From NCBI RefSeq assembly GCF_003711225.1, contig NZ_CP031030.1:5022001-5086000 (forward strand): a stretch of DNA of 64,000 nucleotides, written 5' to 3'. The notes below the pieces were generated by a model. It did not search any database. It was not told the origin of the DNA and saw nothing but the letters and a program-made list of their open reading frames with translations. A program made the position numbers and the translations under genes. This document shows, one piece after another, positions 1-64,000 of this stretch; position 1 is the stretch's first letter; the number at the start of each line of letters is the position of its first letter. This DNA comes from Runella sp. SP2. GTDB lineage: Bacteria > Bacteroidota > Bacteroidia > Cytophagales > Spirosomataceae.

Positions 1-1560
1 GTCAGGGAATTGCGTAAGGGCAAAAATCACTTCTTGTTCAGAAGCCGTTAGCGCTACCGTCGAGGCAGGTTTGTTCCAGTCAATGCCTAACTGCACCGCT
101 TTGCGCAACACCGAACGCGTACGGGCGTGGGTGTATTGAATAAACGGCCCCGTATGTCCGTGCAACTCCACCGATTCGGCAGGGTTGAACAACATCCGTT
201 TTTGCGGATCTACTTTCAACAAATAATACTTCAACGCCCCCAACCCAAGCATCGAGAACAGCTTTTGCTTTTCGGCCTCCGTAAAATCGTCGATTTTGCC
301 TTTGGCGTTGCCTTCTTCGGCAGCGGCGGCGGTTACTTCTGCTACGAGTTCGTCGGCGTCCACCACCGTTCCTTCCCGCGACTTCATTTTTCCTGATGGC
401 AAGTCCACCATTCCATAACTCAAGTGATAACAACCTTCGGCGTAAGTGCGACCGAGGCGTTTGAGAATGGCAAAAAGCACTTGGAAGTGATAATCCTGCT
501 CATTTCCAACGACCCAAATCGACTTATTGGTAGAAAAATCGGTAAACTTCAAATCCGTTGTGCCTAAGTCTTGGGTAATGTACACCGAGGTACCATCGCC
601 GCGCAGCACTAGCTTTTCGTCTAGCCCCTCTTCGGTCAAATCAATCCATACTGAATTATCGGGCTTTTTGAAAAACACACCTTTGGCCAAACCTTCTTCT
701 ACGGCATCTTTCCCGAGCAAGTACGTATTTGACTCGTAGTAGGTTTTGTCAAAACTCACCCCAATTTTCTGATACGTATCGTTAAAGCCCGCATACACCC
801 ACTCGTTCATGGTTTTCCAAAGCGTAACGGTGACCTCATCGCCCTGCTCCCATTTACGGAGCAATTCTTGGGCTTCGAGCATCCACGGCGCTTTTTTCTC
901 GGCTTCTTCTTTGGTCATTCCCTCCGCTACAAGGGTTTGGATTTGCTGTTTGTATTCTTTGTCAAACAACACGTAATATTTTCCAATCAAGTGATCACCT
1001 TTCATTTCCGCCGACTCAGGCGTTTCGCCGTTACCCAGTTTGGCATAGGCCAGCATCGACTTACAAATGTGAATCCCACGGTCGTTGACAAGGCAAGTTT
1101 TGATAACGTCGTAGCCGTTGGCTTTCAAAATACGGGCGACCGAATCCCCCAAAAAGTTATTCCGTAAGTGCCCCAAGTGCAGCGGTTTGTTGGTATTAGG
1201 CGAAGAAAACTCCACCATCACCGACTGTCCATTGGGAGCGGCAAAGCCAAAGTTTTCGTCGAGAGCCAAGGCATTAAGGGCGCCCACCCAGGCTGATTCG
1301 TCAATACTAAGGTTCAAAAACCCTTGTACAACGTTGAAGTTGCTCACTACTCCCGACTTTTCCAACACGTATGCCCCGAGCGCATTCCCGATTTCGACGG
1401 GAGGCTTGCGGAGGCTTTTGGTGTACGGGAACGTTACGAATGTATAAAAACCTTCAAAATCTTTTTTGGTAGGTTGAAGTGCGATTGTTGACTCTTCAAC
1501 ATTATAAATCTCCTTTAATGCACTTTGGAGAGAAGTTTTGATAATGGCTTCGATTTGCAT
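1..1560 (-). CDS. argS: Arginyl-tRNA synthetase, 3' end outside window
   Basis: Charges tRNA-Arg with arginine in the cytoplasm (class I aminoacyl-tRNA synthetase). The reading frame runs leftward from the ATG at 1558-1560 and is still open at position 1, so 520 residues are visible and roughly 70 C-terminal residues are missing compared with the usual length near 590. The N-terminal Arg-tRNA synthetase domain occupies about residues 1-85. The HIGH-type motif reads HLGH at residues 128-131. The KMSKS-equivalent reads KMKSREG near residue 390, and the start of the anticodon-binding helical domain follows (YTHARVRSVLRK). The gene is divergent from the secreted protein at 1708. No disruption is seen in the visible part. 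Confidence 0.95.
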   Translation of the reverse strand, partial: MQIEAIIKTSLQSALKEIYNVEESTIALQPTKKDFEGFYTFVTFPYTKSLRKPPVEIGNALGAYVLEKSGVVSNFNVVQGFLNLSIDESAWVGALNALALDENFGFAAPNGQSVMVEFSSPNTNKPLHLGHLRNNFLGDSVARILKANGYDVIKTCLVNDRGIHICKSMLAYAKLGNGETPESAEMKGDHLIGKYYVLFDKEYKQQIQTLVAEGMTKEEAEKKAPWMLEAQELLRKWEQGDEVTVTLWKTMNEWVYAGFNDTYQKIGVSFDKTYYESNTYLLGKDAVEEGLAKGVFFKKPDNSVWIDLTEEGLDEKLVLRGDGTSVYITQDLGTTDLKFTDFSTNKSIWVVGNEQDYHFQVLFAILKRLGRTYAEGCYHLSYGMVDLPSGKMKSREGTVVDADELVAEVTAAAAEEGNAKGKIDDFTEAEKQKLFSMLGLGALKYYLLKVDPQKRMLFNPAESVELHGHTGPFIQYTHARTRSVLRKAVQLGIDWNKPASTVALTASEQEVIFALTQFPD

Positions 1561-1707
1561 AAGACGTGGTTCGTTGGTCTGCCTTCTAGTGTTAGTTGGC
1601 AACTTAAATAAGCCGCAAAAGTACGGCAAATTCGACAAGCAAATACTTGTATTCCCAAAAATTGGTTCTATTTTCGTATCATTCTCCACATTTAGCTTTG
1701 CCATGAA

Positions 1708-3237
1708 ATGAAAAATAAGGTAGTTACCCTCCTATTATTGGTCATCAGTTGGCTAACACTCCCTGCATCGGCGCAGTTGGAACAGTCAGTGCGTTTAGAA
1801 TTTAAAGTAAACCAAAGCCTCGAAGAATACTTCGACGTCACTCCTTTGGACGAAGATGGGCTGCTGGTAACCCAGCGTAAAGAAGAATATTTTAAAAAAG
1901 AAAAATGGACTTTCTACCGATTCGACAACTTACTCAAACAGCGGTGGATGTCAGAATTTACGTTAGAAGACCAGCTTCACCCGATTAAGTCATACCACAA
2001 TCAGCACTTTTTGTATTGGTTGCTTCAAGAAACCGATACCGACAAGGTAATGGTACTGCGTCTTGACCTTCAAAATGGCGAAACCGAAACCTTCAAAGGA
2101 GATTTGCACACCCGCGCCGACATTGTTCACTTCAAAGTGCTTGGTAATGTGGCTTTTATTGGTGGTTACCACAACAGCCGCCCCATGGTAATGGCTTTTT
2201 CATTTTTTGACAAAAGTGTGAAAGCACTGCCGTTTTTGTACACCACCAATACCGAAATCAGCAACCTCGAACTTGACGAACAGCAAAATCAGCTTCATGT
2301 GTTGCTTTACACAACCAAACGCGGCGATTGCCATTTTTCCATCAAAACTTACTCGTACGAAGGCAAACTCGTCAAAACCACCGCCATGCCTTTTGAAAAT
2401 GATAACGGACTGATTACGGGAAAAATCTTACCACTCGACGAATCGTCGTCGCTTATTGTTGGCAATTATGCCCAAGGTTGTACACAATATTCGCAAGGAT
2501 TGTATTTTTCTAGAATCAAAGATGCCGAACCAGAAGGTTTTCAGTGGGTTGATTTTTCTAAACTAGAAAACTTCTTTAACTACCTCAAACCCAAGCGCAA
2601 ACAACGTGTAGTCGAAAAAATTTCTAAACAGAAAGAAGAAGGAAAAGAGCCCAAGTTCCGTTACCGAATGCTGGTACACGACATCATTAAAAATGGGGAG
2701 GAATTTATCCTAGTCGCCGAAGTTTACTATCCTGTTTATAAAAGTGGGAATATGTATTATGGCGGGGGGCGGTCAAATATTCACCGCGAATATGATGCTT
2801 TTCGATACACCCACGCCATCGTTTGTGGGTTCGATAAATCAGGAAAGCTGCTCTGGGACAACTGCTTTGCCCTCGAAAACGTCGAGAATATTGAGCTTTT
2901 GCCAATGGTACAAGTCACCCGACGCGATGGGCTGCTGGTCTTGGCCTATCCCAAAGAAGAAAAAATTCATACGGAGGTCATCGAGCGCAGTCGCGTAGTA
3001 CGAGAAAAAGAAATCCACGAACTAAAAACCGCCGTTGAAGGTGAAAAAATTGTTGACAGTGAGCAAGGCGTATTAGCAGCTTGGTACGACCGTTTTTTTG
3101 TGGCGTACGGATACCAGAAAGTGGGCGGAGAAAAGTGGGCAAGCGGTTCTCGCGACGTTTTTTATGTTAACAAACTCTCATACGACCCCAACGCTCCCCG
3201 CCCCGACGCCAAAGAAGAAGCTAAAAAAGAGAATTAA
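1708..3237 (+). CDS. Secreted protein of unknown function
   Basis: A 509-residue protein with a clear signal peptide (hydrophobic run ending PASAQ, cleavage near residue 22), so it is probably periplasmic or exported. I do not recognise the family. The body is rich in short beta-strand-like stretches and aromatic residues, including a Tyr/Gly-rich segment (MYYGGGRSN) near residue 350. This would suit a beta-propeller or beta-sandwich, which is inference only. The C-terminal tail is Lys/Glu-rich. There is no lipobox and no type IX sorting domain. Its stop overlaps the stop of the convergent methylase gene by 4 bp, so the two transcripts probably collide. Confidence 0.75.
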   Translation: MKNKVVTLLLLVISWLTLPASAQLEQSVRLEFKVNQSLEEYFDVTPLDEDGLLVTQRKEEYFKKEKWTFYRFDNLLKQRWMSEFTLEDQLHPIKSYHNQHFLYWLLQETDTDKVMVLRLDLQNGETETFKGDLHTRADIVHFKVLGNVAFIGGYHNSRPMVMAFSFFDKSVKALPFLYTTNTEISNLELDEQQNQLHVLLYTTKRGDCHFSIKTYSYEGKLVKTTAMPFENDNGLITGKILPLDESSSLIVGNYAQGCTQYSQGLYFSRIKDAEPEGFQWVDFSKLENFFNYLKPKRKQRVVEKISKQKEEGKEPKFRYRMLVHDIIKNGEEFILVAEVYYPVYKSGNMYYGGGRSNIHREYDAFRYTHAIVCGFDKSGKLLWDNCFALENVENIELLPMVQVTRRDGLLVLAYPKEEKIHTEVIERSRVVREKEIHELKTAVEGEKIVDSEQGVLAAWYDRFFVAYGYQKVGGEKWASGSRDVFYVNKLSYDPNAPRPDAKEEAKKEN

Positions 3238-4241
3238 CGTAACCTCAGCTTTTCCAGCACTTTTTCGGCCGTTGCCTGAATGGCAGGGATAGCTACTGAG
3301 TTGCCAAACTGTTTATAAGCCGAAATATCGGCCACTACAATTTGGAAATCTTCAGGGAAACCCTGTAAACGTGCCCATTCGCGCGGAGTCATTTTTCGGA
3401 TTCCCTCCCGATTTATTTCGCTTTTGATGCGCGTTTGGGGCGTAAAATCTGTGAGCCGATGATCATGCACGAGGTTTCGTTCACGCCCCATGCCACCCAC
3501 CACGATGGCATTGGCCACGCCCTCGTCTGAGATAATTTCGTAACCAAAACCGTTCCCTTTGCTCTCGTGGCGTTTTCTATGGTTAATCAACGTTTGTAAA
3601 TACTGAGTCGATAAGTAATATTTTGCCGAAACAGGCTGTGGCTCTTTTACGTCTCCAAACACGGCTGCTGAGTTGGTAGGCGCGGGATAACCAAACGAAT
3701 CCACGCCCAAATCACCACGAAATCCCACAATAAAAATACGTTCCCGATTTTGAGGCACGCCAAAATCACGCGCATTGATTACGCGAGGTTCGGGCACAAA
3801 ATAGCCTAAGTCATCGCGCAGTGTCGTAAGAATTGTGGCCAGGGTCTTTCCTTTGTCGTGCGTTCGTAACCCTTTGACATTTTCTAAAAAAAACGCTTTT
3901 GGTCGTTTTCGTTGAATGACATCGGCTACGTCAAAAAACAACGTTCCTCGCGTATCTTCAAAACCACCTCGCCGCCCCGCAATCGAAAATGCCTGACACG
4001 GAAACCCCGCACACAACACATCAAAGCCGTCGGGAATATGCGCTTTGGTCGCTTCGAGCGTGATGTCGCCGTAGGGACATTCGCCAAAATTAGCCTCGTA
4101 CGTTTTTTGGGCTTGTACATCCCATTCACTACTAAATACACAGCGTCCACCCAAGCTTTGTAGGGCAATACGAAAACCACCAATTCCCGCAAATAAGTCG
4201 ATAAAAGTAAACCAAGGTGTTTCGGAAGCATCCAGTCGCAT
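3234..4241 (-). CDS. DNA (cytosine-5) methyltransferase, orphan Dcm type
   Basis: Transfers a methyl group from S-adenosylmethionine to C5 of cytosine in a specific DNA site. The conserved motifs are in order over 335 residues: motif I DLFAGIGG (15-22), motif IV with catalytic Cys82 in PCQ, motif VI ENV (120-122), motif VIII QNRERIFIVG (164-173), a target-recognition segment (about 200-285) and motif X with GNSV (313-316). The GNGFGYEI stretch (229-236) resembles the equivalent part of E. coli Dcm and EcoRII-type enzymes, so a CCNGG-like target is possible but unproven. No restriction endonuclease or Vsr repair gene lies beside it. Its start is 7 bp after the stop of the upstream membrane protein, so the two are probably cotranscribed. 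Confidence 0.92.
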   Translation of the reverse strand: MRLDASETPWFTFIDLFAGIGGFRIALQSLGGRCVFSSEWDVQAQKTYEANFGECPYGDITLEATKAHIPDGFDVLCAGFPCQAFSIAGRRGGFEDTRGTLFFDVADVIQRKRPKAFFLENVKGLRTHDKGKTLATILTTLRDDLGYFVPEPRVINARDFGVPQNRERIFIVGFRGDLGVDSFGYPAPTNSAAVFGDVKEPQPVSAKYYLSTQYLQTLINHRKRHESKGNGFGYEIISDEGVANAIVVGGMGRERNLVHDHRLTDFTPQTRIKSEINREGIRKMTPREWARLQGFPEDFQIVVADISAYKQFGNSVAIPAIQATAEKVLEKLRLR

Positions 4242-4248
4242 AAAAAAG

Positions 4249-4695
4249 TTAATTTTTGAGCACCAGCCACACGCCGCCCATGATCAGCGCAATGCCCAGT
4301 ACTCGCCACGCATTGATGGGATGCACCGCAAAGCCCACCCACCCAAAGTGGTCTATAAGTACACCTGCCACCAGCTGCCCCGCAATAATCAGGCACAGCA
4401 AATTGGCAGGACCAATGTCTTTGACAATAAAAATAACCGTGAGTACATAAAACGCCCCGCAAGCCCCTCCTAGCCATTTCCACCAAGCAATACTGCGTAG
4501 GGTATCCCACGAGGGCATGGGGGCTTTGTTGAACAAAGCATAGCAAACCAGCAAGCCAACCAGCCCCGTCACAAACGAGATGATGGATGAAAGAATGGGG
4601 TTTTGAGTCGCCAACCGAAGCTGAGAGTTCACTCCCGACTGAAAGGTGTTGGTCACGCCAATCAAAAAAGCTAAAAGCAGAAAAAAGTAATACAT
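4249..4695 (-). CDS. DMT-superfamily membrane protein (YdcZ/DUF606 type)
   Basis: A 148-residue inner-membrane protein with about five hydrophobic segments and few loops. It matches in length and pattern the YdcZ/DUF606 small relatives of drug/metabolite transporters; the GVNSQLR segment after the first membrane helix is typical. Substrate unknown. Such half-size proteins are thought to work as dimers (family knowledge). It lies directly upstream of the cytosine methylase on the same strand. There is no functional link that I can see, so the shared transcript may be incidental. Confidence 0.8.
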   Translation of the reverse strand: MYYFFLLLAFLIGVTNTFQSGVNSQLRLATQNPILSSIISFVTGLVGLLVCYALFNKAPMPSWDTLRSIAWWKWLGGACGAFYVLTVIFIVKDIGPANLLCLIIAGQLVAGVLIDHFGWVGFAVHPINAWRVLGIALIMGGVWLVLKN

Positions 4696-4758
4696 GGGAA
4701 GCTGTCGTTGAATCTCACGTACAAACTTCCCAAAAATATGTTGGAATAAAAAGCGCGG

Positions 4759-6006
4759 CTATTTTGAACGGATGGCCTCTACGGGGTCCATTCGAGCAGC
4801 TCCAAGGGCAGGAACGATGCCTGCTACTACCCCAATGATGCTCGACACACTGAGCCCGAGAATGATATTTTGGGGGGAAAGAATAATATCCAAACTTCCT
4901 AACGAAATGAAAGACAGCAAATACACCAGTCCAATGCCCACCAAACCACCAATTAAGCTCAAGAAAATGGCTTCAAACAAAAATTGGAACAAGATAAAAT
5001 AGTTCTTTGCGCCCAATGATTTCTGAATCCCGATGAGGTTGGTACGTTCTTTGACCGATACAAACATGATATTGGCGATGCCAAAACCACCTACCAAAAT
5101 CGAGAAGCTACCAATGACCCATCCAGCAATGGTAATCACCCCAAATACCCCCGATACAGCTTTGGTTGCTGCTTCGGGGCGGTTGATGGAAAAATTGGTA
5201 GTTTGGGTAGGTTTAAGCCCTCTTTTGGTACGCAACAATCCTATAATCTCCGCTTCTAGCTCCACTTGCCCTTCATCTTCAGGTTTTCCTTTCACCACAA
5301 TATCGACGCTGTTTTCAACCCGATTTTGAAACGACTTGGCAAAGGTCAAATACGGCAACAACACCTTGGTATCGGGATTACCCGCAATATCGAACAGGCT
5401 TTTTCCTTTTTTCTTCTGAACCCCCACAATCATGTACTTTAAACCCTTGATTTTAAAGCTTTTTCCCGTCGGGTCAGGGTCACTTGGGAAGAGATTTTCG
5501 GCGATTTCTGCCCCGATAATGGCCACACTGCGCCCTGCATCCACTTCTTGTGGGGTAAAGTAGCGGCCTTTTTCTACAGTTACTTCCGAAACTTTGTTGT
5601 ATTCGTACGACACCCCTTGAAGAAGCGCATCCATGCTATTATTGCCATTTTTTGCCGTCAATCCCCCTTTAAAATCCATCACAACGGTAGCTTCTGCTCC
5701 TTCGATACGTTCGGCCAAAAATTTAAAATCGCTGTAGGAAGTTTCTGGCCATTGAAAATATTTCCACCACTGGTATTCGCCCCCAAAACCCCAAGGCCAT
5801 TTTTGGACATAAAGTACGTCGGTACCGATTTCGGCCAAGCTCTGACGGATATTTTTTTCCAACGAATCAACGATGGTAAATACGCCCACAATCGCAAAAA
5901 TCCCTACGGTTACTCCCAACAAAGAAAGGGTAGTACGAAGAATATTTGAGCGAAGTGCTTGCCAAGCAAAACGCAAACTCTCAAAGGTTTGTCGAAAAAA
6001 CTTCAT
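4759..6006 (-). CDS. ABC transporter permease, MacB/FtsX type
   Basis: A 415-residue integral membrane protein with the layout of MacB-type permeases. One membrane helix lies near residues 20-45 (TLSLLGVTVGIFAIVGV), then a large periplasmic core domain (about 50-245), then three C-terminal helices forming the FtsX domain (about 290-405) that ends VPALGAARMDPVEAIRSK, a very typical end. These permeases couple a cytoplasmic ATPase to extrusion of substrates or lipoproteins by conformational change. The partner ATPase and periplasmic adaptor are not in this window. The gene is separated from the neighbouring methylase operon by 63 bp. Confidence 0.9.
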   Translation of the reverse strand: MKFFRQTFESLRFAWQALRSNILRTTLSLLGVTVGIFAIVGVFTIVDSLEKNIRQSLAEIGTDVLYVQKWPWGFGGEYQWWKYFQWPETSYSDFKFLAERIEGAEATVVMDFKGGLTAKNGNNSMDALLQGVSYEYNKVSEVTVEKGRYFTPQEVDAGRSVAIIGAEIAENLFPSDPDPTGKSFKIKGLKYMIVGVQKKKGKSLFDIAGNPDTKVLLPYLTFAKSFQNRVENSVDIVVKGKPEDEGQVELEAEIIGLLRTKRGLKPTQTTNFSINRPEAATKAVSGVFGVITIAGWVIGSFSILVGGFGIANIMFVSVKERTNLIGIQKSLGAKNYFILFQFLFEAIFLSLIGGLVGIGLVYLLSFISLGSLDIILSPQNIILGLSVSSIIGVVAGIVPALGAARMDPVEAIRSK

Positions 6007-6205
6007 GGCCGCTAATAGTTAAGTTGTTACGGAATTTTCGGTACAGAAAACAAAATTCGATTTATGACGCTTTTTTCGCAAACATTTTACACAAGTGGCA
6101 ATCCCGTAGTTTAATTGGTGACGATAAAAGTGGCGTTGGATGTAGTACCAATTCAGAAATTTAGATTTTCTTTGCAGGAAACTCATAGTTAGCACAGTCT
6201 ATTGT

Positions 6206-7000
6206 ATGAAAATCAGTACCAATTCGCGCACAGACCTTTATGTACATATTGCTCTGGTAGTAGCTCTGGTTGTGGCATTATTTTTGGGGTTCTTTTTCGT
6301 GTATTTACCTTTTACAACCAATCACGGACAAAGTATCACGGTGCCTGACCTCAAAGGCATGACCTTAGACCAAATTGAAGACTATCTCGATGAGCGTAAT
6401 CTTCGGTATGAAGTGGCCGATTGTACGTTTGTCGTTGGGCAGAAGCCGCTCAGTGTCATCCGACAACATCCCAAAGCAGGAATGCGGGTAAAAGAAGGGC
6501 GGAAGTTGTATTTGTACATTACGACCCTCAATGCGCCTAATGTAAAAATGTCGCAGCTAGTGGATCGCACCAAAAACAGCGCCATCGCCGAGCTAAAACG
6601 TCTTGGGTTAATGTTAGGTCGTATCAATTACATACCTGACCCCGCCCACGATGCTGTGCTAGAACAATTGTACAACGGCAAGCCCATTTTGCCAGGAACA
6701 TTGATTCCGCAGGGTTCTAAAATAGATCTTAACCTAGGAGATGGCATCGGGAATACTGAATTTGATGTTCCTGACGTTGTAGGTAAAACACTCGAAGATG
6801 CCCTTTTTGTCTTAAAAGGCTCCAACTTAGGAAAACCACTTATTCAATACGTGGATGACCCAAGTCAACCGCCTGGGACTGTCGTACGACAAAACCCTGA
6901 GGCGGGAGCAGGCAACAAAATCCACGTCGGCGATATCATCGACTTGTGGGTAGTCGGGTCGCCAGATACGCAACAGCAACCACAGAATGAACAACTTTAG
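6206..7000 (+). CDS. Membrane-anchored PASTA-domain protein
   Basis: A 264-residue protein with a short cytoplasmic N-terminus, one membrane helix (about residues 14-36) and three extracytoplasmic PASTA domains (about 43-110, 112-183 and 187-252). Each has the usual VPDLKGMTLDQ / VPDVVGKTLEDA start and the RQHPKAG / RQNPEAG turn. PASTA domains bind peptidoglycan fragments in kinases and penicillin-binding proteins. Here there is no kinase or transpeptidase domain, so it may be a wall-sensing or scaffold protein (inference). Its 3' end overlaps the possible upstream start of the next gene. The C-terminus is Gln/Asn-rich. Confidence 0.9.
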   Translation: MKISTNSRTDLYVHIALVVALVVALFLGFFFVYLPFTTNHGQSITVPDLKGMTLDQIEDYLDERNLRYEVADCTFVVGQKPLSVIRQHPKAGMRVKEGRKLYLYITTLNAPNVKMSQLVDRTKNSAIAELKRLGLMLGRINYIPDPAHDAVLEQLYNGKPILPGTLIPQGSKIDLNLGDGIGNTEFDVPDVVGKTLEDALFVLKGSNLGKPLIQYVDDPSQPPGTVVRQNPEAGAGNKIHVGDIIDLWVVGSPDTQQQPQNEQL

Positions 7001-7070
7001 AAGTAACGTAACAGTGCAGAAAGGTAGCCATCGCGGCAAGTCATTTATTACGAGAGATAGGGTATTAAAC

Positions 7071-8900
7071 ATGTCCCTATCTCTTCTCTTTTTCATTGGG
7101 ATGCTCCCAACCGTAGCCGCTCAGTGGGTCGTCGTACCAGTTGGGTCGTCGGTTTCTACAAGCCCCCAAAAAGCAGCGCGTACCCAAGCGCTTACATTGC
7201 CTTTTTTTGACGATTTTTCATTATCAACCAATGGCCACCCTGACCCTACTTTGTGGCAAAACGGTGGCACCTATGTAAACAACACCTTGACAATAGGGCA
7301 GCCTACTCTCAATGTCGTTACCTTCGATGGCGCAGACGCCACAGGTCGCCCTTATAACTTGACGAGCCCCTTCGCGCAAGGCTATGGTGATACGCTTACT
7401 TCTCAGCCCATTGATTTATCTTCGATTAAAGATACATCTACTTATTTAAGTTTTTATGCACAGTTGCGCGGCCTAGGCGAACTTCCAGACTCGACCGATT
7501 TTCTTCATTTGTATTTTCTAAATCAGCAAGGCGAATGGAAAAATGTGTGGAAAAAAGAAGGAGGAAAGCCTAACAATAATTTTAACTACACCAAACTAGC
7601 CCTTCAGGCTGAATACCTACATTCCAACTTCCAGTTTCGCTTTATTTCTTACGGCCGTCTATCGGGGCAGTTTGACATGTGGCACTTGGATTATGTTTAT
7701 CTCAACAACAATCGTCAGCTCCCTGATCAATTCATCAAAGACGTTGCGTATCGGCTTCCCGTCAATTCATTCTTAAAGCGCTATACAGCCATGCCAATCA
7801 AACAATACTTGGCCCGCTCCATTGCCGAAACCACAGACTCCCTAAAGAGCGACCTCAATAACCTCTTTAATAGTTTTAACCCAATTACCGTTTCATATAC
7901 AGTTCGAGATATTGCCAACAATCGTTTGTACATAGATTTTACCCAATCGCCCGAAAACATTTCTTCATTGTCTCAAAGACCCGTTATTTTTAAGCCTACA
8001 CCCATCTCTTTCTCGGATACCCTTAAAAGAGTGGTCTTGAAAACACAGTTTAAAGTACTGACAACGGACAACCAAAACTCGTCCATTCCAGGCATTGACT
8101 TACGCCGCAATGATAGTATTTCGAGCATAACAGAGCTTTCTGATTACTATGCCTACGACGATGGCAGTGCCGAAAGTGCGGTTTATTTCAACCGTTCGTT
8201 GGGGCGTACTGCGGTTCGGTTTACGGTCAATACCCCTGATAACCTTTCGGGAGTTCGTATGAATATCGTACCAATTGTAAAAGATGTTTCGGGACAATCC
8301 ATCACAATTCAAGTGTGGAGCAGTGAAAGTGGGCGTCCTAAAAGTATTTTGTACCAAAAAGCCTATAAAGTATCATATCCTGCCCACTTTAATGAGTTCA
8401 TTGAATTCCCGTTCGATTATGGCGTGGCCGTGCGTGATACATTTTACGTTGGCTGGCTTCAAATTGGGCAAGATGGCATTCCCGTTGGCCTCGACCGCAA
8501 CAATGCTAACGAGGACAAAATATTTATCAATTCTGGACAAGAGTGGGTTCCTTATACGAGTTTCAAAAACGACGCGAGTTTGGCCTATTTTCAAGGAAGT
8601 CTGATGCTACGCCCTGTGTTAGGAACCGTAAAATCATCTGACCCATTAACCTCTGTCGAACCCACCGAAGAAGCCGAATGGGAGGTATATCCGAACCCTA
8701 CGCGAGGCAGTGTAAGTTGGAATTCGGGGGATGTAAAATACATTGAAGTATATCAACTCAACGGTACACGATTGCGTTCTCAGCCTGTTCAGCCCGCCGA
8801 GCGCAGCATTGATTTGACACCGTTAGGCGATGGAATTTATTTTTTACGGCTTTCCAACGAAAAGAAAACTGTCGTGAAGAAAATTTTGTTGAGCAAATAA
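7071..8900 (+). CDS. Secreted protein with type IX sorting domain
   Basis: Exported cargo of the type IX secretion system. The start chosen is the ATG at 7071 (609 residues), because a normal signal peptide begins there (MSLSLLFFIGMLPTVAA, then QW). An in-frame ATG at 6987 would add 28 polar residues and overlap the previous gene by 14 bp. The large middle part holds predicted beta-sandwich material without a family I recognise. The last 75 residues form a type A sorting domain, with WEVYPNPTRG near the start and IYFLRLSNEKKTVVKKILLSK-like end. Such proteins cross the outer membrane and are anchored or released. It is tandem with the PASTA gene and the rhodanese gene. Confidence 0.88.
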   Translation: MSLSLLFFIGMLPTVAAQWVVVPVGSSVSTSPQKAARTQALTLPFFDDFSLSTNGHPDPTLWQNGGTYVNNTLTIGQPTLNVVTFDGADATGRPYNLTSPFAQGYGDTLTSQPIDLSSIKDTSTYLSFYAQLRGLGELPDSTDFLHLYFLNQQGEWKNVWKKEGGKPNNNFNYTKLALQAEYLHSNFQFRFISYGRLSGQFDMWHLDYVYLNNNRQLPDQFIKDVAYRLPVNSFLKRYTAMPIKQYLARSIAETTDSLKSDLNNLFNSFNPITVSYTVRDIANNRLYIDFTQSPENISSLSQRPVIFKPTPISFSDTLKRVVLKTQFKVLTTDNQNSSIPGIDLRRNDSISSITELSDYYAYDDGSAESAVYFNRSLGRTAVRFTVNTPDNLSGVRMNIVPIVKDVSGQSITIQVWSSESGRPKSILYQKAYKVSYPAHFNEFIEFPFDYGVAVRDTFYVGWLQIGQDGIPVGLDRNNANEDKIFINSGQEWVPYTSFKNDASLAYFQGSLMLRPVLGTVKSSDPLTSVEPTEEAEWEVYPNPTRGSVSWNSGDVKYIEVYQLNGTRLRSQPVQPAERSIDLTPLGDGIYFLRLSNEKKTVVKKILLSK

Positions 8901-8913
8901 ATTAAGAACAACG

Positions 8914-9210
8914 ATGGATATTACAGTAGAAGAACTAAAACAACGCATCGAAAGCGGCGAAGAAATCAACCTCATTGATGTCCGCGAAGATTACGAATAC
9001 GAAGCCGATAACATTGGAGGCTTGTTGATTCCATTGGGAGACCTTCCGCATCGCCTCTCAGAAATCGACCACCTCAAGGAGCAAGAGGTATTGGTACACT
9101 GCCGCTCAGGCAAGCGTAGCGAAACCGCCCAACGTTTTATGCAAAGCCAAGGCTTTACGAATGTTCGTAACGTCATTGGTGGCATTCTTGCTTACAACGA
9201 ACTTGACTAA
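8914..9210 (+). CDS. Rhodanese-like domain protein
   Basis: A 98-residue single-domain rhodanese, the usual size for the stand-alone form. It has the N-terminal LIDVRE motif, the conserved HCRSGKRS active-site loop with Cys63 (persulfide carrier), and a C-terminal NVIGGILAY segment. It probably moves sulfane sulfur in the cytoplasm; the acceptor is unknown. It starts 13 bp after the T9SS cargo gene and may share its transcript, which then ends at the strong hairpin at 9231-9261. Confidence 0.92.
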   Translation: MDITVEELKQRIESGEEINLIDVREDYEYEADNIGGLLIPLGDLPHRLSEIDHLKEQEVLVHCRSGKRSETAQRFMQSQGFTNVRNVIGGILAYNELD

Positions 9211-9230
9211 GCTTGGCTTTATGCCATAAC

Positions 9231-9261
9231 AAAAACGGGGAGCTTTACACTCCCCGTTTTT
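9231..9261. terminator. Bidirectional rho-independent terminator
   Basis: A perfect 12-bp inverted repeat (AAAAACGGGGAG / CTCCCCGTTTTT) with a 7-nt loop sits between the convergent rhodanese and frr genes. A-runs on one side and T-runs on the other let it work on both strands. Confidence 0.9.
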
Positions 9262-9264
9262 GTT

Positions 9265-9825
9265 TTATACCGACATTACGTCTTGTTCTTTTGCGGTGTA
9301 AATCGTTTCAATTTTAGCGACAAAACTATCCGTTAGTTTTTGTACGCGTTCTTCGGCACGTTTTACTTCGTCCTCCGAAACCCCTTCTTTGGTTAGTTTG
9401 CGGAGTTCGTTATTCGTACTTTGGCGAATATTCCGAACGTTCACTTTTGCCGTTTCGATTTCTTGTTTTACTCGCTTCATCAAATCACGGCGGCGTTCTT
9501 CAGTGAGCATTGGAATACTCAAACGGATGTTTTCACCATCGTTGTTGGGCGACAACCCGAGCGAGCTATTACGAATCGCTTTTTCAATTTCTCCAATTAT
9601 CTTTTTCTCGAAAGGCTTTATCGCAATCGTACGTGCGTCGGGGGTGGTTATCGAAGCTACGTTTTGGATAGGCGACATCACTCCGTAGTATTCTACTTGG
9701 ATTCCGTCTAGCATGTTAGGGGAAGCTTTCCCCGCACGAATTTTCGACAACTCAATCGTCAAGTGCTTGATGGCTCTGTCCATCGTATCTTTCGCATCGT
9801 CGAGATACAATTCGATTTCTTCCAT
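9265..9825 (-). CDS. frr: Ribosome recycling factor
   Basis: Splits the post-termination ribosome together with EF-G. The length of 186 residues is the family norm. Hallmarks seen are KIRAGKASPNMLDG near the N-terminus, the DARTIAIKPFEKK segment, and the LTEERRRDLMKRVKQEIETAKVNVRNIR helix of the three-helix bundle. It follows pyrH by 41 bp on the same strand, the order found in many bacteria, so the two are probably cotranscribed. Confidence 0.97.
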   Translation of the reverse strand: MEEIELYLDDAKDTMDRAIKHLTIELSKIRAGKASPNMLDGIQVEYYGVMSPIQNVASITTPDARTIAIKPFEKKIIGEIEKAIRNSSLGLSPNNDGENIRLSIPMLTEERRRDLMKRVKQEIETAKVNVRNIRQSTNNELRKLTKEGVSEDEVKRAEERVQKLTDSFVAKIETIYTAKEQDVMSV

Positions 9826-9866
9826 TGGTTGATTTACGTTATTCTATTGATAATTATGCTCTAAAG

Positions 9867-10586
9867 TTAATTCGACACCAGCGTCCCGACCGAATCACCA
9901 TTGACCAATCTCAAGAGGTTGCCTGGCTTATTCATGTCAAAAACAATGATTGGCAAGTTGTTTTCTTTGCAAAGGGCAAAAGCCGTCAAATCCATGATTT
10001 TTAGGTTTTCTGTCAAGGCTTGATCGTACGTAATTTTTTCGTAACGCGTCGCTGTTGGATCTTTTTCAGGATCTGCCGTGTAAATACCATCCACGCGCGT
10101 TCCTTTCAACACCGCATCGGCATTAATTTCGATGGCGCGAAGCGCCCCTGCTGAGTCAGTTGTAAAGTAAGGGTTTCCAGTACCTGCTCCAAAAATCACT
10201 ACCCGACCTTTTTCTAGGTGGCGTACCGCCCGACGGCGAATCATGGGCTCGGCGACCTGTTCCATTTTAATGGCCGACATCAAACGGGTGTACATGCCGT
10301 GTTTTTCGAGCGAACTCTGAATCGCCATGCTGTTGATGACGGTTGCAAGCATCCCCATGTAATCTCCTTGGACGCGGTCAATGCCCGATTTTTCGACCGA
10401 GGCACCGCGAAAAATGTTTCCTCCCCCAATCACAATCGCTACTTGCACTCCCGCATCTACGACCGTTTTGACCTCCTGAGCAAACTGCTGCAGAATGTCA
10501 AAATCTATAACTTGTTTTTTGTCGGGGCCACTTAGCGCTTCACCACTGAGCTTTAGGAGAATACGTTTGTATCTAGGTTGTTGCAT
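9867..10586 (-). CDS. pyrH: UMP kinase
   Basis: Phosphorylates UMP to UDP with ATP in pyrimidine nucleotide synthesis (amino-acid-kinase fold). The start chosen is the ATG at 10586, giving 239 residues and the typical beginning [20 protein letters not shown]. An upstream TTG at 10610 would overlap the previous gene and add an unusual extension. The [11 protein letters not shown] nucleotide-binding loop, the [11 protein letters not shown] segment and the [19 protein letters not shown] loop are all present. It sits between the biotin carrier gene and frr. Confidence 0.96.
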
Positions 10587-10602
10587 AATATATGAAATCG
10601 GT

Positions 10603-11103
10603 TTATTCAAATTCTATAAGTACTTGGTTCTTGTCAACACTATCGCCTTTGTTGACCTTAATGCTTTTTACCACGCCATCGCCCGACGATTTGAGGGCGT
10701 TCTCCATTTTCATCGCCACCAATACCAACACTACATCGCCCGCTTTTACGACATCGCCTACTTGCACTTTGATGTCCCAAATTAATCCTGGCATCGGCGC
10801 TTTGATATTGTTCACTTTGTTTTTGGCGCTGCTATTCATTCCCATTTGTTCCAGCAACAGGTCAAAACGGTCTTTGGCAGCTACGTTATAAATGGTTTCG
10901 TTTACCTTCAATTTGAAACTCTTATCGGCGTAGTTGGCTTCAACTACTTCGGCATTAAACGAGCGGTCGTCTTTAATAATGTGAAAATGACCGTTGTCTA
11001 AGGCTACCAAATCCCACGCAAACGGTTGTCCGTTGAGTGTCGTAGTTTCATTTTTTGTTTCTACTTCAAAAGCTTGTTGTTCGTTGATGATTACTTTTAA
11101 CAT
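10603..11103 (-). CDS. Biotin carboxyl carrier subunit of an acyl-CoA carboxylase
   Basis: A 166-residue protein with a C-terminal biotinyl domain (about residues 98-166). The attachment site reads VAMKMEN, with Lys132 as the biotinylated residue. The N-terminal 90 residues form a small beta-rich domain seen in Bacteroidota carrier subunits of propionyl-CoA or acetyl-CoA type carboxylases. It carries carboxyl groups between a biotin carboxylase and a carboxyltransferase; neither partner is in this window. The stop lies 16 bp before the pyrH start, so cotranscription is likely. Confidence 0.85.
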
Positions 11104-11139
11104 GGTACTAGGTAGTTTATAAATTGAGAGATTGAATGC

Positions 11140-12042
11140 CTACGACTCTACCGCCGAAGGTTTCGCTCGGCGATTTACTAAATAAATACCCGTTAAAATG
11201 ACCCCCATTCCGAGGTATTGCTGAAAGCTAATACGCTCGCCATCCATAATTCCCCAACCAATTGCCACAATCGGAATCAAGTACGTCACCGACGATGCAA
11301 ATAACCCAGACGCCAACTGAACCACCCGATTAAACAGCACCGACGCCAACCCTGACCCTACCACTCCCAACGCCAACAAATAGAGCGAAGGTTGGAGATT
11401 TTCGGGAGTTGTTACTTTGGCAAAAAAATCAGTGGTAAACAGCGCAATTAGTGAAATAGGACCGATGAACACAAACGTCCAAGCCGTCATGGTCAAGGCT
11501 GGTAAGTGGCTCAGTCGAAACGCAATGGTATTGATATTAATGCCATACATCAGCGTAGCACTCAAAATCAGGAACGCGTAAGGGTCAGCCACGTTAATAG
11601 TCCCCGTCAGATTTGACAAAATCAGTAACAAAGACCCCAATAGCCCCAAGATAATACCCGCAATTTGCATAGGGCGGCGCGGTTGGGCAAAAAATACGAC
11701 GCCTAACACCAGCGTACAAAGTGGGCTCAACGAATTGAGCATCCCCGACAACGAGCTATTGAGGCGCGTACCTGCTTTGGCAAACAAAAAAGCAGGAATC
11801 ACGTAGCCCATCAAAGCCGATACCAATATAAATGGGAAACGGTCGAGCGGAATTTGGTTACGGGTTTTGAGCATAATGGGCACAAAAAAAAGCGAAGCCA
11901 AAAACAATCGCCCCGCTGCCACTTCCGTAACGCTAAATGTGCCTAAGCTCTTTTTAATTAAAATGAAGGACGTCCCCCACGTAAGGGCTACCAGAATCAG
12001 TAAAATCCACGCTTGCAAAGGATTTTTAGAAGAATCGTCCAC
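11140..12042 (-). CDS. EamA/DMT-family transporter
   Basis: A 300-residue inner-membrane protein with about ten membrane helices in two EamA halves. The first contains LTWGTSFILIKKSL, the second the GVVGSGLASVLFNRVV and TYLIPIVAIGWGIMDGE segments, all typical of amino-acid or metabolite exporters. Substrate cannot be told from sequence. The start codon is GTG at 12042; no ATG lies close enough to give a full first helix. The 36-bp gap to the biotin carrier gene allows readthrough. Confidence 0.9.
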   Translation of the reverse strand: MDDSSKNPLQAWILLILVALTWGTSFILIKKSLGTFSVTEVAAGRLFLASLFFVPIMLKTRNQIPLDRFPFILVSALMGYVIPAFLFAKAGTRLNSSLSGMLNSLSPLCTLVLGVVFFAQPRRPMQIAGIILGLLGSLLLILSNLTGTINVADPYAFLILSATLMYGININTIAFRLSHLPALTMTAWTFVFIGPISLIALFTTDFFAKVTTPENLQPSLYLLALGVVGSGLASVLFNRVVQLASGLFASSVTYLIPIVAIGWGIMDGERISFQQYLGMGVILTGIYLVNRRAKPSAVES

Positions 12043-12090
12043 GACAAACTGAGCTTATTTTGATATTTTTATTTTGCAAAAATAGTGGGT

Positions 12091-13377
12091 TTATTGGATT
12101 TTAATGTGCTTGTCGATAAAGTTCATGTATTGTTCCCAGTCATAAAGCAAAATATCGTGCCCTCCGTCGCGTAAATGATAACCGATTGACTGCCCTACAG
12201 ACGTATTTACCGCAGGCATTTCGGAGGTACCTAAACCCGTTTTTTTGTACAATTGATACACTTTTCCTGCTTCCACGGCGCTCAAGAACTCCCCTTTCGG
12301 GTCGGCCCACGTATCCTTGGAAGCACTTGCCACGTAAAGCGGTCGGGGAGCAATCAATGACAATAACTCGTGCTGATCGACGGGCAGTTGCGCCACAGCT
12401 TTGTTATATTTTTTGTAGTTGGCACAAAACCAATGGGGAAATTGCGTGTTAAGGTGCTCGACGGTTTCGCCAATCCATCGGCGAGCCAATGCCGCCCCTC
12501 CTTCACCCGAATCGTTGGAAATCACCACCGCAAAACGCGGGTCTTCCGCTCCCGCCCAGAGCGTTGCTTTTCCGATGCGCGAATGTCCAACGCCGATGAT
12601 TTTTTTGGCGTCAATCTGACCTTCGTGCTCAATCAAGTAATCGACCATGCGGCTCATGCTCCACGCCCATACGCCAAGAGCGCTCCATTTTTCGCGCTGC
12701 TCAGGGGTCAGCACGGAGCGTATTCCCGTTTTCCAGCCTTCGGCGTGGTCAGGTTCAAGGTCACCGTAATAGGCCGTCGCGACGGCGTATCCACGGGCAA
12801 CAATCGCTTCGTAAGGCCAACGTCGTTCGGCAATTCCCCGTGAGGTTTCGGTGGCTCGGTTGTTGACAAAGCTTTTATCAAAACCTGAATTTACCCAGTT
12901 TTCCGTCACCAGCACCTCTTTTTCGTGGGTAGTACTGTGGTTTCCAGTAAAATTGAGACTCACAAACGCGGGGGCTTTCTTTGCATTTTTGGGCAAATAC
13001 AACAAAATATTCAGCGCCGCAGTAGGCGAAATCGTTGGAAAACGTAGGGTAATTTGTTTGGAAATAGCTTTTCCGCCCAACGCATTTTCGTTGACGGTTT
13101 TGACCTCCACCGTACTTTTGATAGTACTCGGAAAAGGATTTACGCCATAGACTTCTTCGGCAAACAGCTTGCGTAATTCGGGACGACGTGTTTTTTCCCA
13201 TACCGAAACGGACGTCACGGGTTTTCCATTGGAAAGCACCAATGGGTTGGGCAACGTATAAGCTGGCATTTGGCTTTCGTCATAGTTGACGGGGATTTTT
13301 TGCGCAACTGCCGTAAAAACAGTACATACACTTGCTAAAACCCATAAGACACCTCTATAATTAGGCAAAAATAGCAT
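12091..13377 (-). CDS. Secreted glucuronoyl-esterase-like hydrolase (CE15 type)
   Basis: A 428-residue secreted alpha/beta hydrolase. The signal peptide ends near TAVAQ (residue 26). The nucleophile elbow GHSRIGK places Ser266, the SGEGGAALARR stretch around Glu292 follows, and His407 in YHLRDGGHD completes a likely triad, all as in bacterial CE15 enzymes that cleave ester links between lignin and glucuronoxylan. Relatives without proven activity exist, so the exact substrate is inferred. The gene stands alone between the EamA transporter and the tricorn-like gene. It may belong with plant polysaccharide use by this organism. Confidence 0.85.
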   Translation of the reverse strand: MLFLPNYRGVLWVLASVCTVFTAVAQKIPVNYDESQMPAYTLPNPLVLSNGKPVTSVSVWEKTRRPELRKLFAEEVYGVNPFPSTIKSTVEVKTVNENALGGKAISKQITLRFPTISPTAALNILLYLPKNAKKAPAFVSLNFTGNHSTTHEKEVLVTENWVNSGFDKSFVNNRATETSRGIAERRWPYEAIVARGYAVATAYYGDLEPDHAEGWKTGIRSVLTPEQREKWSALGVWAWSMSRMVDYLIEHEGQIDAKKIIGVGHSRIGKATLWAGAEDPRFAVVISNDSGEGGAALARRWIGETVEHLNTQFPHWFCANYKKYNKAVAQLPVDQHELLSLIAPRPLYVASASKDTWADPKGEFLSAVEAGKVYQLYKKTGLGTSEMPAVNTSVGQSIGYHLRDGGHDILLYDWEQYMNFIDKHIKIQ

Positions 13378-13420
13378 GATACTAATCGTTTATAACTTTA
13401 TGATACGTTTGTTGAGTTTA

Positions 13421-13488
13421 TTCTAAAACACATAGAGCACAATAGAATTAACACATAGGAAATAGAGACAACGGCTTTGTTTGAAGTG
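13421..13488. repeat. Intergenic repeat, left copy, flanking the tricorn gene
   Basis: This 68-bp stretch (with AAAACACATAGAGCACAA, TAACACATAG and CAACGGC) matches the sequence starting at 16858 downstream of the protease gene, in the same orientation and with small gaps. The two copies flank the gene as imperfect direct repeats. Confidence 0.75.
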
Positions 13489-13512
13489 ATAGATTACTTT
13501 ATCTCAAAGGCA

Positions 13513-13548
13513 TTTGTTGTACCGTTCTATCGTTTTTCAATAACTTTG
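13513..13548 (+). promoter_or_regulatory. Candidate Bacteroidota promoter for the tricorn-like gene
   Basis: A perfect TAnnTTTG -7 box (TAACTTTG, 13541-13548) lies about 50 bp before the GTG start at 13600. TTTG/TTG at 13513-13519 upstream is a possible -33 element, at slightly long spacing. Its position also argues against the earlier in-frame TTG at 13477 as start. Confidence 0.45.
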
Positions 13549-13599
13549 AACACATTTTTATCAACACTCTATCAACCATTTTCCCAAACTACTTTACTT

Positions 13600-16500
13600 G
13601 TGAAAAAAAATATTCTACTTCTGACGATTTTCTTTCTTACTTCTGCCCTCAGTCAGGCTCTTTTTGCCCAAACGTGGCTCCGCTATCCTAGTATTTCGCC
13701 CGATGGCAAAACCATTGTTTTTACGTACAAAGGAGACATTTGGAAAGTCGCGGCTTCGGGCGGGGCTGCTGTGCCCCTCACCCTCCACGAAGCCCACGAC
13801 TACATGCCCGTCTGGTCGCACGATGGCAAACGAATCGCTTTTGCCTCCGACCGCCACGGCAACTTCGACGTCTTTACTATTCCTGCCGAAGGAGGTGAAG
13901 CCAAGCGCATTACGTTTCATTCGGCCAATGAACTTCCCTATGATTTCAGCACCGACAATCAGAACGTTGTTTTTGGAAGTGCGCGGCAAGATTTGGCCAC
14001 CAACCGTCAGTACCCCGCAGGTTACATGACGGAGCTTTACAGCGTGTCAATCAATGGTGGACGCGTCAAACAACTCTTGACCACTCCTGCCGAAGACGTT
14101 AAGTACAACCGCGACGGCAGCAAGTTCGTCTATCACGACCGCAAAGGAGGCGAAAATGCTTGGCGCAAACATCATACATCAGCCATCGCAAGAGACCTTT
14201 GGGTGTATGACACCAAAACCCAAAAACATACCAAGCTCACCAATTTTGCAGGAGAAGACCGCAACGCCGTTTGGAGCGATGACAAGACGCTTTTTTACCT
14301 GAGTGAAACCAGTGGTTCGTTCAATGTTCACAAACTTTCTTTGGACAATACGGCTCAGTCACAAGCCATTACTTCGTTCAAAAAACACCCTGTTCGCTTC
14401 CTAAGTCGCGCCAACGACGGGGTTCTTTGCTTTGGGTACAATGGCGAAATTTTTACCCTTAATCCCACCGAAGGAGGAAATCCAAAGAAAGTCAACATCA
14501 GCATTGCGGCAGATACCCGCGCCAACAACGACCGCGTACTTTCGGTCAACGGTGGCGTAAGCAGCATGGCCGTTTCGCCCAATGGAAAAGAAGTAGCGTA
14601 CATTTTTCGCGGTGAAGTGTTTGTCAGTTCGGTAGAAGGCGGTATCACCAAGCGCATCACCAACAGCGCAGGCCAAGAGCGGAGCGTAAGTTTTTCACCC
14701 GATGGCAAAGCCTTGGTGTATTCATCGGAACGGGGCAATCGTTGGAAAATCTTCGAAACGCGCATCAGCCGCAAAGAAGAACCGTACTTCTATGCCTCTA
14801 CTCTGTTAAAAGAAAGCGAACTCATTGCGAATGAGAAAGAAAATTACCTACCAAAATATTCTCCCGACGGCAAAGAAATCGCCTTTGTGGAAGACCGCGC
14901 GACGCTCAAAATCCTTACGTTGGCGACCAAACAAACCCGTACGATTCTGACCAACCAAGACTTGTTTTCATGGGGCGACCACGACCAGTATTTTCAATGG
15001 AGCCCCGACGGAAAATGGTTTTTGTTTGATTACAAAATCCCCAACCTCCGCGAAGGTGAAGTGGGCCTAATTTCTACCGACGGCAAAGGTAAAATCACCA
15101 ACCTTACCCAAAGTGGTTTTGAAGACGAAAGTCCCAAGTGGGTACAAGGTGGAAAAGCCATGTTGTGGTTTAGCAACCGCGAAGGTTTGAAAAGCCTTTC
15201 GCAAAGCGGGAACACCCAATCAGACGTTTATGCGATGTTTTTCACGCAAGCAGCTTTCGACAAGTTTAAATTGAGCAAAGAAGAAGCTGCTTTGGCCAAA
15301 GAAGTAGAAGAAAAAGCGGCAAAAGCCGATACCACCAAAAAGAAAGATGCAAAAAAAGACTCGACGGTAGTGATTGAACTCGACGGGTTGGAGTTGCGCA
15401 AAGCCCGTTTGACCATTCATTCATCCAACTTATCGGATGCCCTTATCAACAAAGACGGCGATATGCTTTATTATCTTTCACGTTTTGAAAAAGGCTATAA
15501 CCTGTGGAGCACCAACCTACGCACCCGCGAAACCAAACAGCTCGTGGCACTCAACGCCAACGGCGGTGGTAGCATGGTGTGGGACAAAGAACAGAAATCT
15601 ATTTTCTTAAACTCCGACGGGCGAATTTCTAAAATTGACCCTACTTCTGGCAAACAAGAAAGCATTGGCATCAGCGGCGAAATGAACCTCGACGTGGCCG
15701 CCGAACGGGCGTTTATGTTTGAGCACGTATGGCGCCGTACCAAAACTACCTTTTACACGGCTACTTTCCACGGCGTTGATTGGGATAGCTACAAACCCGA
15801 TTATGAAAAACACCTGCCACACATCGGAAACAATTACGAATTCTCGGAACTACTTTCGGAATTACTGGGCGAGCTGAACGTCTCACACTCAGGTGCTTCG
15901 TATTTTGGCGGAGGAACTGCGGGAGCCGATGCTACAGCTGCGTTGGGTGTTTTTTACGATCAAAGTTTTACAGGAACAGGAATGCGCGTAGAAGAAGTGA
16001 TAAAAGATGGCCCGCTCGACAAAGCAGGCTTAAACATCAAAGCAGGAACCATCATCGAAGCCATCGACGGTGAAACCCTTACGCCCGACCGTGACTATGC
16101 GCAGTTTTTGAATCGCAAGTCGGGTAAAAACGTTTTATTGACCTTGCTTGAAGGCACAGCACGTCGTGAAGTTGTGGTAAAACCCATTTCAGTAGGTGAA
16201 GAAAGCCAATTATTGTACAAACGTTGGGTACGTCGTAACCAAGACGAAGTAGAAAAACAGAGCAACGGAACACTAGGCTACATTCACATTCCTGGCATGG
16301 CCGATGGGCCTTTCCGCGTCACGTACGACGAAGTAATGGGTAAATATGCGCTCAAAAAAGGTATTGTGGTCGATACCCGCAACAACGGCGGCGGCGACTT
16401 GGTATCCGATTTGGCCACTTTCTTTTCGGGTAAAACCTACATGTACAACTCTACCGACAAGCGCGTTATTTATTCGGAGCCAAGCTATCGTTGGAGTAAG

Positions 16501-16821
16501 CCGAGCATTTCGTTGGCCAACGAAGCTAACTATTCCGACGGCCACTGTTATGCCCACATGACCCAAGCGGCTTCGCTCAATAAGCTGGTCGGGATGCCCG
16601 TACCAGGAACTTGTACGTTTGCTGGTTGGGAAACCTTACAAGACCCAAGCATCCGTTGGGGCGTGCCGCCTGTGGGAGTGAAAAGCATGGCGGGTACGTA
16701 CCTAGAAAACGCCCAAACAGAACCCAATATCAAGATTTCTAACGACTACGACATAGTAGGCAAAGGCAAAGACCAACAGCTAGAACGTGCCGTAGAGGAA
16801 TTGGTGAAAGAGGTGAAGTAG
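13600..16821 (+). CDS. Secreted tricorn-like S41 protease
   Basis: A 1,073-residue exported protease. The GTG at 13600 is chosen because it opens a signal peptide (VKKNILLLTIFFLTSAL, ending ALFAQ) and lies behind a promoter-like box. An in-frame TTG at 13477 would bury that signal peptide. Domains follow the tricorn order: WD40-like beta-propeller repeats (SPDGKTIVF, SHDGKRIAFAS and similar) to about residue 600, a Lys/Ala-rich linker near 570-590, a core region with Ser762-His763 in ELNVSHSG, a PDZ domain (about 785-860), and the S41 catalytic domain with Ser979 in YSDGH. Tricorn-type enzymes degrade peptides; here the signal peptide places it in the periplasm or outside. Copies of one repeat flank the gene. 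Confidence 0.9.
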   Translation: MKKNILLLTIFFLTSALSQALFAQTWLRYPSISPDGKTIVFTYKGDIWKVAASGGAAVPLTLHEAHDYMPVWSHDGKRIAFASDRHGNFDVFTIPAEGGEAKRITFHSANELPYDFSTDNQNVVFGSARQDLATNRQYPAGYMTELYSVSINGGRVKQLLTTPAEDVKYNRDGSKFVYHDRKGGENAWRKHHTSAIARDLWVYDTKTQKHTKLTNFAGEDRNAVWSDDKTLFYLSETSGSFNVHKLSLDNTAQSQAITSFKKHPVRFLSRANDGVLCFGYNGEIFTLNPTEGGNPKKVNISIAADTRANNDRVLSVNGGVSSMAVSPNGKEVAYIFRGEVFVSSVEGGITKRITNSAGQERSVSFSPDGKALVYSSERGNRWKIFETRISRKEEPYFYASTLLKESELIANEKENYLPKYSPDGKEIAFVEDRATLKILTLATKQTRTILTNQDLFSWGDHDQYFQWSPDGKWFLFDYKIPNLREGEVGLISTDGKGKITNLTQSGFEDESPKWVQGGKAMLWFSNREGLKSLSQSGNTQSDVYAMFFTQAAFDKFKLSKEEAALAKEVEEKAAKADTTKKKDAKKDSTVVIELDGLELRKARLTIHSSNLSDALINKDGDMLYYLSRFEKGYNLWSTNLRTRETKQLVALNANGGGSMVWDKEQKSIFLNSDGRISKIDPTSGKQESIGISGEMNLDVAAERAFMFEHVWRRTKTTFYTATFHGVDWDSYKPDYEKHLPHIGNNYEFSELLSELLGELNVSHSGASYFGGGTAGADATAALGVFYDQSFTGTGMRVEEVIKDGPLDKAGLNIKAGTIIEAIDGETLTPDRDYAQFLNRKSGKNVLLTLLEGTARREVVVKPISVGEESQLLYKRWVRRNQDEVEKQSNGTLGYIHIPGMADGPFRVTYDEVMGKYALKKGIVVDTRNNGGGDLVSDLATFFSGKTYMYNSTDKRVIYSEPSYRWSKPSISLANEANYSDGHCYAHMTQAASLNKLVGMPVPGTCTFAGWETLQDPSIRWGVPPVGVKSMAGTYLENAQTEPNIKISNDYDIVGKGKDQQLERAVEELVKEVK

Positions 16822-16857
16822 AGGAAGCAGCTACAAAAACCTCATTGATAGCTCTAA

Positions 16858-16979
16858 TTTTAAAACACATAGAACACAAGTAGAATAAACACATAGTAAA
16901 CAAAGAAATCGGCCCGACGCAACGGCCTTTAAATTTGTGTACTATGTGAAAATTCTATGTGACCTATGTGTTTTATTTT
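16858..16979. repeat. Intergenic repeat, right copy plus inverted half
   Basis: Bases 16858-16940 match the left copy at 13421-13488 (AAAACACATAGAACACAAG, AAACACATAG, CGCAACGGCC). Bases 16939-16979 carry the same motif inverted (CTATGTGACCTATGTGTTTT), so this copy is a near-palindrome with arms of about 40 bp. The remaining bases to uvrA show nothing further apart from a weak TAACTTTA box at 17110. Confidence 0.75.
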
Positions 16980-17142
16980 GCCCAGTCACCTGCAAACTGA
17001 AAACGACGAACAATACTTAAAAACTATTCCAGAGTGGCGTTTGCACAAAAAATTTCAATCTTCGTTCGAAACAGAGCTGCTCCCTAATACGCCCTCCCAA
17101 TAGAATTGGTAACTTTACGGTTTCGTTTTGCGTTACCAATTC

Positions 17143-19995
17143 ATGGAGAACAATCAGCCTATTTTAACAGACATCGAACTCACAGGCCACGACCGCATTG
17201 AGGTTATGGGCGCCCGAGAACACAATCTAAAAAACATCGACGTTACCATTCCGCGCAATAAACTCGTGGTAGTAACGGGTATCAGTGGCAGTGGCAAATC
17301 ATCGCTTGCCTTTGATACCATTTACGCCGAAGGCCAACGCCGCTACATGGAGAGCTTTTCGGCCTACGCGCGCGGTTTTTTGGGCGACATGGAGCGCCCC
17401 GACGTGGACAAAATCGAAGGACTCAGTCCTGTCATCAGCATTGAACAAAAAACCACCTCGCGCAACCCCCGCTCTACGGTCGGGACGGTAACCGAAATCT
17501 ACGACTTTTTGCGCCTTTTGTACGCCCGCGCAGGTGATGCTTACAGCTACGCCACGGGGCGACCAATGATTAAGCAGTCGCAAGACCAAATCATCGACCA
17601 AATTCTCGGTCAGTTTGAGAATCAAAAAGCGATACTCCTCGCCCCTGTCGTGAAAGGACGGAAAGGGCACTACCGCGAATTGTTTGTTCAAATTGCCAAA
17701 CTAGGCTACACCAAAGTACGGGTGGACGGTGAAGTGCAGGACATTACGCCCAAAATGCAGCTCGACCGTTACAAAATCCACGACATCGAAATTGTTATTG
17801 ATAGGTTAATTCCAAAAACCGAAGACCGTTTTCGATTGAGCCAATCGGTCGGAACTACTCTCAAGCAAGGAAAAGGGGTAATGATGCTTTTGGATGCGAA
17901 AAATCAAGTGCATTATTTCTCCCAAAACCTCATGGATCCTGAGTCGGGAATCAGTTACGACGACCCTGCTCCCAACAGTTTCTCCTTCAACTCCCCTTAC
18001 GGCTGGTGCCCTACTTGCCAAGGATTGGGCGTGATTGAGGAAATTACGGAAGAAAGTATCATTCCCGATAAAACCCTCAGTCTCAGCAAAGGCGCCATTG
18101 CTCCCATCGGCGAGTACCGCGACTTATGGATTTTCAAACAACTTGAAGTATTACTCAAACCTTACAAAGTAAACCTCAATACTCCGATTGAGAAGTTTCC
18201 AGCCGAGGCCATTGACATTATGCTCAACGGCACCGACGAGCCTGTGCCTGTACCTTCCAAAAAGTATGAAGGGACTGAATGGAACACCAAATACGAGGGC
18301 ATCATTCCGTTTTTACGCCGTCAGCAAGAAAACGGAACGGAGAAAATTCAGGAATGGCTCAAGGATTTTATGCACATCAATACCTGCCCCGATTGCAAGG
18401 GGGCTCGTTTGAAAAAAGAAGCGCTTTGGTTTAAAATTGGGGATAAAAACATTGCCGAATTAGCCGAAGCTGATATTAGCGAATTGAGCCGCTGGATCAA
18501 CGACGGACTGGAAGAGCGTATCACCGAACGTCAGCGGTTGATTGGCCGTGAAGTGCTCAAGGAAATTAGAAAACGAATTGGTTTCTTGCTAGACGTTGGC
18601 TTGGATTACCTTACCCTCAACCGTCCCTTAAAAACCCTTTCGGGGGGCGAAGCGCAACGCATTCGTCTGGCCACGCAAATCGGGACGCAGCTTACGGGCG
18701 TGCTTTACATCATGGACGAACCCAGCATTGGATTGCACCAACGCGACAACGTTCGTCTGATTGATTCGCTAAAAAAACTACGGGATTTGGGCAACACCGT
18801 CCTCGTCGTTGAGCACGACAAAGACATGATGCTCGAATCCGATTATATCCTCGACATCGGCCCTGGCGCGGGACGCCACGGCGGACAAGTAGTAGGCCAC
18901 GGAACTCCCGCTGAGTTTCTGGAAAACGGCTCTCTGACCTCCGACTTTTTGAGTGGCCGCCGCGCCATCGAAATTCCTAAAAAACGCCGCGCAGGAAACG
19001 GTAATGCCATTGTGTTGAAAGGCGCAACGGGGCATAACCTCAAAAACGTAACGCTCAAACTTCCGCTTGGTAAAATGGTGAGCGTAACGGGCGTGAGCGG
19101 CAGCGGGAAATCTTCCCTCATCCACGAGACGTTGTTCCCGATTCTCAACCGCCATTTTTACAATTCAAAACGCGAACCGTTACCGTTTAAAAGCATCGAG
19201 GGTCTAGAGCATATCGACAAAGTAATTGAGGTGGATCAGTCACCGATTGGCCGCACACCTCGCTCTAACCCTGCGACCTACACCAACTTATTTTCGGAAA
19301 TCCGTACGTTGTTTGCCGAACTTCCCGAGGCCAAAATTCGTGGTTACAAACCTGGACGTTTTTCGTTCAACGTAAAAGGCGGTCGTTGTGAGGATTGCGA
19401 AGGCGCGGGAATGAAAAAAATCGAAATGGAGTTTTTGCCCGACGTTTACGTTGATTGTGATACCTGCAAAGGCAAACGCTTCAACCGAGAAACCTTGGAA
19501 GTACGCTACAAGGGAAAATCCGTGGCCGATGTCCTCGACATGACGGTAGAGCAAGCGCTGGAGTTTTTTGAAAGTATCCCAAAAATTCACCGTAAAGTTC
19601 AGACCCTCAACGACGTGGGCTTAGGATACATTACCCTTGGTCAACACGCCACTACCCTTTCGGGTGGCGAAGCGCAACGTGTAAAGCTGGCTGAAGAACT
19701 TTCTAAAAAAGATACAGGCAAAACGCTCTATATTTTGGACGAACCTACGACGGGGCTTCATTTTCAGGACATTAAACATCTGCTTCACGTCTTGGATAAA
19801 CTCGCCGACAAGGGAAATACGGTACTGATTATTGAGCACAACTTGGATGTCATCAAGGTATCAGATCACGTCATTGACCTTGGCCCTGAAGGTGGAAACG
19901 GCGGCGGGCGCATCATCGGCGAAGGCACGCCAGAGCAAGTAGCAAAGGTAAAGGAAAGCTTTACTGGGAAGTTTTTGAAGATGGAGTTGGAGTAA
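17143..19995 (+). CDS. uvrA: Excinuclease ABC subunit A
   Basis: Damage-recognition ATPase of nucleotide excision repair, working as a dimer with UvrB. The ATG at 17143 gives 950 residues. A TTG five codons upstream is less likely. Two ABC ATPase modules are present: Walker A GISGSGKS (46-53) and GVSGSGKS in the C-terminal half. ABC signatures [12 protein letters not shown] and [12 protein letters not shown] are followed by Walker B boxes ([24 protein letters not shown]). Both zinc modules are visible (CPTCQGLG in the first half; CEDCEGAG with CDTCKGKRF in the second). It is transcribed alone. Confidence 0.97.
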
Positions 19996-20025
19996 TGTGT
20001 AATTTTGAAGAAAACCAATAAAGTT

Positions 20026-20286
20026 ATGGAATCAACCTTTGTGTTACGCCGCGACGAACTGAATACCGAATTTATTGAAGTAATCAAAACGCTGTTTAAA
20101 AATCAACAGGAATTACAAATTACGGTTACCGCCTCGCACGATTTTGGGCTTAATGAACCTGAAAGTGCAGATGCTTATTGGGCACGATTAAAAAAGGCCG
20201 CCGCCAATGTAGAGTCAAGGACTCAGGTCGTAGAAGTTACAGAGGATGAGCTAGATGATATGACTAAGCGACTATTACAAAAATGA
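20026..20286 (+). CDS. Small acidic protein, possible orphan antitoxin
   Basis: An 86-residue soluble protein starting at ATG 20026, 30 bp after uvrA; an upstream in-frame TTG (20005) is ignored. I do not recognise the family firmly. The N-terminal half looks like alternating strands and a helix (ELNTEFIEVIKTLF), and the C-terminal tail is acidic and helical (TEDELDDMTKRLLQK), similar in style to small antitoxins. An ATG overlaps the stop (20283) but its frame closes after eight codons, so no toxin follows. The function stays open. Confidence 0.55.
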   Translation: MESTFVLRRDELNTEFIEVIKTLFKNQQELQITVTASHDFGLNEPESADAYWARLKKAAANVESRTQVVEVTEDELDDMTKRLLQK

Positions 20287-20359
20287 GAAGGTTGAAAACA
20301 CCATTGTAATCCAATTCATTAGCCAAACTTTATTACTAACTAAATAGCAACAAACGTAA

Positions 20360-20881
20360 ATGCAGCCATTTACAATAAATTCAGTGTTAACCGAAAAAGA
20401 TGCCATAGTAATAGGCGAAAAGTTATTTAGAAAACGTAACAGATACGTCTTTTGGGGAGGCCGCATTATTGCTTATCTATCGTTATTTACTTCGTTTTTT
20501 TTAGTTCAATTAGAGTTTGAGCGTAAGGCTAATGAGCCTAGTAATTTTCTTGAAACCATCTGTTTAATAATCATCTCTCTATTGCTATTACTACTTCCTA
20601 AGCTAAGGGCATACCAATTTCGTAAAAACTTCATGTCAAATGCCTCAGTTAAAAATGGCTTAGTATCCCGTTTTAGTGATGATAAAATAGAAATTTTAGC
20701 GGGAGAGTCTACTTCCCAAGCTCCATGGGTCACTGTGTATGATTTCGTCCAAATTTCAAACTGGCACCTTCTCATGTTCAATGAGGTTAATTACATACCT
20801 ATTTCTAAAAATCAGATAACAGAAGAACAGGTTTTGTGGATTGAATCTAAAATTGAGAAACAAAAACTATTGAGTAAATAG
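20360..20881 (+). CDS. Membrane protein, YcxB-like
   Basis: A 173-residue protein with two adjacent membrane helices (about residues 34-50 and 64-80) and a C-terminal soluble domain (about 95-170) that includes VYDFVQISNWHLLMF followed by YIPISKNQIT. This two-helix plus PH-like layout fits the YcxB-like family, whose function is unknown. The assignment is from pattern and memory, not from a search. It stands alone, is somewhat AT-richer than its neighbours, and is followed by a repeat-rich intergenic stretch. Confidence 0.6.
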   Translation: MQPFTINSVLTEKDAIVIGEKLFRKRNRYVFWGGRIIAYLSLFTSFFLVQLEFERKANEPSNFLETICLIIISLLLLLLPKLRAYQFRKNFMSNASVKNGLVSRFSDDKIEILAGESTSQAPWVTVYDFVQISNWHLLMFNEVNYIPISKNQITEEQVLWIESKIEKQKLLSK

Positions 20882-20989
20882 ACTGTATTAAAATCAGTGT
20901 AATCAATGCTTATTTTAAGCTAGTCTCAAGCCCTACACCGCAGCGGCAGTAATTTTTAAGTAATAAAGCAAAAGTTTTAGAGTAATTCA

Positions 20990-21310
20990 AAGCAGCCTCG
21001 GTAGAGGCGCAACATTTGTAGTAACAGCAGGTGATTTTTTAATTTTTGCTTCGGAGAAGCATAACAAAGCAACAAGTTATGCTTCCGCTCGGGCGGCCCC
21101 GTCCGAAGCAAAAGGGTTTTATGGATGCCCCTCTACTACTACAAAGGTTGTGCTTCCGCACAGGCGGCCCTGTCCGAAGCGATATAAACTACAAATACAC
21201 TAAAATTTATGCTCAACTACTTAACACTTCAACTTCTGAAAATCAGGGCTAAAGCCCCATTATATTCTCATACTTCATCCCCCAGCCTAAAGGCATGGGG
21301 TTAAAGTAGA
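20990..21310. repeat. Cluster of REP-like palindromes
   Basis: A 480-bp gene-free stretch between the YcxB-like gene and the diheme cytochrome gene. It holds GCTTC-GGA-GAAGC (21048-21060), AGCATAAC/GTTATGCT (21058-21083), two related palindromes beginning GCTTCCG and ending CGAAGC (21081-21109 and 21152-21180), GGGCT-AA-AGCCC (21246-21257) and CCCC-A-GCCT-AA-AGGC-AT-GGGG (21280-21300). GTAGAGGCGCAACATTTGTAGTA (in part, near 21002) recurs in inverted, diverged form near 21133-21151. They look like REP elements moved by REP-associated transposases; no such transposase is in the window. Confidence 0.75.
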
Positions 21311-21362
21311 AGCAACTTTATGTCCACTTACCTTTGCTTATCTGTTTACAAAGTCCCAGCCA

Positions 21363-22460
21363 CTATTTCCTCTTCTGCAACCCATCAATCCACTGCGTAA
21401 TCAGCGCTACGCCTTCTTTGTGGATGCTCACTCGACCGATTTCGGGCATCATTACCCCTGGATGCACCGAATCCATGCGGTAAGTAAGAATCGATTCTTT
21501 CCCTTTTCCTGGGTTAATGTCAAATCGGTAAGGCCCCGCCCCCATCCCCGCTGCTACGGGCGACTTCAACACTCCCCAATGAAACGGGTCTTTTTCTTCG
21601 TAATTTAGGTACAAACCCGACGTAGAAGCGGGGCCATTGGCGTGGTGACAATGCCCGCAGTTCACGTCCAAATACGAACGTGCACGGTCATTGAGCGATG
21701 CCTTCGCTTCGTTCATACTTACCAACGGAATTACTTTCGCAATGTCTTCTGCTTTGGCTTTCAGATACCCCACTTTTTGCCAACGAGCCAACTGGTTTTC
21801 TTTTCCATCTTGGTAGGCAAGCTCATGGTTTAGTTGCTTGATTTTTGGCCCAATAGGCATAAAAACGTCCTTCCGATTGTGGCAGCTTTTACACTGATTT
21901 TTGTTGGGAATGGCATAATTTATCTGGTGCGTTTGCCCTCCTTCGTCTTTCCAGCTTACAGGAATCGTTTCACCCGTTATTTTATAATCGGCTTCGGTTT
22001 GGTCATCCTTCCAGCGGTAGGGATAGGCTTTCCACGTTCCTTGGTCTTTTACTAACAGGCGCGTTTCAAGAATACGACGCTCGCCCGTTGGTTTGGAGAA
22101 ATCTTGGGGATAGTAGAAATTTTTGACCAAAATTGTTTTATCAGGAAAATCCAACGGTTCGTTGGGCTGGTTTACATCAAACGTCGCCGAAGTACCTTCG
22201 GGCATCCAAACAAACCGTTTTTTAAAGGCATAGTCGGTAAACAATGTCGCGGCAGGTTCGTATTCCAGCACGTTGTCGTTGGGTAACAATTGCTTTAATT
22301 CTCCTTTGTAAAAACCGTATTCTGAGAGCTTTTTAAGGGGAAATTCGCTAAAATTCAGTTGAGAAGGGTGCGACGTTGAGCTGTTTTGAACCCTGCAACT
22401 GTATAGCCAACCGAGTGTTATCGTTACCGCAGCTAAGTATAAGAATTTTGATTTGAACAT
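21363..22460 (-). CDS. Diheme cytochrome c lipoprotein, TIGR03806-type
   Basis: A 365-residue exported protein. A short hydrophobic N-terminus ends at Cys22, a probable but imperfect lipobox. Two heme c sites are seen, CKSCH (190-194) and CGHCH (268-272), with a late Met-rich PGVMMPEIGR segment that could supply an axial ligand. The arrangement recalls the SO_2930/TIGR03806 group of uncharacterised diheme proteins. Members often lie next to a parallel beta-helix protein (TIGR03805), and the next gene upstream is exactly that. Both are on the same strand, 80 bp apart. A redox role at the outer membrane or periplasm is inferred; the substrate is unknown. Confidence 0.85.
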   Translation of the reverse strand: MFKSKFLYLAAVTITLGWLYSCRVQNSSTSHPSQLNFSEFPLKKLSEYGFYKGELKQLLPNDNVLEYEPAATLFTDYAFKKRFVWMPEGTSATFDVNQPNEPLDFPDKTILVKNFYYPQDFSKPTGERRILETRLLVKDQGTWKAYPYRWKDDQTEADYKITGETIPVSWKDEGGQTHQINYAIPNKNQCKSCHNRKDVFMPIGPKIKQLNHELAYQDGKENQLARWQKVGYLKAKAEDIAKVIPLVSMNEAKASLNDRARSYLDVNCGHCHHANGPASTSGLYLNYEEKDPFHWGVLKSPVAAGMGAGPYRFDINPGKGKESILTYRMDSVHPGVMMPEIGRVSIHKEGVALITQWIDGLQKRK

Positions 22461-22540
22461 ACTTTTAGTATTTTATTGGGTAACCACTACGTGGCAATTA
22501 ACGAAATAACATAAGCCATGCCGTGTAACGGCTACCCTTA

Positions 22541-23827
22541 TTATTGCCCCACCGACGCCACGTCCGTTTTTACCTCTACGTTACACATCGCAAACGGCTT
22601 GACATCATTAAAGACCTCAATTTCGGTGACTGCACCGCTGGCAGGGATTAGGAAGCGCGAGAAACGAAAATCTTTCTGGTTTTCTTTGATGCAAATATTC
22701 ATCGGATTTTGCTCCGCCGATTTTCCTTTTTTCTCGTCGATGATGCCATCATAAATCACATCTTGCGATTTAAAGCACTTCGCCGCCACCAATTTCCCCA
22801 TTTCTTTGGTCAAGTCAGGTACTCCGAACGTCCGCTCAAAGGTATTGTCATGCACCGAAACGTTGGTGGTAAACGGCGACCAACCAGGGTGGTTAGGAAT
22901 GGGCAACTCGGTGATGTGATAACTTGCAATGGCAATCGAGTACGTCTTGTGATTCAAAATTTTATTGTTAAAAATCTCCACCTCATTTCCTGCCAGCACG
23001 ATAATGCCGCTGCCTGGAGGAATCATCGTTACGGCATTGCCATTTTGACCATTGCTCACTTCGGCAAAGTTTTCGTGGTTGTTTTCTTTCAATGTGTTGT
23101 TATACACTTTTGTACGCGAACCAAAAGCCTTGGGCAAACCTGGTAAATTAAAAATCAAAATTCCTCCCGTGTTGTTTTCGGCAAGGTTGTTATACACTTC
23201 GGCATTGTCCGAGTTTTCGATTTCGATACCCGCTACGTTTTCAAACACATAATTGTCACGAACAATGATGTTTTCCGATTGCCCCACGTAAATGCCCGCG
23301 TCGCGCGAGTGAGAAACTTCGCATTTTTCTACCAATACATTTTTGCATTGAACGGGATAAATGCCGTAAGTACCGTTTTTAGAATTTTTATCGTTGGTCC
23401 AAGTAGTGTTCACCGCGCGGAACGTGATGTTGTTGCAGTGTTGCGTTTTGATGCAATCCCCAGGCGCATCCATGACAGTAAAATCTTGCAGCGTAATGCC
23501 ATCGCCCGCAATTTTCACCCCTTCGCCTCCCGTTTTGATGTTTTTAAAAGACAATACCGTGTTGTACATTCCCGCTCCTTTGATGGTTACTTTGTTGACT
23601 TTATCCAAAATCAACTGGGTATTCATTTCGTAAAAGCCTTCGGGAATTTCAATTGTCTCGCCTTCTTTTGCTTCAATAAACTTTGCAACCAGCGCCTCCA
23701 TTTGCTCGGGCGTAGCCTTTGGCAAAGTGACAATGTCTAGCTTACTTTTTTTAGTTTCTTTGGAACCACAGGCGGTCATCAAGACGGCTACCATGACAGC
23801 CCCGACGAAGGTTGTTAATAATTTCAT
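22541..23827 (-). CDS. Parallel beta-helix lipoprotein, TIGR03805-type
   Basis: A 428-residue lipoprotein (lipobox LMTAC, Cys20). Residues about 70-330 form consecutive right-handed beta-helix turns, seen as repeated NNI/NIIVRDN/AEVYNN/VEIFNN motifs, the fold used by pectate lyases and alginate epimerases. No catalytic lyase residues can be assigned by eye. It is paired with the diheme cytochrome gene downstream, the known neighbourhood of the TIGR03805/TIGR03806 families (from memory). The job of the pair is not established. A carbohydrate-binding or -modifying role tied to electron transfer is a guess. Confidence 0.85.
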   Translation of the reverse strand: MKLLTTFVGAVMVAVLMTACGSKETKKSKLDIVTLPKATPEQMEALVAKFIEAKEGETIEIPEGFYEMNTQLILDKVNKVTIKGAGMYNTVLSFKNIKTGGEGVKIAGDGITLQDFTVMDAPGDCIKTQHCNNITFRAVNTTWTNDKNSKNGTYGIYPVQCKNVLVEKCEVSHSRDAGIYVGQSENIIVRDNYVFENVAGIEIENSDNAEVYNNLAENNTGGILIFNLPGLPKAFGSRTKVYNNTLKENNHENFAEVSNGQNGNAVTMIPPGSGIIVLAGNEVEIFNNKILNHKTYSIAIASYHITELPIPNHPGWSPFTTNVSVHDNTFERTFGVPDLTKEMGKLVAAKCFKSQDVIYDGIIDEKKGKSAEQNPMNICIKENQKDFRFSRFLIPASGAVTEIEVFNDVKPFAMCNVEVKTDVASVGQ

Positions 23828-23905
23828 GTACAGGAATGAGGTTTATGGTTGTTGGACAAAAGTATAGTCTTATTGGCAGACTGTTTCTTGACATTTGTCA
23901 AAAAA

Positions 23906-24490
23906 TCAACGACTTACTCGTTTGGCGCGGATTCGGCTGAGGGTTTCGCCGCTGATTCCCAAGAAAGAAGCAATCATCGACAGCGGTACTCGTTGTAAAA
24001 TTTGGGGTTTTTGTTCCATCAGGTGCTGATAGCGTTCAGCGGCGTTTTGAGTTTGTAGCTCTTTGATATAGGAATCGCTATTCATCAAATAATGTTCCGC
24101 GATGATGCGCCCCAAACGTTCAATCTCGTGAAATTGGTCGTACAGCTGGTACAAATCTTCGCGACTTACTTGTATCACTTTGGTAGGTTCAATGGCCTGA
24201 ATCGCCGTGTGACTCGGTTTTTGGGAAATGAAACTTGGCAACGACACTGCAATGTCTTTTTCGAGCCCAAACCACACCACTACTTCCTCGGTTTGTTCAT
24301 TGAGATAATATTCTCGAACGCACCCCTTTACCACAAACGAAATCAGATCGTTGACGCCATTCAACGGCACAATATACTCACGTTTAGCGTATTGTCGCAC
24401 TTTCAAAACGCCCGACAAAGCCGTTTTCGCCTCCACCGACAGCGGAATAAATGCTTCTAAATACGTAATAAAATCAACTTCCGACTGCAT
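23906..24490 (-). CDS. Crp/Fnr-family transcriptional regulator
   Basis: A 194-residue regulator beginning at ATG 24490 (an in-frame TTG at 24547 would place a repeat-like sequence in the protein). The N-terminal cyclic-nucleotide-binding-like jelly roll covers about residues 1-115. A dimer helix follows, then a C-terminal helix-turn-helix, VPLSMIASFLGISGETLSRIR. The domain lacks the Cys cluster of true Fnr, so the signal is unknown. Divergence from Crp is strong, typical of Bacteroidota single regulators. It reads away from the beta-helix gene's promoter region by 78 bp on the same strand and could control it. Confidence 0.85.
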   Translation of the reverse strand: MQSEVDFITYLEAFIPLSVEAKTALSGVLKVRQYAKREYIVPLNGVNDLISFVVKGCVREYYLNEQTEEVVVWFGLEKDIAVSLPSFISQKPSHTAIQAIEPTKVIQVSREDLYQLYDQFHEIERLGRIIAEHYLMNSDSYIKELQTQNAAERYQHLMEQKPQILQRVPLSMIASFLGISGETLSRIRAKRVSR

Positions 24491-24803
24491 AGATATGGCC
24501 TCTCCTAAATCCTCCCCTGTTAGGGAGGACTTCCGTTTAAAAATCAAATCTCAATATGTTGGTTTGGGTCTGCGCCACTATACCAAAACGGTGGCTCAGT
24601 ATCGATAAACAAGCTAGAAGATAGTGGTTTCGCATAGGGTTTAGGGGGTGAATTGGCGTAAAATACGCATAGCGTATTGACAAATTATTGTTTTTGTCAA
24701 TATACTACAAAAATAATTTTATGTAAAAACCCTGAAAAGCTTGTTATTATGACGTAGGAGGCTATTTTCCCCATTTATGGAGGGCTGAATAGAATAAAGT
24801 GGG
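24491..24803. promoter_or_regulatory. Gene-free region with dyads upstream of the Crp/Fnr gene
   Basis: This 313-bp stretch lies between the regulator start and the nuclease stop. It holds TCCTCCC/GGGAGGA (24510-24529), ATACGC-ATA-GCGTAT (24663-24677) and GTATTGACAAA facing TTTGTCAATA (24674-24702). The last pair, about 190 bp before the regulator start, is a possible operator. None matches the textbook CRP or FNR box. Confidence 0.4.
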
Positions 24804-25604
24804 CTACTTTTTGTCTGATAGTTTTTGCTTCACACTTTGAACAAAATCAACGGAAACACCTGCTAAGTCTGCAATTTGCTCTAATGTCAGATTCAATTTT
24901 TGAAGCAAATTCTCTACAAACTTTCTTTTTGCTTTGACTACAAAATAGTCATTTTCTTCATTTAGGTATTTTGCGATGCTTTCCATTATTTCATCAATTT
25001 TTAAATCTAATTTACGTAACTCTGCCAAGATACGCAACTGGTTGATGTATTTCTTTAACGATAAATCTGTTTCAGCAGTTTCTTCGAGCCTGCTAATTAT
25101 TTTTTCAATTGCATTTTTAGGATTATCTGCACCAAAATTGCTCAAAACGGCAAAAACAATTTCTTCAGGTTTAGACGACTTTAGAAATAATTGGTAGTCA
25201 ATCATTTTGAGAAACCGTAGATTATACTCAAAATTTAAACCCTTGGTTTGCAAATTTGTTACCATTTGCGGCGTTCCTTTACCAAGAAAAACCACGAATT
25301 GTTCCACAGGCTCTTTGTACTTTCTCAAAAGCATCGCTTTGTATTCTAGCATGCGATACACCATTTCTGGTTCATCTGCAACTTGAAACTCTATTTGAAG
25401 CACAAAACTATTACCCTCACTATCAACAACTTTCTTTAATACATCAGGCTTGCGTTCTTTGGTATGCTGCACATCATCAGGTAATTCTTCCGTAGAGACT
25501 GCCAAAATACCCAGTACATTTTTCATAAGGCTTGGTATGACAGCCTCTATATTTTCTTTAAAAATCTTATCGTACTGATTGGTTTGTTTCTTATTTTGTT
25601 TCAT
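24804..25604 (-). CDS. Rpn-family PD-(D/E)XK nuclease-like protein
   Basis: A 266-residue cytoplasmic protein of the Rpn (recombination-promoting nuclease, formerly PD-(D/E)XK transposase-like) group. The core has a conserved KPDVLKKVVD segment followed by FVLQIEFQVADEPEMVYRMLEY, where Asp in the first and Glu-X-Gln in the second stand for the nuclease core. The C-terminus holds a short helix-turn-helix-like tail (LTLEQIADLAGVSVDFVQSVK). In E. coli these proteins raise RecA-independent recombination. There are no inverted repeats or second transposase gene here, so it is not a complete mobile element. Confidence 0.82.
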   Translation of the reverse strand: MKQNKKQTNQYDKIFKENIEAVIPSLMKNVLGILAVSTEELPDDVQHTKERKPDVLKKVVDSEGNSFVLQIEFQVADEPEMVYRMLEYKAMLLRKYKEPVEQFVVFLGKGTPQMVTNLQTKGLNFEYNLRFLKMIDYQLFLKSSKPEEIVFAVLSNFGADNPKNAIEKIISRLEETAETDLSLKKYINQLRILAELRKLDLKIDEIMESIAKYLNEENDYFVVKAKRKFVENLLQKLNLTLEQIADLAGVSVDFVQSVKQKLSDKK

Positions 25605-25766
25605 TATGTAAAATGACCTCTAAGCAACTATTTATGAAAAATTCAAGTCTCTCGAAACCGAGATAATACGAAAGTTAATTTTTATTGGGTCTCCATACAA
25701 CCGAAGGGAAGCAACCGAAGTACAATTTAAATTCAAAAATATCAGTAAGTACTTAATTACTTTCCC

Positions 25767-25796
25767 CGCTGCCGAAAGCTCAAACTTTCGGCAGCG
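25767..25796. terminator. Hairpin after the giant fusion gene
   Basis: A perfect 12-bp inverted repeat (CGCTGCCGAAAG / CTTTCGGCAGCG) with a 6-nt loop lies 10 bp beyond the stop of the gene at 25806. The expected T-run after it is weak, so termination is likely but not certain. Confidence 0.5.
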
Positions 25797-25805
25797 CGAA
25801 TCTTT

Positions 25806-28800
25806 TTACTTCTTCGCTTGCTTATCACCTTTTACCGAGCGCAGGTACTTGACCAAATCCAGCACTTCCTGATCTGATAGGTTATCGAACAAACCGACGG
25901 GCATTAGCGATGTCGGCATTACTTCCCGCGACTGAATGGCGGATTTGTTGACAACCACAGCATCTTGCCCGACGACGCGCATCGTTAGCTGACGCTCATT
26001 TTCGGCAATGACGTTGCCTGAGTACGTGCGTCCGTCACGGGTAGTGACGACGACGAGTTTGTAATCATCCTGAATTTCACCGCTGGGGTTCAGGACATTG
26101 AACAACAAATAGTCGAGACTGGCGCGGTTGGAGCCTGTCAAATCGGGGCCAATGTTGCCGCCTTTACCGTACATTTTGTGGCAGCTTCCGCACGTCCGCT
26201 GAAACACCGCCTCGCCCTTCACGGGATTGGCCGTCGCAACGGCTTTTTCGGTAATCATGCGCTGGTATTTGGCATATGATTTTTCCAGCGATGGCTCCTG
26301 CTCAATCGGCCCCCACACTTCGATGAACCCGCTACCGACCACCCGCAGCAACTGCCGCGCAGCATACGGCGGCACGTCCCGCTTGGGGATCGTCTGGTTT
26401 TTAAGGGCTTGCGTCAACTGCCAGCCGTATTTTGGCCGCGACGAAAGGGTCTGAATGGCTTGTTGTTTCTCAGCCGCCGTAAAGTCTTTGTAATTCGCAA
26501 TCAGCAACTTCGCCAGTGGTTCTTTGTCATAATCGGCAATGGCCCGAATCACGTCCAGACGCAGTTTTGGCTCGTTGAGCAAGGCAGGAATTTCGGCCAC
26601 CAGTTCCTCGCGCTTGCGAACGGCAATGGCCTGTAACGCCTGCTGACGCTGTACCAACGGCGCATTTTTGTTTTTGAGCGCCACCATCGACTTCTGCGTG
26701 GCTTCGGTATCGCCAAAACGCTGGGCAATCTGTAACGCCAGTTGGGCGGTTTCACCCCCGCTTTGTTTGAGTTTGGCGTACAACCCCGACCAGTTGGCAG
26801 GGGCTTTGAGGTCAAAACGGCCTTCCAGCCCATCGCGCATCCCTTCCAGCATACTGACAACATTTAGCTTTGGCAAAGTCTGGAACTTTGCCAAAGCTTC
26901 CACTACGCTTTCTGGTGCATTGGCATCAATCAACCGACGGGCTACGTACTTCGATACCAGTGGAATCTGCGCCTGAGCGGCCAAGTCCAACGCCCGTTGC
27001 GGATTGGTTTTTACCAGTGGTTCCAGTCCGAACCAAATCATTTTAGGCAAATTGTGGTCTTCGTTGTCTTCGCCGTGACGCGACAATTGCTCCGCGATTT
27101 TCCACGCCGTTTCAGTATCCACCCGCTGTATGGCCGATGCCAGATACAACCGAACGACGGGCGAAGGGTCGTCTTTGGTCATTTTTACGAATGCGGCCAA
27201 TGCCGCCGAGTTAGGGGCTTTGTCTTCACACAACAACTGAATCGCCCACGCCCGCACGTATTCATCCTTGTCCGCCAGCGATGCCTGTAAATCATTGGCT
27301 GACAAGTGGTTGGTCACGTACAACGCCCACATCCCCCGAAGGCGAAAATCAGGATTGGTATGTTGTTGAAAAATCGTCTGGAGTTCCGTCACCGCATCGG
27401 CAGCAATGCTTCCTTTGACGGCGCGTGCCTGAAGAATCACCCGTGCACGGCGCGCGTGCCAGTCACTCGGGCTGGTTTGCAGGGCGGCGAGTTGTTTATC
27501 CGTTAGTTTTGACAAATCATCGTAGCGGCCATCCCAGTTCTTGGCCAGTGATTCTTTCGGCATAATGCGAAAAATTCGCCCCGTTTCGCTGTTCACCACT
27601 TCCTTACCACAAATGTCAGCATCGTGCCAGTCGAGCACATACAGCCCGCCGTCAGGCCCCACTTCCATGCTGAACCCTACCCACTGGGCGTTGTTTGCCA
27701 TCAGGAGTTCATCGCCGTGTTTGGCCACAAACCCCGACCCGCGCGGCACCAGCACATCCGATAAAACGGCGTGTTCGTGGATGTTAGCCATAAAAATACG
27801 CCCCTTGTGCTCCTCAGGAAACGCATCCGACTGATACACCCGCGCCCCACCGTGGGCCGAGCGGTGGCTGTGGTCGGCAATGGTTCGTATATCGCTGTAA
27901 ATGTAGGGGTTAAAGTGCTGCCCGCCCTGACGGTGGTAAATCCCGCCCAAAATAATATGCCACATGTGCGGAATCACGCAGGCGCTGATAAATAGCTGCC
28001 CTTTGGCATTATAGTCAATTCCCCACGGGTTACTGAACCCGTGCGCTACTACTTCAAACTTATCTTTAGTCGGGTGATAACGCCACACCCCGCCGTTGAT
28101 GTCCACGCCTTCGCCTTGCAAAATATCTTCGGGGAACGGGTCTTTGTGGCGATACAGTTTGCCTTTGCCCTGTGGTTTACGCACCTTCGACGGCGTCGCA
28201 AATCCCTGACAGCCGTACAACCAGCCATCGGGTCCCCAATGCAGGCTGTTCAGCGTTTCGTGGCGGTCGCGAATGCCCCAGCCCGTCAAACGTACTTCAA
28301 TATCGTTCATGTCGGCCACGTCGTCGTGGTTGCGGTCGGGCACAAAAAGCAGGTTCGGCGGAGCACCCAGATACAGCCCGTCGAAACCCACCGCCATGGC
28401 TGCAGGAAAGGCAATGCCTTCTAAAAACACCTTTTTGGTATCAGCCACGCCGTCGTGGTTGGTATCTTCCAGAATCAGGATACGGCTATTACCTGCGTTT
28501 GAGAAACCACTTCCCCGCGATTCATAATCACGGTTTTCGGCCACCCACAGGCGACCACGGTCGTCCCAGCAAAAGGCCATTGGCTGTGTCATCATCGGTT
28601 CCGATGCCCACGTATTTACCTTAAAGCCTTCCTTTAACGTCATGTTGGCGATGGCTTCTTCGGGCGTCAGAAACTTAGCGTCGCGGCCTTCCTGCTGCGC
28701 AATTCCCCACAACGAATACATCATTTCCTGCCCGCTGTAGTCGCTCCACGTGTTGTTCATTTTCACGTCGTTGAGCTCGCCCGTATAAATCACTAACTGG

Positions 28801-29648
28801 TGTTTAATTACTTCCACTTTTCCCTTCGGAATCTGCCAGTCGCTCAGGCGTGCCTTGGCGGGGCCAATTCCCAGCTGACCGTCCACCCGCCAATGTTGCG
28901 GGAAACCTTTGTTTTCGGGGTGGTCGAGCACCGCGATGTGCGCCCAATCGGAACGGCCTTCCACCTGCATACCTACATCAACCCAGCCCGCACGCTGCCC
29001 CTCTGCCTTCTCGTTTTTCTGGCGGGCCGCATTGACAACTTCTCCTTTGATGCCCTGCTTCCACGGCATCCGTACAAACAGCCCGCCGTAGTCGTACTTA
29101 CCGATGGTGACGTCGGTTTGGGCTTCACCTGCCCATTCCAAATCCAGCAAATAGCGGCCATCCTGCTCCCGCATTACCCACGTTTGGGTTTCGGTCAGTA
29201 CGGCGTTGCCCTTTTCGTCGAGCAGGTCATACACCGTTTCCCATTTCACTTCCGTACCCTGTGCTTTGATGACTTTGGCTGAGACTTTACGCCAATAATC
29301 GCCTTCGGGATGATGGAAATAATCGCGGCCGTTGACTCGTGTAAATCCCCAGTAAATACCCGTTTGGTGTTTGTGATGACCTGGGCTATACTCCGTTAGA
29401 ATCCCCTTCCCATCAGGTGCCACGATGGGGTGCAGATAAGGTCGGTGGTCGGGTTTTACATTTTGTACCAAAATCGGTTGTTTTATACCTAAACGAAGCA
29501 CCGAAATAGTCGAATTTTTTGAGTCATAAACAGCATGTAACACCGACTTTTTTGGCGGGGCTTTCAGCTGTTGTTTTTCCTTTGGAACGAATGCCATTCC
29601 TACTAATAAACATAAAATGAATCCCAAAAACGCAGATAATCTCTTCAT
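25806..29648 (-). CDS. PmoA-like / PVC-type dehydrogenase / HEAT / cytochrome c fusion
   Basis: A 1,280-residue exported multidomain protein. The ATG at 29648 opens the signal peptide (MKRLSAFLGFILCLLVGMAF); a second ATG 36 bp upstream is possible. Domains in order: a PmoA-like DUF6807 domain (about 30-320), a six-bladed glucose-dehydrogenase-like propeller with heme-binding-family features (about 330-720, with MAFCWDDRGRLWV and NPWGIDYNAKGQLF), HEAT-like helical repeats (about 730-1100), and a C-terminal cytochrome c with CGSCHKMYGKGGNIGPDLTG (first four residues bind heme). The second half matches the PVC-type heme-binding membrane-bound dehydrogenase group. It presumably oxidises a sugar-like substrate in the periplasm. 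Fusion to DUF6807 is notable. The reading frame is intact. Confidence 0.88.
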   Translation of the reverse strand: MKRLSAFLGFILCLLVGMAFVPKEKQQLKAPPKKSVLHAVYDSKNSTISVLRLGIKQPILVQNVKPDHRPYLHPIVAPDGKGILTEYSPGHHKHQTGIYWGFTRVNGRDYFHHPEGDYWRKVSAKVIKAQGTEVKWETVYDLLDEKGNAVLTETQTWVMREQDGRYLLDLEWAGEAQTDVTIGKYDYGGLFVRMPWKQGIKGEVVNAARQKNEKAEGQRAGWVDVGMQVEGRSDWAHIAVLDHPENKGFPQHWRVDGQLGIGPAKARLSDWQIPKGKVEVIKHQLVIYTGELNDVKMNNTWSDYSGQEMMYSLWGIAQQEGRDAKFLTPEEAIANMTLKEGFKVNTWASEPMMTQPMAFCWDDRGRLWVAENRDYESRGSGFSNAGNSRILILEDTNHDGVADTKKVFLEGIAFPAAMAVGFDGLYLGAPPNLLFVPDRNHDDVADMNDIEVRLTGWGIRDRHETLNSLHWGPDGWLYGCQGFATPSKVRKPQGKGKLYRHKDPFPEDILQGEGVDINGGVWRYHPTKDKFEVVAHGFSNPWGIDYNAKGQLFISACVIPHMWHIILGGIYHRQGGQHFNPYIYSDIRTIADHSHRSAHGGARVYQSDAFPEEHKGRIFMANIHEHAVLSDVLVPRGSGFVAKHGDELLMANNAQWVGFSMEVGPDGGLYVLDWHDADICGKEVVNSETGRIFRIMPKESLAKNWDGRYDDLSKLTDKQLAALQTSPSDWHARRARVILQARAVKGSIAADAVTELQTIFQQHTNPDFRLRGMWALYVTNHLSANDLQASLADKDEYVRAWAIQLLCEDKAPNSAALAAFVKMTKDDPSPVVRLYLASAIQRVDTETAWKIAEQLSRHGEDNEDHNLPKMIWFGLEPLVKTNPQRALDLAAQAQIPLVSKYVARRLIDANAPESVVEALAKFQTLPKLNVVSMLEGMRDGLEGRFDLKAPANWSGLYAKLKQSGGETAQLALQIAQRFGDTEATQKSMVALKNKNAPLVQRQQALQAIAVRKREELVAEIPALLNEPKLRLDVIRAIADYDKEPLAKLLIANYKDFTAAEKQQAIQTLSSRPKYGWQLTQALKNQTIPKRDVPPYAARQLLRVVGSGFIEVWGPIEQEPSLEKSYAKYQRMITEKAVATANPVKGEAVFQRTCGSCHKMYGKGGNIGPDLTGSNRASLDYLLFNVLNPSGEIQDDYKLVVVTTRDGRTYSGNVIAENERQLTMRVVGQDAVVVNKSAIQSREVMPTSLMPVGLFDNLSDQEVLDLVKYLRSVKGDKQAKK

Positions 29649-29860
29649 ATCTATTGAATTAAGCCTATTTATTCTTAAAAGCATTCAAATACAAAATGTT
29701 CCTTTTACAAATCATTGTTATTTTCAAACAATTGATTTAATATAACGCTACTTTTTAGGTGGCTCAAAAATGAGGCATATACCAAAGTCAAGAAATAACT
29801 CATAAAAACACCACTTTAACAAAGTAGAAATTATTGACCTCAACACTACTCTAATCCATC

Positions 29861-32449
29861 ATGCTGCTATTCTCTACCAGAAAAGTTATTACAACTTTAC
29901 TCTTGCTCGTTATTGCCTACTCTACCGTCATTGCCCAACAACTCACAGGGCGCGTGTACGAAAATCAAACAGGAAAACCCCTCATCGGAGCCCAGGTCAC
30001 AGTCGAAGGGCTTGATGTCTCAGCCCCCACAAGGCGCGACGGCAGGTACAGTATCCCCGTCAGTCGAGGCGAGTATTTTGTCCGAGTTACAATGCCAGGT
30101 TATGTCACCTACCGCACCCTTATTCGTTTTGGCGTTGTTGACTATCAACTCAACATCTCCATGCGCGTTTCTAGTGACCTTACGCAGGAAGAAACCGAAG
30201 TCGGCACGCGCGACGCCAATACCCGTACCTACACCGATACCCCCGTGGCCATCGATAACATCAAGATTGAACAGTTTGCTGATGCTTTTGGACAGTTGGA
30301 TTTGAGCCAACTGCTCCATTTTGTACTCCCTTCGTTCAACTCCAACCGCCAGTCGGGTTCGGATGGTGCCGACCACGTTGACCCGTCGGTATTGCGGGGG
30401 CTTGGACAAGACCAAGTTTTGGTACTTATCAATGGTAAACGTAAGCACCAAGCGTCACTTATTTACTTATTTGGAACCACAGGCCGTGGCAACACCCCTA
30501 CCGACCTCAATACCATTCCAGTTGCAGCGATTGACCGCGTCGAAATATTACGCGATGGCGCCAGTGCTCAATACGGTTCGGATGCCATTGCGGGTGTTAT
30601 TAACATTGTACTGAAATCTAGCACCAATGGACTAAAGCTAAATACCAACCACAGCATTACCGACCAAGGAGACGGCTTTGTTCAAAACTACAGTTTGCAC
30701 TACGGGAAAGCACTTAAAAACGACGGTTTTTTTGATATAACTGCCGATTATATAGGCCGTGGGCGTTTGTATCGGCCTTCGAGCAGTGCTTATAGCGAGG
30801 TGCCACGTGCCAAATTTGGCGACGCCAAAGTGAACAGTTATAGCGTGTATTTTAACACTGAAGCGCCTTTTAACCGTCAGAAAAAACTGTTTTTCTATGC
30901 TTTTGGCGGTATTCAATCACGTGGTACTGACGCGAATTCTTGGACGTATGAGGCCGACAACGAACGGAACATCAAAGCAATTTATCCCAATGGTTTTGAA
31001 CCCCGTATTTTATCACAAATTTGGGACGGGACGTTTTCCGTGGGCGTCAAAACCAAAACCAACAATGCTTGGAACTTCGACATTAACAATACCTTTGGCC
31101 AAAATCAAATGCGTTATAACGTAGCTAATACCCTCAACGCTTCATTGGGAGCAAACTCCCCTCGTTCATTTGATGCAGGCGGATTTGGGTTATTGCAAAA
31201 CGTGACTGGAGCGCACCTAACGCGCAAATTTCGAAATGGCCTGCGTACGACCCACGTAGCGCTAGGTACCGAATTACGGGTTGAAGACTACTATGTGTTT
31301 GCTGGTGAAGAAGCTTCTTGGAAAAAGTACCCCAACGCCGCCGATTTGCCTGGCGGCGCTCAGACATTCCCAGGCTATCGGCCCGACAACGAAGTGAATG
31401 CTGTTCGTACCAATTTGGGCGCTTATGCTGACCTAGAAACCGACCTTACGCGCTCGCTGTTGGCCACTTTTGCGACTCGTTTTGAGCGTTATAGCGATTT
31501 TGGAAACGCCCTCAATGCCAAAGTTTCGTTTCGACTAAAAGTAAATGAAACCTTCGCCCTCAGAGGATCAGCCAGTACGGGATTCCGCGCGCCTTCGTTG
31601 GCCCAGTCACATTTTAGCTCTATCTTCAACGACGTTGTAGATGGAGTCCCTTTTGAAAAAGTACTGGCCGCCAACAATAGCTCCATTACGCGCGCCCTTG
31701 GGGTCCAACCTCTCAAGCAAGAAACCGCCATCAACGCCAGCGCAGGTGCTGTTTTTAAGCCCAATACCAACTTTAGCCTAACTGTGGATGGTTATTATGT
31801 ATCGGTCAAAAACCGTATTTTGTTGACAGGAGATTTTAGCGAAGACGACCCCGACCTTGCCAAATACCTCAAACCTTTGGACGTAAAATCGGCCTTATTT
31901 TTTACTAATGCCCTGAGTACGCAAAGTTATGGAGTGGACATTGTAGGAACGGCTTTTTCAGAAATTGGTGAAAAAGGAAAACTTGAAACGATGTTTTCCA
32001 TGAATTACAACCACCTTTCTTTGGGCAAAATCAACACAACCGCGTCTTTGGCAGGAAAAGAAGAGTACTATTTTTCGGAACGTGACCAGTCTTACGTTTT
32101 ATACGCTGCGCCAAAATATAAATTCAACCTAACTTTTGCGCTTCAACAACCTAAGTTTAATGCGAACCTTCGTTTTATCGGTTTCTCCAAAATTGACATC
32201 AAAAGCCACGGCCAAGACGACCAAGGCAATTACATCTCAAACATCTACAACGCCCGTGTTATTTCTGATGCCTCCGTCGGCTTTTTGCTCAAAAAAGGTG
32301 CTCGGTTAATTGTCGGCTGCTCCAACCTACTTGGCACTTATACCAACAACCATAACCCCAACGAAAGCGAAACGGGAGGCATGTACGAATCAGTACAGAT
32401 GGGTTACGTGGGGCGCTCTTTCTTTGGTAAACTTCGGTTTAATTTCTAA
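29861..32449 (+). CDS. TonB-dependent receptor with carboxypeptidase-regulatory-like domain
   Basis: An 862-residue outer-membrane receptor. The signal peptide ends near YSTVIAQ (about residue 26). A carboxypeptidase-regulatory-like beta-sandwich (about 27-110, GRVYENQTGKPLIGAQVTV) precedes the plug (about 120-250, with VLVLINGKRKHQASLI and RVEILRDGASAQYGSDAIAGVINIV) and a beta-barrel that ends in a terminal Phe (GKLRFNF). It imports a scarce ligand using TonB energy. No SusD partner lies next to it, so this is the free-standing receptor type. It is divergent from the giant fusion gene, whose product could act on the same substrate (inference). The ligand is unknown. Confidence 0.92.
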   Translation: MLLFSTRKVITTLLLLVIAYSTVIAQQLTGRVYENQTGKPLIGAQVTVEGLDVSAPTRRDGRYSIPVSRGEYFVRVTMPGYVTYRTLIRFGVVDYQLNISMRVSSDLTQEETEVGTRDANTRTYTDTPVAIDNIKIEQFADAFGQLDLSQLLHFVLPSFNSNRQSGSDGADHVDPSVLRGLGQDQVLVLINGKRKHQASLIYLFGTTGRGNTPTDLNTIPVAAIDRVEILRDGASAQYGSDAIAGVINIVLKSSTNGLKLNTNHSITDQGDGFVQNYSLHYGKALKNDGFFDITADYIGRGRLYRPSSSAYSEVPRAKFGDAKVNSYSVYFNTEAPFNRQKKLFFYAFGGIQSRGTDANSWTYEADNERNIKAIYPNGFEPRILSQIWDGTFSVGVKTKTNNAWNFDINNTFGQNQMRYNVANTLNASLGANSPRSFDAGGFGLLQNVTGAHLTRKFRNGLRTTHVALGTELRVEDYYVFAGEEASWKKYPNAADLPGGAQTFPGYRPDNEVNAVRTNLGAYADLETDLTRSLLATFATRFERYSDFGNALNAKVSFRLKVNETFALRGSASTGFRAPSLAQSHFSSIFNDVVDGVPFEKVLAANNSSITRALGVQPLKQETAINASAGAVFKPNTNFSLTVDGYYVSVKNRILLTGDFSEDDPDLAKYLKPLDVKSALFFTNALSTQSYGVDIVGTAFSEIGEKGKLETMFSMNYNHLSLGKINTTASLAGKEEYYFSERDQSYVLYAAPKYKFNLTFALQQPKFNANLRFIGFSKIDIKSHGQDDQGNYISNIYNARVISDASVGFLLKKGARLIVGCSNLLGTYTNNHNPNESETGGMYESVQMGYVGRSFFGKLRFNF

Positions 32450-32456
32450 TTCTGAC

Positions 32457-32497
32457 AACGGTACTTCAAGTCATTTTTCGCTGCTTGGAGTACCGTT
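32457..32497. terminator. Hairpin between convergent genes
   Basis: A 14-bp inverted repeat with one wobble position (AACGGTACTTCAAG / CTTGGAGTACCGTT) and a T-rich 13-nt loop lies between the receptor stop and the stop of the converging gene. Probable terminator for both. Confidence 0.45.
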
Positions 32498-33629
32498 ACA
32501 AGCTTTGTGATAAGGCCACGTACTCGGCAATGAGCGTCCAACAGTGCGCTTCACACTCCCAACGCATTTGTACCAGTGGAGAATTAGCCCATCGGTACAG
32601 CCAAGGGTGTTCGTAGGCGGTCAACAAACCCGCAATAAAAAAGTAAAACCCTTCAAAGTCCGCCTTCGTCAAGGTGGAGATGTCGCGACTCACGGTTGTG
32701 CCTGTCGTTACGCCTAAGCGCATTAATGATGTTTTTAGCACGATTTCGTCCAAAATCGGTTGTTTTTGGGTCAACAACTGCTGCGTATCTGCAATCAATT
32801 TTGCCCGAATCGGCTCTAGTGCTGGAATCACAAAAGCACCCATCAAACGGGCCACGTGATAAATAATCGGAACCGTTCTTGGGTATTCGTGGGCACAGCG
32901 AAACGGCTCCTCAAGGTATCGATTCGTTTCAATAACCGACCGAATGTAAGTCAAGCTATCCTCGTCGTGTCGATTAAGCGGAAGTTGGTATTCATAAATA
33001 CAATACATCAAATTAGCCAATACACAAGCGTCAAATTCGATGTACATATTTTTTCCAAACCAAGTGGAATACGCCCGTAAATTCCGATAATCGGCGTACG
33101 TATTCTTCACCTGTAGCTTCGTGAGGTTCGCGTGTAAAATCAGCTTCTCTTTTAGCCATTTTACCTCTTCGTTAGTAGGCGATGAAGTCAGATAAATCAT
33201 GGCCGTATCGTCCACGTCATCGGGAATCCGAAAATGTTCGAATCGGCGAAATAAATAGCCATTTGGAAAATGATTGGACGGCCGTGTTTTCCAAAAATTA
33301 TACGTTTTCAAACCATCTTTGTTCCGAAAAAGCGGGTACGTTTTTAACGCCTTTTCTTCGATTACCTCCACGAGTTGCTGGGCTTTCGCCGAAAGTATTG
33401 GCTTTATTTTCTGTAACGTAAATACAACCACAGCCGTAAAAAACACCGTCGTATCTGGCCTTACGTACCCAATCGAGCGGTTGACGCGCTGGGCGGGAAA
33501 AAGCCCCGAATCAAAACACCCTTCCCCTTTCGACTGCAAAGCCGCAATTTTTCCGACGATTCTCTCCAGTAGTTCTGCGCTAGTTAAATCCATGTACGAA
33601 TATCGCAAAATCTTTTTCACCAAAAACAT
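32496..33629 (-). CDS. Conserved helical protein with DDVDD motif
   Basis: I do not recognise this family with confidence. Starting at ATG 33629 the protein has 377 residues (365 from the ATG at 33593; an earlier TTG at 33698 is unlikely). It appears all-helical, with a GYVRPDTTVFFTAVVVFTLQKI helix pair early and an acidic DDVDDTAMIYL motif near the middle. Sequence style recalls alpha/alpha-toroid proteins (squalene cyclase or prenyltransferase relatives), in which Asp-rich motifs bind diphosphates or act as acids. That is inference. No signal peptide or membrane segment is evident. It is divergent from the outer-membrane barrel gene at 33722. Confidence 0.65.
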   Translation of the reverse strand: MFLVKKILRYSYMDLTSAELLERIVGKIAALQSKGEGCFDSGLFPAQRVNRSIGYVRPDTTVFFTAVVVFTLQKIKPILSAKAQQLVEVIEEKALKTYPLFRNKDGLKTYNFWKTRPSNHFPNGYLFRRFEHFRIPDDVDDTAMIYLTSSPTNEEVKWLKEKLILHANLTKLQVKNTYADYRNLRAYSTWFGKNMYIEFDACVLANLMYCIYEYQLPLNRHDEDSLTYIRSVIETNRYLEEPFRCAHEYPRTVPIIYHVARLMGAFVIPALEPIRAKLIADTQQLLTQKQPILDEIVLKTSLMRLGVTTGTTVSRDISTLTKADFEGFYFFIAGLLTAYEHPWLYRWANSPLVQMRWECEAHCWTLIAEYVALSQSL

Positions 33630-33721
33630 TGGCACCAAATCCGAACTGTAAATCAGCGATTTAAAAGTTTGGCACGGAGTTTGATAGACCCTAATCAAGT
33701 AACCTTAATCCATACAATAAA

Positions 33722-34453
33722 ATGAAAAAAGTATATACATCGGTTGTTGCTATGCTCATCGCAGGTATGAGTTTTGGCCAGCAAACTTTTATTTTATCAC
33801 ACATCGACCACCGTGGGTTTATCAACCTTTCAGGGGGTATCAGTATGCCTGTAAAGTCGCTCATGAAAGGCGACCCCACGGCACCTTCGGACGTTTCGGC
33901 CCTGCGTGGTACTTCTATGCAAATCACAGGAGGCTATCGTCTTACGCGTCGTTTGGGGGTAGTAGGTTCATTTACCAATTGCTTAAATGAATCAAGTACC
34001 CAAAAGCTAGTTCAAAATATCCAAACAAGTCACTCTGGAGGAAGTTGGAGTGTCACAGGAGGTACTTGGAACTGCTCGCACTTCATGGTAGGGCCTTACC
34101 TGACGTTATCCAAAGGGCTTTTGATGTTTGATGCCCGCGTCACAGGGGGTTATTCTTGGATTGAACGCCCATCGACAGAACTCAAAGGGCAGTTTTATGA
34201 TGTGCCTTTGACCATCAAAACCTCCCAAACCAAAAGCGGTTCATTTTCTGTAGGTGCTGGCAGCAGCATTCGCGTGAAAGTAACCCGCAATTTTGCCCTC
34301 GCCGTCCATGCCGATTACATCAGCACGCGTGCGTCGTACAACAACCTCACCAGCACCCTCACCATCGGTGAAGATAAAGTAGATGACAAAATCAGAGAAG
34401 TACATCCAATAGGTTTATTGAGCTTTGGAGGAGGTTTAAGTTTGCTCTTCTAA
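33722..34453 (+). CDS. Outer-membrane beta-barrel protein
   Basis: A 243-residue exported protein. The signal peptide ends near AGMSFGQ. The rest is a run of alternating amphipathic strands with Gly/aromatic turns (GGYRLTRRLGVVGSF, GPYLTLSKGLLMFDARVTGGYSW in pieces), ending FGGGLSLLF. The terminal Phe is the usual signal for barrel insertion by BAM. It resembles the OmpA-like or PorT-like barrel superfamily; the function is unknown. Transcription ends at the hairpin at 34475-34513. Confidence 0.78.
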   Translation: MKKVYTSVVAMLIAGMSFGQQTFILSHIDHRGFINLSGGISMPVKSLMKGDPTAPSDVSALRGTSMQITGGYRLTRRLGVVGSFTNCLNESSTQKLVQNIQTSHSGGSWSVTGGTWNCSHFMVGPYLTLSKGLLMFDARVTGGYSWIERPSTELKGQFYDVPLTIKTSQTKSGSFSVGAGSSIRVKVTRNFALAVHADYISTRASYNNLTSTLTIGEDKVDDKIREVHPIGLLSFGGGLSLLF

Positions 34454-34474
34454 TGTTGGATTTTACACAACCAT

Positions 34475-34513
34475 AAAAAAACTCCCTCAGGCATGTACCG
34501 AGGGAGTTTTTTT
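34475..34513. terminator. Bidirectional rho-independent terminator
   Basis: A perfect 14-bp stem (arms 34475-34488 and 34500-34513, AAAAAAACTCCCTC against its complement) and 11-nt loop separate the barrel gene from the convergent glgB. Confidence 0.92.
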
Positions 34514-34531
34514 ATGCGTAGGTCTAACCAG

Positions 34532-36565
34532 TTATCCTTTGCGCTTCAACACGATACCCGCCAACGGTGGAATCGTAATCAATATCGACTGTTCCCGCCC
34601 ATGCCACTTGATAGGCTCGGCTGCAATCGGCACTGTATTGCCCACGCCACTACCAAAATACGTGGTCGAATCACTATTAAACACCTCTTCCCAGCTACCC
34701 ACCGCAGGAACACCTATGCGGTATTGATACTGTGGCGTTGGCGTCATGTTGAGCACCACCACTATCGTGTCGCTTGGGTTAATGCCTTTGCGCATATACA
34801 CCACAATTGAGTTGTCACGGTCTTGGGCATCTATCCATTCAAACCCTTCGGGTGAGAAGTTGTAATCGTGTAAAGCTGGCTGAGTACGCAGTGTTTGGTT
34901 TAGGGCTTTCATGCAGGCTTTCATGCCTTGATGCGAGCCATGGTTGAGCAAATGCCAGTCGAGCGACTGCTGGAAATTCCATTCGCGTTCTTGCCCAAAC
35001 TCCCCACCCATAAATACCAGCTTCGTTCCAGGGTGCGTGTACATGTAGGTAAACAACAATCGGAGGTTGGCAAAACGTTGCCATTCATCACCTGGCATTT
35101 TTCCAATCAGCGAGCCCTTTCCATACACCACTTCATCGTGTGAAAGTGGCAACATAAAGTTTTCGGAGAAGGCATAAACCAAACTAAAGGTGATTTGGTC
35201 TTGGTGCCAACGACGATACATGGGGTCTTTTTCAAAATACTTCAAGGTATCGTTCATCCAGCCCATCATCCACTTCATTCCAAAGCCCAGCCCACCTAAA
35301 TACACGGGACGCGAGACCCCAGGGAAGGCCGTCGATTCCTCGGCAATGGTTTGAACGTCAGGAAATTCTTTATAAACTGCTTCGTTCATTTCGCGCAAAA
35401 GCGAAATTGCTTCTAAGTTTTCACGGCCTCCAAATTCATTAGGAATCCATTCTCCGTGTTTGCGTGAGTAGTCGAGGTACAGCATCGACGCCACCGCATC
35501 CACCCGCAAACCATCGGCATGGTAGCGTTCCAACCAAAACAAAGCATTAGAAATCAAAAACGAGCGCACTTCATTGCGGCCGTAGTTAAAGATATAGCTC
35601 TTCCAGTCGGGATGATAGCCTTTGCGAGGGTCGGCGTGTTCGTAGAGGTGCGTTCCGTCAAAATTGTATAAACCGTACGCATCTCCAGGGAAGTGAGAAG
35701 GCACCCAGTCCATCAACACCCCAACGCCCGCTTCGTGAAGTTTTTCAATCAGGTACATCAAATCTTGCGGTGTTCCCATTCGCGAAGCACACGAGAAATA
35801 CCCAGTGATTTGGTACCCCCACGACGGCGGATAGGGCGCTTCCATGATAGGCATGAACTCTACGTGAGTAAATCCCATTTCCTTGACGTAAGGCACCATG
35901 GCATCGGCAATCTCGCGGTAATTAAGAAAACGTTCAGGATCAGAGGGGTCGCGCATCCACGAGCCCAAATGCACTTCATACACCGACATAGGGGCATTAA
36001 GTGCATTGTTTTTTCGGCGGTCGCGCATCCATGCGTCGTCTTGCCATTCGTACCACGTATCCCAAACCACCGAAGCCGTCTTGGGCGCAACTTCGCACCA
36101 CAAGGCAAACGGGTCGGCTTTTTCGAGGTCTTGGCCGTGGTTATTGGAGTGAATAAAATATTTATAAACTTCGCCACGACCAATATTCGGGATAAACCCT
36201 TCCCAAATACCTGAGCCATCCCAGCGAGCGCTTAGTGGATGACTTCCACGGTTCCAGCCGTTAAAATTTCCAATCACCGAGACGAAACGCGCATTGGGAG
36301 CCCATACTGCAAAGTAAGTACCAATGACACCTTTAAACTCGACGACGTGCGAACCGAGTTTTTCGTACAGTTTGTAATGCTTTCCTGATTTAAAAAGGTA
36401 AATATCAAATTCGGAAAACAGGGAATATTCTTCAACATTTTTCAACTCCACCGCGATTTCGGCAGTTTCTGCTGCTTCTACAACGGGTTCGGCTTTCTTG
36501 CGCGTTTTTTTAGGGACAGAGGGTTCGGCTACAACTTCTTTTTTTGTTTTGGTTGATTTTGCCAT
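34532..36565 (-). CDS. glgB: 1,4-alpha-glucan branching enzyme
   Basis: Makes alpha-1,6 branches in glycogen (GH13). It has 677 residues: a Lys/Ala/Glu-rich N-terminal tail (1-45), a CBM48-like domain (about 70-175, FAVWAPNARFVSVIGNFNGW), the catalytic barrel, and a C-terminal beta domain. Catalytic residues are visible: nucleophile Asp356 in DGLRVDAVASM, acid Glu in TIAEEST (near 409), and the third carboxylate in PLSHDEVVYGKGSL. The charged N-terminal tail is longer than in many homologues and probably disordered. No other glycogen gene (glgA, glgC, glgP) is beside it. Confidence 0.95.
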   Translation of the reverse strand: MAKSTKTKKEVVAEPSVPKKTRKKAEPVVEAAETAEIAVELKNVEEYSLFSEFDIYLFKSGKHYKLYEKLGSHVVEFKGVIGTYFAVWAPNARFVSVIGNFNGWNRGSHPLSARWDGSGIWEGFIPNIGRGEVYKYFIHSNNHGQDLEKADPFALWCEVAPKTASVVWDTWYEWQDDAWMRDRRKNNALNAPMSVYEVHLGSWMRDPSDPERFLNYREIADAMVPYVKEMGFTHVEFMPIMEAPYPPSWGYQITGYFSCASRMGTPQDLMYLIEKLHEAGVGVLMDWVPSHFPGDAYGLYNFDGTHLYEHADPRKGYHPDWKSYIFNYGRNEVRSFLISNALFWLERYHADGLRVDAVASMLYLDYSRKHGEWIPNEFGGRENLEAISLLREMNEAVYKEFPDVQTIAEESTAFPGVSRPVYLGGLGFGMKWMMGWMNDTLKYFEKDPMYRRWHQDQITFSLVYAFSENFMLPLSHDEVVYGKGSLIGKMPGDEWQRFANLRLLFTYMYTHPGTKLVFMGGEFGQEREWNFQQSLDWHLLNHGSHQGMKACMKALNQTLRTQPALHDYNFSPEGFEWIDAQDRDNSIVVYMRKGINPSDTIVVVLNMTPTPQYQYRIGVPAVGSWEEVFNSDSTTYFGSGVGNTVPIAAEPIKWHGREQSILITIPPLAGIVLKRKG

Positions 36566-36662
36566 AATATTGAGCTTAGAGTTGGTTCACTATAGGTTAT
36601 ATGGCGCAAAATAGATTTTTTCGAGCCATAATTGTACTATTAAGTTTAAAAAATCTTTTTCA

Positions 36663-37319
36663 ATGACTTTTTTTGACATCAATAACATCTTTTTTGAGGC
36701 ATTGGGTTATAAAATGAGCCACCTCGAATTTTGGGCAACAGTCACTGGCGGCGTGGCGGTTTGGCTCTCAGCCCGTGAAAATGTGTGGAGCTGGATCATC
36801 GGCTTGGTCAATGTCGTACTCGCTTTTGTGTTGTTTTATCAGATACAATTATATCCCGATATGTTTTTGCAGGTATTCTTTTTCATTACCAACCTCATTG
36901 GATGGTGGCAATGGAAATACCCAAAGGCAGCGGAAGCCAACCTCAAGAACGAACTTAGAATTAGCAAATTATCGGTACAACAATGGCTTTTACTGGGTGT
37001 CGGTGGGCTTATCTGTACGGCATTATTAGGGACTTTTGCCAAAAACTTACACGGATTACTTCCTAGCTTATTTAGTCAGCCCAGCGCGTTTCCTTACATG
37101 GATTCTTTCACCACGGTGATGAGCATTGTTGCTACTTTTATGCTCATTCGCAAAAAAATTGAAGCATGGTACGTGTGGCTCTTGGTCGATGCCATTTCTA
37201 CCTACATGTATTCGCTCAAAGACGTAAAGCTGTATGCTTTGCTTTACTTTGTTTTCTGTTTTATCGCCGCTTTTGGGGCTTATAACTGGACCAAAGAATA
37301 CCGAAGTTATTCCAAATAA
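36663..37319 (+). CDS. pnuC: Nicotinamide riboside transporter PnuC
   Basis: Inner-membrane facilitator for uptake of the NAD precursor nicotinamide riboside. It has 218 residues with about seven membrane helices. Typical motifs are WLSARENVWSWIIGLVNV and FFITNLIGWWQW near the N-terminal half, and WYVWLLVDAISTYMY towards the end, with the Trp and Asn residues that line the substrate site in this family. The nicotinamide riboside kinase partner is not present here. Its TAA stop abuts the TAA of the converging peptidase gene with no gap. Confidence 0.93.
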   Translation: MTFFDINNIFFEALGYKMSHLEFWATVTGGVAVWLSARENVWSWIIGLVNVVLAFVLFYQIQLYPDMFLQVFFFITNLIGWWQWKYPKAAEANLKNELRISKLSVQQWLLLGVGGLICTALLGTFAKNLHGLLPSLFSQPSAFPYMDSFTTVMSIVATFMLIRKKIEAWYVWLLVDAISTYMYSLKDVKLYALLYFVFCFIAAFGAYNWTKEYRSYSK

Positions 37320-38465
37320 TTACTGGGAAATTTTTTGTGCAATAGCCACCGCAAAATCTATCGCTTGGTGCATGGGAGCTTCATCCACATGGTCAATAGT
37401 ATCTTCTGGGCGGTGAATATTAGGCATGGTTCCCTCGGCGTCTAAGGCCGAAAGCGTCATGCAAGGAATCCCTGCCCTAACAAACCAAACGGAGTCAAAA
37501 TCAGCCGTGTGCCAATCTCCTATGGCTATTTCTTTAAATTGGGGCTCAGTTTCAATCAAGGCCAGCGCCGCTTTTGTTAGGTCATTGTTGTATTCAATCA
37601 ACGACAAACTGCCCGTTTTTGTAATGACATTCAACTGGCCATTGCCCAATGTATCGAAGTTGATAAGGTAATTTTGGCGACTTTTATCAAACTTTTTCTG
37701 AAAGTAATGATAGGCGCCTATCATGCCTGCTTCTTCAGCATTGGTCAGTACGACTTCTATCTCAGTATCTTTCAGTAACGCCTTCAACTTTTCCGCAGTC
37801 GCTAGCGCAGCTACTACGCCCGTGGCATTGTCACTTGCACCGTTGGTAAAGCCTTTTTGCCAAAAGCCTATTGTTCCCAAAATGGCTTGCCCCAGAAAAT
37901 AAGTAACCAACAACACCCGAATCACCAGCAAGTACTGGTTTTGGGGCAAATGATAACTCAGCCCTACCACAGGAACAGCCAAAGCCATCAAGACCATACT
38001 TGCCCGAATAGAATTACGGAAGCCTTCTTTGGTCTGGCGTCGATACAAAAACGATACGGGGGCGGAGTCGAAATGCGCCATCAAAATCACTTTTCGGCCG
38101 TTATTTTTTTTTCCATAACGACCAATCACATTCTCAGCACGCACCAAAGGCGGGGCGTACAACAACCAAGAGGGACGCCAATCGAAGTAAAGGACACCAT
38201 TGACCGCTGATATGGCTACCAACAACACAGAAACCAACCCCCACCACTGCACACTTAACAGCCCAAATGCCAAAACCCCAATCAGCCAATACATTATCGG
38301 GACGTAAGTAGCTGGGGTTTGAAATGTTTGTTTTTCGACGGTAAAGCCGTTTTTCTGAAGAGTTTCGGCAATCAGGGTCACCGTTTTTGTGTTTGAGCTA
38401 CTTCCAACACCACGGTGCGAAAAAGCAGTGAGTTGTCGTAAAAGTGAGGATGTTTGTAAAGCCAT
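37320..38465 (-). CDS. M28-family zinc peptidase with membrane helices
   Basis: A 381-residue membrane-bound metallopeptidase of the M28 aminopeptidase group. Zinc and catalytic residues can be placed in AHFDSAPV, GASDNATGV, TNAEEAGM and the late NIHRPEDTIDHVD motif. Unlike soluble M28 enzymes it has two hydrophobic helices before the first zinc ligand (about residues 52-92) and another two between AHFDS and GASDN (about 158-205), so a membrane-anchored catalytic domain is expected. Substrates are unknown. It lies 12 bp downstream of the barrel gene on the same strand, so the pair forms an operon. Confidence 0.87.
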   Translation of the reverse strand: MALQTSSLLRQLTAFSHRGVGSSSNTKTVTLIAETLQKNGFTVEKQTFQTPATYVPIMYWLIGVLAFGLLSVQWWGLVSVLLVAISAVNGVLYFDWRPSWLLYAPPLVRAENVIGRYGKKNNGRKVILMAHFDSAPVSFLYRRQTKEGFRNSIRASMVLMALAVPVVGLSYHLPQNQYLLVIRVLLVTYFLGQAILGTIGFWQKGFTNGASDNATGVVAALATAEKLKALLKDTEIEVVLTNAEEAGMIGAYHYFQKKFDKSRQNYLINFDTLGNGQLNVITKTGSLSLIEYNNDLTKAALALIETEPQFKEIAIGDWHTADFDSVWFVRAGIPCMTLSALDAEGTMPNIHRPEDTIDHVDEAPMHQAIDFAVAIAQKISQ

Positions 38466-38477
38466 TCGTACTGGGTG

Positions 38478-39227
38478 CTAGTTGAAACGTCGTTTAGGGG
38501 CAAGGTTATATCGGATACCTACACCAGTGGTAAAGCCTGCGCCTTTGGATACAAACCTTGCGTTATCGGTGGGTTCTTGGTTGTTTTTGATTGACACTTC
38601 CATCTGAGCTATGTTCATCATCCCGACCATTTGGCGAGCATACATGTTCAATGTCCAGCGGCGTGACAATGCCCAATGAATACCTGCATTGAGTTCGGCA
38701 TTTATTGAATGTTGGCGAACGACCCCAACCGAACCTGAATATGCCAACGAATCAGTCCATGTATGCCCACGCGACGTGATTAGGCCACTAAACTTAGTAA
38801 AATTATAGGGTGTATTAGAACGAACGTATTGTAAACCTGCGCCGAGGTGTGCTTCTAGCTTATCATGAAAAACCCGTACTCGCCAGTTGGCACGAATTGG
38901 AATGCTTAAAAAACGAAAGGAATTGGTTCCAATGACCCGATCTGTTTGGTATAGATAAACAAGATTGAGCGGTAAAGCATACGCTCCCGTTTCTACCGAG
39001 AAATAAGGGTTCAAGATTTTTCCAATTTTGAGGCCATAGATGGGCATGATACCTGAGCCTCCTGAGCTATATTTTTGGAGTTCTCCCGCCACCATACGGG
39101 TTTGGCTACTAAAGATACCAAAATCGGCCCCGACGTACCAGTGACCTTTAAAAAGGCGGTTTTGGCAAAATCCTGACGACAACGAAAACCACCACAACAA
39201 TCCAGCAAGCGCGTAACCGTGTTTCAT
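38478..39227 (-). CDS. Outer-membrane beta-barrel protein (PorT-like)
   Basis: A 249-residue exported barrel. The signal sequence ends near SGFCQ. Alternating strands with Gly-rich turns follow (YVGADFGIF, GAGLQYVRS, TGVGIRYNLA), as in the PorT/OmpW-style barrels of Bacteroidota. The last residues (KRRFN) do not end in a classical Phe, which is slightly unusual. It is the first gene of a two-gene operon with the M28 peptidase, and its upstream region contains the hairpin array at 39337-39604. Confidence 0.75.
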   Translation of the reverse strand: MKHGYALAGLLWWFSLSSGFCQNRLFKGHWYVGADFGIFSSQTRMVAGELQKYSSGGSGIMPIYGLKIGKILNPYFSVETGAYALPLNLVYLYQTDRVIGTNSFRFLSIPIRANWRVRVFHDKLEAHLGAGLQYVRSNTPYNFTKFSGLITSRGHTWTDSLAYSGSVGVVRQHSINAELNAGIHWALSRRWTLNMYARQMVGMMNIAQMEVSIKNNQEPTDNARFVSKGAGFTTGVGIRYNLAPKRRFN

Positions 39228-39336
39228 GGGCAGGGAGGGTTAAAATTCTGAATCTGTGGCTAATATACGAAAATGAATGATACGTTGCTCGGTTGTCCGT
39301 AACTTTGTTTTCGTTTATTCTTTTTGGATATTTTTT

Positions 39337-39393
39337 AAACAGAAATCGGTCAAATAAAGGAAGTGAACACCTTTATTTGACCGATTTCTGTTT
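39337..39393. terminator. Perfect 24-bp hairpin between two same-strand genes
   Basis: Arms at 39337-39360 and 39370-39393 are exactly complementary over 24 bp, with a 9-nt loop. It begins AAACAGAAATCGG on the left arm and ends in TTTT on the right. It may be a terminator for genes on either side or an RNA processing element. It sits just beside the 68-bp array. Confidence 0.7.
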
Positions 39394-39400
39394 TACCTAA

Positions 39401-39604
39401 GTCAGACGATAGTCAGACTGCACGTTAAAATCGTAGGGTCGGTCTGACTGACGTCTGACCAAGTCCCAGTCAGACGATAGTCAGACTGTAAGTTAAAATC
39501 GCAGGTTCGGGCTGACTATCGTTTGACCGAGTTCCAGTCAGACGATAGTCAGACTGTATGTTAAAATCGTAGGTTCGGTCTGACTATCGTCTGACCGAGT
39601 ATTA
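39401..39604. repeat. Three-copy 68-bp tandem array of hairpins
   Basis: Three consecutive units start at 39401, 39469 and 39537 with an exact 68-bp period. Each unit has an 18-nt left arm GTCAGACGATAGTCAGAC (identical in all three), a 23-nt conserved loop containing GTTAAAATCG, and a right arm 41 bp after the unit start. The right arm is perfect in the third copy and has two changes in each of the first two. The arm itself is a spaced repeat of GTCAGAC. The third unit ends on the stop codon of the gene at 39602. It is not a CRISPR: there are no unique spacers. Confidence 0.93.
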
Positions 39605-40015
39605 GAACCAACCTGCGCCTAGATTACGGAAAGGCCAAGGAATAGATAAGAAAATAACGACCAATGCGATTAAGTAAAACGTAAACACTTTTGCGTGGTT
39701 TCCTTTTTTCCCTTGGGCGTTGCCGACCGTAATAAGAGCTACGGCAATAAGCATCCCCACGAGGTGTTCAACGGCATAGAAGCGATAAAACTTATCGCTC
39801 ATCATATCAAATCGTACTTTCACACCAATGTTCATAAAGTACAAAATCAAACCGATAAGTAATTGCGTATGCGTCGCAATCATGGCAAACAAATATACTT
39901 TAGAATATGGGGCATTACTTTCACTTTTCTTACCGAATGCCGTAAAAATAGCCGCTATCAAAAGCCCTAATACGACATATCGCAAACCTGAGTGCGCACG
40001 AACGAGAATTTCCAT
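39602..40015 (-). CDS. Small integral membrane protein, possible heme-binding
   Basis: A 137-residue protein with four hydrophobic segments (about residues 12-28, 41-61, 84-100 and 113-130). Histidines sit at or in membrane segments (RAHSGLRY, ATHTQLL, EHLVGML), as in small cytochrome-b-like proteins of Bacteroidota. Heme binding is therefore possible but not shown. It lies downstream of the Rrf2 regulator on the same strand and could be under its control. The stop codon coincides with the end of the hairpin array. Confidence 0.7.
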   Translation of the reverse strand: MEILVRAHSGLRYVVLGLLIAAIFTAFGKKSESNAPYSKVYLFAMIATHTQLLIGLILYFMNIGVKVRFDMMSDKFYRFYAVEHLVGMLIAVALITVGNAQGKKGNHAKVFTFYLIALVVIFLSIPWPFRNLGAGWF

Positions 40016-40086
40016 TTGGGATTGGGTTGTTTAAAGTGGCGAGCCACTGTTATTTGTTAATTGTTGACTAAATACCAGGCTTTCAA

Positions 40087-40497
40087 CTATTTCACAAAAA
40101 TCGAAAGGGTTGTTGACTCATATACGCCCAAGTTTGCATCCCGAACATTTTCCATGATAGGTCTTAAAGCACAAGTAGCTTCGTCGATGCAGTCATCGCA
40201 TTTCACATAAAAATGCAAAGACACACATGGTGTTGGAGCAATGGGACCATCAATAACCCGAATCACTTGCGCAAAATTGACACGTTCTGGATCCACTCTC
40301 AGCATGTATCCTCCGCCTTTGCCTTTTTGGCTTGATAAAATACCGTGATTACGCAATTCCAACAGAATAGCCTCCAAAAACTTCTTAGGTATATTTTCGC
40401 GCTCAGCAATATGAGAAATAAGCACAGGGCCTTTGCCATGCTCTTCGGTCAAAACTTTCAAAGCTTTGAGGGCGTATTTGGCTTTTTTAGAAATCAT
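40087..40497 (-). CDS. Rrf2-family regulator with cysteine cluster
   Basis: A 136-residue regulator with an N-terminal winged helix (about residues 1-65: KYALKALKVL, IPKKFLEAIL, KGKGGGYML). The C-terminal part carries Cys91, Cys100, Cys103 and Cys109, the region where IscR/NsrR-type members bind an iron-sulfur cluster. The spacing (C-x8-C-x2-C-x5-C) suggests a cluster here too. Likely signals are nitric oxide, redox state or iron-sulfur status, which is inference. It probably controls itself and the downstream membrane gene. Confidence 0.9.
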   Translation of the reverse strand: MISKKAKYALKALKVLTEEHGKGPVLISHIAERENIPKKFLEAILLELRNHGILSSQKGKGGGYMLRVDPERVNFAQVIRVIDGPIAPTPCVSLHFYVKCDDCIDEATCALRPIMENVRDANLGVYESTTLSIFVK

Positions 40498-40544
40498 GAG
40501 TTAATCATTATGGTTGAGGGTTATTAACAAAAAAGACTTTTTTG

Positions 40545-40552
40545 CAAATTTA
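40545..40552 (-). promoter_or_regulatory. Candidate -7 box for the Rrf2 gene
   Basis: On the minus strand this reads TAAATTTG, a perfect TAnnTTTG box about 50 bp before the start codon at 40497. No good -33 TTTG is visible, so confidence is limited. Confidence 0.4.
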
Positions 40553-40642
40553 GTCGATTTGAACAATAGATTATCATGTTCAACTCATATTTTTTACAAC
40601 TTTTTTCTATAGTCTATTAAATTTGAGTACATTACACTTGAC

Positions 40643-41800
40643 CTAACTCAAGCGGTCTTTAAAACTATCGTAGCCATATTCTTTGACAAGTTTAAAAGTA
40701 CCATTTTGCTGAAATATACCAATTGAAGGTAAATTTACCCCGTTAAAGGTCGTCGTTTTAACCATTGTGTAGTGAATCATGTCATCAAAGACCAGCGTTT
40801 GCCCGATTTCCAGCGGCTGGTCAAAGGAATAATCTCCCATAAAATCACCTGCCAAACAAGTCATTCCGCCAAGGCGATAAGTTGGTTTTCCTGCCTGTGG
40901 CTCATGGTAAGCCCCCAAAATACGTGGCTTGTACGGCATTTCGAGGGTATCGGGCATATGCGCAGCAAATGATGTATCCAAAATTGCGACCTCAATTCCT
41001 TGGCTATTGATAATATCCAAAACCGTAGAAGTCAAATACCCCGTTCGCCAAGCAATTGCCGAGCCTGGTTCTAAAATAACATCTAATTTATACTTTTCTT
41101 TCAGCCTTTTTACCAACTGAACGAGTTTTGGAATATCGTACCCTTCGCGCGTCATGAGATGGCCTCCACCCATATTTAGCCACTTTGCTTGGTGCAATAA
41201 ATCTCCAAACCGCGCTTCCAAAGCTTCCAGTGTTCGCTCAAGCACATCCGAACCATTTTCGCATAACGTATGAAAATGAATCCCTTCAATTCCTTCGGGA
41301 AGTTCCGACCCAAAATGATCCCGTGTTACTCCTAGGCGCGAACCAGGCACACACGGATTGTACATATCAGTATCTACTTCCGAATACTGCGGATTGACCC
41401 GAATTCCACACGAGACACTTGCCGCTGGGTGAGTGGCATTATAAGCACTTACTTTGTCTTTGAAGCGATTCCATTGAGAAAGCGAATTGAAGGTAATGTG
41501 GCTACTACGCTCCAAGACTTCATCAAACTCATTGTCTTTGTAGGCAGGAATGTACGTATGCGATGGGTGTCCTAGATACTCATTGATCAATTTAATTTCA
41601 TTGAGTGAACTAGCTGTAGCCCCAGGTAAATATTCTCTTACAATCGGGAAAGCACTGAACATCGAAAAACCTTTCAAAGCCAAGATGATTTGGCAGCCAG
41701 CCTCGTCCATCACTCCTTTGATAAGTTGTAGATTCTGGCGCAATAAGCGCTCTTCCAATACAAAACAAGGCGACGGAAGGGTTGTAAAATCAATAGACAT
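40643..41800 (-). CDS. nspC: Carboxynorspermidine decarboxylase
   Basis: PLP enzyme that decarboxylates carboxy(nor)spermidine in the alternative spermidine/norspermidine pathway. It has 385 residues, the usual size. The PLP lysine is Lys43 in ALKGFS; the HFHTLCENGSD segment, GGGHLMT loop and EPGSAIAWRTGYL phosphate-binding motif are typical of this alanine-racemase-fold group. The CLAGDFMGDY stretch supplies the second-subunit active-site Cys and Asp. The dehydrogenase partner is not in the window. It is divergent from the patatin gene; a TAnnTTTG-like box (TATATTTG on the minus strand, 41870-41877) may be its promoter. Confidence 0.93.
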   Translation of the reverse strand: MSIDFTTLPSPCFVLEERLLRQNLQLIKGVMDEAGCQIILALKGFSMFSAFPIVREYLPGATASSLNEIKLINEYLGHPSHTYIPAYKDNEFDEVLERSSHITFNSLSQWNRFKDKVSAYNATHPAASVSCGIRVNPQYSEVDTDMYNPCVPGSRLGVTRDHFGSELPEGIEGIHFHTLCENGSDVLERTLEALEARFGDLLHQAKWLNMGGGHLMTREGYDIPKLVQLVKRLKEKYKLDVILEPGSAIAWRTGYLTSTVLDIINSQGIEVAILDTSFAAHMPDTLEMPYKPRILGAYHEPQAGKPTYRLGGMTCLAGDFMGDYSFDQPLEIGQTLVFDDMIHYTMVKTTTFNGVNLPSIGIFQQNGTFKLVKEYGYDSFKDRLS

Positions 41801-41887
41801 GTTATTTATATTGTCGAGTGACGGATGATTGAATCTTTATTTTATACAAATTTGTTGCGATACAGACGACAAATATAAAACTATAAT

Positions 41888-42652
41888 ATGAAAATCGGAC
41901 TTGTACTATCGGGAGGAGGCGCCCGTGGCATCATGCACTTAGGCGTTATTAAAGCATTAAACGAACAAGGTATTGTCCCCGATTTTATTGCTGGCACAAG
42001 CGCAGGAGCCATCGCAGGTGCTTTGGTCGCTCATGGATACAGCCCCGACGAGGTATTGCAAATCCTGTTAAAGACCAATTTTCTCAAATACTTACGTCCT
42101 TCATTTTCAGCACCAGGGTTACTGAAAATGGACAAAGTAGAAGATTTATACCTCCAATTACTTCCCCATAATTCGTTTGCTCAGCTCAAAACACCACTCA
42201 TTGTGGCGGCTACAGACATCGAACAAGGCGAAATTGTTTATTTTGATCAGGGCGAGCTCATTCGGCCGCTGATGGCTTCAAGCTGCCTACCAGGTATTTT
42301 TTCCCCCGTTAACTTTCAAAAAAGGATGTTAGTCGATGGGGCAGTTCTCAACAACCTTCCCATTGAGCCCCTGCTCGACCGCCAGGCTGATTTTCTCATC
42401 GCTTCCAATTGCAACCCACATTCCTTAGACAAGCCCCTCAACTCAACGCGTACCATCATTGAACGCAGTTTGCTTTTAGCTGTTCGTAACAAAACCCAAG
42501 AAAGACTCCAACGCTGTGATATTGTGCTAGAACCCAAAGAGGTAGGCCGTTACGACATTTTCGACGTTCGCAAAGCACGTGAGATTTTTCAGATAGGATA
42601 TCGTTGTGCGCTCAAGCAACCCATGCTTCTTTCCTCTCTCGCCAAAAAGTAG
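41888..42652 (+). CDS. Patatin-like phospholipase
   Basis: A 254-residue cytoplasmic or peripheral lipid acyl hydrolase. All patatin motifs are present: the oxyanion loop GGGARG (9-14), the nucleophile elbow GTSAG with Ser38, and the catalytic Asp150 in DGAVLNN. There is no signal peptide or membrane segment. This short form corresponds to the RssA/YlbK-type stand-alone patatins. The substrate is presumably a membrane phospholipid. It is divergent from nspC and is followed by a 650-bp gene-free region. Confidence 0.92.
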   Translation: MKIGLVLSGGGARGIMHLGVIKALNEQGIVPDFIAGTSAGAIAGALVAHGYSPDEVLQILLKTNFLKYLRPSFSAPGLLKMDKVEDLYLQLLPHNSFAQLKTPLIVAATDIEQGEIVYFDQGELIRPLMASSCLPGIFSPVNFQKRMLVDGAVLNNLPIEPLLDRQADFLIASNCNPHSLDKPLNSTRTIIERSLLLAVRNKTQERLQRCDIVLEPKEVGRYDIFDVRKAREIFQIGYRCALKQPMLLSSLAKK

Positions 42653-43299
42653 GGCTACCACTCCGTCAAAATTAGCATACTAAATAGACGAAATACCTTT
42701 TTTTAAAGACGAAAACCTCAATGACACACCTTAGTGTCAATAAAATTTAACATTCTTTTTTTACTTTTTTATTGTACTTTTTAAAGAATTTTATTTTAAA
42801 TTTGCATCGAAAAAAAAACGTTGCGCTGGGATTAACATGGCTTATCATTCGCCTAAAATACCTAGAATATTCGCTTAAAAACGCTTATAATAGCAAATTT
42901 TTCTTTCCAAAGTACCCATTTTTCATAGATGATTTTTGGTAAATCGACACTTTTACCGAATTTACTTCCTATTTGATTTCTTGGATTATTTGATTTACTT
43001 TACGAACGGAATTTTCTTAACCTAACTAAATCTTGATATGACAAAAAACTCTACTTTCTCAATTTCTTCGTATTTCTTATAGCGCTGCTATTTTTCATTC
43101 CAGACAGATAGACATACATTGAATAATATCTAGGCAACACATTTGATGCAATGCCTTTATATAGTTGTTCTATGGTATGGATTCTATTGCAGTTCTGCGA
43201 TGATTATATAGCCGTTTTTGCTTTTGCGCTCACGCGTTTTTCTTAACCATAACTAATGTTTCACTTATCTAACCAAACTAAATCAAATCAAACATCCCT
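42653..43299 (+). promoter_or_regulatory. Long leader region of the SusC/SusD unit
   Basis: A 647-bp AT-rich gene-free stretch. A perfect -7 box TAAATTTG (42797-42804), with TTG at 42772-42774 as a possible -33, predicts a transcript start about 485 bp before susC. Within the leader, an ATG at 43038 opens a 14-codon frame ending TAG (43080-43082), followed by no clear hairpin. A long leader could host post-transcriptional control, but I see no known riboswitch. Confidence 0.45.
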
Positions 43300-46200
43300 A
43301 TGAGGAAAATTCTATTTCTGAGCTTCCTGTTGATATGCGCAGGTTGTGTCACAGTAGTGGCTCAAGATCGCAAGATTACAGGAAAAGTGACCTCGGCAGA
43401 GGACGGGAGTGCCCTGCCAGGTGTGTCGGTAGTAGTAAAGGGTACGTCGAAAGGTGTGAATACCGACGGGAATGGAAGCTATTCAATAGATGCTTCTAAC
43501 AGCTCTACATTAGTGTTTAGCTTTGTTGGTACGGTTTCTCAAGAAATTGCTGTAGGTAACCGCACCCAAATCAACGTTACCTTGGCAGCTGACACCAAGC
43601 AATTGTCGGAAGTGGTAGTAACGGCGGTTGGTATCCAGCGCGACAAGAAGGCATTGGCTTTTGCCGTTTCTAACGTAAAAGGGTCTGATTTACAACAACG
43701 TTCTGAGCCTGACCCACTTCGTGCATTGAGTGGTAAAGTGCCAGGGGTTAACATCACAGCAGGTAACGGTGCCCCAGGTGCGGGTACTCGTATCACCATT
43801 CGTGGTAACAACTCATTTACAGGTAATAACCAACCTCTTTTTGTTGTGGACGGTATTCCTTTTGATAACGGTGTAAACTCGACCCAAGGTTACAACCAAA
43901 ACACCGTAACCTCAAACCGTGCGTATGACATCGACCCTAACAACATTGAGTCAATGACGGTATTGAAAGGTGCAGCGGCTTCGGCGCTTTACGGTTCACG
44001 TGCTGCCAATGGGGTAATCGTTATCACCACAAAAGCAGGTAGCAAATCGGCCCGCAAAGGATTGGAAGTAACCTACAATTCTTCTTATTCGGTTGAAAAA
44101 ATATCTTCATTACCTGAGTACCAAGATAGCTATTCTCAAGGTTCAAATCAAACGTATAATGGTGGTTTTATCGGAAACTGGGGAACTGCCATGCCAGATG
44201 CAGTAGATCGTATCAACGCGGCTTTGGGCTTTGAGCGTTATTCTAAAATCATTGACCCTGATTATCCTGCAGGTACAATTCCTCACCCATTGGTAGATGC
44301 TACTGTTCCATACGGTGCCGCGCGTTACAAAACAGCTTTCCCTGAGCTATTGCAAGCAAATGGCCGTGGTATTGCAGTACCTTTGAAAGCATACGATATT
44401 GTAGGTGGATTTTTCCGTACAGGAAAAGTATTGGAAAACGGTATCCAAATTAACTCTACGGGTGACAAAACATCTATCAATGCGTCAATGTCACGTACAA
44501 AAAATGATGGGATTGTTCCTAACTCATCAACAGAGCGTACTACATTGAGTTTCGGTGGAAATGCTACCTTGGTCAATGGCCTAAATGTGAGCGGTAGCGT
44601 AGCCTATACCCGTACCAACCAAACAAGCCCACAATCAGGTGCTGGTTATTATGCTGATTACGGCGGCTTGGCTTCAGCTGGATCTATCTATAGTCGTTTA
44701 TTTTATTTGCCACGTAACTATGATTTGAACGGCTATCCTTTTGAAAACCCAGTGGATGGTTCAAACGTATTCTACCGTGCACTTGACAATCCACTTTGGA
44801 CGTCTAAGTACAATCTTTATACCTCAAGTGTAAACCGTGTTTACGGAAACATGGCATTGAGTTACGACGTAACACCTTGGTTAAACCTAACGGCTCGGGG
44901 TGGTTTGAATACGTACTCAGAAATTCGCCGCAACCAAGTTCGTCCAGGTGGTACTTTCCAGCCACTTGGGTCTGTATTACGCCAAGATTTGACCAATTCA
45001 GAGGTTGACTTTACGTTTTTGGCCACCGCACAGCATGACTTTACTGAAAAATTCAACGCAAAATTATTGCTTGGATTTAACCCTAACGAACGTAGTTACA
45101 GTGAGTCAGGCGTAGCTGGATCTCCTGTAATTGATCCAAACGTAATGACAACTGCAGCAACTTTGACCCAAACTGCGTACGAATATTCTCGCAAGCGCCG
45201 TTTGTATGGTATTTTCTCTGAATTAACCTTGGGTTATGGCAACTATGCGTTCATTACGGCATCAGTTCGTCAAGACCATTCTTCTACCTTACCTGCGGCT
45301 AACAATAGCTATATCTATCCTGCTATTTCAGGTTCGCTTATCTTCACTGACATCTTTGCTCTTCCTAAAAACATTATCAACTTTGGTAAAATCAGAGCTA
45401 ACTATGCTAAGGTAGGTAAAGATGCAGATCCATACCAAGTAAATACGGCTTACAACTTGAGTCGTACTTTCTACAATGCAACGGCCATTTCAACCGCTTC
45501 TTTACCAAGCCAGTTGAACAACGCCTCTCTAAGACCAGAATTTACGTCTGAGGTAGAATTAGGTGCCGAACTTCAATTCTTAAACAACCGTATCGGTGTT
45601 GATATTGCTAACTTTAATCGTGTTTCTACAGATTTGATTGTAACGCGTCAGTTGCCAAACACTACTGGTTTTAACACAGAAATCACCAACGCAGGTAAAA
45701 TCTCAAACAAAGGATGGGAATTGGGCTTAACGCTTGTGCCAGTAAAACTACGTAATGGCTTTACTTGGACTTCGTTTGTAGCTTATACACGTATCCGCTC
45801 TAAAGTAGAAGATGCAGGCCCTGGTGGAGAAATCTTCATCGGTGGAACTGGTCTTTCGTCATTGGGAACTATCTTCCGTAACGGATTGCCTTATGGCCAA
45901 ATTTACGGATCAGTAAATGCACGCGACGAAAATGGCAACTTGTTGATTAACCCTAACACTGGTTTGCCAATCCGCGCGGCTAGTGCGTCCATCATCGGAG
46001 ATCCTAACACAAGATACACTTTGGGTTGGACAAACACAGTGTCTTTCAAAGGATTTAATTTGAATATCTTGCTTGATTACAAAGCGGGTGGAAGCTTGTT
46101 CTCATCTACGGCAGCGTCGTTGTTGTTGCGTGGTCAGTTGAAAACTTCAGAAGATCGTGAAGGAATGCGCGTAATTCCAGGTGTCTTGGGTGATCCAGCT

Positions 46201-46590
46201 ACGTACAAGCCATTGTTGGGTGACGACGGTAAGCCTATCAAAAACACGATTGCCATGTCTGCCTTCCAGTACCACTTCACAGATGGCTATGGTGCATACG
46301 GTGCTGATGAAGTAAACATCTACGATGCTACAGTTATCCGCTTGCGTGAAATTTCTTTGGGTTATGAAGTTCCAAAAACATTCCTAAAAAAATACACGAA
46401 AGTATTTGGTGGGCTTCGCCTCTCTGCTTCGGGTCGTAACTTGTGGTTCTACGCTCCAAACATGTTGCCTGGCTTGAACTTTGACCCAGAGATTTTATCA
46501 AACTTCTCTGATTCAAACATCCAAGGATTTGATTTAGGGGCTTCACCATCGACTCGTCGTTTTGGTCTGAACATAACGGCAACGTTCTAA
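43300..46590 (+). CDS. SusC/RagA-family TonB-linked receptor
   Basis: A 1,096-residue outer-membrane importer. The signal peptide ends near VTVVAQ (residue 22). The carboxypeptidase-regulatory-like domain (about 25-105, ITGKVTSAEDGSALPGVSV) is followed by the TonB plug (about 112-240, FVVDGIPFDNG and MTVLKGAAASALYGSRAANGVIVI) and a large barrel ending LNITATF with terminal Phe. It works with the SusD lipoprotein encoded 40 bp downstream to capture and import a glycan or peptide. No glycoside hydrolase lies nearby, so the ligand cannot be named. Codon use looks like that of highly expressed genes (many GGT, CGT). Confidence 0.95.
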   Translation: MRKILFLSFLLICAGCVTVVAQDRKITGKVTSAEDGSALPGVSVVVKGTSKGVNTDGNGSYSIDASNSSTLVFSFVGTVSQEIAVGNRTQINVTLAADTKQLSEVVVTAVGIQRDKKALAFAVSNVKGSDLQQRSEPDPLRALSGKVPGVNITAGNGAPGAGTRITIRGNNSFTGNNQPLFVVDGIPFDNGVNSTQGYNQNTVTSNRAYDIDPNNIESMTVLKGAAASALYGSRAANGVIVITTKAGSKSARKGLEVTYNSSYSVEKISSLPEYQDSYSQGSNQTYNGGFIGNWGTAMPDAVDRINAALGFERYSKIIDPDYPAGTIPHPLVDATVPYGAARYKTAFPELLQANGRGIAVPLKAYDIVGGFFRTGKVLENGIQINSTGDKTSINASMSRTKNDGIVPNSSTERTTLSFGGNATLVNGLNVSGSVAYTRTNQTSPQSGAGYYADYGGLASAGSIYSRLFYLPRNYDLNGYPFENPVDGSNVFYRALDNPLWTSKYNLYTSSVNRVYGNMALSYDVTPWLNLTARGGLNTYSEIRRNQVRPGGTFQPLGSVLRQDLTNSEVDFTFLATAQHDFTEKFNAKLLLGFNPNERSYSESGVAGSPVIDPNVMTTAATLTQTAYEYSRKRRLYGIFSELTLGYGNYAFITASVRQDHSSTLPAANNSYIYPAISGSLIFTDIFALPKNIINFGKIRANYAKVGKDADPYQVNTAYNLSRTFYNATAISTASLPSQLNNASLRPEFTSEVELGAELQFLNNRIGVDIANFNRVSTDLIVTRQLPNTTGFNTEITNAGKISNKGWELGLTLVPVKLRNGFTWTSFVAYTRIRSKVEDAGPGGEIFIGGTGLSSLGTIFRNGLPYGQIYGSVNARDENGNLLINPNTGLPIRAASASIIGDPNTRYTLGWTNTVSFKGFNLNILLDYKAGGSLFSSTAASLLLRGQLKTSEDREGMRVIPGVLGDPATYKPLLGDDGKPIKNTIAMSAFQYHFTDGYGAYGADEVNIYDATVIRLREISLGYEVPKTFLKKYTKVFGGLRLSASGRNLWFYAPNMLPGLNFDPEILSNFSDSNIQGFDLGASPSTRRFGLNITATF

Positions 46591-46630
46591 TCAGTAGCCC
46601 AATTCATTCATCATTCAAAAGAGACATACA

Positions 46631-48355
46631 ATGAATTACAAAAACATAGTTAAAACCCTGTCGCTAGGAGGACTTATTGCCATTGCAAGTTCTTGCCAAC
46701 TGACAGAATTGGATATTAACACTGACCCTAACCGACCAGCGACGGGCTCGTTAGCGCTTTTGTTACCTGTTGCAGAAAACGCAGCCGTTAATGCACACCT
46801 TGCTGTTAACGACGCTGCAATGGGTTTTGCTGGCCTTAGCACGAGTTCAGATTCTTACAACTTGAGTAATACGTCTTTTCAGGGGACTTGGAATGCTAAC
46901 TATCGATCATTGCAGACCATTGAAGAGATGTTAAAGGCCTCAGCAGATGGAAAAAATCCCGTTTATCGTGGAATCGCTTTGACTTTGAAAGCATTTTCGG
47001 TAGGTCACATGGTGGATATGTTTGGTGATATTCCTTACACTGAGGCGTGGAAAGGAAATGCCGCAGAGCCTAATAAAACACCGAAGTTTGATAAAGACTC
47101 GGAGATTTATGAAGACTTGCTCAAATTGTGCGACCAAGCGATTGCAGAATTGGCAAAACCACAGGCGGTAGCCGTAGCCAACGATTATTTCGGTGGTGGG
47201 AGTGCTGCTACTTGGACGCGCATTGCAAAAACAGTGAAGCTACGCTTATTGCTTACTTCTCGTAAAGGCCGCGCCAACGGAAATGCAGAATTAAAAGCCG
47301 CTTTTGATGCGGGTGGTTATATTACTACTGCTGCCCAAAACTGGACTTATTTGTACTCTAAGCAAGTAGCGCCTGAGAGAAATACCCACCCCTGGTACGG
47401 AACATACGCAGGTCTTGGTGACCCAGGTTATATCAACCACCAGTTGATGGGTGAGATGATCCTAAACAAAGATCCACGCTTGCCTTTCTACTTTTATCGT
47501 CAGACAAGCCGCGTCCTAGACCAAAACAACCCGACTGACCGCGGTACAACCCCATTTGGAGGTTCTTATTTGCCATTACGTGCCACTTTCTTGGAAGAAT
47601 ATAAAAGAGTTTTTGGATTCACAGGAGACTTGCCAGCTAGTGAGATAGCCTACATCGCTGGCTTCTTTGGTCGCGACCGTGGTGATGTTTCAGGAGCAGC
47701 AGCCGATGGACCGTTGCGGACTGCTCCAGGATGTTATCCCGCTGGTGGTGTTTATTCTGATAAAACCACTGCTGCAGTAGCATTGACTGGACAAGCTGCC
47801 CTTAACACGGGTGGTGATGGTCAATGGCCTATCATCCACAGCTGGAACACAAAGTACTACCAAATTGAGGCAATTTTGGATAATACTGGTGTAACAGGCG
47901 ACGCAAAAGCGTTATTTGAAGCAGCCATGCGTGAGCAAATTGCAGTAGTAGTAGCACAAGGACTAAAGTCTGACCCAACCCGCGCCAAAGCACCTGCTGC
48001 GGCTGATATTACTGCTTACGTAAATGAATGGTTGAAGCTTTACGATGCTGCTGCTACAAATTCTGCTAAACTCAATGTAGTAGCTAAGCAGATTTGGTTC
48101 TGCTCTTGGGGGCAAGGGATGGATTTGTGGAATTTCCAACGCCGCACAGGTTATCCTATCCAAAGTCAATTTAAGCAGTTTTCGGTAGGTATCATGACTC
48201 CAATCTCAAAACCACCACGTCAATACGCGTTGCGTTTGCCTTATCCTCAGTCGGAAGGTGCACTGAACCCTAACGCTTCTAAATATATCACAGATGTGAT
48301 TTTTGACCGCGACCCAATCTTCTGGGACAAAGTGAAAGTGAAGTGGGAGTTTTAA
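46631..48355 (+). CDS. SusD/RagB-family nutrient-binding lipoprotein
   Basis: A 574-residue surface lipoprotein (lipobox IASSC, Cys22). The TPR-rich SusD fold is shown by LDINTDPNRP near the N-terminus, ALTLKAFSVGHMVDMFGDIPYTEAW (in pieces) near residue 120, and the C-terminal helices ending in FWDKVKVKWEF. It matches the SusD/RagB subgroup that is paired with non-classical SusC proteins. It forms the lid of the SusC channel. It is cotranscribed with susC and probably, past a hairpin, with the next lipoprotein. Confidence 0.94.
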   Translation: MNYKNIVKTLSLGGLIAIASSCQLTELDINTDPNRPATGSLALLLPVAENAAVNAHLAVNDAAMGFAGLSTSSDSYNLSNTSFQGTWNANYRSLQTIEEMLKASADGKNPVYRGIALTLKAFSVGHMVDMFGDIPYTEAWKGNAAEPNKTPKFDKDSEIYEDLLKLCDQAIAELAKPQAVAVANDYFGGGSAATWTRIAKTVKLRLLLTSRKGRANGNAELKAAFDAGGYITTAAQNWTYLYSKQVAPERNTHPWYGTYAGLGDPGYINHQLMGEMILNKDPRLPFYFYRQTSRVLDQNNPTDRGTTPFGGSYLPLRATFLEEYKRVFGFTGDLPASEIAYIAGFFGRDRGDVSGAAADGPLRTAPGCYPAGGVYSDKTTAAVALTGQAALNTGGDGQWPIIHSWNTKYYQIEAILDNTGVTGDAKALFEAAMREQIAVVVAQGLKSDPTRAKAPAAADITAYVNEWLKLYDAAATNSAKLNVVAKQIWFCSWGQGMDLWNFQRRTGYPIQSQFKQFSVGIMTPISKPPRQYALRLPYPQSEGALNPNASKYITDVIFDRDPIFWDKVKVKWEF

Positions 48356-48370
48356 TATAGTGACGAATTT

Positions 48371-48413
48371 AGAATGAAGAATGTCGAATTTTAGCTTTGG
48401 CATTCTTCATTCT
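48371..48413. repeat. Perfect 13-bp inverted repeat between susD and the lipoprotein gene
   Basis: Arms AGAATGAAGAATG (48371-48383) and its exact complement (48401-48413) enclose a 17-nt loop, ending 21 bp before the next start codon. It could be a transcript-stabilising hairpin or an attenuator between operon genes. Confidence 0.75.
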
Positions 48414-48434
48414 CCAAACCTAAAGAATGAAAAA

Positions 48435-49112
48435 ATGAAAAAAACACTTATATATTCACTATCTCTGGCGATTTTCCTTTTGGTAGGATGCCGTGATGAA
48501 TCGTTGAACCCAAACAAACCTTGGGAACCAGGTGTACATGGCTGGGGCGTTTTTGACGGAGTAGCCGAAGCTTCAAAAGCTAATATTGCAGCAAATGCAA
48601 AAACTTTCCCTCTTACAGGCCAAGACGCTTCTAAAATTGATTTTAAAATCCGCTGGGTGTCTCTTGACAATCAACTAACAGTCAATAAAATTGTTATCAA
48701 AGTTGATATGATTGAGTCATATACCGACCCTGATGGCAACCCTAAAACAGTCTCTTTGGGTAGCGGAGGAAAGGTAGTAAAAACCATAGATGCACCTGCT
48801 GGAAATCGTCAGTGGAATGCATTTAGCATCACCCCTGCGGAAATTTATAACCTTTACAAAGATGCGACGGTTAAGTATGACAAAGTAAATGCGGTAAAAG
48901 TATTTGATAACCCTGCTCGTCCTCGCCCTGCGGGAGCACGTTTGCAAGGTGCTAAAACTGGTGCTGCTGCCGATGCTTTTGTGGTAACTTGGGAATTGAC
49001 TACTTCTACTGGTTTGGTATTCAAAACATGGAACGAAGACAGTATCTGCCTTGATCCGACTCCAGTATCACAAGCTAACGCAAACTGCCGCTTAAACTTT
49101 ATAGTGAGATAA
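48435..49112 (+). CDS. Lipoprotein of unknown function, third gene of the Sus-like unit
   Basis: A 225-residue lipoprotein; the ATG at 48435 is chosen because it opens the lipobox signal peptide (KKTLIYSLSLAIFLLVGC). The upstream in-frame ATG at 48381 lies inside the hairpin. The mature part looks like a beta-sandwich, with TWEL/FVVTWEL strands near residue 190. I do not recognise a family. Its position after susC/susD suggests a surface ligand-binding accessory, as with SusE/SusF in the starch system; this is inference from position. Confidence 0.72.
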   Translation: MKKTLIYSLSLAIFLLVGCRDESLNPNKPWEPGVHGWGVFDGVAEASKANIAANAKTFPLTGQDASKIDFKIRWVSLDNQLTVNKIVIKVDMIESYTDPDGNPKTVSLGSGGKVVKTIDAPAGNRQWNAFSITPAEIYNLYKDATVKYDKVNAVKVFDNPARPRPAGARLQGAKTGAAADAFVVTWELTTSTGLVFKTWNEDSICLDPTPVSQANANCRLNFIVR

Positions 49113-49130
49113 ATCTTTTTACTTTACTCA

Positions 49131-49160
49131 AAATAGCAGACTCTTCGGGGTCTGCTATTT
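49131..49160 (+). terminator. Rho-independent terminator of the Sus-like operon
   Basis: A perfect 11-bp stem (AAATAGCAGAC / GTCTGCTATTT) with 8-nt loop is followed by TTGTTTTTG, 18 bp after the lipoprotein stop. Confidence 0.9.
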
Positions 49161-49215
49161 TTGTTTTTGGGCGGGTTTTGTTTTATTTTTGGAAAGTCAT
49201 TGAACGCAACTAAAG

Positions 49216-49905
49216 ATGGAATTCAAAGAAGAAGTAAGACGGATGAGCCGAAAAGTGGCTACTTTGGAAGATATCCTCTCTGATTTTATTATTATCACAG
49301 AGCGAGATAATCGGCAATTGCGTGAAGATTTAAGAGCTATTGGTGATCGCATGGAAGCAGACACAGCTAAATTGAAGGCCGAGATGTCTGAGTTCAAAAA
49401 TGAAATGTCGGAGTTCAAGAACGAGATGTCGGAGTTCAAAAATGAGATGCGAACCAGTACCAAAGACCTCCATAAGAAAATGGGCGACTTGAGTCGCAAG
49501 TTGGGTACGTTTGTGGAAGATTTTGCCGCCCCAAACCTGCCTCGTGTTGCCGCAGAATATTTTAATGAGCCTAGTCTAGTCAACCATTTCGTGCGTTGGA
49601 CACGCTATAATCCAAGCAACCGTGCTGATTCGTTTGAAGCCGATGCTGTCACTGAAACTGAAAATATGGTGTTCTTTTTAGAGGCTAAGTTTTCGCCACG
49701 CAACGACGATATTAAAGAGCTCCCCGCTCGTATTGAGGAGTTCAAACAACGATTCCCAGAATTTAAGGACAAAAACTTAGTAACCGTCTTTGCTTCTTGG
49801 TCTATCAGTGAAAACCATTTGAGAATGCTCACAAAAATGGGTGTTTATGCCTTGGTCATGGGGGAAGAAACAATGGAATTGGCCAATTTTGATGCCCTCA
49901 ACTAA
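49216..49905 (+). CDS. Coiled-coil PD-(D/E)XK nuclease-like protein
   Basis: A 229-residue cytoplasmic protein. The first 100 residues are a long charged coiled coil that contains three exact heptads EMSEFKN (56-76), encoded by a 21-bp tandem repeat (49381-49443). The C-terminal domain has the nuclease-like pattern Asp143 ... Glu156-x-Lys158 (EADAV, FFLEAKF), as in coiled-coil DUF3782-type proteins. Family function is unknown; a DNA-related role is inferred. Its stop overlaps the ATG of the next gene (TAATG), which suggests translational coupling. Confidence 0.78.
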   Translation: MEFKEEVRRMSRKVATLEDILSDFIIITERDNRQLREDLRAIGDRMEADTAKLKAEMSEFKNEMSEFKNEMSEFKNEMRTSTKDLHKKMGDLSRKLGTFVEDFAAPNLPRVAAEYFNEPSLVNHFVRWTRYNPSNRADSFEADAVTETENMVFFLEAKFSPRNDDIKELPARIEEFKQRFPEFKDKNLVTVFASWSISENHLRMLTKMGVYALVMGEETMELANFDALN

Positions 49906-51227
49906 TGCGACTGGGGTTAACGCTCTCTTTACTGTTTTTTATTACTAACTCGTGGGCTCAAACGAAAACAACCTTTTACGAGCAGATTGAACCCATCATC
50001 GCCAAAAACTGCACGGGTTGCCACCGCCCTGGCGGCATCGGGCCTTTTAGTCTCCAAACCTACCAAGAAGTTGCCAAACGTTCCGAATTTGTGGCCAAAG
50101 TCACCCAAATCCGTTACATGCCTCCTTTTCCTGCCGACCGCTCTTTTCAGCATTATGCCAACGAACGCGGACTCACCGAGGACGAAATTGCGTTGATTCA
50201 ACAATGGGTAGCACAAGGAAGTGTGGAAGGGAGGTCCTTAAACGCTAAGTCAACAGTCAATAGACGACGGTCAACAGATGTGACAACCAGCCATTCGACC
50301 ATCGACCGTGGACTATCGACCGAAAAGCGCCAACCCGATTTGGTTCTAAAAATGCAAAATCCGTTTACGGTTCCCAATACGGGCGTTGAAGAGTTTAGGT
50401 ATTTTCACATTCCCACTGGGCTAACCGAAGATGTGATGGTGGAAGCCATTGAGTTTTTACCTGGCAACCGCAAAGTGGTACACCACAGCCGTGTGATGGT
50501 AGATACCAGCGGACGCATGGCGGGGCTGGAAGGAATGCAGGGCACTGACCCCAAGTTGGCGGAGTTCCAGAAAATACCCATGGCCGACGAATTTCTTTAC
50601 GGCTGGGTGCCTGGCAATGACCGCATTCAGTTTCCCGATGGCGTTGCGAAGAAAATCAAGGCACATTCAAACCTGATTTTGTACATGCACTACTCACCCT
50701 CGGCCACCTTCCAAACCGATCAATCAGAAATCCGTCTTTACTACACCCGTAAGCCCGTCGAGCGCGAAGTTCAGTCACTTATTCTTCACGAGCAGCACAT
50801 CACGAATCCACCGTTTCTGATTCGGGCCAACCAAAAGGCGTCATTTTTTATGAGCCTAGGGCCGCTCAAAGAAGATATTTCCGCGATTTCGATTTTGCCC
50901 CACATGCACTATTTGGGCAAAACCTTCAAGTCGTTTGGAATCACACCCGACGGCGACTTGGCACCGTTTATTAAAATTGACAATTGGGATTTTAATTGGC
51001 AAATGACCTACCAATTTGAAAAGCTCGTGAAAGTACCTCGCGGCACCGTTATATTGGCCGAAGCGGCCTATGACAATACGGAAGAAAACCTCCTCAATCC
51101 CTTCAAACCTGCCCGCGACGTAGGCTTTGGCTGGAATACCACCTCTGAAATGATGGAAATGGTGATTTATTACGTTCCCTACCGAACGGGCGACGAAAAT
51201 CGACTGCAGGTTACTTCTAACAAATAG
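49905..51227 (+). CDS. Cytochrome c / copper type II monooxygenase-like protein
   Basis: A 440-residue exported protein. The signal peptide ends near NSWAQ (residue 19). One heme c site CTGCH (36-40) opens an N-terminal cytochrome domain with the usual RYMPPFP Met segment. The second part resembles PHM/dopamine-beta-monooxygenase-like copper domains, with His193-His194 (VVHHSRV), His254 and His262 (AHSNLILYMHYS), and His333/His335 (LPHMHYLG). The linker at about residues 115-141 is Ser/Thr/Arg-rich and encoded by repeat-like DNA, which looks like an inserted element. The substrate is unknown. It is coupled to the preceding nuclease gene. Confidence 0.82.
   Translation: MRLGLTLSLLFFITNSWAQTKTTFYEQIEPIIAKNCTGCHRPGGIGPFSLQTYQEVAKRSEFVAKVTQIRYMPPFPADRSFQHYANERGLTEDEIALIQQWVAQGSVEGRSLNAKSTVNRRRSTDVTTSHSTIDRGLSTEKRQPDLVLKMQNPFTVPNTGVEEFRYFHIPTGLTEDVMVEAIEFLPGNRKVVHHSRVMVDTSGRMAGLEGMQGTDPKLAEFQKIPMADEFLYGWVPGNDRIQFPDGVAKKIKAHSNLILYMHYSPSATFQTDQSEIRLYYTRKPVEREVQSLILHEQHITNPPFLIRANQKASFFMSLGPLKEDISAISILPHMHYLGKTFKSFGITPDGDLAPFIKIDNWDFNWQMTYQFEKLVKVPRGTVILAEAAYDNTEENLLNPFKPARDVGFGWNTTSEMMEMVIYYVPYRTGDENRLQVTSNK
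50247..50328 (+). repeat. Repeat-like segment carried in frame inside the cytochrome/copper gene
   Basis: The DNA here is made of short repeats GTCAACAGTCAATAGACG and ATCGACCGTGGACTATCGACC (latter in part), with diverged inverted arms. It encodes the linker between the heme and copper domains. It resembles intergenic repeat elements of this group rather than coding DNA, yet the frame is kept. Confidence 0.55.
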
Positions 51228-51238
51228 AATCAGTAAGG

Positions 51239-51306
51239 CGGGTTGTGAGCAACCCTGTTCACGGATGAGCAACCCGCTTTACCGTGAGTCGGGTTGCTCA
51301 CAACCG
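51239..51306. repeat. Inverted repeat pair with GGGTTG cores
   Basis: CGGGTTGTGAGCAACCC (51239-51255) faces CGGGTTGCTCACAACCG (51290-51306), and GAGCAACCCGC repeats between them. The structure lies between two convergent genes and can form a cruciform or terminator-like hairpin. It resembles the REP-like elements elsewhere in the window in style, not in sequence. Confidence 0.65.
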
Positions 51307-51327
51307 ATTCAAAGTAACCCGACAAAA

Positions 51328-52257
51328 TCAATACAAGATAGCTCTATCGACTTTGGCGGGAAGCGGCCCTACGGTGCTGATTTTCAGCGCGGCAATATTG
51401 GCTCCCGCTTGGGCACATTCGGCTGGGGTTTTGCCGTCCAGCCACGCCGTCAAAAACCCTGACCAGTACGAATCGCCCGCCCCCGTAGCGTCTTTTACTT
51501 CAATCGGACGGCCTTCTATTTCTACGTAATCTTTGCCATAATTAGACGAAACAATGCTTCCTTTTCCTCCCAACGTAAGACACACCAACTGCGCTCCCAT
51601 TTGGTGGAAAGCCTGAATAATCGCTGCATTTGGACAAACTTCGCCGAAAATTCGCTCGGCGTCGTCTTCACTTAGTTTTACAAAAGCACCGTTTTTACAA
51701 TAATCCGCAATCACTTTTTGGGCTTGCACACGGTCGGGCCAAATAGGCGGCGCATAATTGGCGTCAAGGCTTACGATACAGCCCGCTGCTTGCGCCCTTG
51801 CTGCCGCATCTACAATGGCGCTTTGGGCAGGCTCTTGGCTCAAGGCAAAACAAGTAGTATGAAAAAATGAGGCATTTTTGAGTAACTCGTCCGAAATATG
51901 TTCCCGTTGAATCATTCGGTCGGCCGTGCGGTACGCAATAAAATCGGGCGTTCCTTTGGTACGTGACACCAACACAATACTCGTAGGAGCCAAGGCATCT
52001 TTGGCGATGTAAGTTGTATCAACGCCCGTTTCAGCCACTTTCTCAATGAGATAATTGCCCACATTGTCGATACCAACGCACGACACCAGCGCGGTCTGGT
52101 TGCCCAAGCGCGCCATATTAGCGGCTAAGTTAGCGGGGCTTCCTCCCTGAAAACGTTGGAAGGTGGTAGTGTCAGTTAAGTTTTGGGTAAACTCCGTTCC
52201 GATAAGGTCGGCCAGCAGTTCTCCGACCGATACTAAAGCGTATTTTCTGTTCATCAT
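51328..52257 (-). CDS. PfkB-family carbohydrate kinase, probable fructokinase
   Basis: Phosphorylates a sugar with ATP; fructose to fructose-6-phosphate is the likely reaction given the neighbour. The start chosen is ATG 52257 (309 residues); an upstream TTG at 52281 adds only eight residues. The ribokinase-fold motifs are clear: the FQGGSPANLAANMARLG substrate loop near residue 36, and KDATGAGDSYWSGF with catalytic Asp262. It lies 51 bp downstream of the GH32 gene on the same strand, so hydrolysis of fructan or sucrose and phosphorylation of fructose are encoded together. Confidence 0.9.
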   Translation of the reverse strand: MMNRKYALVSVGELLADLIGTEFTQNLTDTTTFQRFQGGSPANLAANMARLGNQTALVSCVGIDNVGNYLIEKVAETGVDTTYIAKDALAPTSIVLVSRTKGTPDFIAYRTADRMIQREHISDELLKNASFFHTTCFALSQEPAQSAIVDAAARAQAAGCIVSLDANYAPPIWPDRVQAQKVIADYCKNGAFVKLSEDDAERIFGEVCPNAAIIQAFHQMGAQLVCLTLGGKGSIVSSNYGKDYVEIEGRPIEVKDATGAGDSYWSGFLTAWLDGKTPAECAQAGANIAALKISTVGPLPAKVDRAILY

Positions 52258-52308
52258 AGGTATATTAGTAATGGTCTGCAAGTTAGAAATGCTTTCGTGA
52301 TTTGCAAA

Positions 52309-53808
52309 CTAGAAGGTCTTGATAGACAAGGAATTTACTTTAACGCTGCTACCTTCTGAAGCAATGGAGATTTCACCCGCATTTTTGGTGGGAAATACCC
52401 AATTAGTCATTACTTTTTCTCCCCCCTGCGCAAACACCTCCACGATTGACTTATCTACCAATACCCTCACATACAGCTTACCTTTTCGGAGCGGTACTTT
52501 TACCCGATCAATACCCGAAAAACGGCGGTGAAATTCGGTCAAGCCAGATTTGGTGCGGTCGAGCGAAAGTTCTTGGGTAGCCACATCATAGCGTAACACG
52601 GTCGCTTCCTCTCCACTTTGAAGCAAACGAAGCGTAAACCCTTCTGCTTTTTGAGGTTGGATTGCCAGCAGTAAATCGTACGAACTCCCCTGAAAAGGCA
52701 CTTTCCATACACCACTGATGGCCGTATTTTTAGCCACTAACGCTTTTTTACTCATCACTTTTTGAAACATAGGTACAGGCCGTTGAAAAAGCCGATAACC
52801 GTTAGGTGTCATCCGCAACGACATCTCACGTGGCACCGAAAATGCCCCTCGCCAAGTATCGCCCGTAGGAATATCGTTGGCATATTCCCAATCGTTGATC
52901 CATCCTATCATGATTGGTTTTTTGTGTTTTGGGGGCAAATTACTAAACGGAATTCCCGCGTAGAAATCTTTTCCTTCGTCCACGTACAAAATTTCATCTT
53001 GTTTTTGAGGTGTAAATTGCTTCCCGTCAAAGTCCCCAACAAAGTATTGCATCGCCAAATAACCCTTTTGCCGATGCCCGCTTGAAATCATCAATACCCA
53101 CTTCGACTGGCTTTTACCTTTCCCTTCTACGGGTATTTTAATCAGCGAAGGACATTCCCAAATCTTGGTCATGTCGCCTTGTTTGCCAAATTCACTCAGC
53201 AACGCCCACGTTTTCAAGTCTTTGGACTCATAAAACTGCACGGTGTATTCTAGCGGTTTTACCACGGTCATAATCCAAGCGTTGTGTTCAGGATACCAGA
53301 TTACGTTGGGGTCACGAAAGTCTTTCATTCCCAAATCCAGCACAGGGTTTTTCTCATACAGTTGCCAAGTACGGCCTTTATCGCTGCTATACGCAATGCT
53401 TTGGTGCTGTGCTTTTCCTTCAATGTGCGACGTGTAAATAGCAACCAGTCCTTTATGAAATCCTTCCTCAAAAAAACCTGACGTATTGAGGCTATCGACT
53501 ACCGCACAACCCGAAAACACCATGGTCGTTGTTCCGTCAGCATTGGGGTATTCAGGTAGCGCAACGGATAACGTTTCCCACGTCACTAAGTCTTTGCTCA
53601 CGGCATGTCCCCAGCTCATGTGCCCCCATTTGTTCCCAAAAGGATTGTACTGATAAAACAAATGATACTCTCCATCAAGATAGACCAAGCCGTTGGGGTC
53701 GTTTACCCAGTTTTTGGGAGGAGTATAATGAAACGTTGGTCGAAAATCCTGCGCCAATCCCGAAAAAAAAGTCATCAAAAGGCAAAAGCTAGCCAATAGC
53801 TGTTTCAT
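52309..53808 (-). CDS. Secreted GH32 fructan/sucrose hydrolase
   Basis: A 499-residue secreted beta-fructosidase. The signal peptide ends near FSGLAQ (residue 20). The five-bladed propeller motifs are present: nucleophile Asp37 in WVNDPNG, RDP (165-167) and acid Glu218 in WECPSL, followed by a C-terminal beta-sandwich (VEVFAQGGEKVMTNWVFP in part). Exo-acting levanase or inulinase activity that releases fructose is likely. Together with the fructokinase gene downstream it forms a small fructan-use operon, although no SusC/SusD or fructose transporter adjoins it. Confidence 0.93.
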   Translation of the reverse strand: MKQLLASFCLLMTFFSGLAQDFRPTFHYTPPKNWVNDPNGLVYLDGEYHLFYQYNPFGNKWGHMSWGHAVSKDLVTWETLSVALPEYPNADGTTTMVFSGCAVVDSLNTSGFFEEGFHKGLVAIYTSHIEGKAQHQSIAYSSDKGRTWQLYEKNPVLDLGMKDFRDPNVIWYPEHNAWIMTVVKPLEYTVQFYESKDLKTWALLSEFGKQGDMTKIWECPSLIKIPVEGKGKSQSKWVLMISSGHRQKGYLAMQYFVGDFDGKQFTPQKQDEILYVDEGKDFYAGIPFSNLPPKHKKPIMIGWINDWEYANDIPTGDTWRGAFSVPREMSLRMTPNGYRLFQRPVPMFQKVMSKKALVAKNTAISGVWKVPFQGSSYDLLLAIQPQKAEGFTLRLLQSGEEATVLRYDVATQELSLDRTKSGLTEFHRRFSGIDRVKVPLRKGKLYVRVLVDKSIVEVFAQGGEKVMTNWVFPTKNAGEISIASEGSSVKVNSLSIKTF

Positions 53809-54295
53809 AAATTCTGTGTTAGTTTAAAAAACGACAGGGAGAAAAATCGAGGGAGCAAGCTACTAAAAAAAGATAACCAAATGGACAATGGTAGTAGTGA
53901 TTAACTACTACCATTTGCTTTCATTCGTTCCTTAACCTATCAGTATTTTTAGTATAAATATCAATTTCGGAAGAAAGTGGGCAAGTTTAAAAAACTTGTT
54001 TCAGATAACTGTGCGGTACTGTACCGCTCAAAGCGAAATTTACAAAAATCTTTCCAAACTATACGTCATTTTTTTTACAAGTGACTACTCAGCCCGTCAG
54101 AATAAATAGGCAACAAAAAAGCCAGATTCTACTTTTTTTACAAAAAACGTTTCTCCTATCTTACTGTTTCAAAGGCGGTTGTACAAAGTAAAAGTAAAGA
54201 AGCATTCGTTTCATCTTATTTCGTGAAATTTTTATGCCTAACTCGACGTTAAACAAGCATAGTAGAAACCAGTAGTCACCATAACGTACAGTGCC
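53809..54295. promoter_or_regulatory. Regulatory region between the fructan operon and acpP
   Basis: A 487-bp divergent intergenic region. Three dyads stand out: AATGGTAGTAGT/ACTACTACCATT (arms 53887-53898 and 53904-53915), CAAGTTT-AAA-AAACTTG (53982-53998) and GCGGTAC-T-GTACCGC (54013-54027). The first, about 80 bp ahead of the GH32 start, may be a leader hairpin; the others look like operators for a dimeric regulator. No regulator gene is beside the operon. I see no clear TAnnTTTG box. Confidence 0.5.
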
Positions 54296-54535
54296 ATGAA
54301 AGATCGTATTTTAAACATCCTTGAAGAATTTGGCGTACAACGAAGCGCCGTCACAGAAAATGTTCATTTTGTAAAAGATTTAGGGTTTGACAGCCTCGAC
54401 ACTGTTGACTTAATGATGAAGCTTGAGCAAGAGTTTGGCTTGCGCATCCCTGACGAAGATTATCACAAACTCACTACATTGAGTAAACTTATCCAGTACC
54501 TTGAAGAAGAACAAAGCGTTGCGATGGCCGCCTAA
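54296..54535 (+). CDS. acpP: Acyl carrier protein
   Basis: Carries fatty-acyl intermediates on a phosphopantetheine arm. It has 79 residues, with Ser33 in the GFDSLDTVDLMM motif as attachment site. The acidic helix II and IPDEDYHKLTTLSKLIQYLE pattern are typical. It is not flanked by the usual fab genes, so it may be a second, specialised carrier rather than the main fatty-acid one. It is transcribed alone and ends at the hairpin at 54565-54591. Confidence 0.92.
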   Translation: MKDRILNILEEFGVQRSAVTENVHFVKDLGFDSLDTVDLMMKLEQEFGLRIPDEDYHKLTTLSKLIQYLEEEQSVAMAA

Positions 54536-54564
54536 GGTAAGCAACCTACTCAAACACTTTTAAG

Positions 54565-54591
54565 AGGATATGGCTTTGAAGGTCATATCCT
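54565..54591 (+). terminator. Rho-independent terminator of acpP
   Basis: An 8-bp stem (AGGATATG / CATATCCT) followed by six T residues lies 30 bp after the acpP stop. Confidence 0.8.
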
Positions 54592-54622
54592 TTTTTATTT
54601 TTGTGACTTACTGTACACAACT

Positions 54623-55069
54623 ATGTACCCTTTATTTTCGGACGAATACTACATGCAACTAGCCCTTTACGAAGCCGAAGCCGCCGCCGAAGCGGGCGAA
54701 ATCCCCGTGGGAGCGGTGATCGTATGCCAACGTAAAATTATTGCCAAAACCCGCAATCAAACCGAACAATTGACGGATGTCACTGCCCATGCCGAAATTT
54801 TGGCCATCACGGCAGCGGCTTCGTATTTGGGCGGAAAATATCTCCGCGATTGTACACTCTACGTAACGCTTGAGCCTTGCGTGATGTGTGCGGGTGCGCT
54901 GTATTGGTCGCAGATTGGCAAAGTCGTCTATGGTGCTTCCGACGAAAAACGCGGTTTTTCGCTCGTCAAACAGCCCCTGCTCCACCCCAAAACGTTGGTT
55001 CGCCGAGGTGTACTTGAAGAAGAAAATACGCAATTGTTGAAGAATTTTTTCCTCAAGCTGCGAACATAA
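54623..55069 (+). CDS. tadA: tRNA adenosine(34) deaminase
   Basis: Converts adenosine to inosine at the wobble position of tRNA-Arg(ACG). It has 148 residues. Zinc ligands and catalytic Glu are in HAEIL (His56, Glu58) and PCVMCAGAL (Cys86, Cys89), and the IPVGAVIV start and SQIGKVVYGASDEKRG (in part) segment are typical. A guanine- or other nucleoside-deaminase role is possible but less likely. It is 64 bp before sodA on the same strand. Confidence 0.88.
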   Translation: MYPLFSDEYYMQLALYEAEAAAEAGEIPVGAVIVCQRKIIAKTRNQTEQLTDVTAHAEILAITAAASYLGGKYLRDCTLYVTLEPCVMCAGALYWSQIGKVVYGASDEKRGFSLVKQPLLHPKTLVRRGVLEEENTQLLKNFFLKLRT

Positions 55070-55133
55070 AACGCGGGCATGATGTTTTGCTCTCGAACAT
55101 ACAATCTTACTTTTAAAATAAACAACCAATCAC

Positions 55134-55736
55134 ATGGCTTTTACATTAGATCCGCTTCCATACGCATCTGACGCGTTGGAACCCCATTTCGACCAAACGA
55201 CAATGGAAATCCACCACGGTCGTCACCATAATACTTACGTTACGAACCTCAACAATGCCGTAGCTGGTACGCCAAACGAAGGCAAAGGCATCGAAGAATT
55301 GGTAGCCAATGCGGGCGCTATCTCACCAGCCGTTCGTAACAACGGCGGTGGCCACTGGAACCACACGTTTTTCTGGAATATCCTTTCACCCAACGGTGGA
55401 GGTGCTCCAGTAGGTGAATTAGCGGCGGCTATCGACGCTAAATTTGGTTCATTTGATGCGTTCAAGGACGAGTTCAAAAAAGCAGCGTTGGGCCGTTTTG
55501 GTTCGGGCTGGGCGTGGCTTATCAAAACTGCCGAAGGCGTAGCCATCACTTCAACTCCCAACCAAGACAACCCGTTGATGGACATTGCCGAAGTAAAAGG
55601 CACACCTATCCTCGGCCTTGACGTGTGGGAGCACGCTTACTACTTGAAATACCAAAACAAACGCCCCGATTACGTAGATGCGTTTTGGAACGTCGTAGAT
55701 TGGAACAAAGCCGAAGCTACTTTCCAAGGAGCGTAA
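55134..55736 (+). CDS. sodA: Superoxide dismutase, Mn/Fe type
   Basis: Dismutates superoxide to hydrogen peroxide and oxygen in the cytoplasm. It has 200 residues. Metal ligands are His27 (EIHHGRHH), His77 (HWNHTFFW), Asp163 and His167 (DVWEHAYY). The GGGHWNH context favours manganese, though cambialistic enzymes exist. The gene has its own terminator and may be cotranscribed with tadA. Confidence 0.95.
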
Positions 55737-55745
55737 GCGCCAACG

Positions 55746-55783
55746 AAAACAGCCCAAAAGTTTGATAACCTTTGGGCTGTTTT
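55746..55783 (+). terminator. Rho-independent terminator of sodA
   Basis: A perfect 13-bp stem (AAAACAGCCCAAA / TTTGGGCTGTTTT) with a 12-nt loop begins 10 bp after the sodA stop. Confidence 0.93.
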
Positions 55784-55866
55784 ATACTAAAAGAATAGCA
55801 TACACTTTATAACGTTTTAGCATATACTTTTGTAATAAAAATACGATTAATAATCTCGAATATACC

Positions 55867-56253
55867 TTATTTAACATTCTCTTGTCTCCAATTACTCAAT
55901 TCATGCTGTAATTTTTCGATTTGTGCCAGCTGTTTAGCAATAATTACGTTTTTGGCCTCTATTACTTCTTCTTTGCTCCGTAAAACAAGCCTCATCGCCT
56001 CATTTTCGTCCATTTTTTTGGTTAATATAGTACTACTATTCCATTTATTTTCGTTGTTGTCTGGGAAGAGTTCATTTATATTTACCCCAAAAATTACGGC
56101 TAACTCAGGTAAATACCTAGCTGAGGGGTATGTATGGCCTGCTTCCCAAGAACCGTAGATGTTGGTTTTGATACCAAGTTGGTCGGCTACAGCCTGTTGG
56201 GTCAATTTTGAGGCTGCGCGGTATTGACACAGCTTCGCTGCAATACTACTCAT
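55867..56253 (-). CDS. XRE-family helix-turn-helix regulator
   Basis: A 128-residue DNA-binding protein. The N-terminal HTH (about residues 5-62: LCQYRAASKLTQQAVADQLGI, then YGSWEAGHTYPSARYLPELA in pieces) is followed by a coiled coil (about 80-125) that suits dimerisation. It is divergent from the decayed RiPP precursor gene and shares a 200-bp control region with it, so it may once have regulated that locus. The dyad at 56338-56356 is a candidate operator. Confidence 0.87.
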   Translation of the reverse strand: MSSIAAKLCQYRAASKLTQQAVADQLGIKTNIYGSWEAGHTYPSARYLPELAVIFGVNINELFPDNNENKWNSSTILTKKMDENEAMRLVLRSKEEVIEAKNVIIAKQLAQIEKLQHELSNWRQENVK

Positions 56254-56457
56254 GTGAGACTGTTGTAGGTGAGAGAAAATTTGTACAAAGTAAAAATTAT
56301 AAAGATAGCTTGTTCAAACAAATAAAAAAGTCGTTTTTTTGATATTTTTTATCAAATTTCCGTAGCAGCTCTAACTAAAATTAATTCTATGTTTGTTGCA
56401 TCCGAAAGCAGCCACTCGCAATAGTGCGAGCCTAAAACCCTTCGGTAAATGACAATT
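56254..56457. promoter_or_regulatory. Divergent control region of the RiPP locus
   Basis: Holds TTTGATA-TTTTT-TATCAAA (56338-56356), an operator-like dyad, and the hairpin CTCGCA-ATAG-TGCGAG (56415-56430), placed 28 bp before the precursor start. Both are candidates for control by the XRE regulator or for RNA structure. Confidence 0.5.
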
Positions 56458-56721
56458 ATGGAAAAATTAACAGAAAGTAAGTTTGGAAAGTTTGAGGGAA
56501 AAAAGATTGAAGAACTATCACTAATTAAAGGAGGGGATAAAGTAGTAGCTACTGGTGGAGGTTCAGAAATTTCAAATAGATCTTTCATTGTATAGAACTC
56601 AGATTCTACCTATATATTTAGCAATGGGAATCCATCTGTAACTTCAAAAGTTGGTGTTTCGAGCTATCCACTTGTAGACACTGGAGGCAGTAATGGTGGC
56701 GGCACAGGAGCTATAGCTTAA
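56458..56721 (+). pseudogene. RiPP precursor peptide with in-frame TAG (GwsA-like)
   Basis: A short gene with ATG at 56458 (or 56449). The first 45 residues are leader-like: a charged KFGKFEGKKIEELSLIKGG stretch ending in the Gly-Gly processing site at residues 25-26, then a Gly/Ser/Thr-rich core. A TAG at 56593-56595 interrupts it after 45 codons. The same frame then continues for 41 codons (TGGSNGGGTGAIA at the end) to TAA at 56719-56721, rich in Ser, Thr, Gly and with Asp acceptors. The total is 87 codons. This matches the GG-leader precursors of grasp-with-spasm peptide systems. Amber loss of function is the simplest reading. It lies 64 bp before the TPR-like gene. Confidence 0.72.
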
Positions 56722-56785
56722 GTATTATTACAAGATAGTTTATGATTTAGTAATTAACATAAACTATCTTCTAAAACCAATTAGG

Positions 56786-57826
56786 ATGAAAAAGCAGTTT
56801 TGGACACAAATATTATTTGTATGCATCAGAGTTTATAGCTGTTTTGGGCAGAATAGTCTTGAATACTATTCTAAAATTAACGAAGCTGAATTAGCCATTT
56901 TAGATTCTAACTACTCTAAAAGTTGTTCTTATTATAGAGATGCTTTTAAAATTAATAATTCAAGTTTTGCAAAAGATTACTATAATGCTGCAATTGTGGC
57001 TGCATATGTTAAAGATACGAATTTAATTATTCATTGTTTTTCGCAGCTTGCCCGCAAGGGTGTTTGTTTATCGTATTTAAAAAAACAACACTCATGGTCT
57101 TTATTTAAAGAAAATTACGATTTATCTTATTTTGAAAAAATACAATTTCAAAAATTTAGAGAAGATTATTTAAAAAGTACAAATTTTTATTTGAAAAGAA
57201 AATTAGACAATATTTACGAGACGAATCAAGATATTTTGTTAAAAAATTACCCTGATAGCCATCAGCGGCATATAAATAATATAAATGAACTTGATAGTCT
57301 AATAAGAGTTTTTGGATTCCCAAGTGAAGAGTTGATAGGAGTAGGAGATTCTTTAGAAGTCTCTCCCATGTATTTATATTCCATTTACAATCTTGATACT
57401 CAAGGATATAAAAATAATATTTTTTTTGATCTTCTTAAAAAAGCAACCATTCATGGAAAAATCCATCCTGGTGTTTCGTCATTTTATTTAAGCCTACTTA
57501 ACCCTCTTTTTGAATTAGAAAAAACTGCAGTATATAAAATAGTAACCTCCGACACTTTGATAATGAGTCAAGATGATTATAAAAGTAAAATAAATAAATG
57601 GGTATATCCAATCTACCCTGAAAATTATTTACAAAAAATCAATAAGAATAGGCAGGAAATTGGCTGGGAAGATTTTTTAACTTACCAAAGAAAAGTAATA
57701 TATAACTTAAAAAACAATAATTTTATCTTTTCATTGAACGGAGGACTATCTACATATCAATGTGACACTGAATATGTGGCACAAAAATACCTTAATAATG
57801 TCCAGATAATAGAAAACACAAAATGA
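56786..57826 (+). CDS. Secreted TPR-like protein of the RiPP locus
   Basis: A 346-residue exported protein with a signal peptide (CIRVYSCFGQ end, near residue 22) and TAGGATG at the start region. The N-terminal half resembles TPR helices (ELAILDSNYSKSCSYYRDAF, then KDYYNAAIVAAYVKDTN in pieces). I do not know its function. It is markedly AT-rich compared with the rest of the window. Similar TPR-like exported proteins accompany precursor and maturase genes in Bacteroidota peptide loci (from memory). Its TGA overlaps the ATG of the ATP-grasp gene (ATGA), which fits an operon. The frame is intact. Confidence 0.72.
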   Translation: MKKQFWTQILFVCIRVYSCFGQNSLEYYSKINEAELAILDSNYSKSCSYYRDAFKINNSSFAKDYYNAAIVAAYVKDTNLIIHCFSQLARKGVCLSYLKKQHSWSLFKENYDLSYFEKIQFQKFREDYLKSTNFYLKRKLDNIYETNQDILLKNYPDSHQRHINNINELDSLIRVFGFPSEELIGVGDSLEVSPMYLYSIYNLDTQGYKNNIFFDLLKKATIHGKIHPGVSSFYLSLLNPLFELEKTAVYKIVTSDTLIMSQDDYKSKINKWVYPIYPENYLQKINKNRQEIGWEDFLTYQRKVIYNLKNNNFIFSLNGGLSTYQCDTEYVAQKYLNNVQIIENTK

Positions 57827-58704
57827 TTGTTATCATTTCACCACTTACTGAAAAAACTATTAATGATGTTATAAATTGGATTTTATTATTTAATATTTCC
57901 TTTTTTTCAAAATTACAGAAAACAAAGACCTACTAACATCATGTGCTAATGAAAAAACTAAAAAAATATGGTATAGAAAAGGATTAAATACCTATAAAAA
58001 ATATAAACAATCATTTCAGATTACTTCGATTTTGAGTTGACAATTTTATCCGACTTTTGCATCAAACAACTGGAACAAAAACCTCACATAGGCAATTATT
58101 TTCAGCGAGTCCCCAACAAACTCTGGCATTTAGAAATGGCGCGGCAGGCGGGGTTAGATATACCCGACATGCTCATTACTACTCACAAAGCAGAGGCACA
58201 AGACTTTGTCAAAAAGCATCCATCAGTTATCAACAAATCCATCAAAGACTCATTCACTGGCACTTTTGAGGGCGTGTATTACTACAATCATACCGAGCGC
58301 GTATCAACGTGGTGGTGGAGTTAGACGAAGAATTTTTTCCTACATTATTTCAAGAAGAAATTCCTAAAGCCTATGAATTGAGGGTGATATTTGTCCATGA
58401 AAAAATGTGGGCAGGAGCCATTATGTCGCAAAGCGACCCTAAAACTTCCTTGGATTGGCGTAACTACAACCACGAAAAACCCAACCGAATCGTGCCTTAC
58501 AAACTACCAAGTGAGGTAGAAGAAAAAATAAGAAAGTTTGCTCAACTGGCCGACCTCAACGCGGGAGCTATTGACATGATAGTGAGTAAAGATAAACGCT
58601 ATGTTTTCTTGGAGTGTAACCCCAACAGACAAATAAGCATGGTGTCTGAAAAATGTAATTATCCCATCGAAAAATACATCGCTGATTTTTTGGCAAACGC
58701 ATGA
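57823..58704 (+). pseudogene. ATP-grasp peptide maturase, frameshifted (GwsG-like)
   Basis: In intact form this ATP-grasp ligase makes ester or amide cross-links in a precursor peptide. The start MIVIISPLTEKTINDVINW (57823) matches the family's N-terminus, but the frame closes at a TAA near 57937. A shift at the T7 run near 57900 brings KITENKDLL through IWYRKG into a second frame, which closes at 58039. A third frame (58037-58324) carries IGNYFQRVPNKLWHLEMA, and a fourth (58309-58704) carries ELRVIFVHEK, DWRNYNHEKPNR and FLECNPNRQISMV, the ATP-binding end. DNA is AT-rich to about 58030 and of normal composition afterwards. The stop overlaps the following ATG (ATGA). Confidence 0.82.
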
Positions 58705-58892
58705 AAGAAAAAGAAATGGGTGAGATTCCCGAACTGAAAGGAGTAAAGGGACTGCCCGTCACTTTCAAACTCTTGACCAAAGTAGCCGTAAACGAAACGC
58801 CCAAGAAGAATCTATTTTTTTACGTAACGGCTTATCAGGGCATGGCATTGGCCGAGGCTTTTGAAAAGCCCTATTCAAAAATTATCAACTGA
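58701..58892 (+). CDS. Small open reading frame between the two maturase genes
   Basis: A 63-residue frame whose ATG overlaps the TGA of the ATP-grasp gene. It starts with a charged stretch (KEKEMGEIPELKG) and ends in a hydrophobic, aromatic part (NLFFYVTAYQGMALAEAF). I recognise no family. The overlap suggests it was translated in the operon. It may be a genuine small accessory gene of the locus or a remnant. Confidence 0.4.
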   Translation: MKEKEMGEIPELKGVKGLPVTFKLLTKVAVNETPKKNLFFYVTAYQGMALAEAFEKPYSKIIN

Positions 58893-58902
58893 CAAGAATA
58901 GA

Positions 58903-59709
58903 ATGGCAGAGTCATTTTTTAGATTGTACGCTTGCTGTTTATTGGTTAAAGGAACTAAACGAAGCATGATTTGTGACGTACAACGAGGAAGTTTTCACCT
59001 GATACCCAATGGGCTACACGAAATCCTAACAGTGCACAGACAAAACTCTGTCGATGCAATTAAAGCCTTTTATCATTTTCAGTACGATGAAACCATTGAA
59101 GAATATTTCGATTTTTTGATCGCCAACGAATTTGGCTTTTACTCCGACCAAGCTGACTTAGCGTTATTCCCTGATATTTCAATGGATTGGGAGGTTCCTT
59201 TTGAGGTTACAAACGCCATTATTGATGTAGATGCGCAAAGTCAGCATGATTATGTGCGTATTTTAGACCAATTTGAACAGGTAGGATGTCGTCATTTTCA
59301 AATAAGGGTCTATGTTGAAAAGCCGTTGAGTTACTTTGTATCGTTGTTAGATAGTTTAGAAAACAGGCGTATCATTTCGGTAGAATTGCTCATTAAATAC
59401 GGCGAAGAAACAACCCTTGAAAACTTAAAAACACTGACAGACAACTACCCAAGGATTCACAATTTGATAGTACACGGTGCTTCTTTCAACCGCATCATCC
59501 CCGACCCGTCGGGGATGGGTAATGTGGTGTTTGTTGAGCAAGAAATTAGTAATGAAACGCACTGTGGGCTAATCTCGACGGCGTATTTTTCGATTAACCT
59601 TGCTACGTTTTTAGAATCCCAAAAACACAACACCTGTCTCAATCGCAAGATTTCAGTAGATGCTTTCATGCAGAAATGTACGCGGGGCAGCACAATTTTG
59701 GAAAAGTAA
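58903..59709 (+). pseudogene. SPASM-protein maturase, C-terminus lost (GwsS-like)
   Basis: Starts at ATG 58903 (an earlier TTG is ignored). The 268-residue frame matches the grasp-with-spasm SPASM-domain peptide maturases in its N-terminal pattern (FFRLYACCLLVKGTKRSMICD, in pieces; HLIPNGLHEIL) and in the later NTCLNRKISVD segment. In the family this segment is followed by about 75 residues with the cysteine-rich SPASM cluster. Here the homology stops at about 59663 and the last 15 residues (FMQKCTRGSTILEK) come from another reading frame. The protein therefore lacks its metal-cluster region and is very probably dead. Confidence 0.8.
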
Positions 59710-59978
59710 AGCAAGGTCAGGAGGTAATCGTTAAGTTGCCTAGCTATTCTTTTCAAGAATTTGGAACCGTGCGCGGGCAAGTACGTAGTATTTCGGAATT
59801 GCCCCAAGATAGTACCTACTTACTCAAAATCAGTTTTCCTGAAGGGTTATTAGTTACCTCTTCAAAACGAACAATCCCATTTCGCAACGGCATGACGGCC
59901 ACAGGTGAAATCATCACCGAAGACCTACGCCTCATTGAACGACTCTTCTACGATTTTCGCCGAATGTTGAAAAGGTAA
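59667..59978 (+). pseudogene. C-terminal remnant of an HlyD-family exporter subunit
   Basis: The frame from about 59667 encodes the last 100 residues of an HlyD-type membrane-fusion protein: AEMYAGQHNFGKVKQGQEV (partly), KLPSYSFQEFGTVRGQV, then RNGMTATGEIITEDLRLIERLF. About 330 N-terminal residues, including the membrane helix and coiled coil, are missing. It overlaps the end of the SPASM gene in another frame. Family exporters of this kind work with a peptidase-containing ABC transporter, which has been lost too. Confidence 0.82.
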
Positions 59979-60019
59979 GTTTACCTCTAAACTTATTCGC
60001 GAATGTGGTTGTTATCATC

Positions 60020-60027
60020 TACCTTTG
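60020..60027 (+). promoter_or_regulatory. Candidate -7 box for clpX
   Basis: A perfect TAnnTTTG box (TACCTTTG) lies 38 bp before the clpX start. A matching -33 TTTG is not evident, so the call is tentative. Confidence 0.4.
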
Positions 60028-60065
60028 CATATTAAAATCATACTTCGCCTATTTTGACACCTTCC

Positions 60066-61304
60066 ATGGCTGCAATTAATTGCTCATTTTGCGGCAGACG
60101 CAAGAACGAGGTTCAGCTCCTGCTTTCGGGCATCGATGCCCATATTTGTAACTTCTGTATCGAACAAGGATACGGGGTAGTGCAAGAAGAGTTGTACCCA
60201 AAAAAGAAAAAAGAAAAGCCTTCTACGCCGAAGTTTAACCTTGTTAAGCCTCTGGAAATGAAGCGCTACCTCGACCAATATATCATCGGCCAGGACGAGG
60301 CTAAACGAACGCTTTCGGTGGCCGTTTATAACCACTACAAGCGCCTCATGCAGCCAAAATCGAACGATGAGGTACAGATTGAGAAATCGAACATCATCAT
60401 GGTGGGTGAAACAGGAACGGGAAAAACGTATTTGGCGCGTACCATCGCCAAAATGCTCCAAGTTCCTTTCTGCATTGCTGACGCGACCGTCGTGACCGAA
60501 GCGGGTTATGTGGGCGAAGACGTCGAAACCATCTTGACGCGTCTCCTCCAAGCGGCCGATTACAACGCCGAAGCTGCCGAGCGTGGGATCGTCTTTATTG
60601 ATGAAATTGATAAAATTGCGCGCAAGAGCGATAACCCTTCTATCACCCGCGACGTGAGTGGCGAAGGGGTACAGCAAGCGCTTCTTAAATTGTTGGAAGG
60701 CTCGGTGGTGAACGTACCGCCGCAAGGAGGGCGTAAGCATCCTGACCAAAAGCTGATTCCGCTCAATACTGAAAACATTTTGTTTATCTGCGGAGGAGCT
60801 TTTGATGGTATCGACCGCCACATTGCCAAACGGATTAACTCGCGTCCGATTGGGTTTACGACCGACCGCCGTTTGGGTGAAATTTTCGACAAAGGCAACT
60901 TGCTTCGCTACGTAGCCGCCCAAGACTTGAAGTCGTTTGGTCTGATTCCTGAGCTTATCGGGCGTCTTCCTGCGTTGACATACCTCAATCCACTCGACCG
61001 CGACGCGCTTCGTCAGATTTTAACGGAGCCCAAAAACGCGTTGACAAAACAGTACAAAAAGCTGTTTGCCATGGAAGGTATTGCCCTCACTTTCGACGAT
61101 GAAGTGCTCGAATACATCGTTGACCAAGCGTTGGCGTACAAACTCGGTGCCCGTGGTCTTCGCTCCATCTGTGAAGCCATTATGACCGATGCGATGTTTG
61201 ATTTGCCATCCAACAAAGACGTTAAAGAGTTTACCCTTACGCTCGATTACGCCCGCGAGAAGTTTGAGCGTTCGTCTATACACATCCTTAAATCAGTCGC
61301 CTAA
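60066..61304 (+). CDS. clpX: ATP-dependent Clp protease ATP-binding subunit ClpX
   Basis: Unfolds proteins and feeds them to ClpP. The ATG at 60066 gives 412 residues starting at the zinc-binding domain (Cys6, Cys9, Cys28, Cys31); a TTG four codons upstream is unlikely. Walker A is GETGTGKT (114-121), the pore loop is GYVG (147-150), and Walker B VFIDE (176-180) is followed by IDKIARK. The RKH-type loop (GGRKHPDQ) is present. The clpP gene is not adjacent. Its stop overlaps the next ATG (TAATG). Confidence 0.97.
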
Positions 61305-62023
61305 TGACACCGCTCGTACTTGTTCACGGCCACGGCATTGATAGTTCTATTTGGGAAGGCATCAAAAAATGCCTTCCTGAGTACCCTATTTTTACCCCCG
61401 ACCTCGCCTCCGAAACTCGCTTTGTGAGCATCGAAGACTACGCCGCAGGGCTTCGGGAGTGGTTGTTGGAGCAAGGCATTGAGCGCTGTGTGTTGGTAGG
61501 GCATTCCATGGGAGGCTACATTGCGCTGGCTTTTGCCGAAAAATACCCTGAGTTGTTGGCTGGCTTTGGGCTGTTTCATTCCACGGCTTATGCCGACGAC
61601 GAGGCCAAGCGCGAGCAGCGGGTCAAAACCCTCCGCTTCATGGAAACCCACGGGGCAGCAGCGTTTATCAAACAAGCTTCTCCCAACATGTATGCTGAAA
61701 GCTACCTCGAAAAGAACCCAGAAGCACTTTCAAATCATATTCAAACGTACTCCCAACTTCCTACCGACGCGGTGATAGCAGGCTTCAAAGCCATCATGAA
61801 TCGCCCCGACCGTACGGCGGTTTTGGCGGCGACGTCTCTTCCTGTTTTATTCATTTTTGGGAAAGACGATAAATTTATTCCTTTTGAAAAAAATATTGGC
61901 CTCAACGAACTTCCCCAAAATGCGCAGACGCTCGTACTCGCCGAAGTAGGCCACATGGGCATGTTTGAAGCGCCCGAAGCCTGTGCAAATGCGCTGGCGG
62001 AGTTTCTGAAAAATATCGAATAA
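61304..62023 (+). CDS. Alpha/beta hydrolase
   Basis: A 239-residue cytoplasmic hydrolase with the oxyanion HGHG motif (residues 8-11), nucleophile Ser68 in GHSMGG, a likely Asp in FGKDDKFIP and His in VGHMGMFEAP. The family includes esterases, C-C hydrolases and haloperoxidase-like enzymes; the substrate is unknown. The ATG overlaps the clpX stop, so expression is coupled to clpX. Confidence 0.9.
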   Translation: MTPLVLVHGHGIDSSIWEGIKKCLPEYPIFTPDLASETRFVSIEDYAAGLREWLLEQGIERCVLVGHSMGGYIALAFAEKYPELLAGFGLFHSTAYADDEAKREQRVKTLRFMETHGAAAFIKQASPNMYAESYLEKNPEALSNHIQTYSQLPTDAVIAGFKAIMNRPDRTAVLAATSLPVLFIFGKDDKFIPFEKNIGLNELPQNAQTLVLAEVGHMGMFEAPEACANALAEFLKNIE

Positions 62024-62155
62024 GGAACTGCTATTCTTGTCTTTCTGAAAGAATCTATGGAACTTTGACCAACAGTTCTCGCTTCTACCCCTAGAACAGA
62101 GCCTGCGAAAGCCTCCGTGCGGATGTTTTCAAGCTATTTTACCCACTAAACAAAT

Positions 62156-63226
62156 ATGCTCTCGAACGAAACTCTATTTTTTGGAGCGTTTACGATTTTT
62201 GTCATTTTCGTAATGCTCATCGACCTTGGTGTGTTTTCCAAGAAAAAAAGCCACATTGTTAGTTTTAAGGAAGCAGGTATCTGGAGTGCCATTTGGGTGG
62301 CGTTGTCGGTTGCCTTCTATTTCTTTATCAAGCAATATGGCTACCTCATCCACGATGTGTCAGATATGGCTCATTTACAAGACATTGTAGATAAATACGC
62401 CAAACACCTTGTCCTTGTGCCTAATGACTTTGAGGCCAGTCTTCAAATCTTTGAAAACAACATGGCTTTGGAGTACATCACGGGCTATTTGGTAGAATAT
62501 TCGCTGTCCGCCGATAATATTTTTGTTTTTATTCTAATTTTCAATTCGTTTGGCGTTCACGAAAAATTCTACAAAAAAGTCTTGATTTGGGGAATTTCAG
62601 GGGCTGTTTTACTTCGTTTTGTCTTCATTTTTGTAGGCTCGGCCTTGCTCCAGCAATTTGAATGGATTATCTACATCTTTGGTGGCTTCTTGATTTATAC
62701 TGGCGTGAAAATTTTGTTCGAGAAGGAAGAAGACGAACAAATGAACCCCAACGATCACATTGCGGTGAAGTTTGCTTCAAAGTACTTCAATGTGTATAAA
62801 CGCAACGTCATCGACCACTTTTTTGTCTATCACAAGCGGTTCAAAAAATGGTACATCACACCTATTTTTGTGGTAGTAATTGTGATTGCCTTCACCGATT
62901 TAATTTTCGCAGTGGATTCTATTCCCGCGATTTTCTCCATCACCAAAGACCCGTACATCGTCTTCTTTTCCAACGTATTTGCCATCATGGGGCTACGTTC
63001 GATGTTCTTTTTCTTGTCGAGCATTATGGACAAATTCCATTACCTCAAGCCTGGTTTGGGCGTCTTGCTTTCGTTTATCGGAACTAAGATGGTTGCCCAC
63101 AGCTACTTAGAAAAATGGGGTTTCAAAACAATATACTCTTTGTACATTATTGTGGGGATTTTGGCCGTGGCAGTCATTGCTTCGCTTTTGTTTCCTCCCA
63201 AAGAAAAAACGCCAGCTAACGCATGA
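62156..63226 (+). CDS. TerC-family integral membrane protein
   Basis: A 356-residue protein with about eight or nine membrane helices. The family's conserved acidic motifs are visible (LIDLGVF near residue 23; LSADNIFVFILIF; FTDLIFAVDSIPAIF). TerC/Alx-type proteins export or handle manganese and other divalent metals, often linked to metal insertion into secreted proteins. A helical loop of about 50 residues between the second and third helix pairs is longer than usual. The upstream 132 bp shows no clear yybP-ykoY riboswitch. Its TGA overlaps the next ATG. Confidence 0.92.
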   Translation: MLSNETLFFGAFTIFVIFVMLIDLGVFSKKKSHIVSFKEAGIWSAIWVALSVAFYFFIKQYGYLIHDVSDMAHLQDIVDKYAKHLVLVPNDFEASLQIFENNMALEYITGYLVEYSLSADNIFVFILIFNSFGVHEKFYKKVLIWGISGAVLLRFVFIFVGSALLQQFEWIIYIFGGFLIYTGVKILFEKEEDEQMNPNDHIAVKFASKYFNVYKRNVIDHFFVYHKRFKKWYITPIFVVVIVIAFTDLIFAVDSIPAIFSITKDPYIVFFSNVFAIMGLRSMFFFLSSIMDKFHYLKPGLGVLLSFIGTKMVAHSYLEKWGFKTIYSLYIIVGILAVAVIASLLFPPKEKTPANA

Positions 63227-63519
63227 TTTACCACATCGTCCCCTCTACTTATTGGGCAACTTTCGAAGATAAGCCTGCGTATTTTAGCGAAACTTTTGAA
63301 GCCGAAACGTTCATCCATTGTAGCCTCCAGGAGCAGGTTGCGGGTGTGTTGGAGCGGTATTACGTAGGCGTCACGGGTTTGGTTTTGCTACACATCGACG
63401 AGTCAAAGCTTACCTCAACGCTGCTTTACGAACCTGCCCCGCACAACGGCGAATTATTCCCGCACATTTACGGCGGTATCAATCGCGAAGCGGTGGTGGA
63501 AGTAACTCCTCTTTCGTAG
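63223..63519 (+). CDS. DUF952-domain protein
   Basis: A 98-residue small cytoplasmic protein with the DUF952 pattern (FIHCSLQEQV, then HIYGGINREAV near the end). Function unknown. The ATG overlaps the terC stop (ATGA), which indicates translational coupling with the metal transporter. Confidence 0.85.
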   Translation: MIYHIVPSTYWATFEDKPAYFSETFEAETFIHCSLQEQVAGVLERYYVGVTGLVLLHIDESKLTSTLLYEPAPHNGELFPHIYGGINREAVVEVTPLS

Positions 63520-63539
63520 ATACCTTCCCGAAGGTTTTC

Positions 63540-63572
63540 AACTTCCCGAAAGTTCAAAACTTTCGGGAAGTT
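63540..63572. terminator. Bidirectional hairpin terminator
   Basis: A perfect 15-bp inverted repeat (arms 63540-63554 and 63558-63572, AACTTCCCGAAAGTT) with a 3-nt loop separates the DUF952 gene from the convergent MBL-fold gene. A smaller copy, CCTTCCCGAAGG, lies just before it. Confidence 0.85.
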
Positions 63573-63578
63573 TGGTTT

Positions 63579-64000
63579 CTACACCTCAAAAACCGTGAAT
63601 TGGTCAGGAATCTCGATATGTCTAAACCCTTCAGCTTCGAGGCGGTGTTTAAAGGCAATTTGGTTATCGTACTCGCCGTGTACCAAAAACAGTGTCTTCA
63701 CTTGTGCTGGGTCTTGGCATTTTAAAAACTGAATCAATTCATTGTAATCCGCATGGGCCGAAAACGAATCCATCACTTCTACTCTCGCCTTCACTTGGTA
63801 CGTTTCTCCAAAGATTCGCACCTCAGAATCACCGCGTTTTAGCGCTCCGCCCAGACTATCAGGAGAACAATAGCCAACCAACATGATTGTGTTATCAGGG
63901 TTGAGAATATTGTTTCTGATATGGTGTTTAATGCGTCCCGCTTCGGCCATCCCCGATGCCGAAATAATCACACAAGGCTCTTTGAGGTCGTTGATGGCCT
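63579..64000 (-). CDS. MBL-fold RNA-processing nuclease, N-terminus outside window
   Basis: Partial gene; the frame is open at the right edge. The visible part, about 140 residues, is the C-terminal portion of a metallo-beta-lactamase/beta-CASP protein (RNA-specificity domain, Ysh1/CPSF-like). Motifs seen are ISASGMAEAGR (start of the beta-CASP motif), SFSAHADYNELI and LVHGEYDN, with His residues that complete the metal site. Such enzymes cut or degrade RNA in the cytoplasm. Confidence 0.87.
   Translation of the reverse strand, partial: AINDLKEPCVIISASGMAEAGRIKHHIRNNILNPDNTIMLVGYCSPDSLGGALKRGDSEVRIFGETYQVKARVEVMDSFSAHADYNELIQFLKCQDPAQVKTLFLVHGEYDNQIAFKHRLEAEGFRHIEIPDQFTVFEV

Follow-up and report, generated by a model that had tools for sequence, protein, structure and literature searches.

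Evidence for a recently inactivated, mosaic grasp-with-spasm locus at the sodA-clpX site of Runella sp. SP2

Introduction

Graspetide ligases make side-chain lactones or lactams, and C39-ABC exporters cleave at a GG motif and export the product together with HlyD. To our knowledge, neither the chryseoviridin (CdnA/CdnC) nor the microviridin (MdnB/MdnC) system includes a TIGR04193 protein. In the grasp-with-spasm arrangement (TIGR04192/TIGR04193/TIGR04194), an ATP-grasp ligase adjoins a SPASM-domain protein, and a GG-leader precursor lies upstream. We found no literature under the name grasp-with-spasm. In the parts of PMC8939145 available to us, the locus type described here is the "branch 5" of graspetides, and Makarova and colleagues suggest that its LPL family is a PqqD-like chaperone. 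These parts, like those of PMC13097080, name no characterized product for the SPASM group. The papers that we found on Runella deal with a lanthipeptide from R. limosa and not with the graspetide locus between sodA and clpX.

Here we analyzed 64,000 nucleotides of Runella sp. SP2 (NZ_CP031030.1, positions 5,022,001 to 5,086,000; the window), with coordinates counted from the first letter.

Results

Gene content of the locus

With high confidence, we identify positions 56449-59978 as a recently inactivated, mosaic grasp-with-spasm (SPASM-associated graspetide) locus at a fixed site between sodA (55134-55736) and clpX (60066-61304). Its features are as follows.

55867..56253, minus strand: regulator gene of the Xre-type HTH family (Pfam HTH_3, E 1.6e-9), transcribed divergently from the precursor gene
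56449..56721, plus strand: precursor peptide gene with conserved leader MEKLTESKFGKFEG, a GG motif and an in-frame TAG at 56593-56595
56502..58066, plus strand: exchanged segment (precursor core, TPR-like gene, ATP-grasp N-domain), from sliding identity, site-pattern tests and GC
56786..57826, plus strand: intact gene of a secreted TPR-like (helical repeat) protein, 346 aa, with a signal-like N-terminal segment
57823..58704, plus strand: ATP-grasp ligase (graspetide synthetase) pseudogene with three frameshifts
58701..58892, plus strand: intact LPL-family small gene, 63 aa, assigned by position and LP motif
58903..59662, plus strand: 5' part of a SPASM-domain maturase gene (TIGR04193), with a tail out of frame to 59709
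59662..59663, no strand: deletion junction, with about 3,566 bp of R. limosa absent, from blastn and direct alignment with the R. limosa locus L017
59663..59978, plus strand: 3' remnant of an HlyD secretion gene, matching the C-terminal part of R. limosa HlyD at 78% identity

Whole-genome searches placed the sole TIGR04192 and TIGR04193 matches of the genome at this locus, which is thus not a chance match, and returned no second graspetide locus, ligase or SPASM copy. A first-pass annotation, made from the sequence and its open reading frames, had listed a GG-leader precursor with an internal TAG, a secreted TPR-like gene, an ATP-grasp gene in several frames, a truncated SPASM-type maturase and an HlyD fragment. 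Each of these was recovered: the precursor as an ORF at 56449-56595, the TPR-like gene as a 346-aa ORF at 56786-57826, the ligase as homology in three frames and four ordered pieces, and the maturase and HlyD as the partial profile matches given below. Of the ATGA overlaps that it described along the locus, those of the TPR-like with the ATP-grasp gene (57823-57826) and of the ATP-grasp with the LPL gene (58701-58704) are present and there are no others; the overlap of the SPASM and HlyD frames exists, but is a product of the deletion junction. The main lesion (the deletion at 59662/59663), the LPL gene and the HTH gene had been overlooked.

The ligase frame is disrupted near 57900, at 58010-58025 and at 58310-58324. 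Against a profile derived from 43 aligned ligase ORFs, among them a few loci sampled twice, its pieces cover positions 1-29, 55-83, 85-182 and 188-314, and the frame changes at each step. In an NCBIfam scan, TIGR04192 was the best model for the ligase pieces, with positions 102-188 matched by 58037-58324 (E 1.2e-12) and positions 194-318 by 58309-58704 (E 9.6e-50), yet because the gene is broken each piece remains below the 230-bit cut-off. The Gly of the ECNPNGQ motif of relatives is replaced by Arg in the window. The R. limosa orthologue is a single ORF of 300 aa and matches the solved graspetide ligases AMdnB, 5ig8, 5ig9 and CdnC.

The precursor ORF stops at the TAG in the core, and in-frame reading resumes to 56721. 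A short alignment of four precursors, with gaps, puts the TAG close to the VW(S/D)E segment found in relatives, and it is likely a nonsense change. Over the leader region, identity to the precursors of R. limosa and G007 is 52-70%. The annotation had proposed TIGR04149, TIGR04192 and TIGR04193; profile searches of the frames, which it had recommended, matched the ATP-grasp and SPASM families, whereas neither TIGR04149 nor TIGR04194 matched the precursors of the window, R. limosa (G004), G007 or G003. No NCBIfam precursor model matches the window precursor, and the precursor of genome G134 does match TIGR04194. This is compatible with membership, since in the parts of PMC8939145 available to us the majority of branch 5 precursors are without a model match. 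A shikimate-kinase-like match of the precursor (E 0.0024), far under the cut-off, was taken as chance.

In the NCBIfam scan, ORF 58861-59709 matched positions 1-249 of 342 of TIGR04193 with 190.5 bits (cut-off 175), and 59676-59978 matched positions 317-408 of TIGR01843 (E 7.6e-12) as an HlyD C terminus. By comparison to L017, the junction at 59662/59663 is clean, with 1-bp microhomology. Lost with the deletion are the 3' part of the SPASM gene, including the SPASM domain (PF13186; residues 254-311 in R. limosa), the entire C39-peptidase ABC exporter and the 5' majority of hlyD, whose 3' end is all that survives of the exporter module. The CX3CX2C cluster motif was absent in 10 of 10 TIGR04193 sequences examined, R. 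limosa included, and we therefore do not assume radical SAM chemistry. The R. limosa SPASM protein does not match the Radical_SAM Pfam family either, and a radical SAM label is unsupported.

Accessory genes

An AlphaFold2 model of the TPR-like protein is mostly helical (mean pLDDT 81.8), and TPR proteins top its Foldseek list with weak matches; the protein has no match in Pfam. It is 31% identical to its R. limosa counterpart over the aligning part only. Its relatives in other Spirosomataceae often adjoin rseP-like genes, including in genomes in which no TIGR04193 gene was found. Thus, its role need not be immunity, and to call it an immunity protein or receptor is speculation.

The LPL-type gene is 84-94% identical in G002, G007 and G004 and always lies between the ATP-grasp and SPASM genes; it was assigned to the LPL family by this position, directly 5' of the SPASM gene, and by an LP motif conserved among the Runella copies. 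Orthologues of the HTH gene (60-85% identity) are restricted to this site, in G004, G003 and G002, with a decayed one in G008, and the remaining Runella encode only distant HTH proteins of at most 39% identity. Because its close orthologues are confined to genomes with the locus, the HTH gene is probably its regulator, although the link is not absolute: G007 has the locus and no close HTH orthologue.

The locus in R. limosa and across Runella

The window copy is represented by one assembly of one strain. A survey of 13 Runella genomes found an intact locus in R. limosa, an apparently intact one in one draft, broken copies or relics in the window and four other genomes, and none in the remainder. 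The sister species R. limosa carries the locus at this very site with an identical gene order, with genes for a precursor of 81 aa, a TPR-like protein of about 347 aa, the 300-aa ligase, a SPASM protein of about 350 aa, a C39-ABC exporter of 765 aa (Peptidase_C39, E 7.3e-29) and an HlyD protein of 429 aa, as well as the divergent HTH gene and the small LPL gene. The first-pass annotation had expected an intact version in nearby strains and had recommended the alignment with related strains that revealed both this copy and the deletion.

The draft is G002, in which the locus extends over two contigs and is apparently intact except that a contig gap interrupts the TPR-like gene. In G007, the frames of the TPR-like and ligase genes are damaged, and the exporter is broken at two contig ends with a common terminal inverted repeat, as from an insertion sequence; some of these lesions could be draft-assembly errors. 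G003 has a broken ligase and SPASM gene at the sodA-clpX site and a second locus elsewhere, in which a transposase-like gene splits the ligase. Relics comprise hlyD and the HTH gene in G008 and a 40-bp piece of hlyD in G010. The sodA-clpX interval lacks the locus in G001, G006, G009, G011 and G012, among them a very close relative of the window genome (G001, 99% identity in clpX) with an empty site, and no locus is shown for G005. Repeated independent loss across Runella is the simplest reading.

Between the window and R. limosa, dN/dS lies at 0.04-0.08 in the pieces of the ligase C-domain, LPL, SPASM and HlyD, and one ligase piece of 78 codons has 0.35. The low values in most fragments argue for recent loss of genes that had stayed functional through most of the period after the two copies diverged. 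The locus had earlier been called decayed; broken it is, and its fragments still carry a signature of purifying selection, which refines that term to recently broken.

An exchanged segment ending inside the ligase gene

In neighboring genes, the window is 92-95% identical to R. limosa, and R. limosa 77-85% to G007. The TPR-like gene reverses this pattern, with 48% for the first pair and 87% for the second. At the ligase switch, identity changes reciprocally within about a hundred bases: from 84-92% (left) to 68-75% (right) for R. limosa and G007, and from about 50-60% to 84-95% for the window and R. limosa. A maximum chi-square test places this switch at 58066 with a value of 407 (best of 1000 permutations, 21.8). 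To its left, 445 sites versus 28 support the grouping of R. limosa with G007; to its right, 259 versus 93 support that of the window with R. limosa. The left switch falls at 56401-56501, in or just 5' of the leader-coding sequence. The segment is AT-rich, with a GC of 0.27-0.29 in all four genomes compared to 0.448 for the window.

From these comparisons, we conclude that the segment from about 56500 to 58066 was exchanged between lineages. That 56502-58066 merely evolved fast in place is highly unlikely. Precursor cores of branch 5 are hypervariable in the parts of PMC8939145 available to us, as fast evolution would predict, but it would account neither for the abrupt reciprocal switches nor for the chi-square peak, and among the 43 ligase ORFs only one Runella pair, R. 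limosa and G002, combines 87% identity in the C part with 29% in the N part. The permutation test and the ORF comparison led us to reject it. In the exchanged segment, the identity of R. limosa to G007 exceeds that in tadA, sodA and clpX, and R. limosa may therefore be the recipient of a foreign segment. Window-R. limosa dS in the SPASM and HlyD pieces is raised to 1.3-1.7, versus 0.24-0.43 in neighboring genes, which suggests further exchange downstream.

The ligase switch corresponds to residue ~90 of the protein, and likeness to the solved graspetide ligases starts at residues 97-104. The switch would thus lie at about the boundary of the N-domain.

Discussion

In the intact system, the ATP-grasp ligase would cross-link Ser, Thr or Lys to Asp or Glu side chains in the precursor core, and the SPASM protein and its LPL partner would act in an additional or auxiliary step. 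The C39-peptidase ABC transporter would cut after GG and export the peptide with HlyD. The graspetide identity of the product, with macrolactone or macrolactam linkages, is a prediction from the gene content. In the window, modification and export are impossible: the exporter, the SPASM domain and the greater part of HlyD are gone, the ligase is fragmented and the core is shortened.

Owing to the frameshifts, the TAG and the deletion, this genome has no intact set of ligase, precursor and exporter. It is extremely improbable that the locus is intact and that the damage is a sequencing or assembly error. The frameshift near 57900 lies at a seven-T run and could be such an error, and several fragments are long with low dN/dS, but the other two frameshifts lie outside long homopolymers, the TAG is in frame, the assembly reaches 99.98% completeness in 4 contigs, and the 3,566-bp deletion has its clean microhomology junction. 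The deletion rules out sequencing error as the sole cause. Because it removed about 3.6 kb with essential parts, the locus is inactive whatever homopolymer errors exist, in line with the earlier suggestion of inactivity; resequencing of homopolymers, also proposed then, cannot restore genes whose full-length forms in R. limosa include the deleted sequence. Some residual function may persist in the TPR-like, LPL and HTH genes, which are still open frames. In bacteriocin systems, orphan immunity genes are common. Such a remnant, in which the TPR-like protein (with the HTH gene) would provide immunity or a receptor against the peptide of intact neighbors, is an unlikely explanation here: the TPR-like frame of 346 codons is open with a signal-like start, and an intact HTH gene accompanies the locus, but after recent decay an open frame is expected without selection, and the TPR-like relatives beside rseP-like genes occur where no TIGR04193 gene was found.

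Returning to the reading of a recently inactivated mosaic locus, we infer that the segment exchange changes the peptide product. We offer only tentatively, as an idea that may well prove wrong, that the stretch from the leader to the ligase N-domain boundary is a swap module that diversifies the peptide. The N-domain would match the core and the TPR-like protein would be the cognate immunity protein or receptor, while the catalytic domain, the SPASM C terminus and the exporter stay constant. The mosaic ligases constitute a natural experiment in how ligase domains pair with core peptides. The SPASM-associated graspetide group gains candidate producers in the intact copy of R. limosa and probably in that of G002; the recurrent losses in Runella fit a costly or frequency-dependent peptide.

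This kind of system is already known, and its decay is ordinary: the window relic is a further case of a lineage losing a graspetide cluster. The swap at the domain boundary is the sole part of specialist interest. In the graspetide literature, as far as the parts of it available to us go, we found no earlier report of exchange at a ligase domain boundary, and one may still exist.

Like grasp-with-spasm systems, the locus has neighboring genes for an ATP-grasp ligase and a SPASM-domain protein and a GG-leader precursor gene upstream, with the C39-ABC exporter and HlyD downstream in the intact R. limosa relative. By contrast, the window copy is broken, with ligase pieces under the TIGR04192 cut-off, and the Runella precursors match neither TIGR04194 nor TIGR04149. 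Residues ~97-299 of the R. limosa ligase align with AMdnB, 5ig8, 5ig9 and CdnC, but its N-terminal 96 residues have no detectable sequence match to the chryseoviridin and microviridin ligases. Based on the available parts of PMC8939145 and PMC13097080, the locus shares with branch 5 of Bacteroidetes with the LPL family, and with the SPASM-co-occurring "group 14", an LPL-type gene directly upstream of the SPASM gene, as well as similar ligases alongside precursors that are unrelated between species. The exchange that these parts of PMC8939145 report, for chryseoviridin, is of precursors or whole loci and not of a ligase domain. Runella differs from branch 5 in that the ligase itself is mosaic, its N-domain having been swapped together with the precursor core and the TPR-like gene.

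In Runella, the C-terminal 96 residues of the SPASM proteins are almost unchanged (dN 0.02-0.04, L021 and L019 compared with L017, the intact R. limosa locus), whereas the N-terminal part is strongly divergent in the same comparisons, hinting at a further exchange boundary within the SPASM gene.

The SPASM-like proteins of G072 and G062 (loci L011 and L012), relatives of the TIGR04193 maturase, have almost none of the SPASM cysteines at the C-terminus. Their frames are nevertheless open, and beside each lie a small gene and one for an ATP-grasp protein. Fe-S binding may thus be dispensable in these proteins.

In many Spirosomataceae (L036-L044), the gene for a relative of the secreted TPR-like protein has one for an RseP-like protease as its neighbour.

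Two further features concern tandem precursors:
L020:4481-8292, second grasp-with-spasm locus of the Runella genome G003
L023:9944-10286, tandem pair of near-identical precursors of G134, 49 aa each

Both tandem precursors of the G003 locus carry KKKK stretches, and its ligase gene is interrupted by a transposase-like ORF pair (L020:5450-6461). The one G134 precursor tested matches the precursor family TIGR04194 (E 2.4e-15).
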